DNA from: Microbacterium sp. W4I20
GTDB taxonomy: Bacteria; Actinomycetota; Actinomycetes; Actinomycetales; Microbacteriaceae
Reading direction: 5' to 3'
DNA: 64,000 bases
Assembly: GCF_030816505.1 (NCBI RefSeq)
Contig: NZ_JAUSYB010000001.1
Span: forward strand, 1,922,001 to 1,986,000
Below are positions 1 through 64,000 of the stretch, one piece after another (the stretch's first letter is position 1; every line of letters starts with the position of its first letter). The position numbers were made by a program, and so were the translations under genes. The notes under the pieces were generated by a model. It saw only the letters and a program-made list of their open reading frames with translations, was not told the DNA's origin and made no database searches.

Positions 1-1
1 G

Positions 2-928
2 GGCACGTCGATCGAGCCGACCATGATGCTGCTGCAGACCCTCGTGCTGCCGTTGATCTGGATGACCTCGCGATCGACGACGCAGTCGATCGTCGTCACC
101 CTGATGAATGCCGGCATCCTCACCTTCGCGTACGCCGCATCGGCGGGCTTCACCCCGGGGATGATCCTGGGCGGCGCCATCACCTCGGGCCTCTCCGCGG
201 CGTTCAGCGTGGCCCTGGGGCTGTGGATCACGCGCATCGCAGAGTGGGGCACCGAACGTCAGCGGCTGCTGGCCGAACTCACCGACACCCAGCAGGGGCT
301 GGAGGCGGCGAGCCGCGAGGCAGGAGCGGCAGCCGAAAGGGCTCGCCTCGCACGCGAGGTGCATGACACGATCGCGCAGAGCCTCACCAGCATCGTCATG
401 CTCGCGGAGCGCAGCCGGCACGACGGCTCCCGCGACACGATCGGACTCATCGAGGAAGCCGCCAGGGAGGCGCTGCGCGAGGCGCGGGCGCTCGTCGTCG
501 TCGAATCCCCCGCCGCCGACTCGTCCGCGTCGCTCGCGGAAGCACTGCGGCGGCTGGGCGAGCGGTTCGCCCGCGAGACCGGGGTCCCGGTGTCGGTCAC
601 CGCCTCTCCCCTCGTCGTGCCGCGCGACATCCAGGTCGTGCTCCTCCGCTGTGCGCAGGAAGGCCTCGCGAACGTGCGCAAGCACGCGGCCGCAGCGTCG
701 GCCTCGCTCGCGCTGACGGTGTCCGACGACGACGCCGCGCTCGTGGTGAGCGATGACGGGCGGGGACTCGACGGCCGGGATCTCGGCGAACAGCGCGGTT
801 TCGGCCTCTCGGGCATGCGCGACCGTGTCGGCCTGGTCGGCGGCACACTCGAGGTGCGCGACGGCGAGACCGGCGGCACCGCCCTCACCGTCCGCATCCC
901 GCTCGCCGTGCGACAGGAGACCACATGA
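2..928 (+). CDS. Sensor histidine kinase, NarL/DesK type (5' end outside window)
   Basis: The frame is open to base 2, so the N-terminus lies outside the window. The visible 308 residues begin with hydrophobic membrane segments (to about residue 75), then a linker that looks coiled-coil, the HisKA_3 H-box AREVHDTIAQSL (phospho-acceptor His near residue 121) and a HATPase domain with CAQEGLANVRKHA (N-box), DDGRGL and GFGLSGMRDRVG. This is the family that autophosphorylates at the membrane and passes the phosphate to a LuxR-type regulator. The stop overlaps the ATG of that regulator (ATGA), so the pair is co-translated. A fatty acid desaturase lies convergently just downstream, which recalls the DesK-DesR membrane-fluidity system; that link is inference from context only. 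Confidence 0.93.
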   Translation, partial: GTSIEPTMMLLQTLVLPLIWMTSRSTTQSIVVTLMNAGILTFAYAASAGFTPGMILGGAITSGLSAAFSVALGLWITRIAEWGTERQRLLAELTDTQQGLEAASREAGAAAERARLAREVHDTIAQSLTSIVMLAERSRHDGSRDTIGLIEEAAREALREARALVVVESPAADSSASLAEALRRLGERFARETGVPVSVTASPLVVPRDIQVVLLRCAQEGLANVRKHAAAASASLALTVSDDDAALVVSDDGRGLDGRDLGEQRGFGLSGMRDRVGLVGGTLEVRDGETGGTALTVRIPLAVRQETT

Positions 929-1548
929 TCCGCGTCATCGTCGTCGACGACCACCCGATCGTCCGATCCGGGATCATCGGTCTGCTCTCCCTCGACAACG
1001 AGCTCGAGGTGGTCGGTGAGGCCGCTGACGGCGCAGAGGCGATCGCTCTCGCGACGTCGCTCCGCCCCGACGTGGTGCTCATGGATCTCCGCATGCCGGA
1101 GGTCTCGGGAGCCGAGGCGACTGCCCGGATCACCGCCGAGCTTCCGGGGGTGCGGGTGCTCGTCCTCACCACGCATGAGGACGACGACGACATCCTCAGC
1201 GCGATCGAGGCCGGCGCCAGCGGCTATCTGCTCAAGGCAGCGCCGCATGCCGAGATCGTCGCCGGCATCCGTTCCGTCGCGGATGGCCACACGGTTCTGG
1301 CCCCGACGATCGCCGCCACCTTGGTGACGCGCATGCGCACGCAGGACCCGGCGCGGCCCGCACTCAGTCCCCGCGAGCTCGAAGTGCTACGGCTCGTCTC
1401 GCGTGGGCGCAGCAACCCCGAGATCGCCCGCGAGCTGTTCATCGGCGAGGCGACCGTGAAGACGCATCTGCTGCACGTGTTCGAGAAGCTCGAGGTGTCC
1501 GATCGGACCAGAGCGGTGACCCTGGCGCTGGAGCTCGGGCTGCTCTGA
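925..1548 (+). CDS. LuxR/NarL-family response regulator, partner of the upstream kinase
   Basis: A full-length 207-residue regulator. The receiver domain has the acidic pair DD at 8-9, phospho-acceptor Asp54 in LMDLRMPE, Thr82/Thr83 and Lys104 in GYLLKA. The C-terminal LuxR helix-turn-helix has LSPRELEVLRLVSRGRSNPEIA and the recognition helix region EATVKTHLLHVFEKL. It starts inside the kinase stop codon. Phosphorylation should cause dimerisation and DNA binding. The target is unknown; the convergent desaturase gene ending about 80 bases away is the obvious candidate, but I see no operator proven by sequence. Confidence 0.95.
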   Translation: MIRVIVVDDHPIVRSGIIGLLSLDNELEVVGEAADGAEAIALATSLRPDVVLMDLRMPEVSGAEATARITAELPGVRVLVLTTHEDDDDILSAIEAGASGYLLKAAPHAEIVAGIRSVADGHTVLAPTIAATLVTRMRTQDPARPALSPRELEVLRLVSRGRSNPEIARELFIGEATVKTHLLHVFEKLEVSDRTRAVTLALELGLL

Positions 1549-1575
1549 GCCGATCGCGCACGTCGGGCACAGAAA

Positions 1576-1613
1576 AGCCCGGCATCGCGGAGAAGCTCAC
1601 GCGATGCCGGGCT
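1576..1613. terminator. Bidirectional terminator between regulator and desaturase genes
   Basis: A perfect 14-bp stem (arms AGCCCGGCATCGCG and CGCGATGCCGGGCT, 10-nt loop) sits between two convergent stop codons. It is preceded by AAAA on the plus strand, which reads as a short U run for minus-strand transcription. Confidence 0.85.
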
Positions 1614-1625
1614 GAGGCTGAAGTG

Positions 1626-2798
1626 TTACGGCCGTCCGAACTGGGCGACTGCCGGGCAGTCGAACGGATCTGCACCCGCGGAGAGGCCGACCCGGTTGAG
1701 GTAGTCGATCACGATCTTGTACGAGCGCAGCAGGTTGGTCTCGGTGTACGGCACGTCGTTCGCCGCGCAGTAGTCGCGGACGATCTCACGAGCCTTCGCC
1801 AGATGCGGGCGCGGCATGCTCGGGAACAGGTGGTGCTCCACCTGGTAGTTGAGGCCGCCCATGAGCCAGGTCGTCGCCCATCCACCGGTGATGTTGCGAG
1901 AGGTGCGCACCTGCTTGGTGAAGAAGTCGAGACGGGCGCCCGGCTCGATGATCGGCATGCCCTTGTGGTTCGGGGCGAATGCCGCTCCCATGTAGACGCC
2001 GAAGACGGCGAACTGCACACCCAGGAAGGCGAATGCCATTCCGAGCGGGAGCATCATGAACACGGGAACGAGGAGGAGCACGAAACGAGCAGCGATGATG
2101 CTGAGCTCGATCCAGCGTCCCTTGACGTTCTTCGTCGTCAGGAGGTACTTGAGACCGAGGAAGTGGAGGTTGAGTCCCTCGAGCGTGAGCAGCGGGAAGA
2201 AGAGCCAGCCCTGCTTGCGGGTGATCAGCTTGATGAGACCCTTCGCCTTCGCGGCATCCTCTTCGAGGAACGAGATCGTGTCGACCTCGATGTCGGGGTC
2301 CTTGCCGACCTGGTTCGGGTTTCCGTGGTGCTTGGTGTGCTTCGAGTCCCACCAGGAGTAGCTCATGCCGATGCTGGCGATCACGATGCGGGCGAGCTTG
2401 AAGTTCGCGGGTCCCGTGGTCAGGATCTGACGGTGCGCCGCCTCATGTCCGAGGAAGGCGATCTGCGTCAGGATGATGCCGAGGCCGGCGGCGATGAGCA
2501 GCTGGAACCAGCTGTCGCCGAGGAGGATGAACCCCGTGATGAGGCCGCCGAGGGCGACGGCGATTCCGGCGGCGACAGCGACGTAGAACCACTGTGCACG
2601 GCGGAGGAGACCGGTCTCCTTGACGACCTGCGAGACCTGCTTGTAGGCCTGGGCCATCGGCGGGAACTCGGCGTTGCCCGCGTATGTCTGACGAATCGGT
2701 CCCAGCGTTGCTGCGGTCGTTTCGACCTGTGTGGTGGAGATGATCTTCTCCTGTCGATCGGAGCCCTTGAGCTGTGAAAGCCCAAGGCGACTGCCCAA
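1626..2798 (-). CDS. Membrane fatty acid desaturase (acyl-CoA/lipid desaturase family)
   Basis: Has the three histidine boxes of membrane di-iron desaturases: HEAAH (118-122), HTKHH (154-158) and QVEHH (near residue 317), between four or so hydrophobic segments. It should introduce a double bond into membrane acyl chains. The family is about 350-390 residues, so it is complete. The start is uncertain: the annotated frame opens with TTG and no clear ribosome site. A good AGGAG lies about 6-9 bases before two consecutive ATC codons (2744-2739), giving ISTTQVETTAAT, so initiation at ATC or a sequence variation there is possible. The two-component system that ends opposite may regulate it. Confidence 0.93.
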   Translation of the reverse strand: MGSRLGLSQLKGSDRQEKIISTTQVETTAATLGPIRQTYAGNAEFPPMAQAYKQVSQVVKETGLLRRAQWFYVAVAAGIAVALGGLITGFILLGDSWFQLLIAAGLGIILTQIAFLGHEAAHRQILTTGPANFKLARIVIASIGMSYSWWDSKHTKHHGNPNQVGKDPDIEVDTISFLEEDAAKAKGLIKLITRKQGWLFFPLLTLEGLNLHFLGLKYLLTTKNVKGRWIELSIIAARFVLLLVPVFMMLPLGMAFAFLGVQFAVFGVYMGAAFAPNHKGMPIIEPGARLDFFTKQVRTSRNITGGWATTWLMGGLNYQVEHHLFPSMPRPHLAKAREIVRDYCAANDVPYTETNLLRSYKIVIDYLNRVGLSAGADPFDCPAVAQFGRP

Positions 2799-2877
2799 CG
2801 CTTACCTCACACTAACCGGGCCCGCATGCGGCTCCGGGAATACATCGGCACCCCTTGACGGGAGCCTGTGAGTGTGA

Positions 2878-3363
2878 ATGGATCCGAGCATGAATCGCCA
2901 TGTCCGTGTCGCGTCGGCGGCTGTGCTGCTGCTGGCAGGCGGGACCTCTTCGCTCGTCGGATGCAGCAGCGCGCCCGGGGAATCGGCGACCTGCATCGAT
3001 TGGGTGTACTTCGAGGCTCCGGCGGACGCTTACGACGATGCGGATGCCGTCGCTCGTGGACGCATCGTGGGCCGGGAAGGGACGACCAGCTACCTCGAGA
3101 TGCCCGCCGCGATGTGGACCGCAGAGATCGACGAGTGGATGAAGGGGGCCGGCGACCGGGAGATCGTCGTCACCTCGCTCCCCCGCGGGTGCGGTGACGA
3201 GGGCGACTCGCTCGCCGAGGCGATGGATGCCGGGGACGAGGTGATCCTCTTCCTGCGCGAGCAGCCGTCCGGCTGGGAGGCGATCACGCCGTGGCAGGGA
3301 GCGATCGCCCCGGCTCCGGACGGCGGCATCCCGGACGCCTGGCCGGAAGACCTCTACGACTGA
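2878..3363 (+). CDS. Small secreted lipoprotein of unknown function
   Basis: 161 residues with a lipoprotein signal: hydrophobic stretch VASAAVLLLAGGTSSL followed by the lipobox LVGC and a serine-rich tether. The mature part is acidic with a region reading VARGRIVGREGT and IVVTSLPRGCG that suggests a small beta domain; two further cysteines (CIDW and GCGD) could form a disulfide. I do not recognise the family. An alternative start is the in-frame ATG at 2890, which would place Arg residues right before the hydrophobic core. Convergent with the next gene, with only four bases between stops and no terminator seen. Confidence 0.75.
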   Translation: MDPSMNRHVRVASAAVLLLAGGTSSLVGCSSAPGESATCIDWVYFEAPADAYDDADAVARGRIVGREGTTSYLEMPAAMWTAEIDEWMKGAGDREIVVTSLPRGCGDEGDSLAEAMDAGDEVILFLREQPSGWEAITPWQGAIAPAPDGGIPDAWPEDLYD

Positions 3364-3367
3364 CGGC

Positions 3368-3664
3368 TCAGGCCCGAGCGCGGCGGGCCCGGCGACGCCA
3401 GGCACGCGGAAGGAGCTGCGGGAACGCAGGTGAGTGGCGGGCCGGCTCGCTGATCTCTTCGAGGGCGCGGAACGCGTCGTCCAGGGAATCGAAGGCGCCG
3501 AGGTCGGTGCCGTGGTTGTCGCGCACGAGGTGCGCGGTGCCGTCGAACTCGACGAAGCCGGCGAATTCGCCGTTGCGCGTCGCGACGTGCACGTCGGCGT
3601 CGGCCTGCTTCCAGGTCAACGGATCGGACGGGGGGAAAGTGATGGTGGTCATGGTGATGCTCAT
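3368..3664 (-). CDS. Small protein of unknown function
   Basis: A 98-residue frame starting MSITMTTITFPPSDPLTW; an alternative start is the ATG at 3652 (MTTITF). The core (about residues 18-72) reads like a small beta-sheet protein with VHVATRNGEFAGFVEFDGTAHLVRDNHGTDLG, followed by an acidic helix and a very basic tail RAWRRRARRARA. Neither start has a ribosome site, and a possible -10 TATGCT lies about 150 bases upstream. No family recognised. The acidic-then-arginine-rich C-terminus could bind nucleic acid, but that is a guess. Confidence 0.6.
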   Translation of the reverse strand: MSITMTTITFPPSDPLTWKQADADVHVATRNGEFAGFVEFDGTAHLVRDNHGTDLGAFDSLDDAFRALEEISEPARHSPAFPQLLPRAWRRRARRARA

Positions 3665-3855
3665 TGCTGTGTGGCGGGCGCGCGTCGGCGCTCCGCAAGT
3701 TGTGAGATCGAGGGCGGATGCCGCGCGCATCGATGTGCGCGGTCCTTTACGGCCCTGATCAGTGGCGACGTGGCGGCCGAGAGGGGCACTGCACACACGT
3801 TGCACGATCAGCATAGCAGAATCCGCCAGCACCCGTTGCCCGATCCCCTGCGACC

Positions 3856-4818
3856 TCAGCGCGCAGGGGGTTCGCCGCCGCCGGCGGGTCCACCGCCCCC
3901 GCTTCCTGGCGCCACCCCGGCAGCGGGCGTCGTCGACGTGTCCACCCCCACGACGAGGGCCGCCGTGTACCCGCTCTCCACGTCACCGGTGACAGTCGCG
4001 AGCTGCGTCGCGCCACCGTCATCCCCGAAGACATTGTCGGCGGTCAGCGTGGTCCGGGCGAGGTTCTCGCTCGACCCGCTGTACACGGACTCCGCGTACA
4101 CCACGGCGCACTCCTGCTCGGGAAGAGCGAGCTGCGAGGTGGCGATCGCGTTGGCGGCATCCGTGATCGATGCTGCATCCGGGTACACCTCGAAGTGGAT
4201 GTGCGGCCACCTCCCCGAGTAGCACCCGGGGAACACCGAGGTGAAGGAGACTCTGCCCTCGGCATCCGCCACCTGCACGCCACGCAGGTAGGTGACGTCC
4301 TCCAGCCCCGACGAGTACATCGAATACTCGCCCTGTGCGGTGCAGTGCCAGAGGTACACGGCGGCACCCGCGAAGGGGCGTCCGTCGTTCGCCAGATCGA
4401 TCACCTGGAGTTCGATGGCGAGGGGCACTCCCTCTGCGGTGGCCGCACCGTCGATCGACGCCCTGATGTCCTGACGGACGATGCCGGAGTCCTCGAGGAC
4501 GTCCGGCCCGTTCGATCCATCACCCGGGTAGGGGCCCGCCGTCTCATCCGGGATCTCGATAGTGGTTCCGCCGGTGCCTGCGCTCGCATCGGCGCTGGGC
4601 GTCGCGGTCGATCCGCCCGAGGCGGCCGGAGCGCAGGCCGCCAGGACCACCGCGCCCAGCCCGAGGCCCGCGAGCCCCAGAACCCCACGGCGGCTCATGA
4701 GCGTGCGGATGTCGAAGGGAGCACCCTGGTCGACGACCTCTTCGTCTGCGCGATCGAGGAGTCGACCCTCGTAGGCGGGACCATCGGGAGTGCGGGTGGG
4801 TTCGGGGATGCGGCTCAT
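3856..4818 (-). CDS. Tat-exported lipoprotein of the intradiol ring-cleavage dioxygenase family
   Basis: 320 residues from an ATG preceded by GAGAGGA. An unusual ~45-residue hydrophilic N-region precedes the twin-arginine signal SRRGVLGLAGLGLGAVVLAAC, whose last Cys forms a lipobox. The mature domain carries the intradiol fold signatures: DETAGPYPGDG, GAAVYLWHCTAQGEYSMYSS and FPGCYSGRWPHIHFEVY, providing the Tyr-Tyr-His-His ligands for non-haem Fe(III). The C-terminus is Gly/Pro-rich. Cytoplasmic relatives cleave catechols; exported lipoprotein forms have no agreed substrate. It follows the LtrA-like gene on the same strand with a 60-base gap. Confidence 0.85.
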   Translation of the reverse strand: MSRIPEPTRTPDGPAYEGRLLDRADEEVVDQGAPFDIRTLMSRRGVLGLAGLGLGAVVLAACAPAASGGSTATPSADASAGTGGTTIEIPDETAGPYPGDGSNGPDVLEDSGIVRQDIRASIDGAATAEGVPLAIELQVIDLANDGRPFAGAAVYLWHCTAQGEYSMYSSGLEDVTYLRGVQVADAEGRVSFTSVFPGCYSGRWPHIHFEVYPDAASITDAANAIATSQLALPEQECAVVYAESVYSGSSENLARTTLTADNVFGDDGGATQLATVTGDVESGYTAALVVGVDTSTTPAAGVAPGSGGGGPAGGGEPPAR

Positions 4819-4878
4819 GATCGTTCCTCTCAAGCGGACCACTCGTGGACTGGTCACCCATGCTGCGGGAACTCTCGA

Positions 4879-6105
4879 TCAGGAATCCATGCTCCGACTA
4901 TGCGTCCTCTTTGACGGCACAGCGTCCGCCGACGCCTCGTCCTTCGCCACCGGCGGCCGGAGCACGAGGACCACGACGATGATCACGAGGATCAACGCCG
5001 TCAGCGTCACGGGGATCGGCAGCACCGGGTCGAGCAGGACCAGCAGCGCACCGATGGGGACGACCGTGTTCACGACTCGGTCGGCGTTCTCGCGGATCGC
5101 GATCCACCAGATGCCGAGCAGGAAGATCGCTATCGGGATGGTGACGGTGAAGGAGGCCGCGATGTTCGACAGTTCGCTCTTGTGTGTGAGCACGTCGATC
5201 TCCACCTCGATGCCGGCCGAGAACGCGGCGGCGGCGGCGAAGACGAAGTAGTGGGAGTAGCCGTAGCGCAACGAACGCCGGAACGATGTGATGGCCCGGT
5301 GGTGGGGCGGCCAGAAGTAGATCCACCAGAGGGATGCCGTGACGACGAGCGTGAGCACCGAGATCGCGATCAGCGGCCCGAGCGTCTCCACCTCGTCGAA
5401 GGCGTCGATGATCGCGTTCGCCGATGCGAGGAGGCTCTCGCCCAGCACGATGAGCGTGAACAGACCGTAGCGCTCGGTGATGTGGTGCGGGTGCCACGGC
5501 GTCTGCCTGCGGTGCTCGGCGAAGACGGGCACGGAGATCTCGAGCAGGGCGAAGAGCACGAAGGCCGCGATCTGCAGTGGTCCCGCGGGAATGAGGAGGA
5601 AGAGGATCCACAGCACCTGGACGGCGGCGATCCCCCACGCGTAGCGTTTCGTCGCCCCTCGGAGCTGGCCGGCCGACCGTGATGCTCGCAGCCACTGAGC
5701 CACCATCGCGACGCGCATCACCACGTAGCCGAGCACCGTGAGGGTGAAGACGCCCTCGTTGAACGCCCGCGGGATCCCCGCCGCGAGCACCAGCACCCCT
5801 CCCATCTGCACGAAGGTCGTCACGCGGTAGAGCCAGTCGTCGGTGTCGAACGAGGTCGCGAACCAGGTGAAGTTCATCCACGCCCACCAGATCGCGAAGA
5901 ACAGCATCGCGTAGGAGGTGACCCCGTGCAGGAAGTGCCCCTCGCCGAGCGCATGATGCAGCTCGGCGGAGGCGATGCTGACGGCGACCACGAACACGAG
6001 ATCGAAGAACAGCTCGAGGGTGCTCGCCGTGCGGTGCGGCTGCGATGGATCACGCGGCTGCATCGGACGGAGCTGGAAGCGAGAAGCGGCAGGATTCGCG
6101 GTCAC
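4879..6105 (-). CDS. Low temperature requirement protein A (LtrA) family membrane protein
   Basis: 408 residues with about ten transmembrane segments. The N-terminal signature STLELFFDLVFVVAVSIASAELHHAL is diagnostic of the LtrA family, and FFAIWWAWMNFTWFATSFDTDD and ERYGLFTLIVLGESLLASANAI are the other conserved blocks. Family members are membrane proteins linked to cold growth in Listeria; the biochemical role is unknown. The chosen GTG start is leaderless: a -10 TATCCT ends exactly six bases before it. Longer N-terminal extensions in the same frame lack any support. Confidence 0.9.
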   Translation of the reverse strand: MTANPAASRFQLRPMQPRDPSQPHRTASTLELFFDLVFVVAVSIASAELHHALGEGHFLHGVTSYAMLFFAIWWAWMNFTWFATSFDTDDWLYRVTTFVQMGGVLVLAAGIPRAFNEGVFTLTVLGYVVMRVAMVAQWLRASRSAGQLRGATKRYAWGIAAVQVLWILFLLIPAGPLQIAAFVLFALLEISVPVFAEHRRQTPWHPHHITERYGLFTLIVLGESLLASANAIIDAFDEVETLGPLIAISVLTLVVTASLWWIYFWPPHHRAITSFRRSLRYGYSHYFVFAAAAAFSAGIEVEIDVLTHKSELSNIAASFTVTIPIAIFLLGIWWIAIRENADRVVNTVVPIGALLVLLDPVLPIPVTLTALILVIIVVVLVLRPPVAKDEASADAVPSKRTHSRSMDS

Positions 6106-6111
6106 GGCGCA

Positions 6112-6117
6112 AGGATA
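6112..6117 (-). promoter_or_regulatory. -10 element of a leaderless promoter (LtrA-like gene)
   Basis: TATCCT on the minus strand, followed by TGCGCC and then the GTG start, which places transcription start on or next to the start codon. Confidence 0.6.
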
Positions 6118-6167
6118 GTGCCGGCGCGCAGGGGTTCGAGGAAGTTGTTCATCCATTCGCCGGAAAT

Positions 6168-6199
6168 ATCTTCCGCTCCGGCACATCTTCCGCTACAGT
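6168..6199 (+). promoter_or_regulatory. Promoter with a 10-bp direct repeat for the priming transferase gene
   Basis: A weak -35 TTCCGC (6171-6176), 17-bp spacer and -10 TACAGT (6194-6199) predict a start near 6206. The 10-mer ATCTTCCGCT occurs at 6168-6177 and 6185-6194, 17 bases apart, one copy covering the -35 and the other abutting the -10, as an operator for a dimeric activator or repressor would. Confidence 0.5.
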
Positions 6200-6231
6200 G
6201 TTCAAAGTCTGCTGTGCCTGCTGCTAGCGAC

Positions 6232-6379
6232 CGCCGTGTGGGACGGCGAAATGCACTCCGTGAGTGGGATCACCGAGTTCCAGCAGGACCCGAGGGGTCG
6301 GGATGCAGACGTTGGCCGTGAACGTGGGGTTCATGGTTTGGGGAAATCTGGGGAACACACTGATGGCGCACTGGGGATT
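6232..6379 (+). promoter_or_regulatory. G-loop hairpin array in the 5' leader of the priming transferase gene
   Basis: Four well-formed hairpins in a row: arms CGCCGT/ACGGCG with loop GTGGG (6232-6248); ACTC-c-GTGA/TCAC-c-GAGT with loop GTGGGA (6255-6278, one C-C mismatch); CCCGA/TCGGG with loop GGGG (6289-6302); CCGTGAAC/GTTCATGG with loop GTGGG (6316-6336, one G-T). Three more G-runs follow (TTTGGGGAAA, CTGGGGAA, CTGGGGAT to 6379), the last between CGCA and TGCG arms. Arms are unrelated in sequence while loops are almost the same, so recognition of the loop in RNA is the natural reading. See the matching leaders near 20.8, 30.4 and 35.1 kb. Confidence 0.65.
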
Positions 6380-6412
6380 TTTGCGTACATTCACGGCTCA
6401 AGGGGCCTCGGC

Positions 6413-7945
6413 ATGACTTCCGTCGAGGATGCTCTGAGCATCACTCGCGCGGGTTCGGTCTTCTTGCCGATCGCGGCCCCGAGGGCGACCAAGTCGGTGA
6501 CGCACACGGTGGTCACACCGCGCGCCTCCGCAACCCTGGAAAGACGCCGTCAGTGGGAGCGTCGCTATCGGATGAGACTGCGGATCACGGATGCGGCCGT
6601 CATCCTGTTCGCCGTCGGTCTGACCGCGATGGTCCAACTGATGACCGGTGTCGCCGGGCTCGAGATACTCCGCGACGGCGTCCCCCTCGCCGCGCTGTGG
6701 TACCTCATGCTCAGCGCACTGCACACGCGGGACGCCGCGTTGTTCCGTGCGAGTGCCACCGAGTACCGCGGCGTGGTCCACGCCAGCGGGCTCGCCTTCG
6801 GGATCATCGCCATCGTGGCGGTGCTGCTCGCATGGAAGTCGATGCAACTGACACTGCTGCTGGGGCTGCCTGTCGGTGTGTTGACTCTTCTGGTGACCCG
6901 GTGGTTGTGGCGCCACTGGCTCCAGGCGCAGCGGGCGTACGGGAGGTTCACCTCCCGTACGCTCGTCGTCGGAAACCGGGATGACGTCGAGTACGTGGTG
7001 CGCACCCTGCACCCGATCGGCGCGTCCGGCTACCAGGTGGTCGGGGCGACGCTCCTCGACGGCAACGCCCGGGAGGTGGAGGTCGACGGCGCGAAGTTCC
7101 CGGTTCTGGGGAACGTGAACTCCGTGTCGACGGTCGCCGCCGAACTGGGTGCCGACACGATCATCGTGGCGAGCCGCCCCGATGGCGAGCCCGAGTTCGT
7201 GAAGCAGCTGAGCTGGCAGCTCGAGGGGACCGCTGCCGAACTCGTGCTGTCGAGCCGCCTCACCGATGTCGCCGGCCCGCGGATCTCGTTCGCGCCGGTC
7301 GAGGGGCTGCCCCTCATCCAGGTGCAGATCCCGACCTACGAGGGCGGCCAGCACCTGCTGAAGCGTGCCCTCGACATCGCCGTCGCGACGCTCGCGCTCA
7401 TCCCGATCGGCCTGGTGGCTCCGGTCCTGGCGCTGCTCGTCAAGCTCGACTCCCCCGGCCCCGTCTTCTTCTTCCAGGAGCGTGTCGGCCGTGACGGCCG
7501 TCGCTTCAAGATGGTGAAGTTCCGCTCCATGAAGACCGACGCCGAGCAGCAGCTCGCCGCTCTCAAGGAGCAGAACCAGGGCGCAGGCCTCCTGTTCAAG
7601 ATGAAGGACGACCCGCGCGTGACCCGGGTGGGCCGCGTTCTGCGCAAGCTGTCGCTCGACGAACTCCCGCAGTTCTGGAACGTGCTCATCGGTGACATGA
7701 GCGTCGTGGGCCCGCGTCCGCCGCTGCCCAGCGAGGTCACCGCCTACGACGGGACTGTCTTCCGTCGCCTCTACATCAAGCCGGGCATCACCGGGCTGTG
7801 GCAGGTCTCCGGCCGCAGCGACCTCTCCTGGGACGAGAGCGTGCGTCTCGACCTGCGCTACGTCGAGAACTGGTCGGTCATGAACGACCTGCAGATCATG
7901 TGGCGCACCGCGAAGGTCATGGTGCAGCCGAGCGGGGCATACTGA
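6413..7945 (+). CDS. Polyprenyl glycosylphosphotransferase (priming enzyme of exopolysaccharide synthesis)
   Basis: 510 residues. About four membrane segments near the N-terminus (residues 55-170), a CoA-binding-like Rossmann region (TLVVGNRDDVEYVVRTLHP), then the bacterial sugar transferase domain from about residue 318: KRALDIAVATLALIPIG, a membrane helix, SPGPVFFFQERVGRDGRRFKMVKFRSM, LDELPQFWNVLIGDMSVVGPRPP and KPGITGLWQVSGRS. It transfers a sugar-1-phosphate to undecaprenyl phosphate, the first step of a Wzy-type repeat unit. The ATG is preceded by AAGGGG; an upstream in-frame extension would read through the structured leader and is not favoured. A glycosyltransferase follows after four bases. 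Confidence 0.93.
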   Translation: MTSVEDALSITRAGSVFLPIAAPRATKSVTHTVVTPRASATLERRRQWERRYRMRLRITDAAVILFAVGLTAMVQLMTGVAGLEILRDGVPLAALWYLMLSALHTRDAALFRASATEYRGVVHASGLAFGIIAIVAVLLAWKSMQLTLLLGLPVGVLTLLVTRWLWRHWLQAQRAYGRFTSRTLVVGNRDDVEYVVRTLHPIGASGYQVVGATLLDGNAREVEVDGAKFPVLGNVNSVSTVAAELGADTIIVASRPDGEPEFVKQLSWQLEGTAAELVLSSRLTDVAGPRISFAPVEGLPLIQVQIPTYEGGQHLLKRALDIAVATLALIPIGLVAPVLALLVKLDSPGPVFFFQERVGRDGRRFKMVKFRSMKTDAEQQLAALKEQNQGAGLLFKMKDDPRVTRVGRVLRKLSLDELPQFWNVLIGDMSVVGPRPPLPSEVTAYDGTVFRRLYIKPGITGLWQVSGRSDLSWDESVRLDLRYVENWSVMNDLQIMWRTAKVMVQPSGAY

Positions 7946-7949
7946 TCGG

Positions 7950-9116
7950 ATGAGCAATTCGAACCGCCTCACCATCGCGATGGTGGGGACCCGAGGAGTG
8001 CCCGCGGCCTACGGCGGTTTCGAGACGGCGATCGAGGAAGTCGGTCGCCGTCTCGCCGTGCGCGGGCACGACGTCGTGGTCTACACCCGCGGCTCCGAGC
8101 GTCGGGAGAAGGACTACCTCGGGATGCGCGTCGTGCACCTCCCGGCCATCCCGGTGAAGCAGATCGAGACGCTCAGCCACACCGGGCTGTCGACACTGCA
8201 CCTGATGTTCCGCCGCCGCCCCGACGCGACGTTCGTCTTCAACGCGGCCAACTCCCCGTTCCTCCCGTTCCTCCGGCTGCGCAGGGCCCCCGTCGCCCTC
8301 CACATGGACGGACTCGAGTGGCGTCGATCCAAGTGGGGCCCGCGCGGCAAGGCCTACTACCGCTGGGCCGAGCAGTTCGGCGTGCGCACGGCCGACGCCC
8401 TGATCGCCGATGCACCCGGAATCGCCGATTACTATCGCCACCAGTTCGACGTGCCGACCGAGCTGATCCGCTACGGCGCGCCGATCCTGGATTCCGTCGC
8501 CGAGGGGCGCGTCGAAGAGCTCGACGTCTCCCCCGGCGGCTACCACCTCATCGTGGCCCGTTTCGAGCCGGAGAACCACGTGCTCGAGATCGTAGAGGGC
8601 TACCGTCGCAGCGCGGCGACCCTGCCCCTCGTCGTCGTGGGTTCGGCGCCGTACAGCAGCGACTACACGCAGCGCATCCAGCAGGCGGCAGCCGGGGACC
8701 CGCGGATCCGTCTCGTGGGCGGCGTATACGACCAGGAGCTCCTCGACGCCCTCTACTTCCACGCGCTCACGTACGATCACGGCCACTCGGTCGGAGGAAC
8801 GAATCCTTCTCTGCTGAGAGCCATGGGCGCCGGCACCGCCGTCATCGCCTTCGACGTTCCTTTCAATCGCGAGGTGCTCGACGGCGAAGGCTGGTACTTC
8901 TCGTCTCCTGACGACGTCGCCAGAGCGTTCGAGGATGCGGAATCGGGTGCCGGGCGAACACGAGAGCTCGGGGCGAAGGCGCAGCACCGCGCGCGCGATG
9001 CGTTCCGATGGGAAGACGTCGCCGACGCCTACGAGGAACTCGCGCGTTCGCTGGCCGAGCGGAAGAGCATCCACCGCATCGCCCGCAGGGCTCGGCGGTC
9101 ATCGGAAGAATGGTGA
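7950..9116 (+). CDS. Glycosyltransferase, DUF1972/GT4 type (rhamnosyltransferase-like)
   Basis: 388 residues. The N-terminal MVGTRGVPAAYGGFETAIEEVGRRL is the DUF1972 signature found in polysaccharide glycosyltransferases. The C-terminal GT-B half has LIVARFEPENHVLEIVEGY, and the nucleotide-sugar site EVGG-like block HALTYDHGHSVGGTNPSLLRAMGAG. It follows the priming enzyme closely, so it probably adds an early sugar of the repeat unit; rhamnose is plausible because the dTDP-rhamnose genes are in the same region. Acceptor and linkage cannot be read from sequence. The gene ends convergent with the phosphatase gene. Confidence 0.9.
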   Translation: MSNSNRLTIAMVGTRGVPAAYGGFETAIEEVGRRLAVRGHDVVVYTRGSERREKDYLGMRVVHLPAIPVKQIETLSHTGLSTLHLMFRRRPDATFVFNAANSPFLPFLRLRRAPVALHMDGLEWRRSKWGPRGKAYYRWAEQFGVRTADALIADAPGIADYYRHQFDVPTELIRYGAPILDSVAEGRVEELDVSPGGYHLIVARFEPENHVLEIVEGYRRSAATLPLVVVGSAPYSSDYTQRIQQAAAGDPRIRLVGGVYDQELLDALYFHALTYDHGHSVGGTNPSLLRAMGAGTAVIAFDVPFNREVLDGEGWYFSSPDDVARAFEDAESGAGRTRELGAKAQHRARDAFRWEDVADAYEELARSLAERKSIHRIARRARRSSEEW

Positions 9117-9138
9117 TCGACGAGCCGATCGGTGCCGG

Positions 9139-9732
9139 TCAGGCGGGGCTGCCGAGCTCCCGCTGCACCCGCGATGCCAGCGTCCTAGCGTCGGAGGCGG
9201 CTTTGATGAGGCCCCGTCGGTGGGCCCGTGGACCGAAATGGTGCACGTCGACCACGTCGAGTGGATGCGCTGCCTCGCGCCGCCACAGCAGCGGACGACG
9301 GTTCGGCAGGTCGAGCGTTCCGCGGCGCGCGTCGAGGGCGACCGCGTACTCGGCGAGCGACGCCGCCGAGACCGGTCGCTCCCCCAGCAGGAGCGCCTCT
9401 CGAAGCGTGAACGTGCGAGTGCGGGCATTCGGGCGCAGCTGGGCGATCAGGGCGCGCTCGGCGAGCGATGCTGCGATCACCAGGTCTGCGGCGTCGAGGT
9501 GGTCCGCGTCCAGCCGCGCAGAACGATGGCCGGACGCGCCCTTCTCGATGTCGACCGCGACGCGGCAGGACCGCTTGCCGGGCTCAGCCTGGGTGCCGGC
9601 CGATCCGAAGACCCACTCGACCCCGCTCGAAGCCGTGTCTTCCACGGCGGCGAATCCCTCTTCGAACGCCGCCGCCATGAGCGGTGAACGGCAGATGTTC
9701 TGCGCACAGACGAACAACACGCTCTGGATCAT
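9139..9732 (-). CDS. Low-molecular-weight protein tyrosine phosphatase-like protein
   Basis: 197 residues. The P-loop Cys9-AQNIC-Arg15-SP near the N-terminus matches the LMW-PTP signature CX5R(S). The usual C-terminal acid motif DP appears as VVDVHHFG, so the Asp is there but the following Pro is Val. Embedded between glycosyltransferase genes and 1.4 kb from a Wzz/BY-kinase, it is the likely phosphatase that resets that kinase, as Wzb does for Wzc. Start ATG at 9732 was preferred over a GTG seven codons upstream because the P-loop normally sits within the first 10-12 residues. Confidence 0.85.
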   Translation of the reverse strand: MIQSVLFVCAQNICRSPLMAAAFEEGFAAVEDTASSGVEWVFGSAGTQAEPGKRSCRVAVDIEKGASGHRSARLDADHLDAADLVIAASLAERALIAQLRPNARTRTFTLREALLLGERPVSAASLAEYAVALDARRGTLDLPNRRPLLWRREAAHPLDVVDVHHFGPRAHRRGLIKAASDARTLASRVQRELGSPA

Positions 9733-9869
9733 CCCGTTCCGGCTCCCCTGCACTCATCGCGCGTCTTCACCCGGACGGATTCCTCTCGTCCGCGGCGACA
9801 CGGTAAGAATGATCTCACACGCGGATCGACGCCCTGGCGGACCGCGATCTGAAGGGTGGGGGGATCCTC

Positions 9870-11033
9870 GTGCTCGTCCTCGTCGTACATCCCGGCGCTG
9901 AGCTCTACGGCGCCGACCGCGTCACGCTCGAATCCGCAGCCGGTCTTTCTGCGGCCGGCCATACCGTGGTCGCCGCTCTGCCGGAACACGGCCCGCTGGC
10001 GGCTGCTCTCGAATCCTTCGGAGTGCGCGTCGTGGTCAGCCGCATGTTCGTGCTGCGCAAGCAGCTGCTCCGGCCTCGCAACTGGCCGGCGCTGATGGCT
10101 GCGGCCGTCGGCGGGTTCGTCGAATCCTGGCGGCTGATCTCTCGCCACCGACCCGATGCCGCCTACGTGAGCACCGTCGTCCTTCCTCAGTGGCCGATGC
10201 TGCTGCGACTGCGCCGCGTGCCGACGGTCACGCACGTGCACGAGGCGGAGGCCGACTCGCTGTGGGCGCTCCGGGCTTTCCTCTACGCCCCGCAGCTCTG
10301 GGCCCACACGGTGATCGCGAACAGCCGCTTCACGGCAGACCTCCTGCGCCGGACCCTGCCGAGCCTCCGCCGGAAGATCCGCGTCGTTGCCAATCCGATC
10401 CCGGGTCCGCCGGCGAGCGCTCCGCCGCGCGAGCATCTCGACAGCATCCGCATCGGCTACGTGGGCAGACTCTCGCCTCGCAAGGCGCCCGATGTTGTCG
10501 TTCGCGCGCTCGCGGTGCTTCGCGACCGCGGACGGAGCGCGCGTCTCGAGATCGTCGGCGACGTCTTTCGCGGATACGAGTGGTATTCCGCAGAGCTCCG
10601 CGCGCTGATCACCGCCGAGGGCTTGACCGAGGTGGTGACGACGCACGGGTACGACCCGGACATCTGGCCGCATGTCGCAGCCTGTGACGTGATGATCGTT
10701 CCGTCCCGTACGGACGAATCCTTCGGGAACACCGCCGTCGAGTCCGTTCTCGGTGAGAGGCCGGTGATCGTGAGCGATCTGCGCGGGCTGCGCGAGGCCG
10801 TCTCGGAGTATCCGACATCACGGATCGTGCCCGCCGGAGACGCCGAAGCCGTGGCGGATGCCGTCGAGGACATCATCGACACGTGGTCCGATGTCGTGAG
10901 TCTCGCCCCCGCCGCCGCGGCAGAGGCGTCAGCACGTCATTCGGTCGAGACCTATCGGCAGACGGTGGCAGCGGCGGTCGAGAATGCGGCGGGACCGACC
11001 AACTCCGCGTTCATGGAGAATTCACGGCCCTGA
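9870..11033 (+). CDS. Glycosyltransferase family 4
   Basis: 387 residues, GTG start with a strong GGGGGG ribosome site seven bases upstream. GT-B fold: N-terminal HPGAELYGADRVTLESAAGLSAAGH, middle HVHEAEADSLWALRAFLYAPQLWAHTVIANSRFTADLL, and the C-terminal donor site with IRIGYVGRLSPRKAPDVVVRALAVLRD and VPSRTDESFGNTAVESVLGERPVIVSDLRGL. It retains the EX7E-type pattern (ESFGNTAVE). Retaining transferase of unknown donor within the polysaccharide region; 75 bases separate it from the Wzz/kinase gene. Confidence 0.92.
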   Translation: MLVLVVHPGAELYGADRVTLESAAGLSAAGHTVVAALPEHGPLAAALESFGVRVVVSRMFVLRKQLLRPRNWPALMAAAVGGFVESWRLISRHRPDAAYVSTVVLPQWPMLLRLRRVPTVTHVHEAEADSLWALRAFLYAPQLWAHTVIANSRFTADLLRRTLPSLRRKIRVVANPIPGPPASAPPREHLDSIRIGYVGRLSPRKAPDVVVRALAVLRDRGRSARLEIVGDVFRGYEWYSAELRALITAEGLTEVVTTHGYDPDIWPHVAACDVMIVPSRTDESFGNTAVESVLGERPVIVSDLRGLREAVSEYPTSRIVPAGDAEAVADAVEDIIDTWSDVVSLAPAAAAEASARHSVETYRQTVAAAVENAAGPTNSAFMENSRP

Positions 11034-11108
11034 ACAGGGGAGAATAGTCCACGGACGAGTTTCTCCGGTCAGGAGAGCAATGCTCGCGCCCTGGGGGAGG
11101 GGAACCAG

Positions 11109-12530
11109 ATGACACTGCAGGACTACTTCGAGGCGCTGCGTCGACAGTGGATCGTCATCGTCGCGCTCACGATCATCGGTGCGGGCGCCGCTTTCGGCTA
11201 CTCCCGGACTCTGCCTCCCGAGTACAGTTCGACCGCAGCGGTCATGGTGATACCGCAACGTGGAGACAGCACCAATGAACTCGTCCAGGGGTCGAGCTAC
11301 GTGCAGAGCCTGGTGCAGACATATGCGGTACTGGCGTCGTCGCCGCTCGTCCTCACCCCGGTGATCGACGACCTCGGTCTCGAGGAGACCGCGACCCAGC
11401 TCGCCAAGCGCGTCTCCGTGGTCAACACCCTGAACACCGTGGTCATCGAGATCTCGGTGACCGACAACGCCAAGGAGCGGGCTCAGGAGACCGCCGCCGC
11501 CATCACGGAATCCCTCATCGCCGCCGTCGCCGACGTTTCGCCCAGCGACGCCGAGGACAACCCCGCCGTGCGGCTCGAGACGATCGCCCCGGCACGCATG
11601 CCGCAGGCACCGATCGGACCGAACACCCGGCTTCTCACCCTGATCGGTGCGGCGATCGGCCTCGCGCTCAGCGTCGCCTATGCACTCTTCCGCCGGGTCC
11701 TCGGTACCCGGATCACCGAACGCGGCGACATCGCCGCCGTGACGGACGCCCCGGTGCTCGGTGAGATCGTGGCGTGGCGACGGAGCTACACGATCCTCTC
11801 GACGATGCTGCGCAGTCGTGACAGCCGGTCGGCTGAATCGTTCCGGGCTCTCGCCGCCAACCTCAAGTACGTCGCCGTCGACCGCGATCTGCAGGTCGTG
11901 ATGATGACCTCGTCGGCGCCGCACGAGGGAAAGTCGTCTGTGAGCATCGGGCTGGCTGCGGCTCTGGCCGAAGCAGGTCACCACGTTCTCGTGATCGACG
12001 CCGATCTCCGTCGTTCTTCCGTCGCCACTCAGCTTCAGCTCGAAGGAGCGATCGGCGTCACCTCGATCCTGGTCGGCGATGTGACCTTCGTGGAGGCCGT
12101 GCAGCACTCGGAGTCGATGAAGATCGACATCATCGCCGGCGGTGCGCCGGCCCCCAACCCGGGGCAGCTGATCACCTCGCACCGTCTGCGCGACCTCGTG
12201 GCGCAGGCTCGCGAGTTCTACGAGTACGTGATCATCGACAGCGCTCCGGCACTCGTGGTGTCGGACGCGATCCGTCTCGCGGACCTGGCCGACGGCGTGC
12301 TGGTGGTCGCCCGTTCCGGCCGTACGCGTCGCAAGCAGATCAGCGCGGTGCTGTCCACGATGAAGTCCACGAACAAGGACGTCGTCGGAATCGTGCTCAA
12401 CGCGGTCAAACGCAACGAGAGCAGCCCCTATTACGTTCCGGACACCAGCTCGCGCCGCTGGAGCCGGTCGTCGAAGGAATCGAGCACGCGTACGAAGAAC
12501 GAACCCGGCACCGACGTCGCAGACGCATGA
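11109..12530 (+). CDS. Polysaccharide co-polymerase / BY-type tyrosine autokinase (Wzz-CpsD fusion)
   Basis: 473 residues. The N-terminal Wzz domain begins TLQDYFEALRRQWIVIVALTIIGAG with a membrane helix, a periplasmic part and a second helix (RLLTLIGAAIGLALSVAYALF, about residues 175-197). The kinase domain has Walker A SSAPHEGKSSVS, Walker A' VIDADLRR and Walker B YVIIDSAPALVV. The C-terminal tail is short with only two tyrosines together (SSPYYVPD), fewer than the Tyr cluster of Wzc. Such proteins set chain length by cycles of autophosphorylation. The stop overlaps the flippase start (ATGA), so the three downstream genes form one operon. Confidence 0.93.
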   Translation: MTLQDYFEALRRQWIVIVALTIIGAGAAFGYSRTLPPEYSSTAAVMVIPQRGDSTNELVQGSSYVQSLVQTYAVLASSPLVLTPVIDDLGLEETATQLAKRVSVVNTLNTVVIEISVTDNAKERAQETAAAITESLIAAVADVSPSDAEDNPAVRLETIAPARMPQAPIGPNTRLLTLIGAAIGLALSVAYALFRRVLGTRITERGDIAAVTDAPVLGEIVAWRRSYTILSTMLRSRDSRSAESFRALAANLKYVAVDRDLQVVMMTSSAPHEGKSSVSIGLAAALAEAGHHVLVIDADLRRSSVATQLQLEGAIGVTSILVGDVTFVEAVQHSESMKIDIIAGGAPAPNPGQLITSHRLRDLVAQAREFYEYVIIDSAPALVVSDAIRLADLADGVLVVARSGRTRRKQISAVLSTMKSTNKDVVGIVLNAVKRNESSPYYVPDTSSRRWSRSSKESSTRTKNEPGTDVADA

Positions 12531-13849
12531 GCGTCCTGCTCGCGCTGGCGGCGAGAGCCATCTCGATGGCCGTCTCCCTCGTCTGCGGCGTCTTGACGGC
12601 ACGCCTGATCCTCGGCGGCGCAGGAGTCGAGTACTACGCCCTGTACACGCTCGTCGCGTCTCTGCCCGGGCTCATCTCGTTCTCCGACCTCGGATCGGGG
12701 GCCGTGCTGGTGAACAGCATCGCGGTGAGCGATGCGCCGCGCGAAGACCGCGTCATCCGGGCGCAGCTCACGACGGTCGGCCGCATCATGGTCTGCTTCG
12801 CGGGCAGCGGCATGGTCCTGAACGCCGTGCTGTACCTCACCGGCGCCTGGCGGGTGATCCTCGGGGATGCCGGCTCCATCGCCGGCGCCGACCTCGCGGC
12901 GTTCGTGTCGCTGACGATCTTCTGCCTCGGCATTCCTCTCGGCATCTGGCAGCGCGTGCTCCTCGGCCTGCACAAGAACCACCGCATCATCCTGATCCAG
13001 GCCGGCCAGGGGCCGCTGAACCTGCTGCTCGTGTGGTTGCTGGTGTCGTTCGCCCCGCCGGAAGCAGGCACCTTCCTCGCGCTCTCGTCCATGGTCTCCG
13101 GCTTCGTGATCGCGGCCGTCGGCTTCGGATTCGCACTCACCGCGCTCTCCCCCCTGTTCGGTCGCGCGATGCGGGACATCCCTCGGCCCCGCCGCATCCC
13201 GGGCGTGCGGGTCATGCACATCGGCTGGCCCATGCTCGTCCAGCTCGTCTCCGCCCCGCTCTCGGTCGCGCTGCTGCGCTACATCCTCGCTCAGTCGGGA
13301 ACGACGCACGAGGTCGCCGAGTACGGCGCGGTGGGCCAGGTTTTCTTCGCCATCATCGGGGTGGTCTCCGCCGGCGGGCTCGCCCTCTGGCCCCTCTTCA
13401 CCCGCGCCCGCGCGCGCGGGACGCTGGCACGGGGGCCCTACGCGATCGCCGCCCTGTTCGCTGCGGGCGCCGCGGTGATCTGCGGGCTCGTCTGGGCCGT
13501 GTCCCCCTGGCTGTTCGACTTCATCACCGACGGGACCCTCGAGGTCTCCGGGACGACGGTGCTCGCCTTCGGCCTGATGGTCGTGTGCCAGGCCGCGCTG
13601 TACCCCCTCGGCATGTTCCTGATGGACGAGGCGGGGATCCGCTTCCAGATGATCCCGGTCGCCCTGATGGCCGTCTCGACCATCGTCCTCGCACTCCTGG
13701 TCACCCCGACCCTCGGCGCCGCCGGCCCGGTCCTCGCGAACGCCGCCTCGGTGTTCGTCTTCCAGATCGTGCCCTTCGCCGTGTACATCGCGCGCCACCG
13801 TGAGCGACTGATGGGGTCTTCTCCCGGCCCGGAGGAAGTCGCGACATGA
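12527..13849 (+). CDS. Wzx-like oligosaccharide flippase (MATE/MOP superfamily)
   Basis: 440 residues with 12 or more predicted membrane helices. N-terminal VSLVCGVLTARLILGGAGVEYYALYTLVASLPGLISFSDLGSGAVLVNS is typical of polysaccharide transport proteins, including the conserved SDLGSG. It should move lipid-linked repeat units across the membrane. Overlaps both neighbours by four bases, which places it firmly in the Wzz/Wzx/Wzy operon. Confidence 0.9.
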   Translation: MSVLLALAARAISMAVSLVCGVLTARLILGGAGVEYYALYTLVASLPGLISFSDLGSGAVLVNSIAVSDAPREDRVIRAQLTTVGRIMVCFAGSGMVLNAVLYLTGAWRVILGDAGSIAGADLAAFVSLTIFCLGIPLGIWQRVLLGLHKNHRIILIQAGQGPLNLLLVWLLVSFAPPEAGTFLALSSMVSGFVIAAVGFGFALTALSPLFGRAMRDIPRPRRIPGVRVMHIGWPMLVQLVSAPLSVALLRYILAQSGTTHEVAEYGAVGQVFFAIIGVVSAGGLALWPLFTRARARGTLARGPYAIAALFAAGAAVICGLVWAVSPWLFDFITDGTLEVSGTTVLAFGLMVVCQAALYPLGMFLMDEAGIRFQMIPVALMAVSTIVLALLVTPTLGAAGPVLANAASVFVFQIVPFAVYIARHRERLMGSSPGPEEVAT

Positions 13850-15060
13850 AAGCGCTCGCAGCGGTCGTCTGCCTGGTCCTTGCGGCGCGCATCACAGTCC
13901 TGCAGGGAGTGACCGCCGGCATCCTGCTGAGCCTCGTGCTGCTCCCGGTGTGGGCTGTCGCGCTCTGGCGCCTTCGCGGCGGATCATCGATCCTCACATT
14001 CGGCGTCCTCGCCATGATCAGCGGTATCGTGCTCACCGACTTCTTCGCCGGCGACCACCCGACGAACGATTCGATGATGCAGCAGAACACGTTCTCGCTC
14101 ATCAGCCTCATCGGCGGCATCGGGATCATCGTCTGGGCGCGCAGCATCCTCGGTTCGGCCGGAACCGCCCTCTGGTACGGCCTGGGGCTCCTGGCCGGAG
14201 CCGTCACCCACGGTCTCAACATGGACAACGTCTGGAAGTTCGACCTGTCCGTGCCCGCGACCGTGACGGTGCTCGCGCTCTGCATGCTCAGCCGCAAGCT
14301 GTGGCTCGAAGTGGCCGCGCTGCTGCTGCTCGCCGTCGTGTCGGCGCTCAACGACTCGCGATCCGCCGGATCCATGCTCCTGGTGGCGGCGGCACTGGTG
14401 GTCTGGCAGGCGCTCGGCTCCCGGCTCAGCAAGAGCTCGACCACGGTGCGCACGCTCGCCGTCTTCGGATTCGTCGCCGTCATCGGCTATGCCTCGCTGC
14501 AGGCGTTCATCCTCGAAGGCTGGTTCGGCAAGGCCGCCGCGGTGCGCTCCGAGGAGCAGATCGCCCAGTCCGGCTCACTGATCCTCGGCGGACGACCGGA
14601 GCTCGGCGCATCCACCGAGCTCATCGCCGCGAATCCTTTCGGCCTCGGGTCGGGGACGATGGCGAACGGCATCGACCTGTTCATCGCGAAGATGGGCATG
14701 GCGCGTCTCAACTACGACCCCAACAACGGCTACGTCGAGAAGTACATGTTCGGCAACGGCTTCGAAGTGCACTCGATGCTCGGCGATCTGTGGATCCGCT
14801 ACGGGATCTTCGGTGCACTGCTCCTGGTCGCCCTGCTCGTCGTCGTCGCCCTGGGGACCGCAGGACAGGTCGCCAAACGCCAGGCGAGCGGGCTGATGAT
14901 CTTCCTCGCCATCCAGGTGTTCTGGGACTCGCTCTTCGCCCCCTTCTTCTCCACGTCGATCTCGACGCTGGTGCTCGGGGTCGGGCTCGCGATGGTCCCC
15001 CGCGCGAAGACCGCGGCGTCACAGGCAGTGCGCTCCGACTTCGTGAGCTTCGAACGCTGA
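13846..15060 (+). CDS. Wzy-like polysaccharide polymerase / O-antigen ligase-type membrane protein
   Basis: 404 residues, about ten hydrophobic helices with one long extracytoplasmic loop (roughly residues 225-310) that contains NPFGLGSGTMANG and NNGYVEKYMFGNGFEVHS. The topology and the late loop fit the Wzy/WaaL family, which is too variable for a sharper call. Last gene of the operon; a strong terminator follows. It probably polymerises the flipped repeat units. Confidence 0.82.
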   Translation: MKALAAVVCLVLAARITVLQGVTAGILLSLVLLPVWAVALWRLRGGSSILTFGVLAMISGIVLTDFFAGDHPTNDSMMQQNTFSLISLIGGIGIIVWARSILGSAGTALWYGLGLLAGAVTHGLNMDNVWKFDLSVPATVTVLALCMLSRKLWLEVAALLLLAVVSALNDSRSAGSMLLVAAALVVWQALGSRLSKSSTTVRTLAVFGFVAVIGYASLQAFILEGWFGKAAAVRSEEQIAQSGSLILGGRPELGASTELIAANPFGLGSGTMANGIDLFIAKMGMARLNYDPNNGYVEKYMFGNGFEVHSMLGDLWIRYGIFGALLLVALLVVVALGTAGQVAKRQASGLMIFLAIQVFWDSLFAPFFSTSISTLVLGVGLAMVPRAKTAASQAVRSDFVSFER

Positions 15061-15083
15061 CCCGCCCGACGACGCGCACACGC

Positions 15084-15120
15084 AGAAGCCGAGGCCCCGC
15101 GACGCGGGACCTCGGCTTCT
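15084..15120. terminator. Bidirectional terminator after the Wzy-like gene
   Basis: Arms AGAAGCCGAGG and CCTCGGCTTCT (11 bp) extended inside, after one mismatch, by a CCCGC/GCGGG stem with a GAC loop. It lies between convergent stop codons. Confidence 0.85.
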
Positions 15121-15144
15121 GTCTTCCGCCCTCGCGGACGACGC

Positions 15145-18100
15145 CTACGGCTTCGTGACCGTCAGGTCATCCCAGCTGAAGATCATCGCCGGCACGGTGG
15201 ATGCAGCAGACATCGTGTTCATCAGTCCGAGGGTTCCTGCTGCCTGCATGGCTGCCGTGGTGTCCGTCGCGGAGACCTGCCAGGCGGCGGGCTCCGTATC
15301 GGCGGCCTTCCACACCTTCGCGGCGAGGGTCGTGGGGCTGGTGCCGGTGACCGACAGGGCGACGTTCAGCACCGTTCCCGGCGTGTAAGTGACACCCGGC
15401 ATGAGGTACGAGCCCAGAGAGACCTCGTCGCGCAGCAGGTAGAGCCGCACGCCGCCGCCTACTTCGAACCGCACCCGCGCGGAGTAGTTCGATGCCCCCA
15501 CCTGTCGCCCGACGACGGAGGCGGTCGCAGCCCCACCGGTCGCCACCGCATCCGCCGAGACGGACACGCGGATCACGGCGTCCGTGACGGACAGACCCAG
15601 CCGGGCCGTCCGAGTGGCGGACGGAGCGAGGGACACCTTGCCCTTGCCGTCGGCGACGCTGTACGACGCGGCGCCGCCGGTGACGGTCCAGGCGCCGCCG
15701 GTGTCGGCGGACCCCCACCCCCCGGCCGCGACGGTGCGTGCGAACGTGTCAGCGGCGAGAGTGGATGCCGCCGGCGGAGCCGTGACCGTGACCTGCTTCG
15801 TGATGGTGCCGGTCGTTCCGCTGTTGTCCGTCACGGTGAGCGTGACGGAGTAGGTTCCCGTAGCTGCGTAGGCGTGCGACGCCGTCGCACCCGTCGCCGT
15901 GCCGTTGTCACCGAAGGTCCACGCGTACGACGCGATCGTTCCGTCCGGGTCAGCCGAGGCCGATCCGTCCACCGCCACGGACAAGCCCGTGGCGGTCGGG
16001 GTGAAGGCGGCCACCGGAGCCTGGTTCGGTGCCGGTGCGACCGTCACGTCGACGCTCTTGGTGGCGACGCCGCCGCGATCGTCTGTGACGGTGAGCTTGA
16101 CCGTGTACGTTCCCGCCGCGGCGTAGGTGCGCGACGCCGTGACACCGGTGGCGGTCGAGCCGTCACCGAACGTCCAGGCGTACGATGCGATCGTGCCGTC
16201 TGGGTCGGTCGATGCCGCAGCGTCGACCGAGACCTTCAGGCCTGCCTTCGTCGGTGTGAACGCCGCCGTCGGCAGCTGGTTCGGCGAAGTCGGCGCCGTC
16301 GGATCCGCGACCGTCAGCGACCGCAGGTTCATCGTGGCGGTCTGCGTGACAGACGTGCCGCCGAGGTAGGTCAGCAGACCCACCGAACCGTTGGCCTGGA
16401 GGCCGCTCGTAGTGTCGGTTCCCGACAGCTGCCACGTGGCCGGCTCGGCATCCGAGGAACGCCAGACCTTCGCACGCACCGTCGTCGGCGACGTGCCGGT
16501 GACCTGCAGCCGCACCGAGAGCTCGTCACCCGGCGTGTACGTACCGGGCACCACGTACGAGGTGCCGATCGCCGTCTCGCCCCGCAGGATATAGAGCCGC
16601 ATCGTGTTGCCGGCTTCGAAGCGCACCCGGGCGGAGTAGTTGTCGGATCCGACCTGTCGGCCGATCAGCGTCCAGGAGTATCCGGCACCCGTCCGGTCGA
16701 CGGTGAACTTCGCCAGGAGGTCGGAGTTCTTCGACGAGACCGCGTTCAGCATGGCGCCTCGGGTGTCGTAGATGTTCGAGGCGATCCGCCCGGCCGAACC
16801 GGTGACGGAGAAGCTCGCGTTCCCACCAGAGGTCGTCCAGGCCCCACCCTTGTCGGCGGTGCCCCAACCGGTGGCGGTCGTGCGATCGAACTGGTCCTCG
16901 GCAAGAACCGTGAACTTCGGCGGCTCGACCGCGGTCACCTGCTTCGACGCGGATGCTGTGCCGCCGCGATCGTCCGTGACCGTGACCGTGACCGTGAATG
17001 TACCGGCGGCCGTGTAGTCGTGCGTGGTCGTCGCCGTGGTCGTGGTCTTCGTCGTCGTGTCACCGAAGTCCCAGGCGTAGGAGACGATCGTGCCGTCGGA
17101 GTCGCTCGACGCCGACGCGTTCAGAGAGGCGTTCAGATTGTCGATCGTCGCCGCGAGAGACGCCACGGGTGCCACGTTCGGCGCGAGCGCCGCCGTGACC
17201 TGCTTCGTGGTCGTCGCGCTGCCGCCCCGGTCGTCGGTCACCGTGAGGGTCACCGTGTAGGTGCCCGGGGTGGTGTACGCGTGGGTCTCTGTCGCACCGC
17301 TGCCCACCGCTCCGTCGCCGAAGGCCCACGAGTAGGTGGCGATGGTGCCGTCGGAATCAGCCGATGCCGCGGCGTCGACCGCGACGCTCATGTGCGTCGT
17401 CACGGCCTCGAACGATGCGCTCGGAAGCACGTTGGCCGCCTGCACCGTCACCGGCTGGGTGATGGTGTCGGTCGTCCCGCGGTCATCCGTCACGGTGAGC
17501 GTCACCTGGTAGGTGCCCCCCGCAGCGTAGGCGTGGGAGACCGTCGGCCCCTCGGTCGAGCTCTCGCTGTCGCCGAAGTTCCACTTGTACGACGCGATGC
17601 TGCCGTCCGTGTCGACGGAGGAGGACGCGTCGAACGCGACGTCCAGGTCCGTGGGGATGGAGCTGAAGGCAGCCGTCGGAGCCTCGTTCACCGAGCCGAA
17701 GGCACCGAGCTGGTAGTGCTCGTTCACCTGCGCCCCGGTCAGCGGTGCGCTGTAGACCGCGACCTCGTCGATCGTGCCGGTGAAGGTGGTCGCGCCACCC
17801 CAGCCGTTGTCGTTGCCGACCCGCCAGTAGCCGTTGTAGTTCTGCGCGACGGTGTTCGGGTTCGAGCCGACGAGGTTTCCGTCGACGTAGAACGACATCC
17901 CATCGCCGGACATCTCACCGACGACATGGTGCCATTGGGCGTCGTTGTACGAGCTCGGCGTGGTGATGAGGTTCTGGACGTTGTTGTAGACCCCGAAGTT
18001 GAGCTTTCCGTTCGGCGTCATGAAGATGTGCCGGTCGTTGCTGCTGCTGAGTCCGTTGTTGCTGTCGCCGAACCCGACGATCTTGCCGCCGGCGGCGGTC

Positions 18101-20814
18101 GAGGTCTTGAACCACGCCTCCACCGAGAAGATCTGCGGGTTCACGTACTGCTTCGTTCCGGCCAGCCGGACCGTGGTCGTTCCTGTCGTGGGCGCCCAGC
18201 GCACCGCGGTGTTCGAGACGCCCGAGAGCACGCCGGTCTGACCCTTCACCAGGACGCTCGTGCTGCCGGTGTAGGTGCCCGTCGACTTGTTCATGCCCGC
18301 GTCGGCAGCGGTCGTGGCGCTGCCGGTCTCGCCGAGTCGCCAGTACAGCGTCGGATCCAGGCCGAACACCGACTTGCCGTAGGCGTCGGCGGGAGCCGCA
18401 GGGATCGAGGTCTCTCGTCCGCTGGCGGTCCAGTGCGCGTCGACCTCGGCGCGGGTGAGCGCCTTGTCGTAGACGGCGACGTTCGAGATCGCGCCGCTCA
18501 GGTATCCGCTGGTGCCGGCGTTGGGCCACGAGCTGACGCTGTCGCCGCCGATCCGCCAGTAGCCGGTGTAGTCCTGCGCGGAGAACGTGTCGGTGCGGTC
18601 GCCGATCTTGACGCCGTCGACGTAGAGCACCTGGCCGGTCGCACTGAGCGTGCCGACGACGTGGTGCCACTTGTTGTCGTTGAAGCCGGTGCCGCTCGAG
18701 ATGCTCCTGGTGTCTCCCGAGTACACGCCGAACGTGACGCGTCCCGAGTTGTCCAGGTACACCTGGCGGTCATAGCTGGAGGAGTTGCCGGTCGGCGACG
18801 AGCCGAAGCCGACGATCTTCCCGCCGCGCGTGCTGCTCGTCTTGAACCAGGCCTCGACCGTGAAGGTCTGCGGACCGGTCTGCGCCGTGGTGGTGCGGGC
18901 GCCTGAGCCACTGCTGCCCGTGAAGGTCGTGGCCGTGGTGGTCGCCGTCAGGTTGGGCCCGGTCGCTCCTCGCGTCCCGCTGGCCACGACGAGATCGTTG
19001 CCGCCCGCCCAGTCGAAGGCCGCCGTACCGGTCGGTTCGTTCAGGGGCCAGTAGTCCACGGCACCGCTGGAGAGCACCGCGTCGTCGTAGGCCGTCGACA
19101 CGCCGACCGCAGCTGTCGTCACGGGGACCCAGTCGGTCTGCGTGCTGTTGCCGAACGAGTCCAGCGCACGGACTCGATAACTGTAAGTCGTTCCGGGCAC
19201 AGCGGTCTTGTCGCGATAGGACATCGCCGGCCGGTTCCAGAACGTCGAGAGCTGATCGGTCTCGTAGATCGGTGTGGTCATGCCCTTGTCCTGGCGGAAC
19301 ACCTGGTAGTGCAGACTCTCGTTGTCGCGGTCGTGGTTCGCGCTCCACGCCAGCCGGTTGACGCCGGTCTGGACGGATGCGGCGCTGAGCGCCCAGGCAC
19401 CGCCCTGCACCTGAGGTCCCTGCTTGTTGGGGGCGACGTTCTTCTTCGCGAAGCGGACGATGCCCTGCTGCGCGGCGCCGTTCACCTTGAGGAACTCGCC
19501 GCCGATGAGCATGTAGTCGCCGGCCGCGGTGGCCTGCCACGGTCCCTGGTACTGGCCGGTGTAGTTGCCCGGCACCCACTCGGGGTACCACTGAAGGATC
19601 GTGGGCGTGGGCTGACCGGTGAAGCTGCGGTATCCCTGCGTGTCCGGAGTGATGGTCTTTCCGCTGGGCGTCTTCGAGAACGCGAGCGAGTGCTTGTAGG
19701 ACCGCGGGTTCGTCTCGGGGAAGCTGCCGATGTTGGCGCAGTAGTGCGGGTGGCCGACGACGTAGATCGCGTCAGCCGTGGGAGCGACGTCGTAGCTGTC
19801 GCCGTGGCAGTCCTCCATCCACTGCAGGGTGCCATCGCTCCAGCTCGCGCGGAACGCGCCCTCGAAACCGTCCTGAGAGGTTCCGCCGTAGTCGAAGCCC
19901 GTGCCGTAGACGCTGTCTCCGTCGGACGACAGGGAGTACATGGCCGCCACCGTGCCCGCATTGCGGAGCACGCTGTTCATGGCCCAGGGCATGAGCGTGC
20001 CGGTGCTCGCGTCGAGGGCGGTGATGCCGCGGCCGGGGTTGGTCGAGCCGTTCACCGAGGTGAATGAGCCGGCGATCACGACCTTGCTGCTGTCGGGCGA
20101 GACGACGATGCCCTTCGCACCGTAACCGCCCTGCACGTCGGCGGTGAAGCCGGTCACGGCTCCGGTGGACGACGACACGGCCGCGACCTTCGTGCGCTGC
20201 GTGCCGTTGATCGTGGTGAACTCGCCGGCGAGGTAGACCGTGGAGTCGGTGAGGGCGATCGAGTCGATCCGACCGTTCGCCTCGGGCGCCCAGTTGGTGA
20301 TGAGCGCGCCGGTCGCCGTGCTGAATGCCGCGACGCGGTAGCGCCAGTTGCCCGCCGTCTGCGAGAACATTCCCGCGACATAGATGCGCGAGCCGTCTGC
20401 CGACTTCTTGATGTCGAGGACGGTGCCGTTGGCACCGGGGTTCCACGAGGAGATGAGCGCGCCCGTGGTCAGGTTGTAGGCGAGCAGGTTCGCTCGCGGG
20501 GTCTCGTTGGTGCCGAGCGGAGAGCCGGCGGGTCGCGCGTTGGCGAAGCTTCCGCCGACGTAGACCGTGTTCCCGACGACCTCCTGCGCGTACACGACAC
20601 CGTCGATCTGCACGGTGGGCAATGCGTCGGCCGCGAAGGTCTCGGGCGTTCCTGCTGCCGGCGCCGTGTCTGCGGCCGCGGCGACCGGAACGGTCAGAGC
20701 CCCGACGGTCAGAGCAAGGGCGGTTGCTACCGCTCCCAGCAGCGTCGCGCCGCGCGAGCGGCGGTTTCCGTGCTTACCAGCCGTCACGAAACGGCCACCC
20801 CAATTGATCTGCAC
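15145..20814 (-). CDS. Very large secreted multidomain surface protein (propeller, Fn3, LamG, PKD, jelly-roll modules)
   Basis: 1889 residues. Signal peptide to about residue 47 (LALTVGALTVPVAAAADTA). Then: beta-propeller-like repeats of the delta-60 kind (about 60-465, e.g. VYVGGSFANA, VYLAGEFTTINGTQ, VVIAGSFTSVNGS); an Fn3-like domain (486-575); two LamG/concanavalin-like domains (586-790, 825-1025, each with FTVEAWFKTS and WHHVVG); three PKD domains (from 1040, 1126, 1211); a module starting DQFDRTTATGWG (1300-1501); two PKD domains (from 1510, 1596); and a second copy of that module, DTFARTVAAGGWG, to the end. No LPXTG or membrane anchor is seen, so retention would be non-covalent. Carbohydrate binding or adhesion is likely; no catalytic motif recognised. 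GTG start behind GGGGAGA. Confidence 0.9.
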   Translation of the reverse strand: MQINWGGRFVTAGKHGNRRSRGATLLGAVATALALTVGALTVPVAAAADTAPAAGTPETFAADALPTVQIDGVVYAQEVVGNTVYVGGSFANARPAGSPLGTNETPRANLLAYNLTTGALISSWNPGANGTVLDIKKSADGSRIYVAGMFSQTAGNWRYRVAAFSTATGALITNWAPEANGRIDSIALTDSTVYLAGEFTTINGTQRTKVAAVSSSTGAVTGFTADVQGGYGAKGIVVSPDSSKVVIAGSFTSVNGSTNPGRGITALDASTGTLMPWAMNSVLRNAGTVAAMYSLSSDGDSVYGTGFDYGGTSQDGFEGAFRASWSDGTLQWMEDCHGDSYDVAPTADAIYVVGHPHYCANIGSFPETNPRSYKHSLAFSKTPSGKTITPDTQGYRSFTGQPTPTILQWYPEWVPGNYTGQYQGPWQATAAGDYMLIGGEFLKVNGAAQQGIVRFAKKNVAPNKQGPQVQGGAWALSAASVQTGVNRLAWSANHDRDNESLHYQVFRQDKGMTTPIYETDQLSTFWNRPAMSYRDKTAVPGTTYSYRVRALDSFGNSTQTDWVPVTTAAVGVSTAYDDAVLSSGAVDYWPLNEPTGTAAFDWAGGNDLVVASGTRGATGPNLTATTTATTFTGSSGSGARTTTAQTGPQTFTVEAWFKTSSTRGGKIVGFGSSPTGNSSSYDRQVYLDNSGRVTFGVYSGDTRSISSGTGFNDNKWHHVVGTLSATGQVLYVDGVKIGDRTDTFSAQDYTGYWRIGGDSVSSWPNAGTSGYLSGAISNVAVYDKALTRAEVDAHWTASGRETSIPAAPADAYGKSVFGLDPTLYWRLGETGSATTAADAGMNKSTGTYTGSTSVLVKGQTGVLSGVSNTAVRWAPTTGTTTVRLAGTKQYVNPQIFSVEAWFKTSTAAGGKIVGFGDSNNGLSSSNDRHIFMTPNGKLNFGVYNNVQNLITTPSSYNDAQWHHVVGEMSGDGMSFYVDGNLVGSNPNTVAQNYNGYWRVGNDNGWGGATTFTGTIDEVAVYSAPLTGAQVNEHYQLGAFGSVNEAPTAAFSSIPTDLDVAFDASSSVDTDGSIASYKWNFGDSESSTEGPTVSHAYAAGGTYQVTLTVTDDRGTTDTITQPVTVQAANVLPSASFEAVTTHMSVAVDAAASADSDGTIATYSWAFGDGAVGSGATETHAYTTPGTYTVTLTVTDDRGGSATTTKQVTAALAPNVAPVASLAATIDNLNASLNASASSDSDGTIVSYAWDFGDTTTKTTTTATTTHDYTAAGTFTVTVTVTDDRGGTASASKQVTAVEPPKFTVLAEDQFDRTTATGWGTADKGGAWTTSGGNASFSVTGSAGRIASNIYDTRGAMLNAVSSKNSDLLAKFTVDRTGAGYSWTLIGRQVGSDNYSARVRFEAGNTMRLYILRGETAIGTSYVVPGTYTPGDELSVRLQVTGTSPTTVRAKVWRSSDAEPATWQLSGTDTTSGLQANGSVGLLTYLGGTSVTQTATMNLRSLTVADPTAPTSPNQLPTAAFTPTKAGLKVSVDAAASTDPDGTIASYAWTFGDGSTATGVTASRTYAAAGTYTVKLTVTDDRGGVATKSVDVTVAPAPNQAPVAAFTPTATGLSVAVDGSASADPDGTIASYAWTFGDNGTATGATASHAYAATGTYSVTLTVTDNSGTTGTITKQVTVTAPPAASTLAADTFARTVAAGGWGSADTGGAWTVTGGAASYSVADGKGKVSLAPSATRTARLGLSVTDAVIRVSVSADAVATGGAATASVVGRQVGASNYSARVRFEVGGGVRLYLLRDEVSLGSYLMPGVTYTPGTVLNVALSVTGTSPTTLAAKVWKAADTEPAAWQVSATDTTAAMQAAGTLGLMNTMSAASTVPAMIFSWDDLTVTKP

Positions 20815-20818
20815 TGTG

Positions 20819-20887
20819 ATTCTCCCCAGAATTCTGCCTGCGCACCGAAGCGACGCATAAATGAAGGCCGTCCCCCTAGACGGCCTT
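20819..20887 (-). promoter_or_regulatory. G-loop hairpins in the leader of the 1889-residue surface protein gene
   Basis: On the minus strand the transcript should begin near 20895 and immediately fold a 9-bp hairpin (arms AAGGCCGTC/GACGGCCTT, loop TAGGGG, 20887-20864). A second hairpin, arms ATTCT/AGAAT with loop GGGG (20832-20819), lies right before the GTG; its loop and 3' arm are the ribosome site GGGGAGA. The first could also act as an attenuator, though no U-tract follows (CATTTATG). Confidence 0.6.
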
Positions 20888-20900
20888 TCCCCTGGGGCTG

Positions 20901-20906
20901 ATACTA
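20901..20906 (-). promoter_or_regulatory. -10 element for the surface protein gene
   Basis: TAGTAT on the minus strand, about 85 bases upstream of the GTG start and just ahead of the first leader hairpin. No convincing -35 was found. Confidence 0.45.
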
Positions 20907-20970
20907 GGGCATACCGCTCGCATCGGCAAGATGCAAGTCGAGAGAGCGATATTCCGGAACAGGGCGGCTG

Positions 20971-21621
20971 CTAGCCGACGTCTCCGCGGAAGACGAAGGC
21001 CGGTTCGCCGGCACGGTAGTCGAGGGTGAGCGTCACGTCGCCCCGCTGGTTCTGCGGGATGTTGTACACGTACACGCCCTCGGCGGTTCCGCCCGCCTTC
21101 AGCGTTCCCTCGAACGGAGCCGCTCCGGGCTTCACGAGCCCGATCGCAGGCGTGCGTCCTTCGCCGATGTAGGCGTTGACCGCGATGAGTCCCAGATCGA
21201 CCGGCGAGTCCGTGTCGTTGGTCAGCTTCAGCGTGAACTGCACGGACGGTCCCGCGATCTCGCCGGCCTGCACGGCCTCACCCTCGACCGCCTTCATCGC
21301 CGTGATCTCGGCGACCAGCCCGTCATCGCTCTCGGCAGGCTCGTCGGGGGCGACGGGCGCGAGTTCCGGCATCGTTCCGGGAGTCGCGGACGGATCGGGA
21401 GTCGGCTGAGCGCTCGGATCCGCTCCGTCCACGGGTGCGGACGCGGAGGCGGAGGCGGACGGGCTCGATGCGGGCTTCCCCCCACCCGACGCTCCGGAGG
21501 TGAGGGCGAAGTAGACGATCACCGCGACCACCACGAGAACCGCTGCGACCGCGATGACCCACGGCCAGGCCTTCCGACGCGGACTCCGCACGGACCCGTT
21601 CGATTCGTCGACCATGCTCAT
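20971..21621 (-). CDS. Membrane-anchored extracytoplasmic protein of unknown function
   Basis: 216 residues: short basic cytoplasmic N-terminus (SPRRKAWPW), one membrane helix (VIAVAAVLVVVAVIVYFAL), an Ala/Ser/Pro linker (about 45-100) and a globular beta domain of about 115 residues with VQFTLKLTNDTDSPVDLGLIAVNAYIG and VTLTLDYRAGEPAFVFRGDVG. This architecture resembles DUF4352-type proteins: an immunoglobulin-like domain on a tether. GTG at 21630 and ATG at 21615 are alternative starts; the chosen ATG sits nine bases after GGGGGAG. Downstream of a GT2 gene, upstream of the surface protein, so a role at the envelope is likely. Confidence 0.75.
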   Translation of the reverse strand: MSMVDESNGSVRSPRRKAWPWVIAVAAVLVVVAVIVYFALTSGASGGGKPASSPSASASASAPVDGADPSAQPTPDPSATPGTMPELAPVAPDEPAESDDGLVAEITAMKAVEGEAVQAGEIAGPSVQFTLKLTNDTDSPVDLGLIAVNAYIGEGRTPAIGLVKPGAAPFEGTLKAGGTAEGVYVYNIPQNQRGDVTLTLDYRAGEPAFVFRGDVG

Positions 21622-21683
21622 CCGCCTCACTCCCCCGACCGCCGAGTCGGCGGACGGGGCGATTCTATCCGACCGCCCCGCTC

Positions 21684-22607
21684 TCAGCCTCGGGTGTGGG
21701 GCGCGCTCCTGGCGATGCGCCGACCGTCACGCCACCCTCGCCACACCGCACGCAGAGGACGCCACGGACGCAGGAGCTGGCGCCTTCCCCCGCGGAGCAG
21801 CACTTCTCGCGCTGCCGTGCGGGACGATGCATCCCAGCGCCGCATCGTCTCCGAGTCGAGGAGCTTCTGCGCGAGCAGCATCCGATTCCTGATGTTGTAG
21901 TAGTAGTAGAGCGGCGACTTGGCGTGCACGTCCGGATCCCCGATGCCTTGGGTACCGCCTTCGTCGTGCACGGCCTTCGCCTGCTCGACCAGGATCAGTC
22001 GACCGCCCGCGTCCTCGACGCGCATCGAGAAGTCGACGTCCTCCCAGTAGAGGAAGTACTCCTCATCGAAGCCCCCGACCGCGGTCCACGCGGCGTCGTT
22101 GATCATCAGCGCAGCCCCGGTGAGCCAGCGGCGCACTCTGGCCTCGGGGTTCCGCCCGGCCCACGCGGTTCCGTGCGTGGAACCGTCGTCGAGATCGAGC
22201 ACATGGCCGGCCGACCATACGCGCCCCGCGCCGTCCTCGACGAGCGGAGCAGCCACGATCGCCTCGTCGCCGTCGACGGCCTCGAGGAGCAGATGGGTCG
22301 ATGCGGCGTCGATCGAGGCATCGGGATTGATCAGCAGGTGCCGTGTGCGCCCCGCCGCACGCGCCGCTTCCACACCCCGGTTGACGCCTCCGCCGAAGCC
22401 GAGGTTCTCGGTCTGCAGCAGGGCGAACCAGCCCTCGCGTGCGGCGAGGGCCGTGATGAGCTCGGCTTCTTCCGCTGTCGATCGGTTGTCGACGACGTAC
22501 ACCGACGCGGCAGGAAGCGCCCTGCTCGCGGCCACGAGGTTCCGTTCCAGCAGAGCGGAGGACCCGTAGTTGACGACGACGATGGCGAGCGTCGACTCAT
22601 CGACCAT
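21684..22607 (-). CDS. Glycosyltransferase family 2 (rhamnosyltransferase-like)
   Basis: 307 residues. GT-A fold signatures: TLAIVVVNYGSSALLERNL, VYVVDNRST, NLGFGGGVNRGVEAAR, LLINPDA (metal-binding DXD-like position), GGFDEEYFLYWEDVDFSMRVEDAG and a C-terminal helix pair with YYYYNIRNRMLLAQKL. This is the GT2 subgroup often annotated as rhamnosyltransferase. The ATG overlaps the end of the upstream CDP-alcohol transferase gene by 11 bases, so they are coupled. Confidence 0.9.
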   Translation of the reverse strand: MVDESTLAIVVVNYGSSALLERNLVAASRALPAASVYVVDNRSTAEEAELITALAAREGWFALLQTENLGFGGGVNRGVEAARAAGRTRHLLINPDASIDAASTHLLLEAVDGDEAIVAAPLVEDGAGRVWSAGHVLDLDDGSTHGTAWAGRNPEARVRRWLTGAALMINDAAWTAVGGFDEEYFLYWEDVDFSMRVEDAGGRLILVEQAKAVHDEGGTQGIGDPDVHAKSPLYYYYNIRNRMLLAQKLLDSETMRRWDASSRTAAREVLLRGGRRQLLRPWRPLRAVWRGWRDGRRIARSAPHTRG

Positions 22608-23340
22608 TCGCGGCACCGTTCCCCAACGCACGCATCGCGCGGAACCACCGGACGGCGGCGAGAAGACAGAACGCGAGCGCGGCGGCGAAGAAGAACGCGT
22701 AGGCGTAGACGAAGACGGTCGACCAGCCCCAGAGCACGTAGACGAGGCAGACGATGCCGTAGTCGACCGGTAGCAGGATGACGGATCGCAGCGCTCCGCC
22801 TCCCCCGCTCTGCGCCGACGACGGGATCCCCTTCGACGACTTCAGCAGGTCGTTCAGGATCATCCCGAAGAACGTCGCGGTGGCCACCACTGCGAACCCC
22901 AGCGGAACGAGCAGGTAGGACGTGGGAACATCCGCGAATCGGAAGAGTCCGATGGCCGTCGCGATCGGCAGCGACACGATCTTGATCGCGTCGATGAAGT
23001 GGTCGAGCCACTCGCCGGCGAGCGATCCGCCGCCCTGCAGTCGCGCCACCTGCCCGTCGGCGGAATCGAGGGCGTACCCGATGGCGAGCAAGAGCCAGAC
23101 CAGCAGGCCGGTCCACCAGCCGGGCGCCACCAGGGCGAGCACGAGGATGCCGGAGAACGTGAAGACCGCGCTGACGGCGGTGACCCCGTTCGGCGAGAGC
23201 CCGATGCGGTACGCCAGCGCCGCGAACACCCGCCCGACAGGACGGTTCACGTACACGCTGTACGCCGGTGCTCCCTTGGCGCGGCCCTTCTGAGCCGACG
23301 ACAGACGCCGCATCGAATCCGCAAAACTCTCCGTGGCCAT
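22597..23340 (-). CDS. CDP-alcohol phosphatidyltransferase family membrane protein
   Basis: 247 residues with five to six membrane helices. The complete family motif is present from Asp to Asp: DSADGQVAR, then eight residues to G, then WLDHFID (pattern D..DG..AR........G...D...D), which binds two metals and the CDP-alcohol. The ATG is preceded by GAGGGGA. Family members join an alcohol phosphate from a CDP-alcohol to a second alcohol. In a polysaccharide region and with a TagD-like cytidylyltransferase 12 kb away, the product may be a polyol-phosphate or phospholipid anchor rather than housekeeping phospholipid. Substrate unknown. Confidence 0.9.
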   Translation of the reverse strand: MATESFADSMRRLSSAQKGRAKGAPAYSVYVNRPVGRVFAALAYRIGLSPNGVTAVSAVFTFSGILVLALVAPGWWTGLLVWLLLAIGYALDSADGQVARLQGGGSLAGEWLDHFIDAIKIVSLPIATAIGLFRFADVPTSYLLVPLGFAVVATATFFGMILNDLLKSSKGIPSSAQSGGGGALRSVILLPVDYGIVCLVYVLWGWSTVFVYAYAFFFAAALAFCLLAAVRWFRAMRALGNGAANGR

Positions 23341-23392
23341 TCGGCGTGTCCCCTCCGTCGAACCCCGCAGAGAGGGGCGCTCGTTCACCAGA

Positions 23393-23449
23393 TAGAGTAT
23401 GCCTTGCCGAGGGGGCACGCATCTGGGGAGCGCCGCCGACGACTCGGCG
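23393..23449 (+). promoter_or_regulatory. Promoter and G-rich leader of the GT-GT fusion gene
   Basis: -10 TAGAGT (23393-23398) in the context GATAGAGT, which recurs upstream of rmlA. The short leader holds TGCC/GGCA with loop GAGGG (23405-23417), an unpaired CTGGGGAG and a CGCCGA/TCGGCG hairpin (23434-23449), then the GGGGAGG ribosome site. The G-loop hairpin here is only 4 bp, weaker than in the other leaders. Confidence 0.4.
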
Positions 23450-23467
23450 AAGGGGAGGACCACTGCC

Positions 23468-25681
23468 ATGACCGTTGTCGACCCTCCGAACGGAGTCCCT
23501 CGGCCTCGCATCCTCATCAGCGCGTATGCGTGCGGTCCCGATCAGGGGCCGGAGGCATCCGCCGGATGGGCGCTCGCGCGTGCCGCGGCGGAGACCGGCG
23601 ACGTCTGGATCCTCACTCGTGAGCGCTTCCGCGAATCGTTGACGAAGGCCCTGGCCGAATCGCCGGAGCTCGCTGCCCGGGTGACGGTCGTGCACATCGA
23701 CCTGCCCGCCCGCGTGATGCGGTGGAAGCGACGCGGATGGGATCTCTACTGGTACTACGCGCTGTGGCAGCGTCTGGCCGGCCGGACCGCGGCACGACTG
23801 CATGCCGACGAGCCCTTCGACGTCGCGCACCATGTCTCCTTCGCGAATGACTGGATGCCGTGCGGCATCGCAGATCTCGACGTCCCCGTGGTCTGGGGCC
23901 CCGTCGGCGGAGCCAGTCGCGTGCCCATCTCGTCGCTCCACCGTTGGCTGGGCCTGCGGGGGACCGCGACCGAGGTGGCTCGCACCGCGCTCACCGCACT
24001 CCCGCGCGCCCTCTGGGGAGACACGACCGCTCGCCGCGCGGCTCTCGTGGTCGCGCAGAACCCCGACGTCGCGCGCCGGTTCCGACGCGCCAGAAACGTG
24101 GTCGTCGAGCCCAATGCGGCGTTCGCCGAGGAGATCCCTCCGCACCACGGCAGCGAGTCAGGGCGGACGGCCGTCTTCGCCGGGCGCCTGCTGGCGTGGA
24201 AGGGCGCAGCGCTGGCGATCGACACGATCGCTCGCCCCGCGGCGGAGGGGTGGCGCCTCCTGATCCTCGGTGAGGGCTACGAGCGCAAGCGGCTGCAGCG
24301 ACTCGTGAAGACACTGGGCGTGGCGGATCGCGTGGAATTCCTCGGGCATCTGCCGCGCGAAGAGACGTTGAATACTCTTGCCGCGGCCGACGCCCTGCTC
24401 TTCCCCTCCATGCACGACCAGGCGGGGTGGATCGTCGGCGAGGCGAGCGCGATGGGCCTTCCGGTGGTGTGCCTCGACCTCGGTGGGCCGCCCACGCTGG
24501 CCGACATCAACGCCCGCGTGGTCGAGGCGACCGCGCCGAACCTCCCCGACCGCCTCGCCGAGACGCTGCGCGACACGTCCGCGGCACCAGGGCGCCCGCA
24601 CCGGCGATGGGCCGAGGACCGGCTGCCGGCGATCGTCGGCGACTGGTACGCGACGGCGATGAGCGGACGACGACGACCGCTCGCGGTGATGGAGTCGCTC
24701 ACCCGACTGCGCCCGACCACCAACCCGTACCTGGTGCAGCTGTGCGAGTCGCTCGACCGCACGCCCGGCATCGACCTGTCGTTCTTCAGCTGGAAGCGCG
24801 CCATCCTCGGCCGCCTCGATGTGCTGCACGTGCACTGGCCCGAACTCCTCGTCGGCGGTCACCGTCTGTCGGGTCGGATCGCTCGACGCATCCTCACCGC
24901 GGTGTTCCTCCTCAGGGCCCGCCTGACCGGCGTCGCGATCGTGCGCACGCTGCACAACCTCGAGCGCCCGTCCGACATGGCGAAGATCGACCTCGTGCTG
25001 CTCGACGCGGTCGACCGCCTCACGACGCTCACGATCACGCTGAACGACGACACGCCCCTCCCCGAGGGACATGCGCGACGCACGATCCTGCACGGGCACT
25101 ACCGCGACTGGTTCTCGTCGTACCCCACCCCGCCGGCGATCGAGGGCCGCATGGGCTACGTCGGTCTGATCCGCCGGTACAAGGGCGTGGAGCAGCTGAT
25201 CGAGGCGTTCCGGGCGCTGGATGCCGAGGGGTCCAGCCTCTCGGTCGCGGGGCGGCCGTCCACCGACGATCTGGCAGCCGAGCTGATCGGCCTCGCCGCG
25301 GGCGACGAGCGGATCGAGTTCCACTTCCGCTTCCTCGACGACGCCGAACTGGTGGCGCGGATCTCCGAGGCGGAGTTCATCGTGCTGCCGTACCGGCACA
25401 TGCACAACTCCGGCACCGCGCTGGCCGCGCTCTCCGTCGGACGCGCGATCCTCGTTCCCGACAACACGGTCAACCGGGCGCTCGCGATCGAGGTCGGCGA
25501 GCGCTGGGTGCACCTGTTCGACGGCGAACTGACGGATGCCGATCTGGCGCGCGTGCGCTCCGCCGTCTCGGCCGGGATCGAGGGGGTGCCCGACCTCTCC
25601 CAGCGTGACTGGTCGACGGTCGGCGCCGAGCATTCCCGGGCGTTCCATGCTGCCGCCGCGCTGCGGAAGGCGCGTCGATGA
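23468..25681 (+). CDS. Tandem glycosyltransferase: two GT-B enzymes fused
   Basis: 737 residues, ATG nine bases after GGGGAGG. The N-terminal half (about 1-395) is a GT4 enzyme: ISAYACGPDQGPEASAGWALARAAAE, TAVFAGRLLAWKGAALAIDTI, and LLFPSMHDQAGWIVGEASAMGLPVVCLDLGG. The C-terminal half (about 405-737) is a second GT-B transferase: TTNPYLVQLCESL, LDVLHVHWPELLVGG, MGYVGLIRRYKGVEQLIEAFRAL and FIVLPYRHMHNSGTALAALSVGRAILVP. Two halves suggest that two consecutive sugars are added by one polypeptide. Stop overlaps the next start (ATGA). Confidence 0.9.
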   Translation: MTVVDPPNGVPRPRILISAYACGPDQGPEASAGWALARAAAETGDVWILTRERFRESLTKALAESPELAARVTVVHIDLPARVMRWKRRGWDLYWYYALWQRLAGRTAARLHADEPFDVAHHVSFANDWMPCGIADLDVPVVWGPVGGASRVPISSLHRWLGLRGTATEVARTALTALPRALWGDTTARRAALVVAQNPDVARRFRRARNVVVEPNAAFAEEIPPHHGSESGRTAVFAGRLLAWKGAALAIDTIARPAAEGWRLLILGEGYERKRLQRLVKTLGVADRVEFLGHLPREETLNTLAAADALLFPSMHDQAGWIVGEASAMGLPVVCLDLGGPPTLADINARVVEATAPNLPDRLAETLRDTSAAPGRPHRRWAEDRLPAIVGDWYATAMSGRRRPLAVMESLTRLRPTTNPYLVQLCESLDRTPGIDLSFFSWKRAILGRLDVLHVHWPELLVGGHRLSGRIARRILTAVFLLRARLTGVAIVRTLHNLERPSDMAKIDLVLLDAVDRLTTLTITLNDDTPLPEGHARRTILHGHYRDWFSSYPTPPAIEGRMGYVGLIRRYKGVEQLIEAFRALDAEGSSLSVAGRPSTDDLAAELIGLAAGDERIEFHFRFLDDAELVARISEAEFIVLPYRHMHNSGTALAALSVGRAILVPDNTVNRALAIEVGERWVHLFDGELTDADLARVRSAVSAGIEGVPDLSQRDWSTVGAEHSRAFHAAAALRKARR

Positions 25682-27351
25682 CCGGTGGCATCCGGATCGC
25701 CGTGGCGATCCCGACCTACCGGCGCCCCGAGCGTCTCACCAGCCTCCTCGCGGTGCTCCCCCTGCGCTTCGCGGAGCTCGAAGACGGCGACAGCGCCGAC
25801 GTCTTCGTGATCGACAACGACCCGGAGGGCAGTGCGAAGGATGCCGCGACGGCGCCGGCGCCGGGCATCCGTGTCACCTACGCTCCCGAGCCGACTCCGG
25901 GAATCGCAGCCGCTCGCCAGCACGCACTCGACGTGACAGGCGAGTACGACCTCCTGGCCTTCATCGACGACGACGAGGTCCCACGGGCGGACTGGCTTCG
26001 CGCGCTCGTCGACACCTGGCGTCGAACCGGCGCTGCCGCCGTCGCCGGGCACGTGCACACCGAGTTCCCGGCCGACACCGATCCCTGGGTGCGGGCTTCG
26101 GGCCTCTTCGCGCGCCCGCTCCGCACGGACGGCGAGTCGCTGCCCGCCGCCGGCGCCGGCAATCTCCTCCTCGACCTGGAGCAGGTCCGCGCAGCGGGGA
26201 TCTCCTTCGACACCTCGCTCGGCCTCTCCGGCGGCGAGGACACTCTCTTCACCCGCGCGATCGTCCGCGCCGGCGGTCGCGTCGTCGCCTGCCCGGCATC
26301 GGTCGCCGAGGATCAGCTCGAGGTCGAGCGCGCGACGCGGCGCTTCGCCCTGGCGCGAGCGCGGCATCACGGGCAGACCCAGTCGGTGATCGAGCTGCGC
26401 ATGGCGCAGAATGCTCCGGCGCGAGTGCGCTCGCGAGTGCGCAACCTCGTCAAGGGCGTCGGCTGGTCCGCTCGCGGTGCCGTCCGGTGCGTGACCGGGA
26501 CGCTGACCGGCACGCTTCCGCGTCGCGCCGGCGGAGCGCGCGAGGTGCAGCGCGGAATCGGACTGGTGCAGGGTGCGCTCGGCGCCGCTGCGCCGGAGTA
26601 CGCGCGCGACACCCACCCCGGGAGCAGTGCCCGTCGTGTGCGCGCCGCGCTGCGACGCGCGGTGCGCGGCGTCTCGCCGGTGTTCCGCTCCGTGGTGAGC
26701 GTCGACACCGCTCGCACGGTCGTCGTCCTCACGCTCGACGACGGCCCAGATCCCGAGTGGACACCCCGCATCCTCGACGAACTCGCCCGGCGCGGCGCGA
26801 CGGCGACGTTCTTCGTGCTGCTCACCCGCACCCGGACACACTCCGAGCTCCTGAAGAGGATCGTCGCGGAGGGGCACGAGATCGCCCTGCACGGCGCCGA
26901 CCACCGGCGACTCACCTCGTTCAGCGGCGCCGAGGCGCTGCGGATGCTGCAGTCGTCGCGTGCCGAGCTCGAGCAGCTGTCCGGGGTCCCGATCCGCTGG
27001 TACCGGCCCCCGTACGGAGCCCTGTCGCCGGCGACCTGGCAGGCGGTTCAGCGCGCTGGCATGACCCCGGTGCTCTGGACGACCAGTGTGCTCGACGGGC
27101 GCGATGCCGCGCACGCGGAGCGGCTCGCCCGAGCGACGTCGGGGATCGAACCGGGAGCCATCGTCCTCGCCCACGATTCCCGCGCCGGCGCAGCGGACGG
27201 CGTCGACGACCCCGACATCGCGCCGTTCGATCGAGTGGCGCTGATCTCGGACGTCCTCGACGCGTACGAGCGGCACGGGCTGCGTGCGGTCTCGCTGGCG
27301 GACTCGCTGCGTTCGGGCCGGCTGCGCCGACGGATGGTGCTCGTCGGCTGA
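25678..27351 (+). CDS. Fusion of GT2 glycosyltransferase and NodB-type polysaccharide deacetylase
   Basis: 557 residues. Residues 1-230 are a GT2 domain (VAIPTYRRPERLTSLL, VIDNDPEGSA, FIDDDEVPRADWL, SGGEDTLFTRAIVRAGG). A basic Arg-rich bridge (about 245-335) follows. From about 345 is a NodB domain with TLDDGPDPEW (catalytic Asp and metal Asp), the metal pair in LHGADHRRL, RWYRPPYG, VLWTTSVLDG and IVLAHDS. No signal or membrane helix is seen, so the deacetylase may act in the cytoplasm on the newly added residue, or the bridge may bind the membrane surface. Translationally coupled to the GT-GT gene. Confidence 0.9.
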   Translation: MTGGIRIAVAIPTYRRPERLTSLLAVLPLRFAELEDGDSADVFVIDNDPEGSAKDAATAPAPGIRVTYAPEPTPGIAAARQHALDVTGEYDLLAFIDDDEVPRADWLRALVDTWRRTGAAAVAGHVHTEFPADTDPWVRASGLFARPLRTDGESLPAAGAGNLLLDLEQVRAAGISFDTSLGLSGGEDTLFTRAIVRAGGRVVACPASVAEDQLEVERATRRFALARARHHGQTQSVIELRMAQNAPARVRSRVRNLVKGVGWSARGAVRCVTGTLTGTLPRRAGGAREVQRGIGLVQGALGAAAPEYARDTHPGSSARRVRAALRRAVRGVSPVFRSVVSVDTARTVVVLTLDDGPDPEWTPRILDELARRGATATFFVLLTRTRTHSELLKRIVAEGHEIALHGADHRRLTSFSGAEALRMLQSSRAELEQLSGVPIRWYRPPYGALSPATWQAVQRAGMTPVLWTTSVLDGRDAAHAERLARATSGIEPGAIVLAHDSRAGAADGVDDPDIAPFDRVALISDVLDAYERHGLRAVSLADSLRSGRLRRRMVLVG

Positions 27352-27381
27352 CGACGCCGTTCGGCATCGTCAGCCGACGAG
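27340..27381. terminator. Bidirectional terminator overlapping the stop of the GT2-NodB gene
   Basis: Perfect 15-bp arms CTCGTCGGCTGACGA and TCGTCAGCCGACGAG around a 12-base loop. The stop codon lies in the 5' arm and the convergent gene ends three bases beyond the 3' arm. No T-run. Confidence 0.75.
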
Positions 27382-27383
27382 GG

Positions 27384-30194
27384 TCAACGGGCGGTCACCG
27401 GCGGCTGCGGCGCGCCGATCGCGCGGGTCTGCAGGGATACGCCCAGCAGATCCACGATCTTCCCCGGCAGCGCCGAGACACCGACACCCGGGACCGCCCG
27501 CGTGAGCTGCCACGTCTTGGCATCGACGATCGGCGCGCCTTCGGTCAGCACCGACTTCGCGTCGTTGCCGGTCAGCGCGCGGAACTCCTCGATCGTGGTG
27601 ATGCCACGGGTGCCGTTCGAACCGTCCGCCCAGCACGCGAAGTTCGCGGGCGACGATGCGGACGACCGGTGGTACAGGTTGGCCTCCTGCGAGATGCCGA
27701 ACTGGTTCCCCGACCACTTGTTCGTCAGGTCCTGCACGAGCATCGGGCACGCCTGGCCACCGTACGAGAGGATGTTGTTCCGCACGACCACGTCGCTGGT
27801 GATCCACGGGATCAGCGAGCTGATGCTCTGGATCTCCTGCCGACGCTCATCCTGCATGTACGTGATCGTCCGTCCGTTGCCGACGATCGTGTTGTTCCAG
27901 ATGTCGACGTCGCCCGAGTCGAAGACGAAAACGCCGCTGTTGCCGTTGCCGATGATGTAGTTGCCTGCCACCGTCGCCGTCTGGCTGAGCTCGATCTCGA
28001 GCCCCTCGCGTCCGTTGCCCTCGAACACGTTGTTCATGATGTTGAGCTTCGAGCTGGAGACGTCGAACCACAGGCCGGTGGACCCCACGTTGTCGGAGAT
28101 GATGCTGTCCGACACGGTCACGTTCGAGGCACGGGACATCTTGACCCCGCCGGCCACCGGCGTGTAGTTGAACTTCGCGGCGTTGTTGCCGGTCACGAGC
28201 GAATTTTCCACCGTCAGGTCGTCGGTGTCGTTCACCGCGATGCCCAGCAGTCCGTTGCCGGTGACCGTGAGGTTGCGCAGCGTCTTGTCGTCGTTCCAGA
28301 CGAAGAGACCGACGGTCGCGTTGTCGCGGATGACCATGTTCTCGAGGGTGAGTCCGTCGACCTCAGCGCTCACGGCGCCCAGCATCGCGACGGTCGTGGC
28401 GTAGCGCTGCACGCCGATACCGCGGACCGTGGTGCCCTCACCCTGGATCTTCAGGCCCTTGGCGAGCGCGCTCGCCTCGACGGCGTGACCCGCCGGATCG
28501 TTGCCGACGACGATCTGCTTCGCCCCCTGATCCACGAAGAAGGTGCCGGCGGTGACTGCCGAACGGCTGCCGACCTGCCTCAGTGGCGCTCCGTCGAACC
28601 AGACCTGATCGGGGTGGCCTGCCAGCGGGTTCGAGTCGTTGACCCACCAGCTGGTCTCGTCCTGTCCGGCACTGAACGACACGCGGCTGTCGAAGAACGT
28701 GCTCCACGGCGCCGCCCAGGTGCTCCCGGACTGCGACCAGCCGGTGACGGGCTTGGAGCCGTCGAGCCACACGGCCTCGCCGGGTGCCGACTGGATCGTC
28801 AGCCGCTTGGAGAACGGCACCGCGACGGTCTCGCGGTACGTGCCTGCACGCAGCACGATCGTCGAGCCGCTCGGGGCTGCGTCGATCGCCCGCTGCGCAC
28901 CGGCCACGGGGTCGGCCTTCGTTCCGCTGCCCGAGCTGCGGGTGCCTTCCGGCACCACGTAGATCGCGTCCGCGGGAGCCGGGTAGGAGGTCTGGCCGAC
29001 GGGAACGGATCCTGCCGTGCCGGTGCCGGATGCCGGGGGCGTCACCGGCGGAGTGGTCGGCGGAGTCACCGGGGGCGTGACGGGCGGCGTGGTCGGCTCC
29101 GGCGCAGGAGTGGGCGTCGGAGTCGGCGTGGGTGCCGGAGTCGGCGTGGGTGCCGGAGTCGGCGTGGGTGCCGGAGTCGGCGTGGGTGTCGGAGTCGGCG
29201 TCGGCGTCGGCGTCGGCGTCGCGGTCGGCTCCGGAGTCGGCGTGGGCTCCGTCGTCGGTGTCGGCGTCGGCTCCGTCGTCGGTGTCGGCGTCGGCTCCTG
29301 GGTCGGAACCGGCGTCGGCTCGGGCTCGGTGGTGGGCTCCGGCGCCGGGCTCGGGACCGGCTCGGGAGCGGGCTGCAGGTCATCGGAGCTCACGCTGAGC
29401 TCATCGACGCTCACAGCCAGGGGCTGGTTGCCGGGCGACATGTACGTCTGGATGCCGGGCGTTCCGGCGGTCCGTACGGCCTCCGCGGACCCGTCCGTCA
29501 CCTTGATCTGCCAGCGCGGGGTCTCGGTGCCGACGATCCAGGCGCGAGCGCGCACGGTCACGTCGTCGGTGCCGTCGGCTTCGATCTCCACCCGCACAGA
29601 GGCGCCCTCCGGCACCTCGCCGATCAGGAGGCGGTCCTGACGGATCACCGTCTGGGTGTCGTTCGCGTCATAGCGGCCGATCGAGAGCACGCCGCGCGAC
29701 TGGGTGTCGAGCCGGAACCGCGCACCGTAGTATCCCGACTCGCTGTTGCGCGTCGTCACGATCGTCGTCGCGCCGTACCCGGCGGTCGGCACCGCGGAGT
29801 AGCGGATCGTCGCGCCGACGGTTGCGTCGGTCGCTGCGGCGACCGTCGCGACATGGATGCTCCGGTGCCCGCCGCTGGTCGCGATCACGCCCGCGTCATC
29901 GCTCACCGAGGCGTCGGATGCGGGCGAGGAGACGTAGCCGTCGCCCCACCCTCCCGTCGTCGTGCGCGTGAACGTGTCCGTCCAGGTCTCGGAGCCATCG
30001 GCATCCGTCGTGGTCTGCGCGCCGACCGTGGCGAGTGCGCTGCCGGGTTGAGGAACCGATGCATCGGCGGCGGCCGACGACGGGACGGCGATTGCGCCGA
30101 TCACGAGCGCGACGGTCATCGCGGTCCAGATCGATCGTGGGGTGTGCGGACGGTTCGACGATCGCTGGAACGCGACCTGGTGGAACGAAGTCAT
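27384..30194 (-). CDS. Secreted right-handed beta-helix protein with jelly-roll-like module and Pro/Thr linker
   Basis: 936 residues. Signal peptide with a long basic N-region (core [19 protein letters not shown]). Residues about 70-265 form a module starting [12 protein letters not shown] with [11 protein letters not shown] and SVRVEIEA, the same module found twice in the 1889-residue protein. A Pro/Thr/Glu linker spans about 268-392. From 400 a pectate-lyase-like parallel beta-helix follows: [42 protein letters not shown], then repeated coils such as [32 protein letters not shown], and [16 protein letters not shown]. Such helices cleave or bind polysaccharide, so it may trim the polymer made here. 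No anchor seen. Confidence 0.88.
29020..29390. repeat. Tandem short repeats encoding the Pro/Thr linker
   Basis: Imperfect 6-base and 18-base repeats (units like GGCGTC and GGAGTCGGCGTGGGTGCC on the plus strand) code for runs of PTPTPAPTP and PEPTP in the minus-strand beta-helix protein. Repeat number is likely to vary among strains and to be a spot for assembly errors. Confidence 0.8.
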
Positions 30195-30492
30195 ATGGGA
30201 GAGCCCGGGCCTTTTCGTGGGGGATCGTGCTTCTGACAGCGAGCTCGGGCGATCCGTCACAGGTCGCGTCGGCTTCACGATGCGACCGTGTTCTTGCGGG
30301 AACCACTCGAGTTCTGGTCCCTCCCCGCTGCGCACCATACCCCATCAAGCTGGAAAAGCTCCAGCATCCCCGGTCTCGTCCCAGAGCATCCGATAGAGTC
30401 GTCGGGTACGACTGTGGGGGTCGTGGACGGCAGGGGATGGCCGTCCGCTCTGTGACGCCACCACGGACATCGACGTTTTCTCGAGGGGGATC
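30195..30492. other. 298-base divergent intergenic region between the beta-helix gene and rmlA
   Basis: Contains a possible minus-strand -10 TATGGT (30339-30334), a 6-bp inverted repeat GCTGGA/TCCAGC (30349-30365) lying between the two divergent promoters as an operator could, a plus-strand -10 TAGAGT (30394-30399), and the rmlA leader hairpins listed separately. Confidence 0.5.
30394..30446 (+). promoter_or_regulatory. Promoter -10 and two G-loop hairpins in the rmlA leader
   Basis: -10 TAGAGT (30394-30399) predicts a start near 30406. The first bases fold arms ACGAC/GTCGT with loop TGTGGGG (30408-30424, extendable by a T-G pair), then arms GGACGGC/GCCGTCC with loop AGGGGATG (30425-30446). 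About 45 bases then lead to the GAGGGG ribosome site. Confidence 0.6.
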
Positions 30493-33781
<3,289 letters not shown>

Positions 33782-33785
33782 GCGA

Positions 33786-35006
33786 CTAGAGCTCGCCCGG
33801 CTTCATCACCTCGACATCGATCGCGCGGATCACGCGCTGCGCGGCGGTGTCGACGGGCGGTTCGCCGACGGCGCCGTCGGACTTCCGCCGCCGCTCGGGC
33901 GCGTAGACCACGAGCGAGTGGAACAGGAACCGGGCGAAGAACGCGACGATCAGCGAGAGGGCCGTGGCCAGCACGCTGGAGATGTGCCAGGTCTCCACCA
34001 TCAGCGCCATCACCGGGATGCGCAGGGCTGCCTCGACGTTGTTGAACGCGAACGACGTGGCGAAGCGGATGCCGAGCGCCCGGGCATCCGTCCGCATGTC
34101 GGCGAACACGAACCGCTCCTGCAGCAGGAAGTTGCCGATGATCGTGACCTCGGCGCCGATGATCGCCGCCCAGACGTAGGGGACGCCCGCCGCGGTCAGC
34201 GCCCACATGATGCCGAGGTTCGCCAGAGCCCCGATCACGCCGATCAGGGCGAACAGCGACATCTTGCCGAAGCGCAGCCGTGCGAGGTGCGCGAGGAACG
34301 TGGCTCCCTGCCGCATGCTCGCCTTGGAGCTGCCGTGTCGGCGCTCGCCGAACTCCATCGGCATCTCCGCGATGCGCAGGTCGGTGCGCGCCAGGATCTC
34401 GAGCAGGATCTTGAACCCCTGCGGCCGGAGCGCCGGCAGGTCGAGACGGCTCCGGTCGACGAGGAAGAACCCCGTCATCGGGTCGGTGCTTCGGGCGAGA
34501 CGGATGGGGAACATCGCCCGGGTCAGCCAGGTCGCCGCGCGCGAGACGCCGAAGCGCACGGCCGTGCCGAGACCGCTGGTGTCGCCGCCGCCGACATACC
34601 GCGAGGCTGCGACGACGTCGGCATCGCCGACCGCGAACCGGTCGAGCAGGGCGGGGAGGAGCTCCGGCGGATGCTGCAGGTCGCCGTCCATCACGATGCA
34701 GACGTCGGATGCCGCGGCTTCCAGCCCGACGACCACGGCGCCGCCGAGGCCACCGGTGTTCTCAGTGCGATGCACCACGCGCACCGGGATCGGCGCGTCC
34801 GCGGCGACGCGAGCGATCTCGGCGGGAGTGTCATCGGTGCTGTCGTCGACGAACAGGATCTCGGCGTCGCGTCCGGCGAGGGCCGCGGCGGTGCGCGCGA
34901 CGAGCTCGGCGACGTTTCCGCGCTCGTTGAAGGTCGGCACGATGACCGTGACGGCTGCCCCCACGTGCTCCCCCGCTTCTGCCTGCGCATGGTCTGCGGC
35001 ATCCAT
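33786..35006 (-). CDS. GT2 polyprenyl-phosphate sugar transferase fused to GtrA domain
   Basis: 406 residues. N-terminal dolichyl-phosphate mannose synthase-like GT2 domain: VTVIVPTFNERGNVAELV, AEILFVDDSTDDTPAEIA, CIVMDGDLQHPPELLPALL (DXD), GFKILLEILARTDLRIAEMPMEFGERRHGSSK. From about residue 270 a four-helix GtrA domain (LFALIGVIGALANLGIMWAL, IIGNFLLQERFVF). Such fusions make a polyprenyl-phosphate sugar in the cytoplasm and flip it for use outside, for side-branch glycosylation. The ATG chosen has a poor ribosome site; a GTG 24 codons upstream would run into the divergent gene's leader. Confidence 0.9.
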   Translation of the reverse strand: MDAADHAQAEAGEHVGAAVTVIVPTFNERGNVAELVARTAAALAGRDAEILFVDDSTDDTPAEIARVAADAPIPVRVVHRTENTGGLGGAVVVGLEAAASDVCIVMDGDLQHPPELLPALLDRFAVGDADVVAASRYVGGGDTSGLGTAVRFGVSRAATWLTRAMFPIRLARSTDPMTGFFLVDRSRLDLPALRPQGFKILLEILARTDLRIAEMPMEFGERRHGSSKASMRQGATFLAHLARLRFGKMSLFALIGVIGALANLGIMWALTAAGVPYVWAAIIGAEVTIIGNFLLQERFVFADMRTDARALGIRFATSFAFNNVEAALRIPVMALMVETWHISSVLATALSLIVAFFARFLFHSLVVYAPERRRKSDGAVGEPPVDTAAQRVIRAIDVEVMKPGEL

Positions 35007-35045
35007 CGTTTCACGGGTTCCTATGGGTGTGGAACACGTTGCTGC

Positions 35046-35051
35046 TACACT
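35046..35051 (+). promoter_or_regulatory. -10 element for the TagD-like gene
   Basis: TACACT, giving a predicted start near 35058, exactly at the first leader hairpin. Confidence 0.5.
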
Positions 35052-35059
35052 CGGAGATC

Positions 35060-35126
35060 GCGGCTGTGGGAGTCGCACGGCGGATGGGGATCCGCCTTCT
35101 GGGGAATTACTGATCTGGGGAGATCA
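35060..35126 (+). promoter_or_regulatory. Three to four tandem G-loop hairpins in the leader of the TagD-like gene
   Basis: Arms GCGGCT/AGTCGC with loop GTGGG (35060-35076, one G-T); GGCGGAT/ATCCGCC with loop GGGG (35079-35096); a weak TTC/GAA around TGGG (35097-35106); TGATCT/AGATCA with loop GGGG (35111-35126), the last base being the A of the start codon. The loop and arm GGGGAGA are the ribosome site, so folding of this hairpin bears directly on translation. The leader is almost nothing but these hairpins. Confidence 0.7.
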
Positions 35127-35581
35127 TGGGGACGCGTATCGGCTATGCCGTGGGTGCTTTCGACCTGTTTCACGTCGGGCATCTGAACCTTCTTCGTCAC
35201 GCCAAGCAGCAGTGCGATGTTCTGATCGCCGGTGTCGTGAGCGACGAGATGCTCCGTCAGGTGAAGGGCATCGAGCCCGTCATCCCGACAGCGGAACGTG
35301 CGGAGATCGTCAAGCACATCTCGTTCGTCGACGACGTGTACGTCGAGACGACGCCGTCGAAGCTCGACTCGTGGCGAGACGTGCAGTTCACGCACTTCTT
35401 CAAGGGCGATGACTGGCGCGGCACCGAGAAGGGCCTGCGCCTCGAGCGCGAGTTCGCCGAGGTCGGCGTGGAGGTCGTGTACTTCCCGTACACCGCGCAC
35501 ACGTCGAGCTCGTCGCTGCGGCGAGCGCTCGACGCGATCACCGCCGGCGCGAACGCACCGACGCTCGCCCTGTCCCGCTGA
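35126..35581 (+). CDS. TagD-like cytidylyltransferase / adenylyltransferase family protein
   Basis: 151 residues. Nucleotidyltransferase signature GYAVGAFDLFHVGHLNLLRHAK with the HXGH motif, and a C-terminal TSSSSLRRALD replacing the RTXGISTT motif of glycerol-3-phosphate cytidylyltransferases. FFKGDDWRGTEKG is the substrate-side block. It should make a CDP-alcohol (or an ADP-sugar) from a small phosphorylated alcohol. With the CDP-alcohol phosphatidyltransferase in the same region it may feed a polyol-phosphate decoration. Substrate cannot be read from sequence. Confidence 0.85.
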   Translation: MGTRIGYAVGAFDLFHVGHLNLLRHAKQQCDVLIAGVVSDEMLRQVKGIEPVIPTAERAEIVKHISFVDDVYVETTPSKLDSWRDVQFTHFFKGDDWRGTEKGLRLEREFAEVGVEVVYFPYTAHTSSSSLRRALDAITAGANAPTLALSR

Positions 35582-35582
35582 T

Positions 35583-35622
35583 CGACTCGCGCTGATCGGC
35601 CCGAACCGGTCAGCGCGAGTCG
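35583..35622. terminator. Bidirectional terminator after the TagD-like gene
   Basis: Perfect 13-bp arms CGACTCGCGCTGA and TCAGCGCGAGTCG around a 14-base loop, placed between two convergent stop codons. Confidence 0.85.
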
Positions 35623-35623
35623 C

Positions 35624-36016
35624 TCAGTTCGCGACTCCGAGCAGGCTGCGCGCCATCCGCGCCACGTGCGGCGGGGTGTGCGGGCCGAGCCAGACCGTCC
35701 ACTGTGCGGGAGGTTCGGTGCAGGTCCACTCCACGCACCAGGCGTGCACGGCGTTCGCCAGCCGCTCCCCCTTGGTGTGCGCGCGGGTCGCGTCTCCTCG
35801 CACCAGCCAGCGCACGGACACCCCGTCGGGAACGTCGATGTGCCGGAACTGGATCCGCGCGGCGGCCTCGAGCATGACGACGCCGGTCGCGTCCCAGGGG
35901 AGTCGGGCGGCGATGCCGGCGATGACGCCTGCGTCGGCCGCGTCACCGGCGATGAGCACGGCTCGGTCGATGTTCTCCCAGTCGGGATCATCCAGGTGCT
36001 CGCACGCGCTGCTCAT
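35624..36016 (-). CDS. Stand-alone SIP-like domain protein, iron-regulated
   Basis: 130 residues corresponding only to the C-terminal half of siderophore-interacting (SIP/ViuB) ferric reductases: RAVLIAGDAADAGVIAGIAARLP, GVVMLEAAARIQF, VSVRWLVRGDA and a C-terminal helix. The FAD-binding half is absent. It may be a partner of a separate flavoprotein, or a NAD(P)H-binding accessory. The start is the ATG six bases after a -10 TATACT, and an iron box overlaps that -10; both facts support the short form and point to derepression by iron starvation. Confidence 0.82.
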   Translation of the reverse strand: MSSACEHLDDPDWENIDRAVLIAGDAADAGVIAGIAARLPWDATGVVMLEAAARIQFRHIDVPDGVSVRWLVRGDATRAHTKGERLANAVHAWCVEWTCTEPPAQWTVWLGPHTPPHVARMARSLLGVAN

Positions 36017-36022
36017 GCAAGA

Positions 36023-36044
36023 AGTATAGGTAAGGCTAACCTTA
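36023..36044 (-). promoter_or_regulatory. DtxR/IdeR iron box overlapping a leaderless promoter
   Basis: The 19-mer at 36026-36044 matches the DtxR/IdeR consensus TTAGGTTAGGCTAACCTAA at 16 positions, including the central GGCTAACCT. It overlaps the minus-strand -10 TATACT (36028-36023), which is followed by TCTTGC and the ATG. Iron-loaded repressor bound here would block the promoter. Confidence 0.85.
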
Positions 36045-36144
36045 GCAGCAACCCTGTGGCTCGGTTGCTTCACTTTTCTACCCCCTGATTCCGCGTCACG
36101 TCAACGCACTTGGCGCGATGACCTCCGGCCGTCACGGTGGACTC

Positions 36145-36645
36145 GTGAACACGTCACCGTCGCCGCGTACACGGCGCATCACTCGGTTCTCGAGCGCTGT
36201 GGCGGCCACCGCGCTGTGCGCCGCTTTGGCCGGGTGCGGGATCACCGTCCCCGCTGACCCGGGCGGAACCCTCGCTGCCGTCTCCGGCGGCACTCTGCGC
36301 GTCGGCACCTCTCCCGACGACGGCCTCGTGGGGATGACCGGCGGCGAGCCCTCCGGCAGCATCGTCGACCTCGTCGAGGACTTCGCCGACAGCATCGACG
36401 CCGAGACGGAGTGGACCGTCGACTCGGAGGAGACGCTGGTGACCATGCTCGAGGCGGGCGACCTCGACCTGATCGCCGGAGGGATCACTGCCGAGACCCC
36501 CTGGCTCGATCGGGCGGGCGTCAGCCGCGGCCATCCGGGGATCGACGGCGCGGACGGCCGCGAGATCGTGATGCTGGTCCCCCTGGGTGAGAACGCCTTC
36601 CTCTCCGAGCTCGAGACCTTCCTCGACGCGAAGGTCGGTCCCTGA
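36145..36645 (+). CDS. Half-size solute-binding lipoprotein (truncated SBP family 3 fold)
   Basis: 166 residues, GTG start after GGTGG (an in-frame ATG at 36118 is the alternative). Lipoprotein signal FSSAVAATALCAALAGCG. The mature part reads like lobe 1 of an amino-acid-type binding protein (GGTLRVGTSPDDGLVGMTGGEPSGSIVDLVEDFADSI, LDLIAGGITAETPW) and then jumps to the family's C-terminal block (EIVMLVPLGENAFLSELETFLD). Lobe 2 is missing, so it cannot close on a ligand in the normal way. It overlaps the CDF transporter start by one base, suggesting it serves that transporter, perhaps as an extracytoplasmic metal-binding partner. Confidence 0.82.
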   Translation: MNTSPSPRTRRITRFSSAVAATALCAALAGCGITVPADPGGTLAAVSGGTLRVGTSPDDGLVGMTGGEPSGSIVDLVEDFADSIDAETEWTVDSEETLVTMLEAGDLDLIAGGITAETPWLDRAGVSRGHPGIDGADGREIVMLVPLGENAFLSELETFLDAKVGP

Positions 36646-37619
36646 TGAAGACGAGACAGTTCGGGAGGACGACGCTCCCGCCGGAGCAGGAGAAGGCGAC
36701 CCGCCGCGCCGTGCGCTGGGAGATCTTCACCATCGTCTACACCGCGATCACGATCGCCGTGATCGCGCTCGTGGTGGGCAACTCGCAGGCGATGCGAACC
36801 GCCTGGATCGAGGACATGCTCTCCCTCGTCCCGCAGTTCGCCTTCCTGATCGCGCTCCTCTTCGTCCGCAGACGACCGAACCGGAAGCACCCCTACGGCA
36901 TGCACCGCGCGATGGGAGTGGGACACCTCGTGGCCGGAGTGGCCCTTCTCGCCGTCGGCCTCAACCTCGCGGTCGAGGCCGTCACCGGACTCATCGCCGC
37001 CGAGCATCCGACCATCGGCACGATCGTGCTGTGGGGCCACACGATCTGGCTCGGCTGGCTCATGGTCGCCGTGATGGCGGTCGTCATCATCGGCCCCGTG
37101 TTCTTCTACGGCCCCGCCAAGTCGAAACTCGCCCCGGTGCTCCACAACAAGCTGCTCTACGCCGACGCCGACATGGCGAAGGCGGACTGGCAGACCACGG
37201 TCGCCTCGATCGTCGGCGTGCTGGGTGTGGGGGTCGGTGCGTGGTGGCTCGACGGCGCAGCGGCCCTGTTCATCTCGCTCGGCATCATCTGGGACGGCTA
37301 CCGCAACACCAAGGCCGCGATCGTCGACCTGATGGATCAGCGCGCCCGCACGTACGACAGCAAGAAGCCGCACCCGCTCGCCGCCGACATCGTCTCGTAC
37401 CTGCGCGACCGGCCCTGGATCTCGGATGCCGCGGTGCGCATGCGCGATCAGGGTCAGGTCTTCCATATCGAGGCATTCGTGGTGCCGCGCAAGCGCAAGG
37501 TGTCGGTCCACGACCTGACCACGACCGCCGAGGGCGTGGCCGCACTCGACTGGAAGGTGCAGGACGTCGTCATCGTCCCCTCCGAGCGTCTGCCCGACGA
37601 AGCCGACACCGGACGCTGA
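36645..37619 (+). CDS. Cation diffusion facilitator (CDF) family transporter
   Basis: 324 residues, six membrane helices. Family signatures: RKHPYGMHRAMGVGHLVAG, NKLLYADADMAKADWQTTVASIVGVLG (metal-binding Asp residues of helix V) and the C-terminal cytoplasmic domain with DAAVRMRDQGQVFHIEAFVVP. Exports divalent metal (Zn, Fe, Mn or Co) in exchange for protons. Start overlaps the upstream lipoprotein stop (TGATG). Which metal is not evident. Confidence 0.92.
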   Translation: MKTRQFGRTTLPPEQEKATRRAVRWEIFTIVYTAITIAVIALVVGNSQAMRTAWIEDMLSLVPQFAFLIALLFVRRRPNRKHPYGMHRAMGVGHLVAGVALLAVGLNLAVEAVTGLIAAEHPTIGTIVLWGHTIWLGWLMVAVMAVVIIGPVFFYGPAKSKLAPVLHNKLLYADADMAKADWQTTVASIVGVLGVGVGAWWLDGAAALFISLGIIWDGYRNTKAAIVDLMDQRARTYDSKKPHPLAADIVSYLRDRPWISDAAVRMRDQGQVFHIEAFVVPRKRKVSVHDLTTTAEGVAALDWKVQDVVIVPSERLPDEADTGR

Positions 37620-37645
37620 CCGGAGCCGACCCTTCCGTGCGGCTT

Positions 37646-37651
37646 TAGGCT
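37646..37651 (+). promoter_or_regulatory. -10 element of a leaderless promoter (glutaredoxin gene)
   Basis: TAGGCT followed by GGATGC and the ATG, six bases between hexamer and start codon. Confidence 0.5.
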
Positions 37652-37657
37652 GGATGC

Positions 37658-37921
37658 ATGACTTCTCCTGCCTCAGACACGATCACGATGTTCGGCGCCG
37701 AGTGGTGCAGCGACTGCCGCCGCACCAAGAAGCAGCTCGATGAGCTGGGCGTCGAGTACACCTACGTCGACCTCGAGGCCGACCCCTCCGCCGCAGACGT
37801 CGCGAAAGAGATCTCGGGACGCATGAACATCCCGGTCGTGCTCTACCCCGACGCCTCGCACCATGTCGAGCCCTCGAACGCCGACGTCGAGACGAAGCTG
37901 CGGGAACTCGCGCTGATCTGA
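37658..37921 (+). CDS. Glutaredoxin-like protein (mycoredoxin family)
   Basis: 87 residues with a thioredoxin fold: TITMFGAEWCSDCRRTKKQLDELGVEYTYVDLE, redox pair CSDC, cis-Pro in MNIPVVLYPD. Actinobacterial members of this size reduce mycothiol mixed disulfides; the usual motif is CGYC, so CSDC is a variant. Single gene with its own promoter. Confidence 0.88.
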   Translation: MTSPASDTITMFGAEWCSDCRRTKKQLDELGVEYTYVDLEADPSAADVAKEISGRMNIPVVLYPDASHHVEPSNADVETKLRELALI

Positions 37922-37930
37922 CCCGCGCAC

Positions 37931-37990
37931 GCCCTTCGTCTCGTCACTCCTCGGTTCCTGAGCGAGGAGCGAAGCGACGAGACGAAGGGC
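37931..37990. terminator. Long inverted repeat, likely terminator or intergenic repeat element
   Basis: Perfect 15-bp arms GCCCTTCGTCTCGTC and GACGAGACGAAGGGC, with a nested CTCCTCG/CGAGGAG stem around GTTCCTGAG. The GAGCGAAGCGA-GACGAA wording is of the kind that recurs between genes in Microbacteriaceae. No T-run, so a mobile-like intergenic repeat is as likely as a pure terminator. Confidence 0.7.
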
Positions 37991-38008
37991 GCTCAGGAAC
38001 CACGCCGA

Positions 38009-38014
38009 TACACT
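38009..38014 (+). promoter_or_regulatory. -10 element of a leaderless promoter (MFS gene)
   Basis: TACACT followed by GGCGCG and then the ATG; no ribosome site is present. Confidence 0.6.
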
Positions 38015-38020
38015 GGCGCG

Positions 38021-39424
38021 ATGAGCACTGAGGCTCGGCCCGAACGGGCATCCGTCCGCCTGTCCCCCCGAACGATCGTGCTGTACGCGATCGGCTCGCT
38101 CGGCACCGGTGGCTACGCCACCCTCCCCGGGCTGGTGCTGACGTACTTCCTCACCGACAACCTCGGCGTCGCCGCGCTCGCCGCCGGTCTCATCGTGACG
38201 TCGGCGAAGATCTGGGACGTCGTGATCGATCCGCTGATCGGTGCGGCGTCCGACCGTCAGCTCGCGCGCACCGGCTCCCGCCGCGGCTTCATGGTCACCG
38301 GCGCTCTCACGCTCCCGCTCTGCTTCGCCCTGACCTTCGCGGTGCCGCCGTCGTGGGGCCCCTTCGCGGGCGCGGCCTGCGTGCTGCTGGCGTTCCTCGC
38401 CACGGCGACCGCCTTCAGCCTCTTTCAGGTGCCCTACGTCGCGCTGCCCGCAGAGCTCACCGGCAGCTACGACGAGCGCACCCGGCTGCTGGGCTGGCGG
38501 GTCGTGGTGCTCACCGCCTCGATCCTGCTGTTCGGCGCCGGCGGCCCGGCGCTGCGCAAGGCCGGCCCCGACCCGGCGACGGGTTACCTGCTGATGGGCA
38601 TCGCCGCAGGCCTCGTGATCGGCATCGGCATGCTCATCGCCGCGCGCACGGCGGGTGCGCCGGCAGCTGCGGCGAGCGCCGCGGGTCGCGCTTCGGCACC
38701 GGCATCCACGGATTCCGGATGGCGCGACCAGTACCTCTCCGGATTCCGGGCCCTGGGCCGCAGCCAGCCGTTCCGCGCGCTGCTGGGCACCTTCCTGCTG
38801 CAGGCACTCGCGACCGGCACGATGCTGGCCGGCGCGCAATACGTCGCGACCTGGGTGCTGCGGTCCGAGGACGCGGTGACCTTCGTCTTCGTGGCGCTCG
38901 TCGGGCCCGCCCTGCTCGCGACCCCGGCATGGACGGTCATCGCCCGGCGGCTCGGGAAGGAACGGGCGTTCGCGATCGCGAGCATCCTGTTCACGCTGGC
39001 CGCCGCATCCATCACCGCCGCGGTGTGGACGCCCGGCGTCTGGATCTACGCGTCCGTCGCGGTCGCCGGCATCGCCTACGCGGGATTGCAGTCACTGCCC
39101 ATGGCGATGCTGCCCGACGTCATCTCGCACGACGAGCGCGTGAGCGGCACCGGCCAGGCCGGCACGTTCACCGGCATCTGGACCGCGGGTGAGACCGTCG
39201 GCTTCGCACTGGGGGCCACAGCGGTGTCGGTCACCCTCGCCGCGACCGGGTACATCTCGACGGTGGCCGGGGAGGCGGTGGAGCAACCGGATGCTGCCCT
39301 CACGGGCATCGTGCTCAGCTTCAGCATCCTTCCCGCCGTGCTCATGGCGGCGAGTCTCCTGACGCTCCGTCGCTACCGGCTGCGGCGCCACGACATCGAC
39401 GTCGCGGTTCCCCTCGGCGCATAA
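38021..39424 (+). CDS. MFS transporter, glycoside-pentoside-hexuronide (MelB) type
   Basis: 467 residues, twelve membrane helices. MelB/GPH-like features: YAIGSLGTGGYATLPGLVLTYFLTDNLGV, AKIWDVVIDPLIGAASDRQLARTGSRRGFMVTGAL and PYVALPAELTGSYDERTRLLGWR. A sodium- or proton-coupled sugar symporter is expected. Single gene; the leaderless start fixes the N-terminus. Confidence 0.9.
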   Translation: MSTEARPERASVRLSPRTIVLYAIGSLGTGGYATLPGLVLTYFLTDNLGVAALAAGLIVTSAKIWDVVIDPLIGAASDRQLARTGSRRGFMVTGALTLPLCFALTFAVPPSWGPFAGAACVLLAFLATATAFSLFQVPYVALPAELTGSYDERTRLLGWRVVVLTASILLFGAGGPALRKAGPDPATGYLLMGIAAGLVIGIGMLIAARTAGAPAAAASAAGRASAPASTDSGWRDQYLSGFRALGRSQPFRALLGTFLLQALATGTMLAGAQYVATWVLRSEDAVTFVFVALVGPALLATPAWTVIARRLGKERAFAIASILFTLAAASITAAVWTPGVWIYASVAVAGIAYAGLQSLPMAMLPDVISHDERVSGTGQAGTFTGIWTAGETVGFALGATAVSVTLAATGYISTVAGEAVEQPDAALTGIVLSFSILPAVLMAASLLTLRRYRLRRHDIDVAVPLGA

Positions 39425-39452
39425 GCTGGGATCCCGCCCGAAGGAGACGCCG

Positions 39453-41249
39453 ATGACTTCTGCGACCACGCCCGACGCCCCGTCCGCCCCCGCGGAGAGC
39501 GCGCCGAAGACCGCGGCTCCCGAACTCGGGGAGGGTGAGCGGGAACGTCTCGATCTCGCGATCCAGGAGCTGCAGGTCGGCGCGGGCACGTGGTCGGCCT
39601 TCACGCTCGCCCAGCGGGTCACGCTGCTGCGGGCGGTGCGCACGAGCGTCGCCGCCGTCGCCGAGGACTGGGCGAACACGGCGTCGGCCTCGAAGGGACT
39701 CGACGAGCGGCATCCGCTCCGAGGCGAGGAGTGGCTGAGCGGGCCGTACAGCGTGCTGGGAGCTCTGGACGCCTACCTCGAGACGCTCTCCCGACTCGCG
39801 AAGGGCACGAATCCTCTCGACGGTGTCAAGATCGATCGGGCCCCGGGTGGCCGCACGCGCGTGCACGCCTTCCCGCTCACCGGCATCGACCGGTTCCTGC
39901 TCTCCGGCTACACGGGAGAGGTCTGGCTCGAGCCGGGGGTCACCCCGAACGCCGCGCGGGCCGCCGCGGGCCTCGCACAGCGCACGCCGGCCGACTCCCG
40001 GGGCGTCGGGCTCGTGCTCGGGGCCGGGAACATCACGTCGATCCCGGTGCTCGACGTGATGTACGAGCTGCTCGCGCACAACCGCACCGCTCTGCTCAAG
40101 GTCAACCCGACCCAGGATGCCCTCGTGCCGGTCTACAAGCGCGCGTTCGCCCCGCTGATCGGCGCGGGGCTCGTGCGGATCGTCCGCGGTGGCCCCGCGG
40201 TGGGCGAGTACCTCACGGGTCATGCCGACCTCGCGCACGTGCACATCACCGGCTCGGCCACGACGTTCGACGCGATCGTCTGGGGCCCGTCGAAGGGTCC
40301 GGGAGCCGCGGCCACCACTCGACGCCGGCGCGAGAACCGTCCGCGCCTGAAGAAGCCGATCACGGCCGAGCTCGGCGGCGTCTCACCGATCATCGTCGTA
40401 CCAGGCAAGTGGACCGACGCCGACCTCACCTACCACGCAGAGCACGTCGTGACCATGCGGCTGCAGAACTCCGGCCACAACTGCATCGCCGGTCAGGCCG
40501 TCATCCTCTCGTCGGACTGGGATCAGGCCGATGCGTTCCGGGCGGCGCTCCGTCGGGCGTATGCGAGCGCACCCGAGCGGCCGATCTGGTACCCGGGCGC
40601 TCCCTCGCGCATGCACCTCGCGGCCGACGCCTACCCCGATGCGCTCGTGCTCGGCGATCGGCTCCTGGTCGAGATCGACGGCGACGACGACGCCTCCGCC
40701 CTGCAGAACACCGAGTACTTCGCCCCGGTGCTCGGCGTCGTCTCCGTTCCCGGCACCGACCAGGCCTTCCTCGACGCGGCCGTGGCCTACGCGAACGACG
40801 AGCTCCAGGGCACGCTCGGCGCGAACCTGCTGATCGATCCGGCGACGGAGAGGCAGTTCGGCGCAGGTTTCGAACGAGCGATCACCGACCTGCACTACGG
40901 GTCGATCGCGATCAACGGCTGGACGGCCTTCGGCTTCATCACCCCGACGCTCACGTGGGGCGCGTACCCGGGCAGCACGATCGCCGACGTCGGCAGCGGC
41001 ATCGGCGTGGTGCACAACGCCCTGCTGCTCGACCGGGTCGAGCGCTCGGTGATCCGCGGACCGTTCCGACCGCTTCCGCGATCGCTGCCGGGGCTGAACG
41101 GCGGCGGTCGCATGACGATCCTGCCGAAGCCGCCGTGGTTCGTGTCCGCGCGCACCGGGGCGGCCGTCAGCGAAGGCCTCACCCGGTACCGCATCGACGG
41201 GAGCGTGCGGGGGCTGGTGAAGACGCTGCTCCGCGCGCTGCGCGCCTAG
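39453..41249 (+). CDS. Aldehyde dehydrogenase family protein (long form)
   Basis: 598 residues, ATG after AAGGAG. Core motifs: ITAELGGVSPIIV (general base Glu), NSGHNCIAGQ (catalytic Cys), HVHITGSATTFDAIVWG (cofactor site) and LQNTEYFAPVLGVVSV. About 100 residues longer than standard ALDHs, with extra sequence between the cofactor block and ELGG (GPGAAATTRRRRENRPRLKK) and at the C-terminus. Oxidises an aldehyde with NAD(P)+; substrate unknown. Confidence 0.88.
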   Translation: MTSATTPDAPSAPAESAPKTAAPELGEGERERLDLAIQELQVGAGTWSAFTLAQRVTLLRAVRTSVAAVAEDWANTASASKGLDERHPLRGEEWLSGPYSVLGALDAYLETLSRLAKGTNPLDGVKIDRAPGGRTRVHAFPLTGIDRFLLSGYTGEVWLEPGVTPNAARAAAGLAQRTPADSRGVGLVLGAGNITSIPVLDVMYELLAHNRTALLKVNPTQDALVPVYKRAFAPLIGAGLVRIVRGGPAVGEYLTGHADLAHVHITGSATTFDAIVWGPSKGPGAAATTRRRRENRPRLKKPITAELGGVSPIIVVPGKWTDADLTYHAEHVVTMRLQNSGHNCIAGQAVILSSDWDQADAFRAALRRAYASAPERPIWYPGAPSRMHLAADAYPDALVLGDRLLVEIDGDDDASALQNTEYFAPVLGVVSVPGTDQAFLDAAVAYANDELQGTLGANLLIDPATERQFGAGFERAITDLHYGSIAINGWTAFGFITPTLTWGAYPGSTIADVGSGIGVVHNALLLDRVERSVIRGPFRPLPRSLPGLNGGGRMTILPKPPWFVSARTGAAVSEGLTRYRIDGSVRGLVKTLLRALRA

Positions 41250-41259
41250 CCGCTCGGTA

Positions 41260-43184
<1,925 letters not shown>

Positions 43185-43237
43185 TCCGTCACCGGTGAGG
43201 CCTCCGGCAGGGCAGAATGGATGCCGGAGGCGCACCC

Positions 43238-43708
43238 ATGAGCGACATGATCGAGTCCACGACGTCCGCGGCATCCGTCGATGTGACCCTGACGAGTCCC
43301 CTGCATCTGCCGCACCCGGCAGCGGAGTGCCCGAAGTGCTTCACCGAGCTGCAGGAGAACCGCGAATTCTGGACGGCGCGCCCCGAGGGCGCCCGGCTGG
43401 TCGGGCTCGTCGTCTCCCGGGAGGGAATGCCGTCGGTCGTCGAGCAGCGTGACGACCTCACGCGTTTCGGCGTGCCCATCGAGGGATTCCGGCATCCGGC
43501 GCCCGACATCCTGGAGAGCTGGAGCGAGCGGCTGGGCCGTCTGATCGCGACGCTCAACGTCGGTGACGTGCTGGTCGTCGCGAACATCAACGCCCTCGGC
43601 CGTGACGCCGACGAGGGCGCCCGCACGGCAGCGGAGCTGCGACGCCATGGGATCATCGTCAAGGTGCTGAGCCACGACGCGCGCCACCTCGCCGACGCGA
43701 CCCGCTGA
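43238..43708 (+). CDS. Resolvase-like domain protein without DNA-binding domain
   Basis: 156 residues, ATG eight bases after GGAGG. The C-terminal half resembles the serine-recombinase catalytic domain: RLVGLVVSREGMPSVVEQRDDLTRFGVPI, RLGRLIATLNVGDVLVVANINALGRDADEGARTAAELRRHGIIVKVL. The block NINALGRD matches the DRLGR motif. There is no C-terminal helix-turn-helix, and Ser in VVSREG is the only candidate nucleophile. Residues 19-60 (AAECPKCFTEL) have a CPKC pair that could bind metal. Probably not a working recombinase; role unknown. Confidence 0.7.
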   Translation: MSDMIESTTSAASVDVTLTSPLHLPHPAAECPKCFTELQENREFWTARPEGARLVGLVVSREGMPSVVEQRDDLTRFGVPIEGFRHPAPDILESWSERLGRLIATLNVGDVLVVANINALGRDADEGARTAAELRRHGIIVKVLSHDARHLADATR

Positions 43709-43779
43709 GCAGCCGAGTCACCGAGCAGCCGAGCCGCTGCGCAGCTGATACCTGGGCCACCGCCCTTCACGCACGAGAA

Positions 43780-43814
43780 AGCCGGCTGCCACCCCATCGG
43801 GGCGACAGCCGGCT
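43780..43814. terminator. Terminator between the resolvase-like gene and the esx pair
   Basis: Arms AGCCGGCTG and CAGCCGGCT (9 bp) with an inner CCCC/GGGG. AAA precedes the 5' arm, which gives a U run for transcripts coming from the minus strand. Confidence 0.8.
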
Positions 43815-43844
43815 CAGAAGTTCACCGCATCAGTGGCGACTGTG

Positions 43845-44135
43845 TCACCAGCGGTTCATGTTCTTGCTCTCGTTGGCCTGACCATCTGCCGAGTCCTGCG
43901 AGACCTGGCGGCCGATGTCGGTCAGCAGCGCCTTCATCTCGCTCAGCGCCGAGTTCCACTGCGCCTTCGCCTGGACGTAGGCCTCAGAGGCCGAACCCGT
44001 CCAGTTCGCCTGGAGCGGCTTGAGCGCGTTCTCCATGTCGTTGAGCTTGGTGTCGATGTTGTTCGCACCACGGACCAGGTCGGTACCTGCCGTGTCGACA
44101 GCACCGAACTGCATCTTGTAACCGTCGTTACCCAT
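43845..44135 (-). CDS. WXG100 family secreted protein (EsxA/EsxB-like), second of pair
   Basis: 96 residues: helix, NWTGSASEAY turn carrying the WXG motif near residue 45, helix. The C-terminus QDSADGQANESKNMNRW is flexible, as for the secretion signal of Esx proteins. Good GGAGGG ribosome site. Encoded 19 bases after the first WXG100 gene, so they probably form a heterodimer exported by the adjacent EccC machine. Confidence 0.93.
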   Translation of the reverse strand: MGNDGYKMQFGAVDTAGTDLVRGANNIDTKLNDMENALKPLQANWTGSASEAYVQAKAQWNSALSEMKALLTDIGRQVSQDSADGQANESKNMNRW

Positions 44136-44154
44136 GTTCTCTATCCCTCCGATC

Positions 44155-44466
44155 TCAGCCGAGACGGCCCATGAACTTGTTCTGAGCCTGTGCCGACGAG
44201 TCGTCGGTCTGGGTGTAAGCAGACTGCGAGTCACGCAGGTTCTGCTCGAACGTGTCGAGCGCGTTCGTGATCTTGCGCGACTTCTCCTGCCACGCCTGGA
44301 ACGTCTGCTGGAACGCGGCGGCCCCCGAGCCGGCCCATGACGCACCGATGCCGGAGAGCTGGCTCTGAATCGAGTTCAGCTCACCGATGATGTCCGTCTT
44401 CGAACTGCTGACGATGCTGGCACCTTGCTGCAGGGCACCATCCGCTGCAGAGACTTCTCCTGCCAC
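44155..44466 (-). CDS. WXG100 family secreted protein, first of pair
   Basis: 103 residues with a GTG start after AGGAGGTG. Helical hairpin with ASWAGSGAAAFQQTFQAW (WXG motif near residue 48). The tail YTQTDDSSAQAQNKF shows a Y...D/E-like pattern (YTQTDD) as in the export signal YXXXD/E of type VII substrates. An upstream in-frame ATG at 44484 is less likely given the ribosome site. The gene lies 156 bases after eccC on the same strand. Confidence 0.92.
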   Translation of the reverse strand: MAGEVSAADGALQQGASIVSSSKTDIIGELNSIQSQLSGIGASWAGSGAAAFQQTFQAWQEKSRKITNALDTFEQNLRDSQSAYTQTDDSSAQAQNKFMGRLG

Positions 44467-44622
44467 GGTCCACCTCCTGGTCATAAGGGCTTGTTCGCCC
44501 CGATTGGTCAGCCCCCGAAGGGCCGTGACGCCGATGCCCGGCGACAACTATCACCTTACGGGTCTCGCGGCACGATGCCCATGGGTAGCTCTGCCCACCT
44601 GCGGCCAACCTGACCCGGAAGG

Positions 44623-47600
44623 CTAGAGATGAGAGGACGGCGCGTAGGCGAGCTGCAACGTCTGCACCCCGTGCTCACGCGTGATCAGCTTCGCCCGCCC
44701 CGGTACAGCCGGCGTCGCCTTGACGTTGCCGATCAGCGGGCCCTCGTCGGGGCTGCCCGACAACAGGATGCCGGGAGCCGCCAGATCGCGCAGCGTCTGC
44801 ATCACCGGTTCGAACGTCGCACGCGAGGCCCCACCCGAACGACGTGCGAGCACGAGGTGCAGGCCGACATCGGTCGCCTGCGCGAGCAGCGGCTGGAGCA
44901 CGGCGATCGGGTTGCCCGACTGTGTGTTCACGAGATCGTAGTCGTCAACCAGCACGTAGACCTCCGCACCCGACCACCAGGAGCGATCGCGGAGCTGCTG
45001 CGGCGTCACGTCGGGCCCGGGGAGCCGGCCGCGCAGGTACTGTGCGAGGCCGCCCAACTCCTCCGATGCCTGCTGCGCGGTGGTGAAGTAGCCGGCGAGA
45101 TACTCGTCCGGGATCTCCGAGAGCAGCGCCCGCCGGTAATCGACCACGAAGATCTGCGCCGTCTTCGGAGAAGTCGTCCGCATGACCTCGCGTGCGAACG
45201 AGCGCAGGAAGCTCGACTTGCCGGACTGGCTGTCTCCGAACACGTACACGTGCGGGTTGCGACGCACGTCGAACGCCGTGGGAGCGAGCTCCGCCTCGTC
45301 GACGCCCAGCAGGACCTGGCCCTCGAGCGGCGTGCCGGCAGCGAGCTGCTGCAACCGGGGCAGCTCGAGCATCTCGGGCAGCAGACGAAGCTTCGGGCCG
45401 CGCGGACCCTTCCACGCCGCGTTCACCCGCTCGATCAGGTGCTCGACGCCCTCGCCGAGCGTGTCGGGGTCGCCGGACCCGTCCACGCGCGGCAATGCCG
45501 TGAGCATGTGGTGCTTCGAGGGTGCGAGACCGCGGCCCGGCCGACCGAGCGGCACGTTGACGGCCACCTTGCGGTCGATCTCCGAGTCGGTCGTGTCGCC
45601 GAGGCGCAGCTCGAGCTTCGAGCCGAAGGTGTCGCGGATCGCGGTGCGGAAGTCCATCCAGCGCGTCGTCGTCACGATCAGGTGCACGCCGAACGTCAGG
45701 GCCCGGCCGGCGAGCGCCTGGATCCCGAACTCCATCTCGTCGAACTCGGCGCGGATCGTGGGCCAGCCGTCGATGACCAGGAAGACATCGCCGTACCCGT
45801 CATCCGCCCGCCCCTGGGCGCGCAGGCGCCGGTATGTCTCGATGGAGTCGATGGAGTTCGCCGTGAAGTAGCGTTCCCGGGCGTTGACGATGCCGACGAC
45901 CTCCTGGAACATGCGGCGAAGGACGTCGGGCTGGTTCCGGCCCGCGACCCCCGCGACGTGCGCCATCTTCCCGAACGGCACGAAGGTACCGCCGCCGAAG
46001 TCCATGACGTAGAACTGCACCTCCTGAGGCGTATGGGTCAGGGCGATGCCGGTGACCACGCTGCGCGCCAGCGTGCTCTTTCCGCTGCGCGCCCCGCCGA
46101 CGATGGCGAGGTGGCCTCCCGCGCCCGTCAGGCTCATCACCAGGCTGTCGCGACGCTGCTCGAGCGGACGGTCGACGATGCCGAGCGGGATCGTCAGCGG
46201 CCCCTGCGTGCGCCAGCGCGGCGAGATCAGACCCAGCTGCGGATCCTCGACCAGGTCGCCGAGCAGCTCGTCGAACGTGGCGGGCACATCGAGCGGAGGG
46301 AGCCACACCTGGTGGGCCGGCATGCTCCGCCCCTTCATCAGTGACACGGCGATGTCGAACGTGACGCGCTTCTCGGGAGCCTCCCCGCCCCCCGAACCCA
46401 GAACGGGCGCCTGCTCCTCGGAGTTCTCCTGCACGAGCACGGGAGCTGCGGTGAAGGATCGCGCCTCGATCGCGCGGATAGGGAGTTCACTCCCCGGCGC
46501 CTCGGGCGTCGCCCCCGGCTTCCGCCGTCGCGTCTTCGGTGGTGCGGAGACGTAGGCGGCGCGGAACTGGGTGAGCGTCTCGGCATCCGACTTCAGGATG
46601 CCGTGGCCGCCGCCACCGGGAAGCGTGAACGCATCGGGGACGCCGATGACCGCACGCGAGTCGGCGCCGGAGAAGGTCTTCAGACCGATGCGATAGGACA
46701 GGTGGGAGTCGAGCCCCCGCAGCTTGCCCTCCTCGAGTCGCTGGGTCGACAGCAGCAGGTGCACATGCAGCGAACGGCCGAGGCGCCCGATCGCGACGAA
46801 CAGCTCGGTGAAGTCCGGCTTCGCCGCGAGCAGCTCGGAGAACTCGTCGGCGACGATCAGCAGCGCGGGCAACGGCTTGAGATCGGTGCGACCGCCCTTG
46901 CGCGCGGTCTCGTAGTCGGTCACGTTCGCGAAGTTGCCGGCGTCGCGGAGCAGCTCCTGGCGACGCGTCATCTCGCCCTGGATGGCATCCTGCATCCTGT
47001 CGACGAGGGTGAGGTCGTCGCCGAGGTTCGTGATGACAGCGGACACATGCGGCATGTCGGCCATGCCCGCGAACGTCGCACCACCCTTGAAGTCGATGAG
47101 GACGAAGTTCAACGCCTCGGACGAGTGGCTCATCGCGAGCGACAGCACCAGGGTGCGCAGCACCTCGGACTTGCCCGAACCGGTGGCGCCGATCAGCATG
47201 CCGTGCGGACCCATGCCCTGCTGCGCGGACTCCTTGAGGTCGAGCAGCATCGGCTGTCCGGTGGAGGTGAGTCCGATGGGCACCCGCAGCCGGTCCCGGG
47301 CGGAGCGCGGCTTCCACGCCAGCTCCGGATCGAAGTCGCGCACGTCAGGCAGTGCCAGGAGATCGGTCAGCTCCGCGCTGATCGTGCGGACGCCACCGGC
47401 ATCCTCGTCCTCGGCCGCCTCGCCCAGGCCGGTGAGCCGCCGGGCGACGGCCTCGGCCGAAGCGATACCGAGGAAGTCGGCGGACGCGGACACAGCGCCG
47501 ACACCGCGACGAGCGACCGTGAGAGCCGTTCCCTTCTCTCCCTCGAGGATGAGCCGGATCGTGAGCGGATCGGTCAGCTGGTCCCACTCGCGAGGAATGT

Positions 47601-48612
47601 CCAGAACGGTCACGCCGTCGACCCCGCCCTCCTCGTTCAGGAGGTTCCCCGGAGGCAGCTCGACGCCGTCGGTGATCACCAGGACGTGCGGGACGGCCCC
47701 GCCGCCCCGGCCGCTCACCGGACCTCGCGAACGGATGTCGGCGATCAGGGGCTCGATCTCGGCCCAGGAAGAGGCGATCCGGCGAACGCCGCCGACGGCA
47801 TCCGTTCTGCTCTCCGACTGCGCATGCGGCAGCCACTTGACCCATTCCCAGTACGGCAGATCCACGCCGGATGCGATGACCGCGACCTGCAGGTCCTCGG
47901 GGGCCGCGAACGTCACCAGCTGCGCGATCATCGCCCTGGCCAGCCCACGCCCGCGCACGGTGTCGCCGACGAGTTCGATGCGGGCGCAGGTGCCGATGTT
48001 CAGGCCGAAAGGCAGTTCAGGCACCTGGTCATGGGTGAGGACGAAGCGATGCGCCGCAGAGGCACTGACCGGGTCGAGCTGGGCGAGCGGCGGGATCGGG
48101 GCCTCGTCGAGCGCCATCACGAGCGGCTGCGTGGCCGTTCCCACCCGCGTCACCAGGAACTGCGGGTCGCCGACCGGTCGCTCCCAGACTCGGGAGCCCT
48201 CTTCGACGATGAAGGGCAGCGATTCCGGGGCCGGCAGCATCCACTCCTCGTAGCGGCGCTGCCGCGATGCCACCTCTCGCACAGCGTCTCGGGTCTCGGC
48301 GAGATACGCGAGGTACTCCCGACGCGTGTTCTCCACGTTGGTGGAATGCTGCGCCTTCTGCCGCCACATCTGTCCGCCCACCATGGACAGCGCCATGAAC
48401 AGGAACAGCCCGCCCATGATGTAGGTGCGTGTCGCGTCGCCGCCCTGGGTCAGAGAGAGCACAGCGACGGACCCGAGGCTGCCCACCATCGGCAGCGCCA
48501 TCATCAGGGTGTTCGAGGCACCCTCCGGCTTGGGGAGCTCCGGTGCCTGCTGCAGAGTGAGTTGGCCGCCGGCCGGGGGTTTCGGTGCACGGCGATTGCT
48601 GGTTGTGCTCAC
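44623..48612 (-). CDS. eccC: Type VII secretion ATPase EccC (FtsK/SpoIIIE family)
   Basis: 1329 residues. Two membrane helices near the N-terminus (TLMMALPMVGSLGSVAVLSL and YIMGGLFLFMALSMVGGQMW), then three tandem ATPase domains with Walker A GATGSGKSE (about 473), GGARSGKST (about 837) and GDSQSGKSS (about 1125). LIDFKGGATF is the Walker B block of domain 1. Single-chain EccC as in firmicute and many actinobacterial systems, not split into Ca and Cb. It drives export and selects substrates. GTG start after GAGGAGGG; divergent from eccD. Confidence 0.97.
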   Translation of the reverse strand: MSTTSNRRAPKPPAGGQLTLQQAPELPKPEGASNTLMMALPMVGSLGSVAVLSLTQGGDATRTYIMGGLFLFMALSMVGGQMWRQKAQHSTNVENTRREYLAYLAETRDAVREVASRQRRYEEWMLPAPESLPFIVEEGSRVWERPVGDPQFLVTRVGTATQPLVMALDEAPIPPLAQLDPVSASAAHRFVLTHDQVPELPFGLNIGTCARIELVGDTVRGRGLARAMIAQLVTFAAPEDLQVAVIASGVDLPYWEWVKWLPHAQSESRTDAVGGVRRIASSWAEIEPLIADIRSRGPVSGRGGGAVPHVLVITDGVELPPGNLLNEEGGVDGVTVLDIPREWDQLTDPLTIRLILEGEKGTALTVARRGVGAVSASADFLGIASAEAVARRLTGLGEAAEDEDAGGVRTISAELTDLLALPDVRDFDPELAWKPRSARDRLRVPIGLTSTGQPMLLDLKESAQQGMGPHGMLIGATGSGKSEVLRTLVLSLAMSHSSEALNFVLIDFKGGATFAGMADMPHVSAVITNLGDDLTLVDRMQDAIQGEMTRRQELLRDAGNFANVTDYETARKGGRTDLKPLPALLIVADEFSELLAAKPDFTELFVAIGRLGRSLHVHLLLSTQRLEEGKLRGLDSHLSYRIGLKTFSGADSRAVIGVPDAFTLPGGGGHGILKSDAETLTQFRAAYVSAPPKTRRRKPGATPEAPGSELPIRAIEARSFTAAPVLVQENSEEQAPVLGSGGGEAPEKRVTFDIAVSLMKGRSMPAHQVWLPPLDVPATFDELLGDLVEDPQLGLISPRWRTQGPLTIPLGIVDRPLEQRRDSLVMSLTGAGGHLAIVGGARSGKSTLARSVVTGIALTHTPQEVQFYVMDFGGGTFVPFGKMAHVAGVAGRNQPDVLRRMFQEVVGIVNARERYFTANSIDSIETYRRLRAQGRADDGYGDVFLVIDGWPTIRAEFDEMEFGIQALAGRALTFGVHLIVTTTRWMDFRTAIRDTFGSKLELRLGDTTDSEIDRKVAVNVPLGRPGRGLAPSKHHMLTALPRVDGSGDPDTLGEGVEHLIERVNAAWKGPRGPKLRLLPEMLELPRLQQLAAGTPLEGQVLLGVDEAELAPTAFDVRRNPHVYVFGDSQSGKSSFLRSFAREVMRTTSPKTAQIFVVDYRRALLSEIPDEYLAGYFTTAQQASEELGGLAQYLRGRLPGPDVTPQQLRDRSWWSGAEVYVLVDDYDLVNTQSGNPIAVLQPLLAQATDVGLHLVLARRSGGASRATFEPVMQTLRDLAAPGILLSGSPDEGPLIGNVKATPAVPGRAKLITREHGVQTLQLAYAPSSHL

Positions 48613-48695
48613 GGCTGGCCCTCCTCGAGTCGCCTACTATTGTGTCAGGACGCCGAGATGATCCGGTATCGTGCGAGAACTTCGAGGGGCGGGGG

Positions 48696-50033
48696 ATGTC
48701 AGCGAAGACGATTCGCCTCACCGTCGCCGATGCGAACGGCCGCCACGACCTCGTCGTCGCCGCCGATTCGACCGTGTCCGAGCTCCTCGCCGTCGGTGGT
48801 GTGGACCTGCGCAGATACGTCAGCACGACCACCTCCGGCGCGGCGATCGATCTCGACAGCGCGGTGTCGGTCACCCCGGGCGATGGTGGCGTGATCTGGC
48901 TGTTCGATCGCACGGAGACGGATGCCGGTTCGCCATCGGGCACCGGCGCGAGGAAGGCCGCTCCGGTCATCCGCTCGCAGCGGAGCCCGTTGCTGCTCTC
49001 ACTGCTCCTGCTGATCACCGCGATCCTCGTCCTCTGCGCAGTGATCACCCCGACTCCGATGATCGTGATCGTGTCGGCGGTGATGCTGCTGGCGGGGGCC
49101 GTGAGCATGCTCGCCCAGCCCGTCAGCGATTCCACGCTCTACGTGGCGTACATCGCACCGTTCCTCGGCGGCGCGGCAGGCGCCGTCGCACTCGCGGGCT
49201 TCCGTGACCCGGGAGGCATGATCGCGGCCGGCATGGTGGTGGGCGCCACCATCGCCTGCGTCCGCCACGCGCAGGCGCAGGTGGAGGGGCCGATCCTGCG
49301 GGCGACGACCGCGGTCATCGCCGCGCTCTGGTCGGTGTTCGCGGTCGTCGAAGCCGCCGCGTTCATCGCCGAGGTGCCGGCGGCGACGATGACGGCCGTG
49401 CACATCGCCTGTGCCGTCCCCCTCTTCCACTACATGCGCGCGGCCGCGCTCGACGTCGATGCCCATGAGCTGATCGACACTCCCTTCGTCATCCGCGACG
49501 CGCAGGGTCTGCGCCACGAGACACCGCTCGCTCCGTCTCCCGTGCACGCCGATGCAGCCGCCAGTCAGTATCTCGTCGCGCGACGTCGCTCCGAGGCGGG
49601 CATCGTCGCCGCCTGCGCGCTCGCCCTGCTGTCTGCGCTGTACGCGGTGCCGACCGCGACAGGACAGACGGTGGAGGCCTGGTGCGTGCTCGGTGGGGCT
49701 CTGGGCGCCGGATGCTACTTCCTGCTCACCTCCCGGACACTGCGCAACGGGCTCTCCCGCGCCGCTGCCCTGGTCACCGGAACGCTCATCGCGTCGCTCG
49801 CGGCTGCTGTCCTCGTCGTCTCTTTCCAGCTCAGCGGATTGCTGGTCGCGTTGGCGTTCGTGCTCGCCGGAATCATCGTCGGATGCATGACCGTGCCGTT
49901 CGCTCGCGATTGGCGTTCACTGGGCTGGTCGCGCACCGGCGACATCGTCGAAGGCATCCTGCTCGCCCTGGCTCCGGCAGCGCTGCTGTACGGATCCGGG
50001 ATCGCCGGACAGATAGTGGAGGTCTTCTCATGA
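48696..50033 (+). CDS. eccD: EccD-like type VII secretion membrane protein (first copy)
   Basis: 445 residues. N-terminal ubiquitin-like YukD domain (MSAKTIRLTVADANGRHDLVVAADSTVSELL, to about residue 80), then about eleven membrane helices. The ATG follows GGGGCGGGGG. A -10-like TATCGT at 48668-48673 lies in the 83-base divergent region shared with eccC. Stop overlaps the start of the RDD-FHA gene. A second EccD-like gene lies 11 kb away. Confidence 0.9.
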   Translation: MSAKTIRLTVADANGRHDLVVAADSTVSELLAVGGVDLRRYVSTTTSGAAIDLDSAVSVTPGDGGVIWLFDRTETDAGSPSGTGARKAAPVIRSQRSPLLLSLLLLITAILVLCAVITPTPMIVIVSAVMLLAGAVSMLAQPVSDSTLYVAYIAPFLGGAAGAVALAGFRDPGGMIAAGMVVGATIACVRHAQAQVEGPILRATTAVIAALWSVFAVVEAAAFIAEVPAATMTAVHIACAVPLFHYMRAAALDVDAHELIDTPFVIRDAQGLRHETPLAPSPVHADAAASQYLVARRRSEAGIVAACALALLSALYAVPTATGQTVEAWCVLGGALGAGCYFLLTSRTLRNGLSRAAALVTGTLIASLAAAVLVVSFQLSGLLVALAFVLAGIIVGCMTVPFARDWRSLGWSRTGDIVEGILLALAPAALLYGSGIAGQIVEVFS

Positions 50034-51562
50034 CCATCTCCCCTCCCGCAGCACTGCGATCGCAGACAAGATCGGCCACCGCGCGCGTGGCACGGACGGT
50101 CGGCGCCCCTGCGGGGGCAGGACAGCGCGCCGGGGCGTACCTGATCGACCTGGTCATCGTCGCGGCCGTCGCCGCGGCTGTCTGGTTCGCGAGCGGCTCG
50201 CTCGTGCTGGTCGCGGTCACGGTGATCGAGCTGTGGGCGATCGGCTGGGTGTGGGAGGGCCACACCGGCGCGACACCGGGAAACCTGATCTGCGGCATCC
50301 GCACGGTCCAGCGCGACGCGGATGTGAGCGTCGGCGCGCGCCGGCTGTTCTTCCGCAGCCTGGTGCTGGGCCTCTCGCACGTCATCCCCGTGCTGCTGCC
50401 GGTGGGGCTCAGCGCGTCGGGGCTGCTCGATGGCCTTGCCGGCGCGAGGATGATCGACGTCCGCAAGACGCGGCAGTCGGCCTCGAGCGGCGCCGGACGC
50501 GTGCTCGATCTGGAGGCACGGGTGGTGGGCGCGGGTTCGACGACGAGCATCGTCGCCGACGAGCCGGGTGTCATCAGCCAGACACCGCTCACCCCCGCGC
50601 CGGCACCCATCACCCAGGCACCCGCGCTCGCATCTGCTCCTGCGCCTGCGGCGCCTGTGCCTGTGGCGCCGCACGTCGAGGCCGGGACCGTCCCCGTGTT
50701 CGTGCTCTCCGACGGCACGGTCATCCAGGCGACGGGCCTGGGCTTCATCGGCCGAGCCCCGCGCGCGCCCGAGTCGATCCCCGATGCGATCCTCATACGG
50801 GTGCCGGATGGCACGCGGTCGTTGTCACGTACGCACGCCGCGTTCGGAGTGGAGGAGGGACAGCTCTGGGTGCAGGACCTCGGTTCAGCCAACGGCGCGT
50901 CCGTGCGTCACGTCGATGGCAGCATCACCGCACTCTCGCCGCACGTTCCCAGCTTCCTGACCCCCGGCGATGTCCTCGTGCTCGACAGCGATGCCGAGCT
51001 CGCGTTCCGCCACGTGGTCGCCCGCGGGGCCCGACCGGCAGCCGCGCCGCCGGTCGCCGCACCGTCCGAGATCCCGGCTCCTGCTGCCTCGAGCGCGCCC
51101 GCGGAGAGCCCGCGACCGGCGCCGGTCCCCGCGCAGGCTTCGGTACCGGAGCCTGCACCCGCTCCCGCTCCCGCACCCGCAGCCGCACCCGCACCCGCAC
51201 CCGCACCCGCACCCGCACCCGCACCCGCGACAGTCGTCGCTCTGCAGTTCAAGGACGGCACGACCGTGCCCATCCTCGGTGTCGGATACATCGGGCGTGC
51301 TCCTCGCCTGCCCGACGGGGAACGCGCGGATGCCGCCCTGATCCCCGTCCCCGACGGGGACCGCTCCGTCTCGCGGACGCACGGACGCTTCGGCATCGTC
51401 GACGGACAGGCCTGGTTCGAGGATCTCGGTTCCGGGAACGGTTCCTCACTGCGAACCGCAGACGGCCGCTCCGGCCCGATGACCCCGCATCAGCGATTCG
51501 GCCTCATCCCCGGCACGGTGCTGCAGCTCGGCGAATGCGTGATCCGCGTCGTCGCCGCCTGA
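50030..51562 (+). CDS. RDD membrane protein with two FHA domains
   Basis: 510 residues. Residues about 30-145 are an RDD domain (RAGAYLIDLVIVAAVAAAVWF, TPGNLICGIRTV) with membrane helices. Two FHA domains follow: about 225-335 (GLGFIGRAPRAPESIP, RSLSRTHAAF, DLGSANGASV) and 405-508 (GVGYIGRAPRLPDGER, RSVSRTHGRF, DLGSGNGSS), joined by an Ala/Pro linker. Both keep Arg and SRTH for phospho-Thr binding. Coupled to eccD by a four-base overlap; it likely recruits proteins phosphorylated by the Ser/Thr kinase at the far end of the locus. Confidence 0.9.
   Translation: MTISPPAALRSQTRSATARVARTVGAPAGAGQRAGAYLIDLVIVAAVAAAVWFASGSLVLVAVTVIELWAIGWVWEGHTGATPGNLICGIRTVQRDADVSVGARRLFFRSLVLGLSHVIPVLLPVGLSASGLLDGLAGARMIDVRKTRQSASSGAGRVLDLEARVVGAGSTTSIVADEPGVISQTPLTPAPAPITQAPALASAPAPAAPVPVAPHVEAGTVPVFVLSDGTVIQATGLGFIGRAPRAPESIPDAILIRVPDGTRSLSRTHAAFGVEEGQLWVQDLGSANGASVRHVDGSITALSPHVPSFLTPGDVLVLDSDAELAFRHVVARGARPAAAPPVAAPSEIPAPAASSAPAESPRPAPVPAQASVPEPAPAPAPAPAAAPAPAPAPAPAPAPATVVALQFKDGTTVPILGVGYIGRAPRLPDGERADAALIPVPDGDRSVSRTHGRFGIVDGQAWFEDLGSGNGSSLRTADGRSGPMTPHQRFGLIPGTVLQLGECVIRVVAA
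51150..51235. repeat. Tandem CACCCG repeats encoding an Ala-Pro linker
   Basis: About a dozen near-perfect copies of GCACCC code for (AP)n between the two FHA domains. Length is likely to vary. Confidence 0.75.
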
Positions 51563-51596
51563 TCGAGGCACGGACTTCCGCTCGAGACGCACAGGA

Positions 51597-51628
51597 AAGC
51601 CGCTCACGCGCAGGCGGGTGAGCGGCTT
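51597..51628. terminator. Bidirectional terminator after the RDD-FHA gene
   Basis: Perfect 11-bp arms AAGCCGCTCAC and GTGAGCGGCTT with a 10-base loop, between convergent stops, followed by TGTCT. Confidence 0.8.
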
Positions 51629-51644
51629 GTCTCTGGAACCGGGG

Positions 51645-52952
51645 TTACCAGCCGGTGTCTTCCTGCCCCTCGGACGTCGAACGTCCTGCAGCACCCGCCG
51701 CACCGATGTCGGGCGCGGCCTCGTCGTCGGAGGGCTCGACCTCGAACGCCATCAGGTCCTGTCCGCGACGACGGTTCCGCTTGTCACCGCGTCCGCCCGC
51801 ACCGCCACCGGCCGCAGCGCCACCCATCATGGCACCGCCACGGCCGCCGTTCGCGGCACCCGGCTGGGCGACGACACCGGATGCTCCGGCTCCGCCCATG
51901 CCGCCCGTGCCGCCCACGCCGCCGGCTCCGGTGAGCAGACCCGCGCCGCCGCTGAGGCGGTTGGCAAGGGCCGCACCACCCGCGAGACCTGCGCCGCCCG
52001 CGACGCCGCCGAGGCCACCGCTGACCGATCCGGCGCCGCCACCGCCTGTCGTTCCTCCGGGGAAGTTGCCGGTACCGCCGGGGCCACCCGTGCCCACGCC
52101 GGGAACCTCACCGACGATGGTGCCGTCGATGTTCGGCTTCTCCGGCTCCTCGGGCCGGGGGAACGGCGGCTCCTCGATCCAGGGCGGATCGACCTGCGGC
52201 GGGTGGTAGATGATCGGCGGCCGCACGATCGTGCCGCCATCATCATCGTCGTCGCCATTACCGTTGCCGTTGCCGTTCCCGTTTCCGTTCCCGTCGACAG
52301 TGCCCGATCCGCCACCGCCGTCGGTGCCGCCACCGTTCACTCCGGGGTTGTTGATCGGAGGGTTACCGCCGTTGCCGTCATCCCCCGTCGGCTCCTTCGG
52401 GGGCTCGGGCTCGTCGTAGTCGGTCTTCGGCATCCCGTCGATGATCTCCTGGAGGCGCTGATCCAGTGCGGCCGCGAGCTTGCGGGCCTCCTCCTCCTGG
52501 GCCAGCTCCGCCTGCTCCGCGTAGTACTGCTGAGCCGCGGCCGGCGTCATGGTGACGCCTGGCGACACCTGGACGGGACTGTCGGTCTTCGCCGCCATGT
52601 CGAGGGTGTTCTGCTGCTCTGTGGAGAGCCCCGTCGGCGGGAGGCCCTTCGTGCCGGCTGCGGTGGACTGCAGCGCATCATCAGCCTCGCCGATGGCCTT
52701 GTTGAGCGCGATCTGATACTCACCGAAACGCTCGAGGTCCTTGCGGATCTTGATCAGCGCTTCTGCCACCGTCGTGCCGAATTTGCCGTCGAAGGCCTCG
52801 GTGCGAGCAGCCTTCTGCACGCTCGTCGCGACCGTGTCGACGGCCTCGGTGGCAGCGGCGCGCTGGATGGACTGCGTGCCTCGCACGATTCCTACACTGA
52901 AGTCGGTCCGGTTGATCTGCAGCCGGCCGAGTCGCTCGACGTTGTGTCCCAT
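51645..52952 (-). CDS. Candidate type VII substrate: helical N-domain with long Gly/Asn/Pro-rich region
   Basis: 435 residues. The first ~175 are helical and charged (KIRKDLERFGEYQIALNKAIGEADDAL, YYAEQAELAQEEEARKLAAALDQRL), reminiscent of long WXG/PPE-like domains. Then GNGNGNGNG, an acidic run, a proline-rich part (IVRPPIIYHPPQVDPPW) and a Gly/Ala-rich stretch to about 390. The C-terminus GDKRNRRRGQDLMAFEVEPSDDEAAPDIG resembles the conserved tail of PPE-like proteins in other actinobacterial ESX loci. Start 11 bases after the preceding small helical gene, so the two are probably a co-secreted pair. No enzymatic motif. Confidence 0.75.
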   Translation of the reverse strand: MGHNVERLGRLQINRTDFSVGIVRGTQSIQRAAATEAVDTVATSVQKAARTEAFDGKFGTTVAEALIKIRKDLERFGEYQIALNKAIGEADDALQSTAAGTKGLPPTGLSTEQQNTLDMAAKTDSPVQVSPGVTMTPAAAQQYYAEQAELAQEEEARKLAAALDQRLQEIIDGMPKTDYDEPEPPKEPTGDDGNGGNPPINNPGVNGGGTDGGGGSGTVDGNGNGNGNGNGNGDDDDDGGTIVRPPIIYHPPQVDPPWIEEPPFPRPEEPEKPNIDGTIVGEVPGVGTGGPGGTGNFPGGTTGGGGAGSVSGGLGGVAGGAGLAGGAALANRLSGGAGLLTGAGGVGGTGGMGGAGASGVVAQPGAANGGRGGAMMGGAAAGGGAGGRGDKRNRRRGQDLMAFEVEPSDDEAAPDIGAAGAAGRSTSEGQEDTGW

Positions 52953-52963
52953 GGTGTCTCCCC

Positions 52964-53323
52964 TCAGACCGCGATCGACTTGTTGGAGCGGCCCACGGCT
53001 TTGTGGAGCAGGTTCTGGTAGGAGGCCTTCTGATCAGCGTCGAGCTGATTCGTCTCCTGGATGGCCTTGTCGAGGTTCACGAACGCCGTGTTCAGTTCCA
53101 GCTGGATCGAATCGAGCCACTTGATCGCCGACTGGTATCGAGTACTCAGCTCGGTGGCGAGATCGACGGATTTGCCGTCAGCGGTCCAGAGGGACGTGGT
53201 CTGCCCTTCGGCCAGGTGCTCCAGGGTCGCCCGAGACTTCACCAGAGTGTCGTACGCCTCTTGGACCAGGTCGATCTGAGTCTGGGCCGTATCCTCGTCC
53301 ATCCCGAAGTCTGGAATCATCAT
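52964..53323 (-). CDS. Small helical ESX-associated protein (WXG100-like)
   Basis: 119 residues from the first ATG of an ATG-ATG pair, with GGAGGGGAG 10 bases upstream. Predicted long helix, a SLWTADGKS turn, and a second long helix (TRYQSAIKWLDSIQLELNTAFVNLDKAIQETNQLDADQKASYQNLL). Size and shape fit the WXG100 fold, although W and G are spaced differently (WTADG). Probably the partner of the following Gly/Asn-rich protein, like a PE/PPE or EsxB-like pair. Confidence 0.75.
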   Translation of the reverse strand: MMIPDFGMDEDTAQTQIDLVQEAYDTLVKSRATLEHLAEGQTTSLWTADGKSVDLATELSTRYQSAIKWLDSIQLELNTAFVNLDKAIQETNQLDADQKASYQNLLHKAVGRSNKSIAV

Positions 53324-53380
53324 GATTGTTGCGCTCCCCTCCGACGATGCTGCGCATGACGATGATAGCTCGGGTGGTCG

Positions 53381-53416
53381 CTCGTTCTCCATGGGGAGAG
53401 CTCCCCATGGAACGAG
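53381..53416 (-). terminator. Strong inverted repeat after the DUF2510 protein gene
   Basis: Arms CTCGTT(CT)CCATGGGG and CCCCATGGAACGAG pair over 14 bp with a two-base bulge and an AGAGCT loop. It lies ten bases after the stop of the upstream minus-strand gene. Confidence 0.7.
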
Positions 53417-53425
53417 CGAAGCAGA

Positions 53426-54196
53426 CTACGGCTGAGGACTGGGGTCGGACGCCTGAGGGTCACACGTGAGCACCGCGTTGCCGATCGCCTTCTCCGCAGT
53501 CTCCCGCTCGGCCTCGGGCGGATCGCCGCCCGCCATGATGAGGCGAAGAGCGTCATCCGACAGCTCGGAGTCATACAGGTACTGCCCCACACACGGATAG
53601 AACTCCGGCATGTCGTCGTACGTGGTGATGCCTCCGGCCCGGATCGTCGCGGCGAACCCCTCGGCGATCTCCTCAGGGGACGGGCGACTGTCGCTCTCGC
53701 CCGTGGGCGGGTCGGACGGCTCGGCGGACGTCGAAGGCGGGGCGTTCGTGGCAGGAGCCGTGTCGATCGGGCTGGGCAGATTCGCCACCAGCGACACGAC
53801 GAGCACGATGGCTCCGATCACACCGCCGACGACCGACACGATCATGCCGACGATCGACGGCCACTTCGGCGCGTTCTTCTTGAACAGTCCGATCAGAGAG
53901 ACGACGAACCCGGCCAGCAGCACCACCATGCCCAGGCCGAAGACTGCCGGGATGCATGCCAGAACCGTGCCCAGCACGGCCAGGCCCAGCCCCACGAAAC
54001 CCAGGACCGGCGAAGGCCGAGAGGTCGCGGCAGGGGCCGAGGTCACCGGGGCGGACGCCGCGGGGGCCGGCGCTTCCGCCGCGGGCTGCGCGGAACCCGC
54101 GCCCTGGACGGGAGCGTAGTCATCCGTCCACTGCGCACCATCCCACCAGCGCTGACGCCCTGAACCGTCGTCGTACCACCCAGCCGGCATACTCAT
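53426..54196 (-). CDS. DUF2510/DUF4190-type membrane protein with extracytoplasmic tail
   Basis: 256 residues. N-terminal DUF2510 (MPAGWYDDGSGRQRWWDGAQWTDDY), an Ala-rich linker, then two membrane segments with the DUF4190-like pattern (PVLGFVGLGLAVLGTVLACIPAVFGLGMVVLLAGFVVSLIGLFKKNAPKWPSIVGMIVSVVGGVIGAIVLVVSL is spread over residues 62-135). The C-terminal outer part (145-256) has EEIAEGFAATIRAGG and two cysteines. Function unknown; common in actinobacterial ESX loci and elsewhere. A start at the second Met is possible. Confidence 0.8.
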   Translation of the reverse strand: MSMPAGWYDDGSGRQRWWDGAQWTDDYAPVQGAGSAQPAAEAPAPAASAPVTSAPAATSRPSPVLGFVGLGLAVLGTVLACIPAVFGLGMVVLLAGFVVSLIGLFKKNAPKWPSIVGMIVSVVGGVIGAIVLVVSLVANLPSPIDTAPATNAPPSTSAEPSDPPTGESDSRPSPEEIAEGFAATIRAGGITTYDDMPEFYPCVGQYLYDSELSDDALRLIMAGGDPPEAERETAEKAIGNAVLTCDPQASDPSPQP

Positions 54197-54257
54197 CCGC
54201 GCACCCTCCTCGTCGCCTCAGTCCGCATCACGCGAACACCCATCCTACGATGGAGGA

Positions 54258-55016
54258 TCAGACGACTGCGGAACTCTCCGGAACGAAAGCATCGAGCAGC
54301 TCGAGGTCGTCAGGCGTCACGATGCGCGCCCCCACGGCATGCTCGACCAGGCGCGAACGGACCGAGTCCGGGATCCCTCCCGCGGCATCCCGCTCGACGC
54401 CACGCACGCCGTGCCGCGCGAACTTGTCGCAGAGACTGCCGACACGGCGCTCGAGCTTTCCCAGGGGCCAGCCCAGCCGGCCGGCGACCTCGTCCATCGC
54501 CGGCAGACGCACGGAACCCTCCGCCGCGAACCGGAGCATCGGCTCCGACAGGGCAGTCAGCAGGATCCTCTGCACGGGTGACAGGAGTCCGGCGACGTCG
54601 CCGTCGGCCGCCGTCGCCGTCCACGGCGTCGACACCTGGTAGAACGGAGCCTCAGCGAGGAGTTCGATCTCGTACGTGGTCGGCCCCGCGGTGAACATCA
54701 CTGTCGTCGCGGGGAAGACCAGCGGCGTCGATTCCCCCGGGGCGAGCAAGGACTGCGCCATCCCGCCCGCCGAGGCGACGGACGCGGTCAGCCGCGAACC
54801 CACATTGCTCAGCCACCAGATGCCCTCGCGCTGATCGAGTTCGAGAAAGCGCCGGTGCACGTACTGGTTGTCATCCATCGCCAGATCGGCGCCCCGGCCG
54901 ATCACGAAGGTCGACCCGGCCGGAATGCGTTGCCTCCGGCCGCCGAAATCGAGGTCGAGTGCAAGACCGCTCGCGCCCCCGAGGCCCTCCGGTCCTCCGA
55001 GATCCCCCATGCTCAC
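54258..55016 (-). CDS. FHA-domain protein with C-terminal winged-helix-like domain (copy 1)
   Basis: 252 residues. FHA domain about 15-115 (AGSTFVIGRGADLAMDDNQYVHRRFLEL, WWLSNVGSRLTA). The phospho-site pattern is altered: VHRRF in place of SRXH. From about 135 a ~110-residue domain with LSPVQRILLTALSEPML, EVAGRLGWPLGKLERRVGSLCDKFARHGVRG and RLVEHAVGARIVTPDDLELLDA, a winged-helix-like layout. A second gene at 62.4-63.1 kb has the same two domains. GTG start overlaps the stop of the upstream gene (GTGA). Confidence 0.85.
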   Translation of the reverse strand: MSMGDLGGPEGLGGASGLALDLDFGGRRQRIPAGSTFVIGRGADLAMDDNQYVHRRFLELDQREGIWWLSNVGSRLTASVASAGGMAQSLLAPGESTPLVFPATTVMFTAGPTTYEIELLAEAPFYQVSTPWTATAADGDVAGLLSPVQRILLTALSEPMLRFAAEGSVRLPAMDEVAGRLGWPLGKLERRVGSLCDKFARHGVRGVERDAAGGIPDSVRSRLVEHAVGARIVTPDDLELLDAFVPESSAVV

Positions 55017-55828
55017 GCCGTGTGACGGGGCCAGGCCCCGCCCGGGAAGGCGCTGACCGAACCGAGTTCGTTCGTGACCTCGGTCATGAACGAAGCCGCA
55101 GCCTCGTTGGCCGTCATGACGATGCTCACGAGGTTCACCACGTCGGCGATGAACGACACGACCGCGGCGATGATCGTCGCGACACCACCGGGCGCCCCGA
55201 ACACGGACACGATCTCTGCGATGCCGAGCCCGACACCGACCGCCGTGGTGATCGCCGCGATCGAGAAAGCGACCCAGAAGTCGACGATCGCATCGGCGAA
55301 CGTGTTCAACTGCTCATCGATCATCGTGCACTTGGCATAGATGTTGTCGGATGCCGGCTGCTGCAGCTCCACGCGCGCGGAGTAGGCATTGTAGGCGGCT
55401 CCGGTCCAGTGACCGGTGCTCGGGAGCGACGTGAGGACCACGGTCGAGGTCGCCACGGTGGCCGGGGTGCCGACGCTCTGCACCCAGCTGATCCCGGTCT
55501 GACGAAGCGTGTTCGGGCTGCCGACGTAGGCGAAGATCTCCGCCGTCTTCTGGATCGCCTCGTTCACCTTCTCGAACATCTTGCTGATCAGCTCGTTGAG
55601 CCGCTCGATCAGGTCGCCGATCAACGGGATGTGGCTGGCGAGCTCGAGGACACCGTTGATGATGTCGACGACCGTGCCCGCACCGTCGACGAACTCATCG
55701 AACTTCGACCGCGAGCGATCGACGTCGGCGGCGTTGTCGCCTCCGCCGTGCGGGGAGGTGCGGCCGGACGGCGCGTCGGGACCACCCGAATTCGGGCGCG
55801 GACGTGGAGGTCGGGGAATGCTAACCAT
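55013..55828 (-). CDS. Candidate type VII substrate, long WXG-like helical protein
   Basis: 271 residues. Pro-rich disordered start, then amphipathic helices (GVLELASHIPLIGDLIERLNELISKMFEKVNEAIQKTAEIF spread over 58-100), a STGHWTGAAYNAYSARVEL turn with a WXG motif near residue 140, and a C-terminal hydrophobic helical hairpin (VAFSIAAITTAVGVGLGIAEIV, VATIIAAVVSFIADVVNLVSIVM). It looks like a WXG protein enlarged by a membrane-interacting segment. No known toxin motif. Coupled to the FHA-wHTH gene. Confidence 0.7.
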   Translation of the reverse strand: MVSIPRPPRPRPNSGGPDAPSGRTSPHGGGDNAADVDRSRSKFDEFVDGAGTVVDIINGVLELASHIPLIGDLIERLNELISKMFEKVNEAIQKTAEIFAYVGSPNTLRQTGISWVQSVGTPATVATSTVVLTSLPSTGHWTGAAYNAYSARVELQQPASDNIYAKCTMIDEQLNTFADAIVDFWVAFSIAAITTAVGVGLGIAEIVSVFGAPGGVATIIAAVVSFIADVVNLVSIVMTANEAAASFMTEVTNELGSVSAFPGGAWPRHTA

Positions 55829-55861
55829 GGTGACGTCTTCTTCCAGTCGTGAGTTCTACGA

Positions 55862-57493
55862 TCAGCTGTTCAGCCGGGTCTGCCATGCCGATGCTGCCAC
55901 CGGCTGAGCAGGGATATCTGTGTCGGGGCGGAGCTCCTGAGGCTCGGTCTCCGGGGCGACCGAGGGGTCGCCCTCGCCCTCGGGCGTCGGCTGCACGTCG
56001 CCGTCGGGCTGCACGTCGCCGTCGGGCTGCACGTCGCCGTCGGGCTGCACGTCCGCCACCCCGTCTCCGTCTGCGTCGCTGACGGCGTCGGGCACTTCAC
56101 CGGTACCGCCGTCGGTCTCGCCCGTCGGATCGTCGGTGACGACGCCGGTCTCGCCGGTGCCGCTGTCGGTTCCGCCGTCGATCTCTCCGTCGACGTTCAC
56201 CTCACCCGTGGCCTCCAGGCCGCCGCGGTCTCCGCCGTGGTCGACACCCGCCGCGTCGTGGTGCAGCTCCGCTGCCTTGTCGCGCAACTCGGCGGCCTTG
56301 TCCCGCAGCTCGGCGGCATCCTCCCTGGCGTCCGTCATCTCCTCGACGGCCTCCTCGCGGCTCTCCTCCAGCTTCTCGATCTGCTCGCGGATCTCCGCGG
56401 CCTCCGCTCGCTGTGCGGAGGCGTCGGCGCGAAGCGCGGCGGATTCGGTGCGGGTCTGCAGAGCACCGGTCTCGTCACCTGCGGCCTCCTGCTGGGTGGC
56501 CTTCAGGTCGAGCTCGGTCGCACGGCGCTCGCCGTCGGTCGCGCTGCGGTCGAGCTCGGCAGCCCTCTCCTCGAGTGCGTCGATCTGCTTGTCGAGCGCT
56601 TCGGCCTGCTCCTGCGCCTTGTCGGCGTGCTCGTCGGCGCGGTCCGCCTGCTTGTCGAGCGCGTCTGCGCGCGCATCGAGCTGGTCGGCCTTCGCGTCGG
56701 CCTCCGCACGCGCCTCGTCGTCGGTCGTCTCACCGTCGAGGGAGCCGTCCACTCGCGGGTCGTCCACCGACCCGGTTCCCCCGCCGCCGGTTCCTCCACC
56801 GACCGATCCGCCGCCGGATCCGCCGCCGGACGAACCGCCACCGGATGAGCCGCCACTGCTTCCGCCGCCGGGCTCGGTGTACTCCGGCTCGACGTCCTTC
56901 GTCTGGTTCTTCTCCGACTCGACGTCGGTGGTGTCATAGGCATCCGCGGTCAGGCGGAGCGAGTCGGCGAAGCCCGTGTGCGCGTCCGGTGCGGTTCCCA
57001 ACAGCGCAGCCATGGTCGCCTGGAACGTGTTGTACGCGCTCGAGGCCTGCCCGCCGATGAAGGAGAAAGCTGCCGCATCGATGGTGAGTCCCTCGGCGGC
57101 CGAGGTGACATTGCCGTAGGAGCTGGCTGCCGTGTCCCAGTTGGCGGCGTCCTTGCGGAGGTAGTCGGTCTGAACGTTGACCTCGCCCTCCGGCCCGAAG
57201 GTCGACGGCGACGGCTGCGGCGACGGCTCGGGCAGGATCGACTCGCCCGGCACGTCCGGCAGCGGCCCCGGCGCCGCGGGCTGAATGCCACCAGAGCCGT
57301 TGACACCACCACCGCCACCGCCGAAGAGATGACTCCCCGCGCTCACCACCTCATCGAGCGGGGTGGCGGCATCGAGCACATTGCCGAATGCGCCGAGGAC
57401 GTCGCCCTCCGCGACATTCGTGCCGAAGTCGACGATCTCGTCGATCGGGTTCACCGCGTCGACGACATCGCCGAACACATCTCCAAGTCCCAT
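55862..57493 (-). CDS. Candidate type VII substrate with central Gly/Ser linker and long coiled coil
   Basis: 543 residues, ATG after GGGAG. N-terminal ~60 residues carry a repeated motif (VDAVNPIDEIVDFG and LDAATPLDEVVSAG). A WXG-like region near 95-185 (ANWDTAASSYGNVTSAAEGL, AFSFIGGQASSAYNTF) follows, then a GGGSSGG linker, a highly charged coiled coil (about 255-415, ARAEADAKADQLDARADALDKQADRADE in style, with AAELRDK repeats) and an acidic tail with three DVQPDG repeats. Could be a secreted fibrous or scaffolding protein. No catalytic motif recognised. Confidence 0.72.
   Translation of the reverse strand: MGLGDVFGDVVDAVNPIDEIVDFGTNVAEGDVLGAFGNVLDAATPLDEVVSAGSHLFGGGGGGVNGSGGIQPAAPGPLPDVPGESILPEPSPQPSPSTFGPEGEVNVQTDYLRKDAANWDTAASSYGNVTSAAEGLTIDAAAFSFIGGQASSAYNTFQATMAALLGTAPDAHTGFADSLRLTADAYDTTDVESEKNQTKDVEPEYTEPGGGSSGGSSGGGSSGGGSGGGSVGGGTGGGGTGSVDDPRVDGSLDGETTDDEARAEADAKADQLDARADALDKQADRADEHADKAQEQAEALDKQIDALEERAAELDRSATDGERRATELDLKATQQEAAGDETGALQTRTESAALRADASAQRAEAAEIREQIEKLEESREEAVEEMTDAREDAAELRDKAAELRDKAAELHHDAAGVDHGGDRGGLEATGEVNVDGEIDGGTDSGTGETGVVTDDPTGETDGGTGEVPDAVSDADGDGVADVQPDGDVQPDGDVQPDGDVQPTPEGEGDPSVAPETEPQELRPDTDIPAQPVAASAWQTRLNS
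55991..56053. repeat. 18-bp tandem repeat, 3.5 copies
   Basis: Perfect copies of CTGCACGTCGCCGTCGGG encode DVQPDG repeats in the acidic tail of the coiled-coil protein. Perfect identity suggests recent expansion. Confidence 0.85.
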
Positions 57494-57509
57494 TGCTGTT
57501 CTCCCTGCC

Positions 57510-58253
57510 TCAGCGGATGGCGCCCATGCGGCGCATCAGCTCGTGGGGGTTGTGCGCGATCTTCGTCAGCTGCTCGATCGCGGGGAAACCCTCGTACTTG
57601 TTCTCGCGTTCGCGAGCTGCCATCGCCATGACGTTGTTCAACGCCCGGACGATCTCCTTCTCGATCACACCGTCGTTGGTGTTCCTGACCCATCGCTCGT
57701 CGAGCTTCACGGCGGTGATGGTGTCGCCCTCGCGCGTGACGCTGATCGTCTTCGAGGAGTTCACGCCATCTCGCGCCTGTCGGGCACGCTGCGCACGATG
57801 AGCGAGGAAGTCCGCCTGCTCGGCGTCTGCGGCCGCGTACATCTCGCGCAGCTGCTCCCGCCCTTCGAGCCCCCAGGTCGAACTCGGGTCGCCCAGCTCG
57901 ACCGGCTCCGGCGCGGGCATCGGAGCGCCGCCCTCGTGGTCGGGGCTCTCGGAGTACGCCTTCATCCACTGCCCGGCGCGCTGCCCGAGAGCATCCTGGT
58001 AGCAGGAGCTCACCGCGAGACCAAGCGACTCCTCGCCGATCTCGTCGCGCCAGTCCTCATCGAGGGTGAGCGACTCGACAGCGCCGTTCGCGGCGAGAGT
58101 GAGAGTCACGGACCCCTTCTCGTCCTTCACCGTCACCGCGGTCAGCTGCTCCGACGCCGTGGCGAGCGCGCGCAGTTCGCGCTGCAGCTCGCCGGCCGTC
58201 TGCTGCAGCTCTGCCATCAGACGGTTGGCGTCCGCCATATCCAAACTGACCAT
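57510..58253 (-). CDS. Duplicated YbaB/EbfC-like protein of the secretion locus
   Basis: 247 residues. Residues 1-95 and about 130-225 each follow the YbaB pattern of a long helix, a short beta-sheet and a second helix: LMAELQQTAGELQRELRAL with KGSVTLTLAANGAVESLTLDEDW, then LAHRAQRARQARDGVNSS with EGDTITAVKLDERWVRNTNDGVIEKEIVRALNNVMAMAA. YbaB proteins bind DNA, but ESX-associated versions have no proven role. In mycobacterial loci the YbaB-like or EspG-type proteins are chaperone candidates. Located between the coiled-coil protein and mycosin genes. Confidence 0.75.
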   Translation of the reverse strand: MVSLDMADANRLMAELQQTAGELQRELRALATASEQLTAVTVKDEKGSVTLTLAANGAVESLTLDEDWRDEIGEESLGLAVSSCYQDALGQRAGQWMKAYSESPDHEGGAPMPAPEPVELGDPSSTWGLEGREQLREMYAAADAEQADFLAHRAQRARQARDGVNSSKTISVTREGDTITAVKLDERWVRNTNDGVIEKEIVRALNNVMAMAARERENKYEGFPAIEQLTKIAHNPHELMRRMGAIR

Positions 58254-58337
58254 GGGCTCCCTCTTTCTCAGACCTTTGACGCAATCCTACGAAGCGCCTC
58301 ACGATGAACATAGGGGGAGAAGTGCCCATGGGCCCTC

Positions 58338-59609
58338 TCACCCGGCTGCGCGCCGCGCCCGCCCCCGTGCGACCAGCAGCACGACGACCGAGATCGTCGC
58401 GGCCGCACCGACACCCCAACCGACGATCTCCCGGGCCGGGTCGAGTGGATCCGCGTCCGGAGCGACCGAGATCGTCCGAGGCGGGTCCGGCTCCGGCTCG
58501 ACCGGTTCGTACGCCGGGGACTGCGGGCCCGGAAGTGTTCCGTCGTCGACCAGTGCGAGCGCTGCGGCGGGGCGCACCTCTCCCCATCCGACCGTGTCGC
58601 TGGGCTCGGCCGGGGCGACGCGCATCGCCGACTGGGTCAGACGGAACGCCCACTGGTCGGGGGACTCGTCCGGGTAGCGTGCCGCGACCAGCGCCGCCGC
58701 CCCCGACACGACCGCCGTGGCGTAGCTCGACGACGCCGAGTCGCCGTTGAAGACGCAGTCGCCGCCCGAGATGTACGCCGACGGCATCGACTGCCCCGGT
58801 GCGGCGATGTCGACGTGCTCACCGGCATACGAGGAATCCGCGTTCCACGTGCCGTCCTTCAGCACCCCCGCGACAGCGAGCGCACCGGGCAGCTCGCCCG
58901 GATAGAAGTGCGCGGGGTCAGGACGGTTGGAATCCGCGGTGTTGCGGTTTCCCGCGCTCGCGATCACCAGGGAGCCCCGCGCGTGGGCATAGTTGACGGC
59001 ATCCGTGTACAGCCCGGCCGAGTTGTCGTCGGACAGCGAGACGTTGATGATCTGCGCTCCGTGATCGGCGGCCCACCGGATGCCTGCCGCGACCGAACCC
59101 GCGCTCGGTCCGACGACATCGTTCGACGACTGCCCGTCCTCGGGCGCGGATTCGAAGGCCCGCACCGGCATGATCTTCGCCTCAGGAGCGATTCCCACGA
59201 CTCCCGAGCCTTCGACCGGCCGTGCAGCGATGAGACCCGCCACGGCGGTGCCGTGGCCGAACAGATCGTCGTCGGCACGCGCCCTCCCGTCGCCGAAGGT
59301 GCTCGCACCCGCCACCAGTGCGTCCCGGAGGTGCGCGTTTCCCGCTTCGACGCCGGAATCGACGACGGCGACGGTGACCCCTCGGCCGCGACTGAGCCCC
59401 CACGCCTGCTCGAGGCCGAGCCGGTCGACGAGATAGCTGCCTCCCGAGACGAAGACCCGCTCCCCCGGGGTGCACTGCTGGCCGGCATCGACGGACGGGC
59501 CCGATACCGCAGCGACAGGGGCATCGAGGGGCAGGGTCGCTCCCGCCGTGCCCAGCACGGCGACGAGCCCCAGAGCCGCCACCGCGTCGCGCAGGATGCG
59601 CGCTCGCAT
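58338..59609 (-). CDS. mycP: Mycosin-like subtilase of the type VII system
   Basis: 423 residues. Signal peptide (AALGLVAVLGTAGATLPLDAPVAA), S8 domain with Asp84 (AVVDSGV), His119 (FGHGTAVAG), oxyanion Asn221 (IASAGN) and a nucleophile region NGDSASSSYATAVVSGAAAL where Ser295 aligns with the catalytic Ser. The usual GTSXAXP reads SSSYATA, so the Gly-Thr before and the Pro after are replaced. A C-terminal membrane helix (VGWGVGAAATISVVVLLVA) anchors it. Mycosins stabilise the ESX membrane complex and process substrates. Start overlaps the eccB stop by one base. Confidence 0.92.
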   Translation of the reverse strand: MRARILRDAVAALGLVAVLGTAGATLPLDAPVAAVSGPSVDAGQQCTPGERVFVSGGSYLVDRLGLEQAWGLSRGRGVTVAVVDSGVEAGNAHLRDALVAGASTFGDGRARADDDLFGHGTAVAGLIAARPVEGSGVVGIAPEAKIMPVRAFESAPEDGQSSNDVVGPSAGSVAAGIRWAADHGAQIINVSLSDDNSAGLYTDAVNYAHARGSLVIASAGNRNTADSNRPDPAHFYPGELPGALAVAGVLKDGTWNADSSYAGEHVDIAAPGQSMPSAYISGGDCVFNGDSASSSYATAVVSGAAALVAARYPDESPDQWAFRLTQSAMRVAPAEPSDTVGWGEVRPAAALALVDDGTLPGPQSPAYEPVEPEPDPPRTISVAPDADPLDPAREIVGWGVGAAATISVVVLLVARGRARRAAG

Positions 59610-60925
59610 CAGTTCGCCTGCCCGGATGCCGTGCTCTGCGCGATCGCGCGGCTCAGCGTGGGTCCCTGCTCGAGCAGCTGAGTCCATGCGGTCGGCACGG
59701 TCACCGATTCCTCGGCCGCGTATCCCAGCAGCGCCATGTCCTCCGCCGATTCGACCGGGAAGTAGACCCCCGCCTCCGAGACGAAGCCGAAGGTCGACCC
59801 CTCGCCCTTCGATCGGGACGTGATCGCCGCTCCGGCACCGGGGGTGACACGGGTTCCCGGTTCGAGGTCGTCGGGGGCGGTCGCCACCGACACCAGGGGT
59901 CCGTCCGCGGCGGGCGTCATCTGCAGGCAGGCGGTCGAGCCGTCCGCCGATGGGGCGGGCACGCTCTCGGGCCAGTCCGCGGGGATGGCATCCGAGTTCA
60001 CGTCGACCAGGTCGGTCGCCTCGGCCACCGTCATCACCGCGGGCTCCACCCCGACGTAGGCGGTGAAGAGCTGGCGGGCGAAGGCTGTGGCCGGCACCAG
60101 CCGCCCGTCACCGTCTGCGACGTACTCGGCGACGACCTTCCCGTCGGACTGCGTCTGCACGGCCTGGCCGATCAGGAGACCCGCGGTGTCGGCATCCTCC
60201 CCCAGCTCACCGCCGAGGTCGACCGCGAGGGGCGAGCCCGGCGAGACCAGGTTGAGCCACAGCCCCGAGACGGACGGGACCGAACTCACGTCGTCGATCC
60301 CCAGGAAGACGCTGGCCACGACCGCCACGTTGTCGTCGGCGACGGCGTATCGCCGATCTCCCTGGATGAACCAGTACCGGTCGCTGTCGTCCCTCACGAG
60401 GGCGCCCTGGTCGTCCGAGCCGACACTGTCTCCGAGGAGTCGTGTCGATATCTCGAGCGGGTAGTCGGCGGCGACGCAGCTGAGCCACGGGTCGTCGTAC
60501 TGTCTGTCGGGTGCGGGAAGGTAGTCGGGCGCACCGTCGATCCCGACCGGCGAGGGATCACGGCTGATGCCGTCGAGTTTGCCGGCGGGAACGGACGTGA
60601 TCTTCGCCGAGCCGACCAGCAGGCGGGCGCTGGCGAGATTCTTGACCGGATAGAGCGTGCCGTCCAGCGCGACGTACCGCGATCCCTCGCCCTGGACGAC
60701 GATGATCGCGCCGTCGCGCCAGTCCTTCGGGAGGCTGCCGGTGAACGTGCCGATCAGCAGCGAGACGATGACGGTGAGCACGCCCAGTGCGACGCTGACC
60801 ACGACACCGCGCAGCGGCTTGCCCGGGGCGAGCTCACGGCCACCGGGGGCACCGCTGACGAAGGCACGCTGAAGACGGCGACGGTTGAAGGCCTGCGCCT
60901 GCAGCAGCTCGGATTTGGATGCCAT
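59609..60925 (-). CDS. eccB: Type VII secretion protein EccB
   Basis: 438 residues. Begins MASKSELLQAQAFNRRRLQRAFVSGAPGGRE, the EccB signature, with one membrane helix (VVVSVALGVLTVIVSLLIGTF) and a large outer domain with tandem R-repeats (GSRYVALDGTLYPVKNLASARLL, GVYFPVESAEDMALLGY) and two cysteines that can pair. Three bases separate it from the upstream eccD-like gene, one base overlaps the mycosin start, so eccD-eccB-mycP is one unit. Confidence 0.95.
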   Translation of the reverse strand: MASKSELLQAQAFNRRRLQRAFVSGAPGGRELAPGKPLRGVVVSVALGVLTVIVSLLIGTFTGSLPKDWRDGAIIVVQGEGSRYVALDGTLYPVKNLASARLLVGSAKITSVPAGKLDGISRDPSPVGIDGAPDYLPAPDRQYDDPWLSCVAADYPLEISTRLLGDSVGSDDQGALVRDDSDRYWFIQGDRRYAVADDNVAVVASVFLGIDDVSSVPSVSGLWLNLVSPGSPLAVDLGGELGEDADTAGLLIGQAVQTQSDGKVVAEYVADGDGRLVPATAFARQLFTAYVGVEPAVMTVAEATDLVDVNSDAIPADWPESVPAPSADGSTACLQMTPAADGPLVSVATAPDDLEPGTRVTPGAGAAITSRSKGEGSTFGFVSEAGVYFPVESAEDMALLGYAAEESVTVPTAWTQLLEQGPTLSRAIAQSTASGQAN

Positions 60926-60928
60926 GGA

Positions 60929-62281
60929 TCAGAACCAGCCCCCGGCGATGATGGCCAGGGGAAGCAGCAGCGCGATCGTCGCCCACTCCGCGAAATCGGC
61001 GAAGCGGGTGAGTCGCAGTCGCGTCCGCGGGTTCAGCAGCACGACGACGATGACGCAGACGGCGGCGGCAGCGAGCCCGATCACCAGGCCGCCCATCCAT
61101 TCGGGGTGCGTGAGGATGGCTGTGACGATGCTCAGCGCGACGCCGGAGAGCACGCCGGCAGCGACCGCCACGATGTCGAAGCGGGAGTACACCTGGCGCG
61201 TCCCGAGGAACATGCCCATGTACGTCACGGTGCACAGCAGCAATCCCCAGAACCCCGATGCGACGACCGGTACCGTCGCCACCAGCACGATCACGCAGAG
61301 CGAGATGCGCAGGGCGACCTGATACCGATGGGCACGGCTGTAGAGCTTCGCCACCTCTTCCGGGGAGATGTGCGACGGAGCGTCGTAGACCTCGGACTCC
61401 TCGCGCGCGGACACGACGCGCAGCGGTACCGACGCGAGAGCGACCCACGGCGCGCCCAGTCCGGCGATGCCGGCGACCGCCATCGCCGCCGCCAGCGTGC
61501 CGGCCACGGGGGCATCGAGCCAGGCGACGACGGCGCCGATCACCAGGAGCATGCCGCCGACGGCGATGGGGATGAGACCGTACTCCCGCAGCCGCTTGAG
61601 TGCGAGCAGGGCGATCACGCCGAACACCAGCATCGCGGCACCGCCGATGACGAGCGGCACTCCCCAGCCGGGACCATCCGGGAGCACGGTGAACCCGGCC
61701 ACGCCGACGTACACCGACGAGACCAGGGCGAGGGCCATCGTGGCCTGTTGCGGAGCGCCGGTACGCGCCATCACGAGTGCGCAGATCAGGAGAACGATGG
61801 CAGCGGCAGCCGTTCCCGCCGCCGTGACGATCGTTCCGCTGCCCGTCCACGCCCAGACGGCCGGGACGAGTCCCAGGAGGAGGAGGACGGATGCGACCAC
61901 GGTCGCCGTGGTCACGGAGCTCTGCGTCGACCAGCTCGGGGCATTCTTCTCGACGGCATCGGCGACGGCCTCGACGAGGTCGTCGTAGCGCTTGGCGAGG
62001 GCAGCGGACGCCCCCTGCTCGAGCACGAGGAAGTCGCCGTCCTGGACGCCCTGGGCCGCGAGGGTGCGGTCGCCGTCCAGCGGCACTCCGTCAGCGTGGA
62101 CCAGCCGGAAACCCGAGGATGCCGAGTGGCTGTCGAGCATGCGCAGGCGTCGCGTCAGCGAGGGGAGCACCTCGGCGACGGGGACGCCGCCGGGGACGCC
62201 GACGTCGATCCGCTCGGACTCCCACTGCACGGAGAGCCGGATGAGTTGCGAGGACGCAACGGCTGTCGTCTGCGGCGACAT
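60929..62281 (-). CDS. eccD: EccD-like type VII secretion membrane protein (second copy)
   Basis: 450 residues. N-terminal ubiquitin-like domain (IRLSVQWESERIDVGVPGGVPVAEVLPSL, FRLVHADGVPLDGDRTLAAQGVQDGDFLVLEQG, to about 95) and about eleven membrane helices. The N-terminal domain is closer in style to mycobacterial EccD than the first copy (which is shorter there). ATG after GGGGG. Two EccD paralogues in one locus could form the two asymmetric EccD positions of the membrane complex. Confidence 0.93.
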   Translation of the reverse strand: MSPQTTAVASSQLIRLSVQWESERIDVGVPGGVPVAEVLPSLTRRLRMLDSHSASSGFRLVHADGVPLDGDRTLAAQGVQDGDFLVLEQGASAALAKRYDDLVEAVADAVEKNAPSWSTQSSVTTATVVASVLLLLGLVPAVWAWTGSGTIVTAAGTAAAAIVLLICALVMARTGAPQQATMALALVSSVYVGVAGFTVLPDGPGWGVPLVIGGAAMLVFGVIALLALKRLREYGLIPIAVGGMLLVIGAVVAWLDAPVAGTLAAAMAVAGIAGLGAPWVALASVPLRVVSAREESEVYDAPSHISPEEVAKLYSRAHRYQVALRISLCVIVLVATVPVVASGFWGLLLCTVTYMGMFLGTRQVYSRFDIVAVAAGVLSGVALSIVTAILTHPEWMGGLVIGLAAAAVCVIVVVLLNPRTRLRLTRFADFAEWATIALLLPLAIIAGGWF

Positions 62282-62361
62282 GGGACCCCCTGCTTTCAGT
62301 GAACGCGCGCGGTTCAGACTATCGCGCGGACCATCGGATCTCGGCGCGGTGCGGCCGTCGA

Positions 62362-63078
62362 CTACGAGTCGTCGTCGTCGTCCGCATCCGCCGGTGGCGC
62401 GTCCAGCAGCGCCAGATCGTTCCTGGTCACGAGCCGGCTCGAGACGGCGTATTCGACCAGTCGAGCCTTGCGGTTCACCGCGAGCCGCCCCTGCCCTCCG
62501 CGCATGCCCTGCACACCGATGCGGTCGAACTTCTCGCACACGTTGTCGAGCTTGCGGTTGAATCGTGTGCTCGTCCAGCCCAGACGCTCGGCGGCCTGCG
62601 CGGAGCTGGGGATCTCGCTGATGCCGGTGCCCTCGCGCTTCAGTGCGGGCTCGGCGAGCGCGAGGATCAGCAGCTTCTGCCGCAGAGTCAGGGGCACATG
62701 TCCGATGGTGGACTGCCCGCCGTCCGCGCCGCCGCTCGAGTCGATCCGGAGCGCGGCGCCCGTGGAGTGGATCGTGAACTCGTACGTCGTGGGACCGGCG
62801 GTGAACACCACCGCGGTCTGCTCGAAGACGATCGGCAGTCGCGCACCCGGCGCCAGCCAGGCGTTGACCCCGCCCGAGGAGTCGGTCACGGTCGCCGTCA
62901 GCCTCGCACCGATGTTGGACAGCCACCACAGACCGTCGGAGTGGGAGATCTCGAGGAAGTGCCGATGCAGGAACAGGTTGTCATCGTCCAGTTCCAGATC
63001 GCCCCGGCGGCCCACGTAGAACGGCGCCTCCGGTTGCGGTGAGTAATACTCCCCCGCGAATTCGACTGTGATCTCCAT
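62362..63078 (-). CDS. FHA-domain protein with C-terminal winged-helix-like domain (copy 2)
   Basis: 238 residues, ATG after GGGGG. FHA domain about 10-105 (PFYVGRRGDLELDDDNLFLHRHFLEI, WWLSNIGARLTA). From about 125: LTLRQKLLILALAEPALK, AAERLGWTSTRFNRKLDNVCEKFDRIGVQG, RLVEYAVSSRLVTRNDLALLDA, which aligns throughout with copy 1. C-terminus is a run of Asp. Lies directly after the kinase gene, so it may be its substrate or reader. FHA-first order differs from EmbR-like regulators, where the DNA-binding domain comes first. Confidence 0.88.
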   Translation of the reverse strand: MEITVEFAGEYYSPQPEAPFYVGRRGDLELDDDNLFLHRHFLEISHSDGLWWLSNIGARLTATVTDSSGGVNAWLAPGARLPIVFEQTAVVFTAGPTTYEFTIHSTGAALRIDSSGGADGGQSTIGHVPLTLRQKLLILALAEPALKREGTGISEIPSSAQAAERLGWTSTRFNRKLDNVCEKFDRIGVQGMRGGQGRLAVNRKARLVEYAVSSRLVTRNDLALLDAPPADADDDDDS

Positions 63079-63118
63079 CAGCCCCCACACCCCCTGGTCG
63101 TCCTGCAGTTCGGATCGC

Positions 63119-64000
63119 TCACTCGATGCATCCCCGCGCGGCTTCCGACGCGCGTCCATCGTCGCGGCGCAGTATCACGTCGATGCAGACCGCGCCCGGC
63201 CCGGAGCTGAACTGGGCGCTCGGCTCCGGCGTCTGCTGCGGGTCGACCTCGCCGGACATCTGGACGACGTTCCAGATGAACGTGTCGCCCTCGAGCGGAT
63301 CCTCGTTGCGCCACGTGAACGACACCTGATCGCCCGTCCTGGTACCGGTCACCTCGACGACCTTCGGCACCGCGTCCGACACGACATCCTGCGGGCTCGC
63401 GGATTCCGTCGCCTGCGGCGTCGGTTCGATACCCCCGACCAGGATGTTCAGGAGCACGATCCCGCCGATCACCACAACCGCGGCCGCGGCGGACAGGAGG
63501 ATCCACAGCCCGGTGCGTCCGCGCGGCTTCTCGGCCGGTGCTGTCGCAGGGGCGTCTCGGAAGGAGGGCGCCGGCGGCAGGACGGATGCCGCGGCCTCCG
63601 GCACCACGACCTTCGGCCCGCGCACGATGGTCCGCTCGTCGCCGTCGGCCTCGCGGTCGGGTTGCGGTGCGGGAGGAGCGGGGACCCTGACCTGCGTCTG
63701 CTCCATCGACGCCTGCGGCGGCGAGTCGAAACGCGGCACATCGGGGGCGGCCTCGGGTCCCTTGCGCTGCGTCGTCGCCGAGGGACGCGTGGCGGAGGAG
63801 ATGTCCGGATCGATGCTGACGATCTCGCGGACCCTGGTCAGGCCATCGCCGTCGTCTTCCCGCTCTTCGGCCGGAGCGTGGTCGTCGACGATGTCGATCG
63901 GGGTGACCGAGTGCGACAGTTCGATCTGCACTTTCTGCAGCGCGCGGGCGAAGGAGACCGCACTCGGATACCGATCGTCGGGGTTCTTCGCCATGGAGCG
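63119..64000 (-). CDS. Ser/Thr protein kinase, C-terminal part (5' end outside window)
   Basis: The frame is open to the window edge. The first visible residues SMAKNPDDRYPSAVSFARALQKVQ are the last helix of a Hanks-type kinase domain (conserved Arg in PDDRY). A long Pro/Glu-rich juxtamembrane segment with Thr-rich spots (QRKG, ERTIVRGPK) follows, then one membrane helix (LWILLSAAAAVVVIGGIVLLNIL) and an outer domain of about 110 residues ending in a disulfide-capable pair (CIDV, GCIE). Such kinases with a non-PASTA outer domain sense external cues; its position suggests control of the secretion locus through the FHA proteins. Confidence 0.85.
   Translation of the reverse strand, partial: RSMAKNPDDRYPSAVSFARALQKVQIELSHSVTPIDIVDDHAPAEEREDDGDGLTRVREIVSIDPDISSATRPSATTQRKGPEAAPDVPRFDSPPQASMEQTQVRVPAPPAPQPDREADGDERTIVRGPKVVVPEAAASVLPPAPSFRDAPATAPAEKPRGRTGLWILLSAAAAVVVIGGIVLLNILVGGIEPTPQATESASPQDVVSDAVPKVVEVTGTRTGDQVSFTWRNEDPLEGDTFIWNVVQMSGEVDPQQTPEPSAQFSSGPGAVCIDVILRRDDGRASEAARGCIE

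Follow-up and report, generated by a model that had tools for sequence, protein, structure and literature searches.

The transferase leader and its G-tipped hairpins

The window analysed here, a 64,000-nucleotide stretch of the genome of Microbacterium sp. W4I20, contains a polysaccharide operon that opens with a sugar transferase gene and continues with glycosyltransferases, a Wzz-like protein and a protein with a weak, below-cut-off match to Wzy_C. Many Microbacterium records hold a protein 89-95% identical to the transferase, and the divergent neighbour of the operon (4879-6186) is LtrA. The leader of the transferase gene and the gene itself comprise the following features:

6194-6199, plus strand: -10-like hexamer TACAGT
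6207-6212, plus strand: 5' strand of helix P1, GTCTGC, pairing with 6305-6310
6217-6223, plus strand: 5' strand of helix P2, CCTGCTG, pairing with 6281-6287
6232-6248, plus strand: hairpin H1, 6 bp, loop GTGGG
6255-6278, plus strand: hairpin H2, 8 bp and one C-C mismatch, loop GTGGGA
6281-6287, plus strand: 3' strand of P2, CAGCAGG, pairing with 6217-6223
6289-6302, plus strand: hairpin H3, 5 bp, loop GGGG
6305-6310, plus strand: 3' strand of P1, GCAGAC, pairing with 6207-6212
6316-6336, plus strand: hairpin H4, 8 bp with one G-T, loop GTGGG
6338-6345, plus strand: unpaired site TTGGGGAA
6348-6355, plus strand: second site CTGGGGAA, the putative Shine-Dalgarno sequence of the upstream ORF
6363-6416, plus strand: upstream ORF (uORF) MAHWGFLRTFTAQGASA, its stop overlapping the transferase start (ATGA)
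6413-7945, plus strand: sugar transferase, first gene of the polysaccharide operon (PF02397, E 3.9e-68)

The four hairpins were recovered at the positions and with the loops given in a preliminary description of this DNA, the C-C in H2 and the G-T in H4 being their only imperfections. That description counted three further runs of four G before the ATG; there are four, starting at 6340, 6350, 6373 and 6402, and the one at 6373 lies inside the conserved uORF, where it encodes Trp-Gly. The closing helices P1 and P2 and the uORF had been overlooked. Under a rule of at least five pairs and a loop of exactly GTGGG or GGGG, which leaves H2 outside, both strands of the window hold 13 hairpins; 100 dinucleotide-shuffled versions average 5.3 (sd 2.2) and reach 11 at most. 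Clusters of three such hairpins occur at two places (6232-6336 and 35060-35126) and in none of the 100 shuffles. A scan of 800 kb of the same genome, which admitted loops GTGGG, GGGG, TTGGG or CTGGG accompanied by a neighbouring hairpin or by two TGGGGA nearby, returned no further G-loop hairpin cluster, its single qualifying place being a known locus.

Fold, covariation and conserved signals

The leader was found by DNA search in 6 of 38 genomes, that of W4I20 included. When these six are aligned, conservation starts at the -10-like TACAGT/TAGAGT and extends through the start codon, while the sequence upstream diverges. Each of the six sequences has P1 in its minimum-energy fold, and P2 is likewise a minimum-energy helix; the nesting is common to the window and its five relatives, with P1 enclosing P2 and H3, P2 enclosing H1 and H2, and H4 standing outside. 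The folding energy of the 212-nt leader of the window is not below that of shuffles (z 0.65), and the leaders of the relatives (139-146 nt) give z values of -1.34 to -4.78.

A covariance-model search, which the preliminary description had proposed as a check, located the fold in 61 of 295 Microbacterium genomes (model R2, E <= 1e-3). Matches weaker than E 5e-4, of which there are many up to E 1, were dropped, and eight were inspected: the weak matches L078-L080 are unconvincing as leader copies, and L081-L085, five near-identical matches to model positions 22-82, resemble conserved coding sequence. Searched with strict filters and seven candidates scored per genome, 398 genomes of the family yielded five matches to model R3, four in Microbacterium and a single marginal one outside the genus (G338, 53 nt, E 0.0099). 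Second copies of the leader stand before other genes in G113 and G198 (L074:2715-2843 and L075:430-567), the L074 copy lying after the first transferase and before a glycosyltransferase-like frame.

We observe that 96.2% of the cells pair in an alignment of 63 copies (A7). In this alignment, which was fitted to the covariance model, 36 of 41 pairs have changed on both sides (shuffles give 16.5 and slid controls 13-17), and both-side-changed cells number 250 against 49.9 and 24-31, respectively. Such changes affect all six pairs of P1, 6/7 of P2, 6/6 of H1, 7/9 of H2, 4/5 of H3 and 7/8 of H4. The six-row alignment, which was not fitted to the model, points in the same direction, with six both-side-changed pairs against 1.9; two of its changed pairs fall in H1, three in H4 and none in H2 or H3. 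The loops behave differently from the arms. GGG is present in the H1 loop in 62 of 63 copies (GTGGG in 42) and in the H2 loop in all 63 (GTGGG or GTGGGA in 56), and H3 keeps GGGG in 61; H4 has GTGGG in 49 copies and various loops, such as GTTTT, in the rest, so that its G's are kept in only 49 or 50. Judged by this covariation, H1-H4 belong to a real RNA fold. The arms do covary among relatives, and covariation and loop constancy together lend strong support to the earlier proposal of an RNA element with constant loops on varying arms.

In 62 of the 63 copies a TANNNT hexamer finishes 6-9 nt short of P1, compared with 1.8% of random 28-mers of the window that contain one, so the transcript probably starts at the foot of P1, where about +1 would fall. 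The -10-like hexamer thus sits just upstream of the fold and not beyond 6336, the point past which a start would, in the preliminary description, have counted against the element. Around the hexamer, a direct repeat ATCTTCCGCT (6168-6177 and 6185-6194, 17 bp apart) lies upstream of it and touches it, and a CTTCC near -35 is conserved across the six-genome alignment.

Downstream of H4, the first unpaired site reads CTGGGGAA in 48/63 copies and TTGGGGAA in 5/63. The uORF frame is maintained even where the distance between the two TGGGGA sites differs. A uORF pattern of start codon plus Trp-Gly is present in 61/63 copies, 60 of them with the ATGA overlap; its length is 17 codons in 51 copies, and the distance from GGGG to its start is 4-10 nt in the 61 pattern copies, 5 or 6 nt in 50. 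L086 and L099 lack a Trp codon in the uORF and keep its start, length and ATGA. We take the uORF to be translated and coupled to the transferase. MraZ boxes, which are TGGG repeats, were considered as an explanation and rejected: the spacing of the two unpaired sites is variable, and covarying arms are ill-suited to a DNA site.

The same tips in orthologous leaders and at other surface genes

Orthologues of the transferase exist in 284 of 295 genomes of the genus (E <= 1e-60). Twenty orthologues without an R2 match were picked among the better matches, and the 400 nt upstream of each were examined for hairpins of at least six pairs with loops of 4-5 nt. GGG ends 23 of the 64 hairpin loops (the next triplet, 4), against a mean of 0.65 and a maximum of 5 among 200 shuffles, which bears out the predicted enrichment of G-loop hairpins in leaders of orthologous polysaccharide genes. 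At least one GGG-loop hairpin is found in 16 of the 20 genomes, the other four having none, and the arms are unrelated between leaders, e.g. cggagacgaGGGGtcgtctccg (G287) and ggcatcggatGTGGGattcgatgcc (G144). A comparison of named loci covered 76 of 80 (L346 was omitted, as were L283, L338 and L341, whose upstream DNA was too short or whose match was partial). GGG-ending loops make up 55 of 82 hairpins in 24 close Microbacterium leaders and 17 of 57 in 17 distant ones, one of them labelled Actinomycetales bacterium, where they are confined to nine leaders and missing from eight; 35 leaders of other genera have 2 of 90, with no excess over the 1.23 in 30 shuffles. The tips look like a habit of the genus Microbacterium at the transferase gene.

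Within the window the same tips recur before three other genes:

20819-20887, minus strand: leader of a large PKD/laminin-G surface protein (CDS 15145-20814)
20887-20864, minus strand: hairpin of this leader with a TAGGGG loop
20832-20819, minus strand: ATTCTGGGGAGAAT at its Shine-Dalgarno sequence, before GTG
30408-30448, plus strand: rfbA-like leader with hairpins ACGACTGTGGGGGTCGT and GGACGGCAGGGGATGGCCGTCC (CDS 30493-31365)
35060-35126, plus strand: leader of a tagD-like cytidylyltransferase (CDS 35126-35581)
35060-35076, plus strand: GTGGG hairpin of the tagD-like leader
35079-35096, plus strand: GGGG hairpin of the tagD-like leader
35099-35106, plus strand: CTGGGGAA in the tagD-like leader
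35111-35126, plus strand: Shine-Dalgarno hairpin TGATCTGGGGAGATCA of the tagD-like leader

All four core motifs of the tagD-like leader (CTGTGGGAG, TGGGGATCC, CTGGGGAAT and GATCTGGGGAGATCATG) are present in 7/7 genomes, as is GGGG at its Shine-Dalgarno sequence. Both rfbA-like hairpins are present in the two relatives with an orthologue within the compared stretches; the minimum-energy fold of the whole leader keeps the second hairpin and not the first. In the whole-leader fold of the PKD protein gene, the Shine-Dalgarno GGGG pairs with an upstream CCCC and the tip does not form; TCATCTGGGGAGATGA occurs near a relative in G001. The glutaredoxin-like protein of 87 residues encoded at 37658-37921 (PF00462) is conserved in 6/6 of the relatives' stretches.

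Across the W4I20 genome, the pattern CTGGGGA-N2-10-ATG has 48 matches, compared with 22 for its reverse, and contributed one new case: a secreted protein of 193 residues (C1:984892), preceded by GTGGG and ATTCTGGGGAGAAT hairpins and with GGGG at the Shine-Dalgarno sequence. The protein has no Pfam match, and its sortase-signal-like end (MPLTGG, a hydrophobic stretch, RRKRA) was assigned by eye. The pattern TGGGGA-N2-32-TGGGGA has 32 matches against 12 reversed; among the 30 with loci, only L224 has a new hairpin cluster, and single hairpins occur in L241, L242 and L246. On inspection of the sequence, L224 and L242 were taken as unrelated to the leaders. Near position 1500 of L224 (C1 about 1,346,761-1,346,826) there is a repeated TGGGGATTCGCAGGCGCTG with a 13-bp GGGG-loop hairpin, adjoining an opposite-strand frame that by eye resembles a response regulator; the hairpin is perhaps a terminator.

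These observations bear on two alternatives in which the tips are not the element that is read. The first, raised in the preliminary description, is that the G-runs form an RNA G-quadruplex and the arms are incidental. The leader does have seven or more GGG or GGGG runs. Against this, the arms covary and the runs are not closely spaced: none of the four window leaders has four G-tracts with loops of at most 12 nt, and 2/63 copies up to H4 do, a figure that rises to 23/63 only when loops of up to 20 nt are allowed; four tracts of at least three G with loops of at most 7 nt occur in 0/63. We consider a quadruplex very improbable. The second alternative has the leader sense a metabolite as a riboswitch or promote processive antitermination in the way of Bacillus epsC/EAR, as the multibranch structure opening a long polysaccharide operon might suggest. 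Yet hairpin arms, number and order turn over while the tips persist, unlike an aptamer core, and the tips also stand before single genes and at Shine-Dalgarno sequences. No terminator-like site was found at 5900-6700, and Rfam 15 gives no match in the window at the gathering cut-off, with only unrelated miRNA or lncRNA models below it (E 0.17-5.7). This reading is improbable, if less so than the quadruplex. We found no description of these leaders among the PMC papers that the literature searches covered.

Candidate readers and known systems

What could read these tips? We lean slightly towards a trans-acting factor, probably a protein, that binds the loops and governs translation of a surface-coat regulon. 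The leader RNA would act in cis by displaying a repeated tip, a GGGG tetraloop or a GUGGG pentaloop, along with UGGGGA at the ribosome-binding site. The factor, for which an RNA-binding protein is the most likely candidate, would bind the tips, and its occupancy would cover or spread to the UGGGGA that serves as the putative Shine-Dalgarno sequence of the uORF. Because the uORF stop and the transferase start share the ATGA, transferase translation would follow that of the uORF. Control would be translational, and repression is our guess at its direction; tagD, rfbA and two genes for surface proteins, which carry such tips as well, would complete a small surface-coat regulon. What can be read directly from the sequences is the fold, its covariation, the constancy of the loops, the -10-like position, the uORF overlap and the recurrence at surface genes; the existence of a trans factor, its protein nature and translational control we infer. 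The earlier claim that the element is read in its loops accordingly divides: constant loops on covarying arms stand, and reading in trans is the inferred part.

One candidate is CsrA, which reads loops; the leader of W4I20 would then be a relic of a recent loss of CsrA along with motility. The preliminary description had held CsrA not to be usual in actinobacteria, a view that does not fit this genus, where 76 of 295 genomes have it, though that of W4I20 does not. Counting genomes irrespective of kinship, CsrA is present in 45 of 61 with the modelled leader and in 31 of 234 others (Fisher p 1.4e-19). GGG occurs in all H1-H3 loops in 46/46 copies from CsrA genomes against 14/17 from CsrA-less ones, and near-identical leaders are shared by genomes that differ in having CsrA (G130, G081). 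Two CsrA types occur in the genus (LTRRANESI... and LTRRIGESV...; L124-L137), with 45-55% mutual identity.

The CsrA motif of the genus nevertheless looks canonical, and it is not the tip. A regular expression found no flagellin in 14 csrA neighbourhoods, for which reason flagellin was sought by Pfam model. All 20 flagellin leaders compared from CsrA genomes (L138-L157) carry two ACGGA within the 90 nt before the flagellin start, one of them at the Shine-Dalgarno sequence, and in 18 of the 20 at least five pairs surround one ACGGA; such leaders are as expected for an actinobacterial CsrA target. The G tips read UGGGA or AGGGGU instead. ACGGA is present in 20/63 leader copies, in the examples inspected chiefly within the 3' arm of H2, where it is paired, and ANGGA in 27/63, so the loops are not the ANGGA loops of CsrA/Rsm targets. 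GGA does occur in some loops (UGGGA), and H3 and, in close relatives, H4 are without it. The W4I20 genome lacks the csrA gene that a CsrA/Rsm-regulated leader would call for, and both it and G005 have neither CsrA nor flagellin; among CsrA-less orthologues outside the model, 14/17 have GGG-loop hairpins with unrelated arms. CsrA is thus unlikely as the reader, and we would give the relic scenario about one chance in ten. The association of CsrA with the leader may reflect common descent and motility. By its sequence the leader would work like Csr/Rsm targets, which we offer as a likeness and not as membership of that class.

The tips might instead be read by 6C/B11, a conserved actinobacterial sRNA, whose C-rich loops would pair with the G tips and with the GGGGAA of the ribosome-binding site and repress genes for surface polymers in the manner of mycobacterial B11. 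It is a serious rival because in mycobacteria 6C/B11 acts at surface-glycolipid genes (PMC10470900, PMC12395582); in M. abscessus, repression is possible through either C-rich loop (PMC10470900). Between acs and a secretion-type cluster, the W4I20 genome carries a 6C-like RNA of two hairpins whose C-rich loops are UUCCCCCCG and UUCCCCCGA-type (L025:2071-2158; C1 about 3,718,998-3,719,085), and similar RNAs occur in several relatives. The W4I20 copy was recognised by eye beside acs; the Rfam 6C model did not report it in a scan of 21 genomes or among 20 acs-adjacent loci, four of which were reported. UUCCCC could pair with the GGGGAA of the unpaired sites. In duplex energies only, complementarity does not exceed chance: 157, 113, 91, 124 and 81 of 200 shuffled leaders do as well as the five real ones in their best duplex with a 6C loop. 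Moreover, the constant U of GUGGG and the limit of four G's are ill-suited to a run of six C's, and 6C-like matches occur in another genus as well (one order genome), while leaders of other genera have no tips. We regard 6C/B11 as a possible reader, at roughly the chance of one in several.

Our preferred idea is a protein that recognises GGGG and to which GUGGG presents the same tip with its U flipped out, because the U is constant and the G's are capped at four. We hypothesize, tentatively and at somewhat short of even chances, that the genus has its own surface-coat regulon, read perhaps by a genus-specific RNA-binding protein, in which hairpin arms, number and order are free to turn over; this would be a Csr-like code read from loops, with no CsrA involved. 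Little has been charted of post-transcriptional control in actinobacteria, and these leaders would provide a compact, testable loop code across several surface genes, with natural variants that keep little besides the tips. Identifying what binds the tips would either add a new regulator of the bacterial cell coat or reveal that dedicated receptor hairpins have arisen for the 6C sRNA.

The leaders recall three known systems. The epsC/EAR element of Bacillus has a role in antitermination. It, too, is a structured RNA in an exopolysaccharide operon leader, as described in PMC2864571; the leaders reported here differ in having no Rfam match, in their repeated G tips and in their occurrence also at single genes and start codons. 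With the mycobacterial 6C/B11 targets (PMC10470900, PMC12395582) they share G tracts near the ribosome-binding sites of surface-polymer genes, and 6C RNA is present in Microbacterium as well. Here, unlike there, the G's lie in the tips of covarying hairpins, in runs of no more than four that a U often interrupts, and the pairing energies bear no sign of selection for 6C. CsrA/RsmA targets ANGGA, as opposed to the GUGGG/GGGG loops of a genome without CsrA. The pgaA leader contains several CsrA sites. As in CsrA/RsmA target leaders, several hairpin-loop sites stand in a polysaccharide leader, one of them at the Shine-Dalgarno sequence, and translation would be coupled through a short upstream ORF, an arrangement for which the iraD report describes CsrA control with uORF coupling (PMC5574718).
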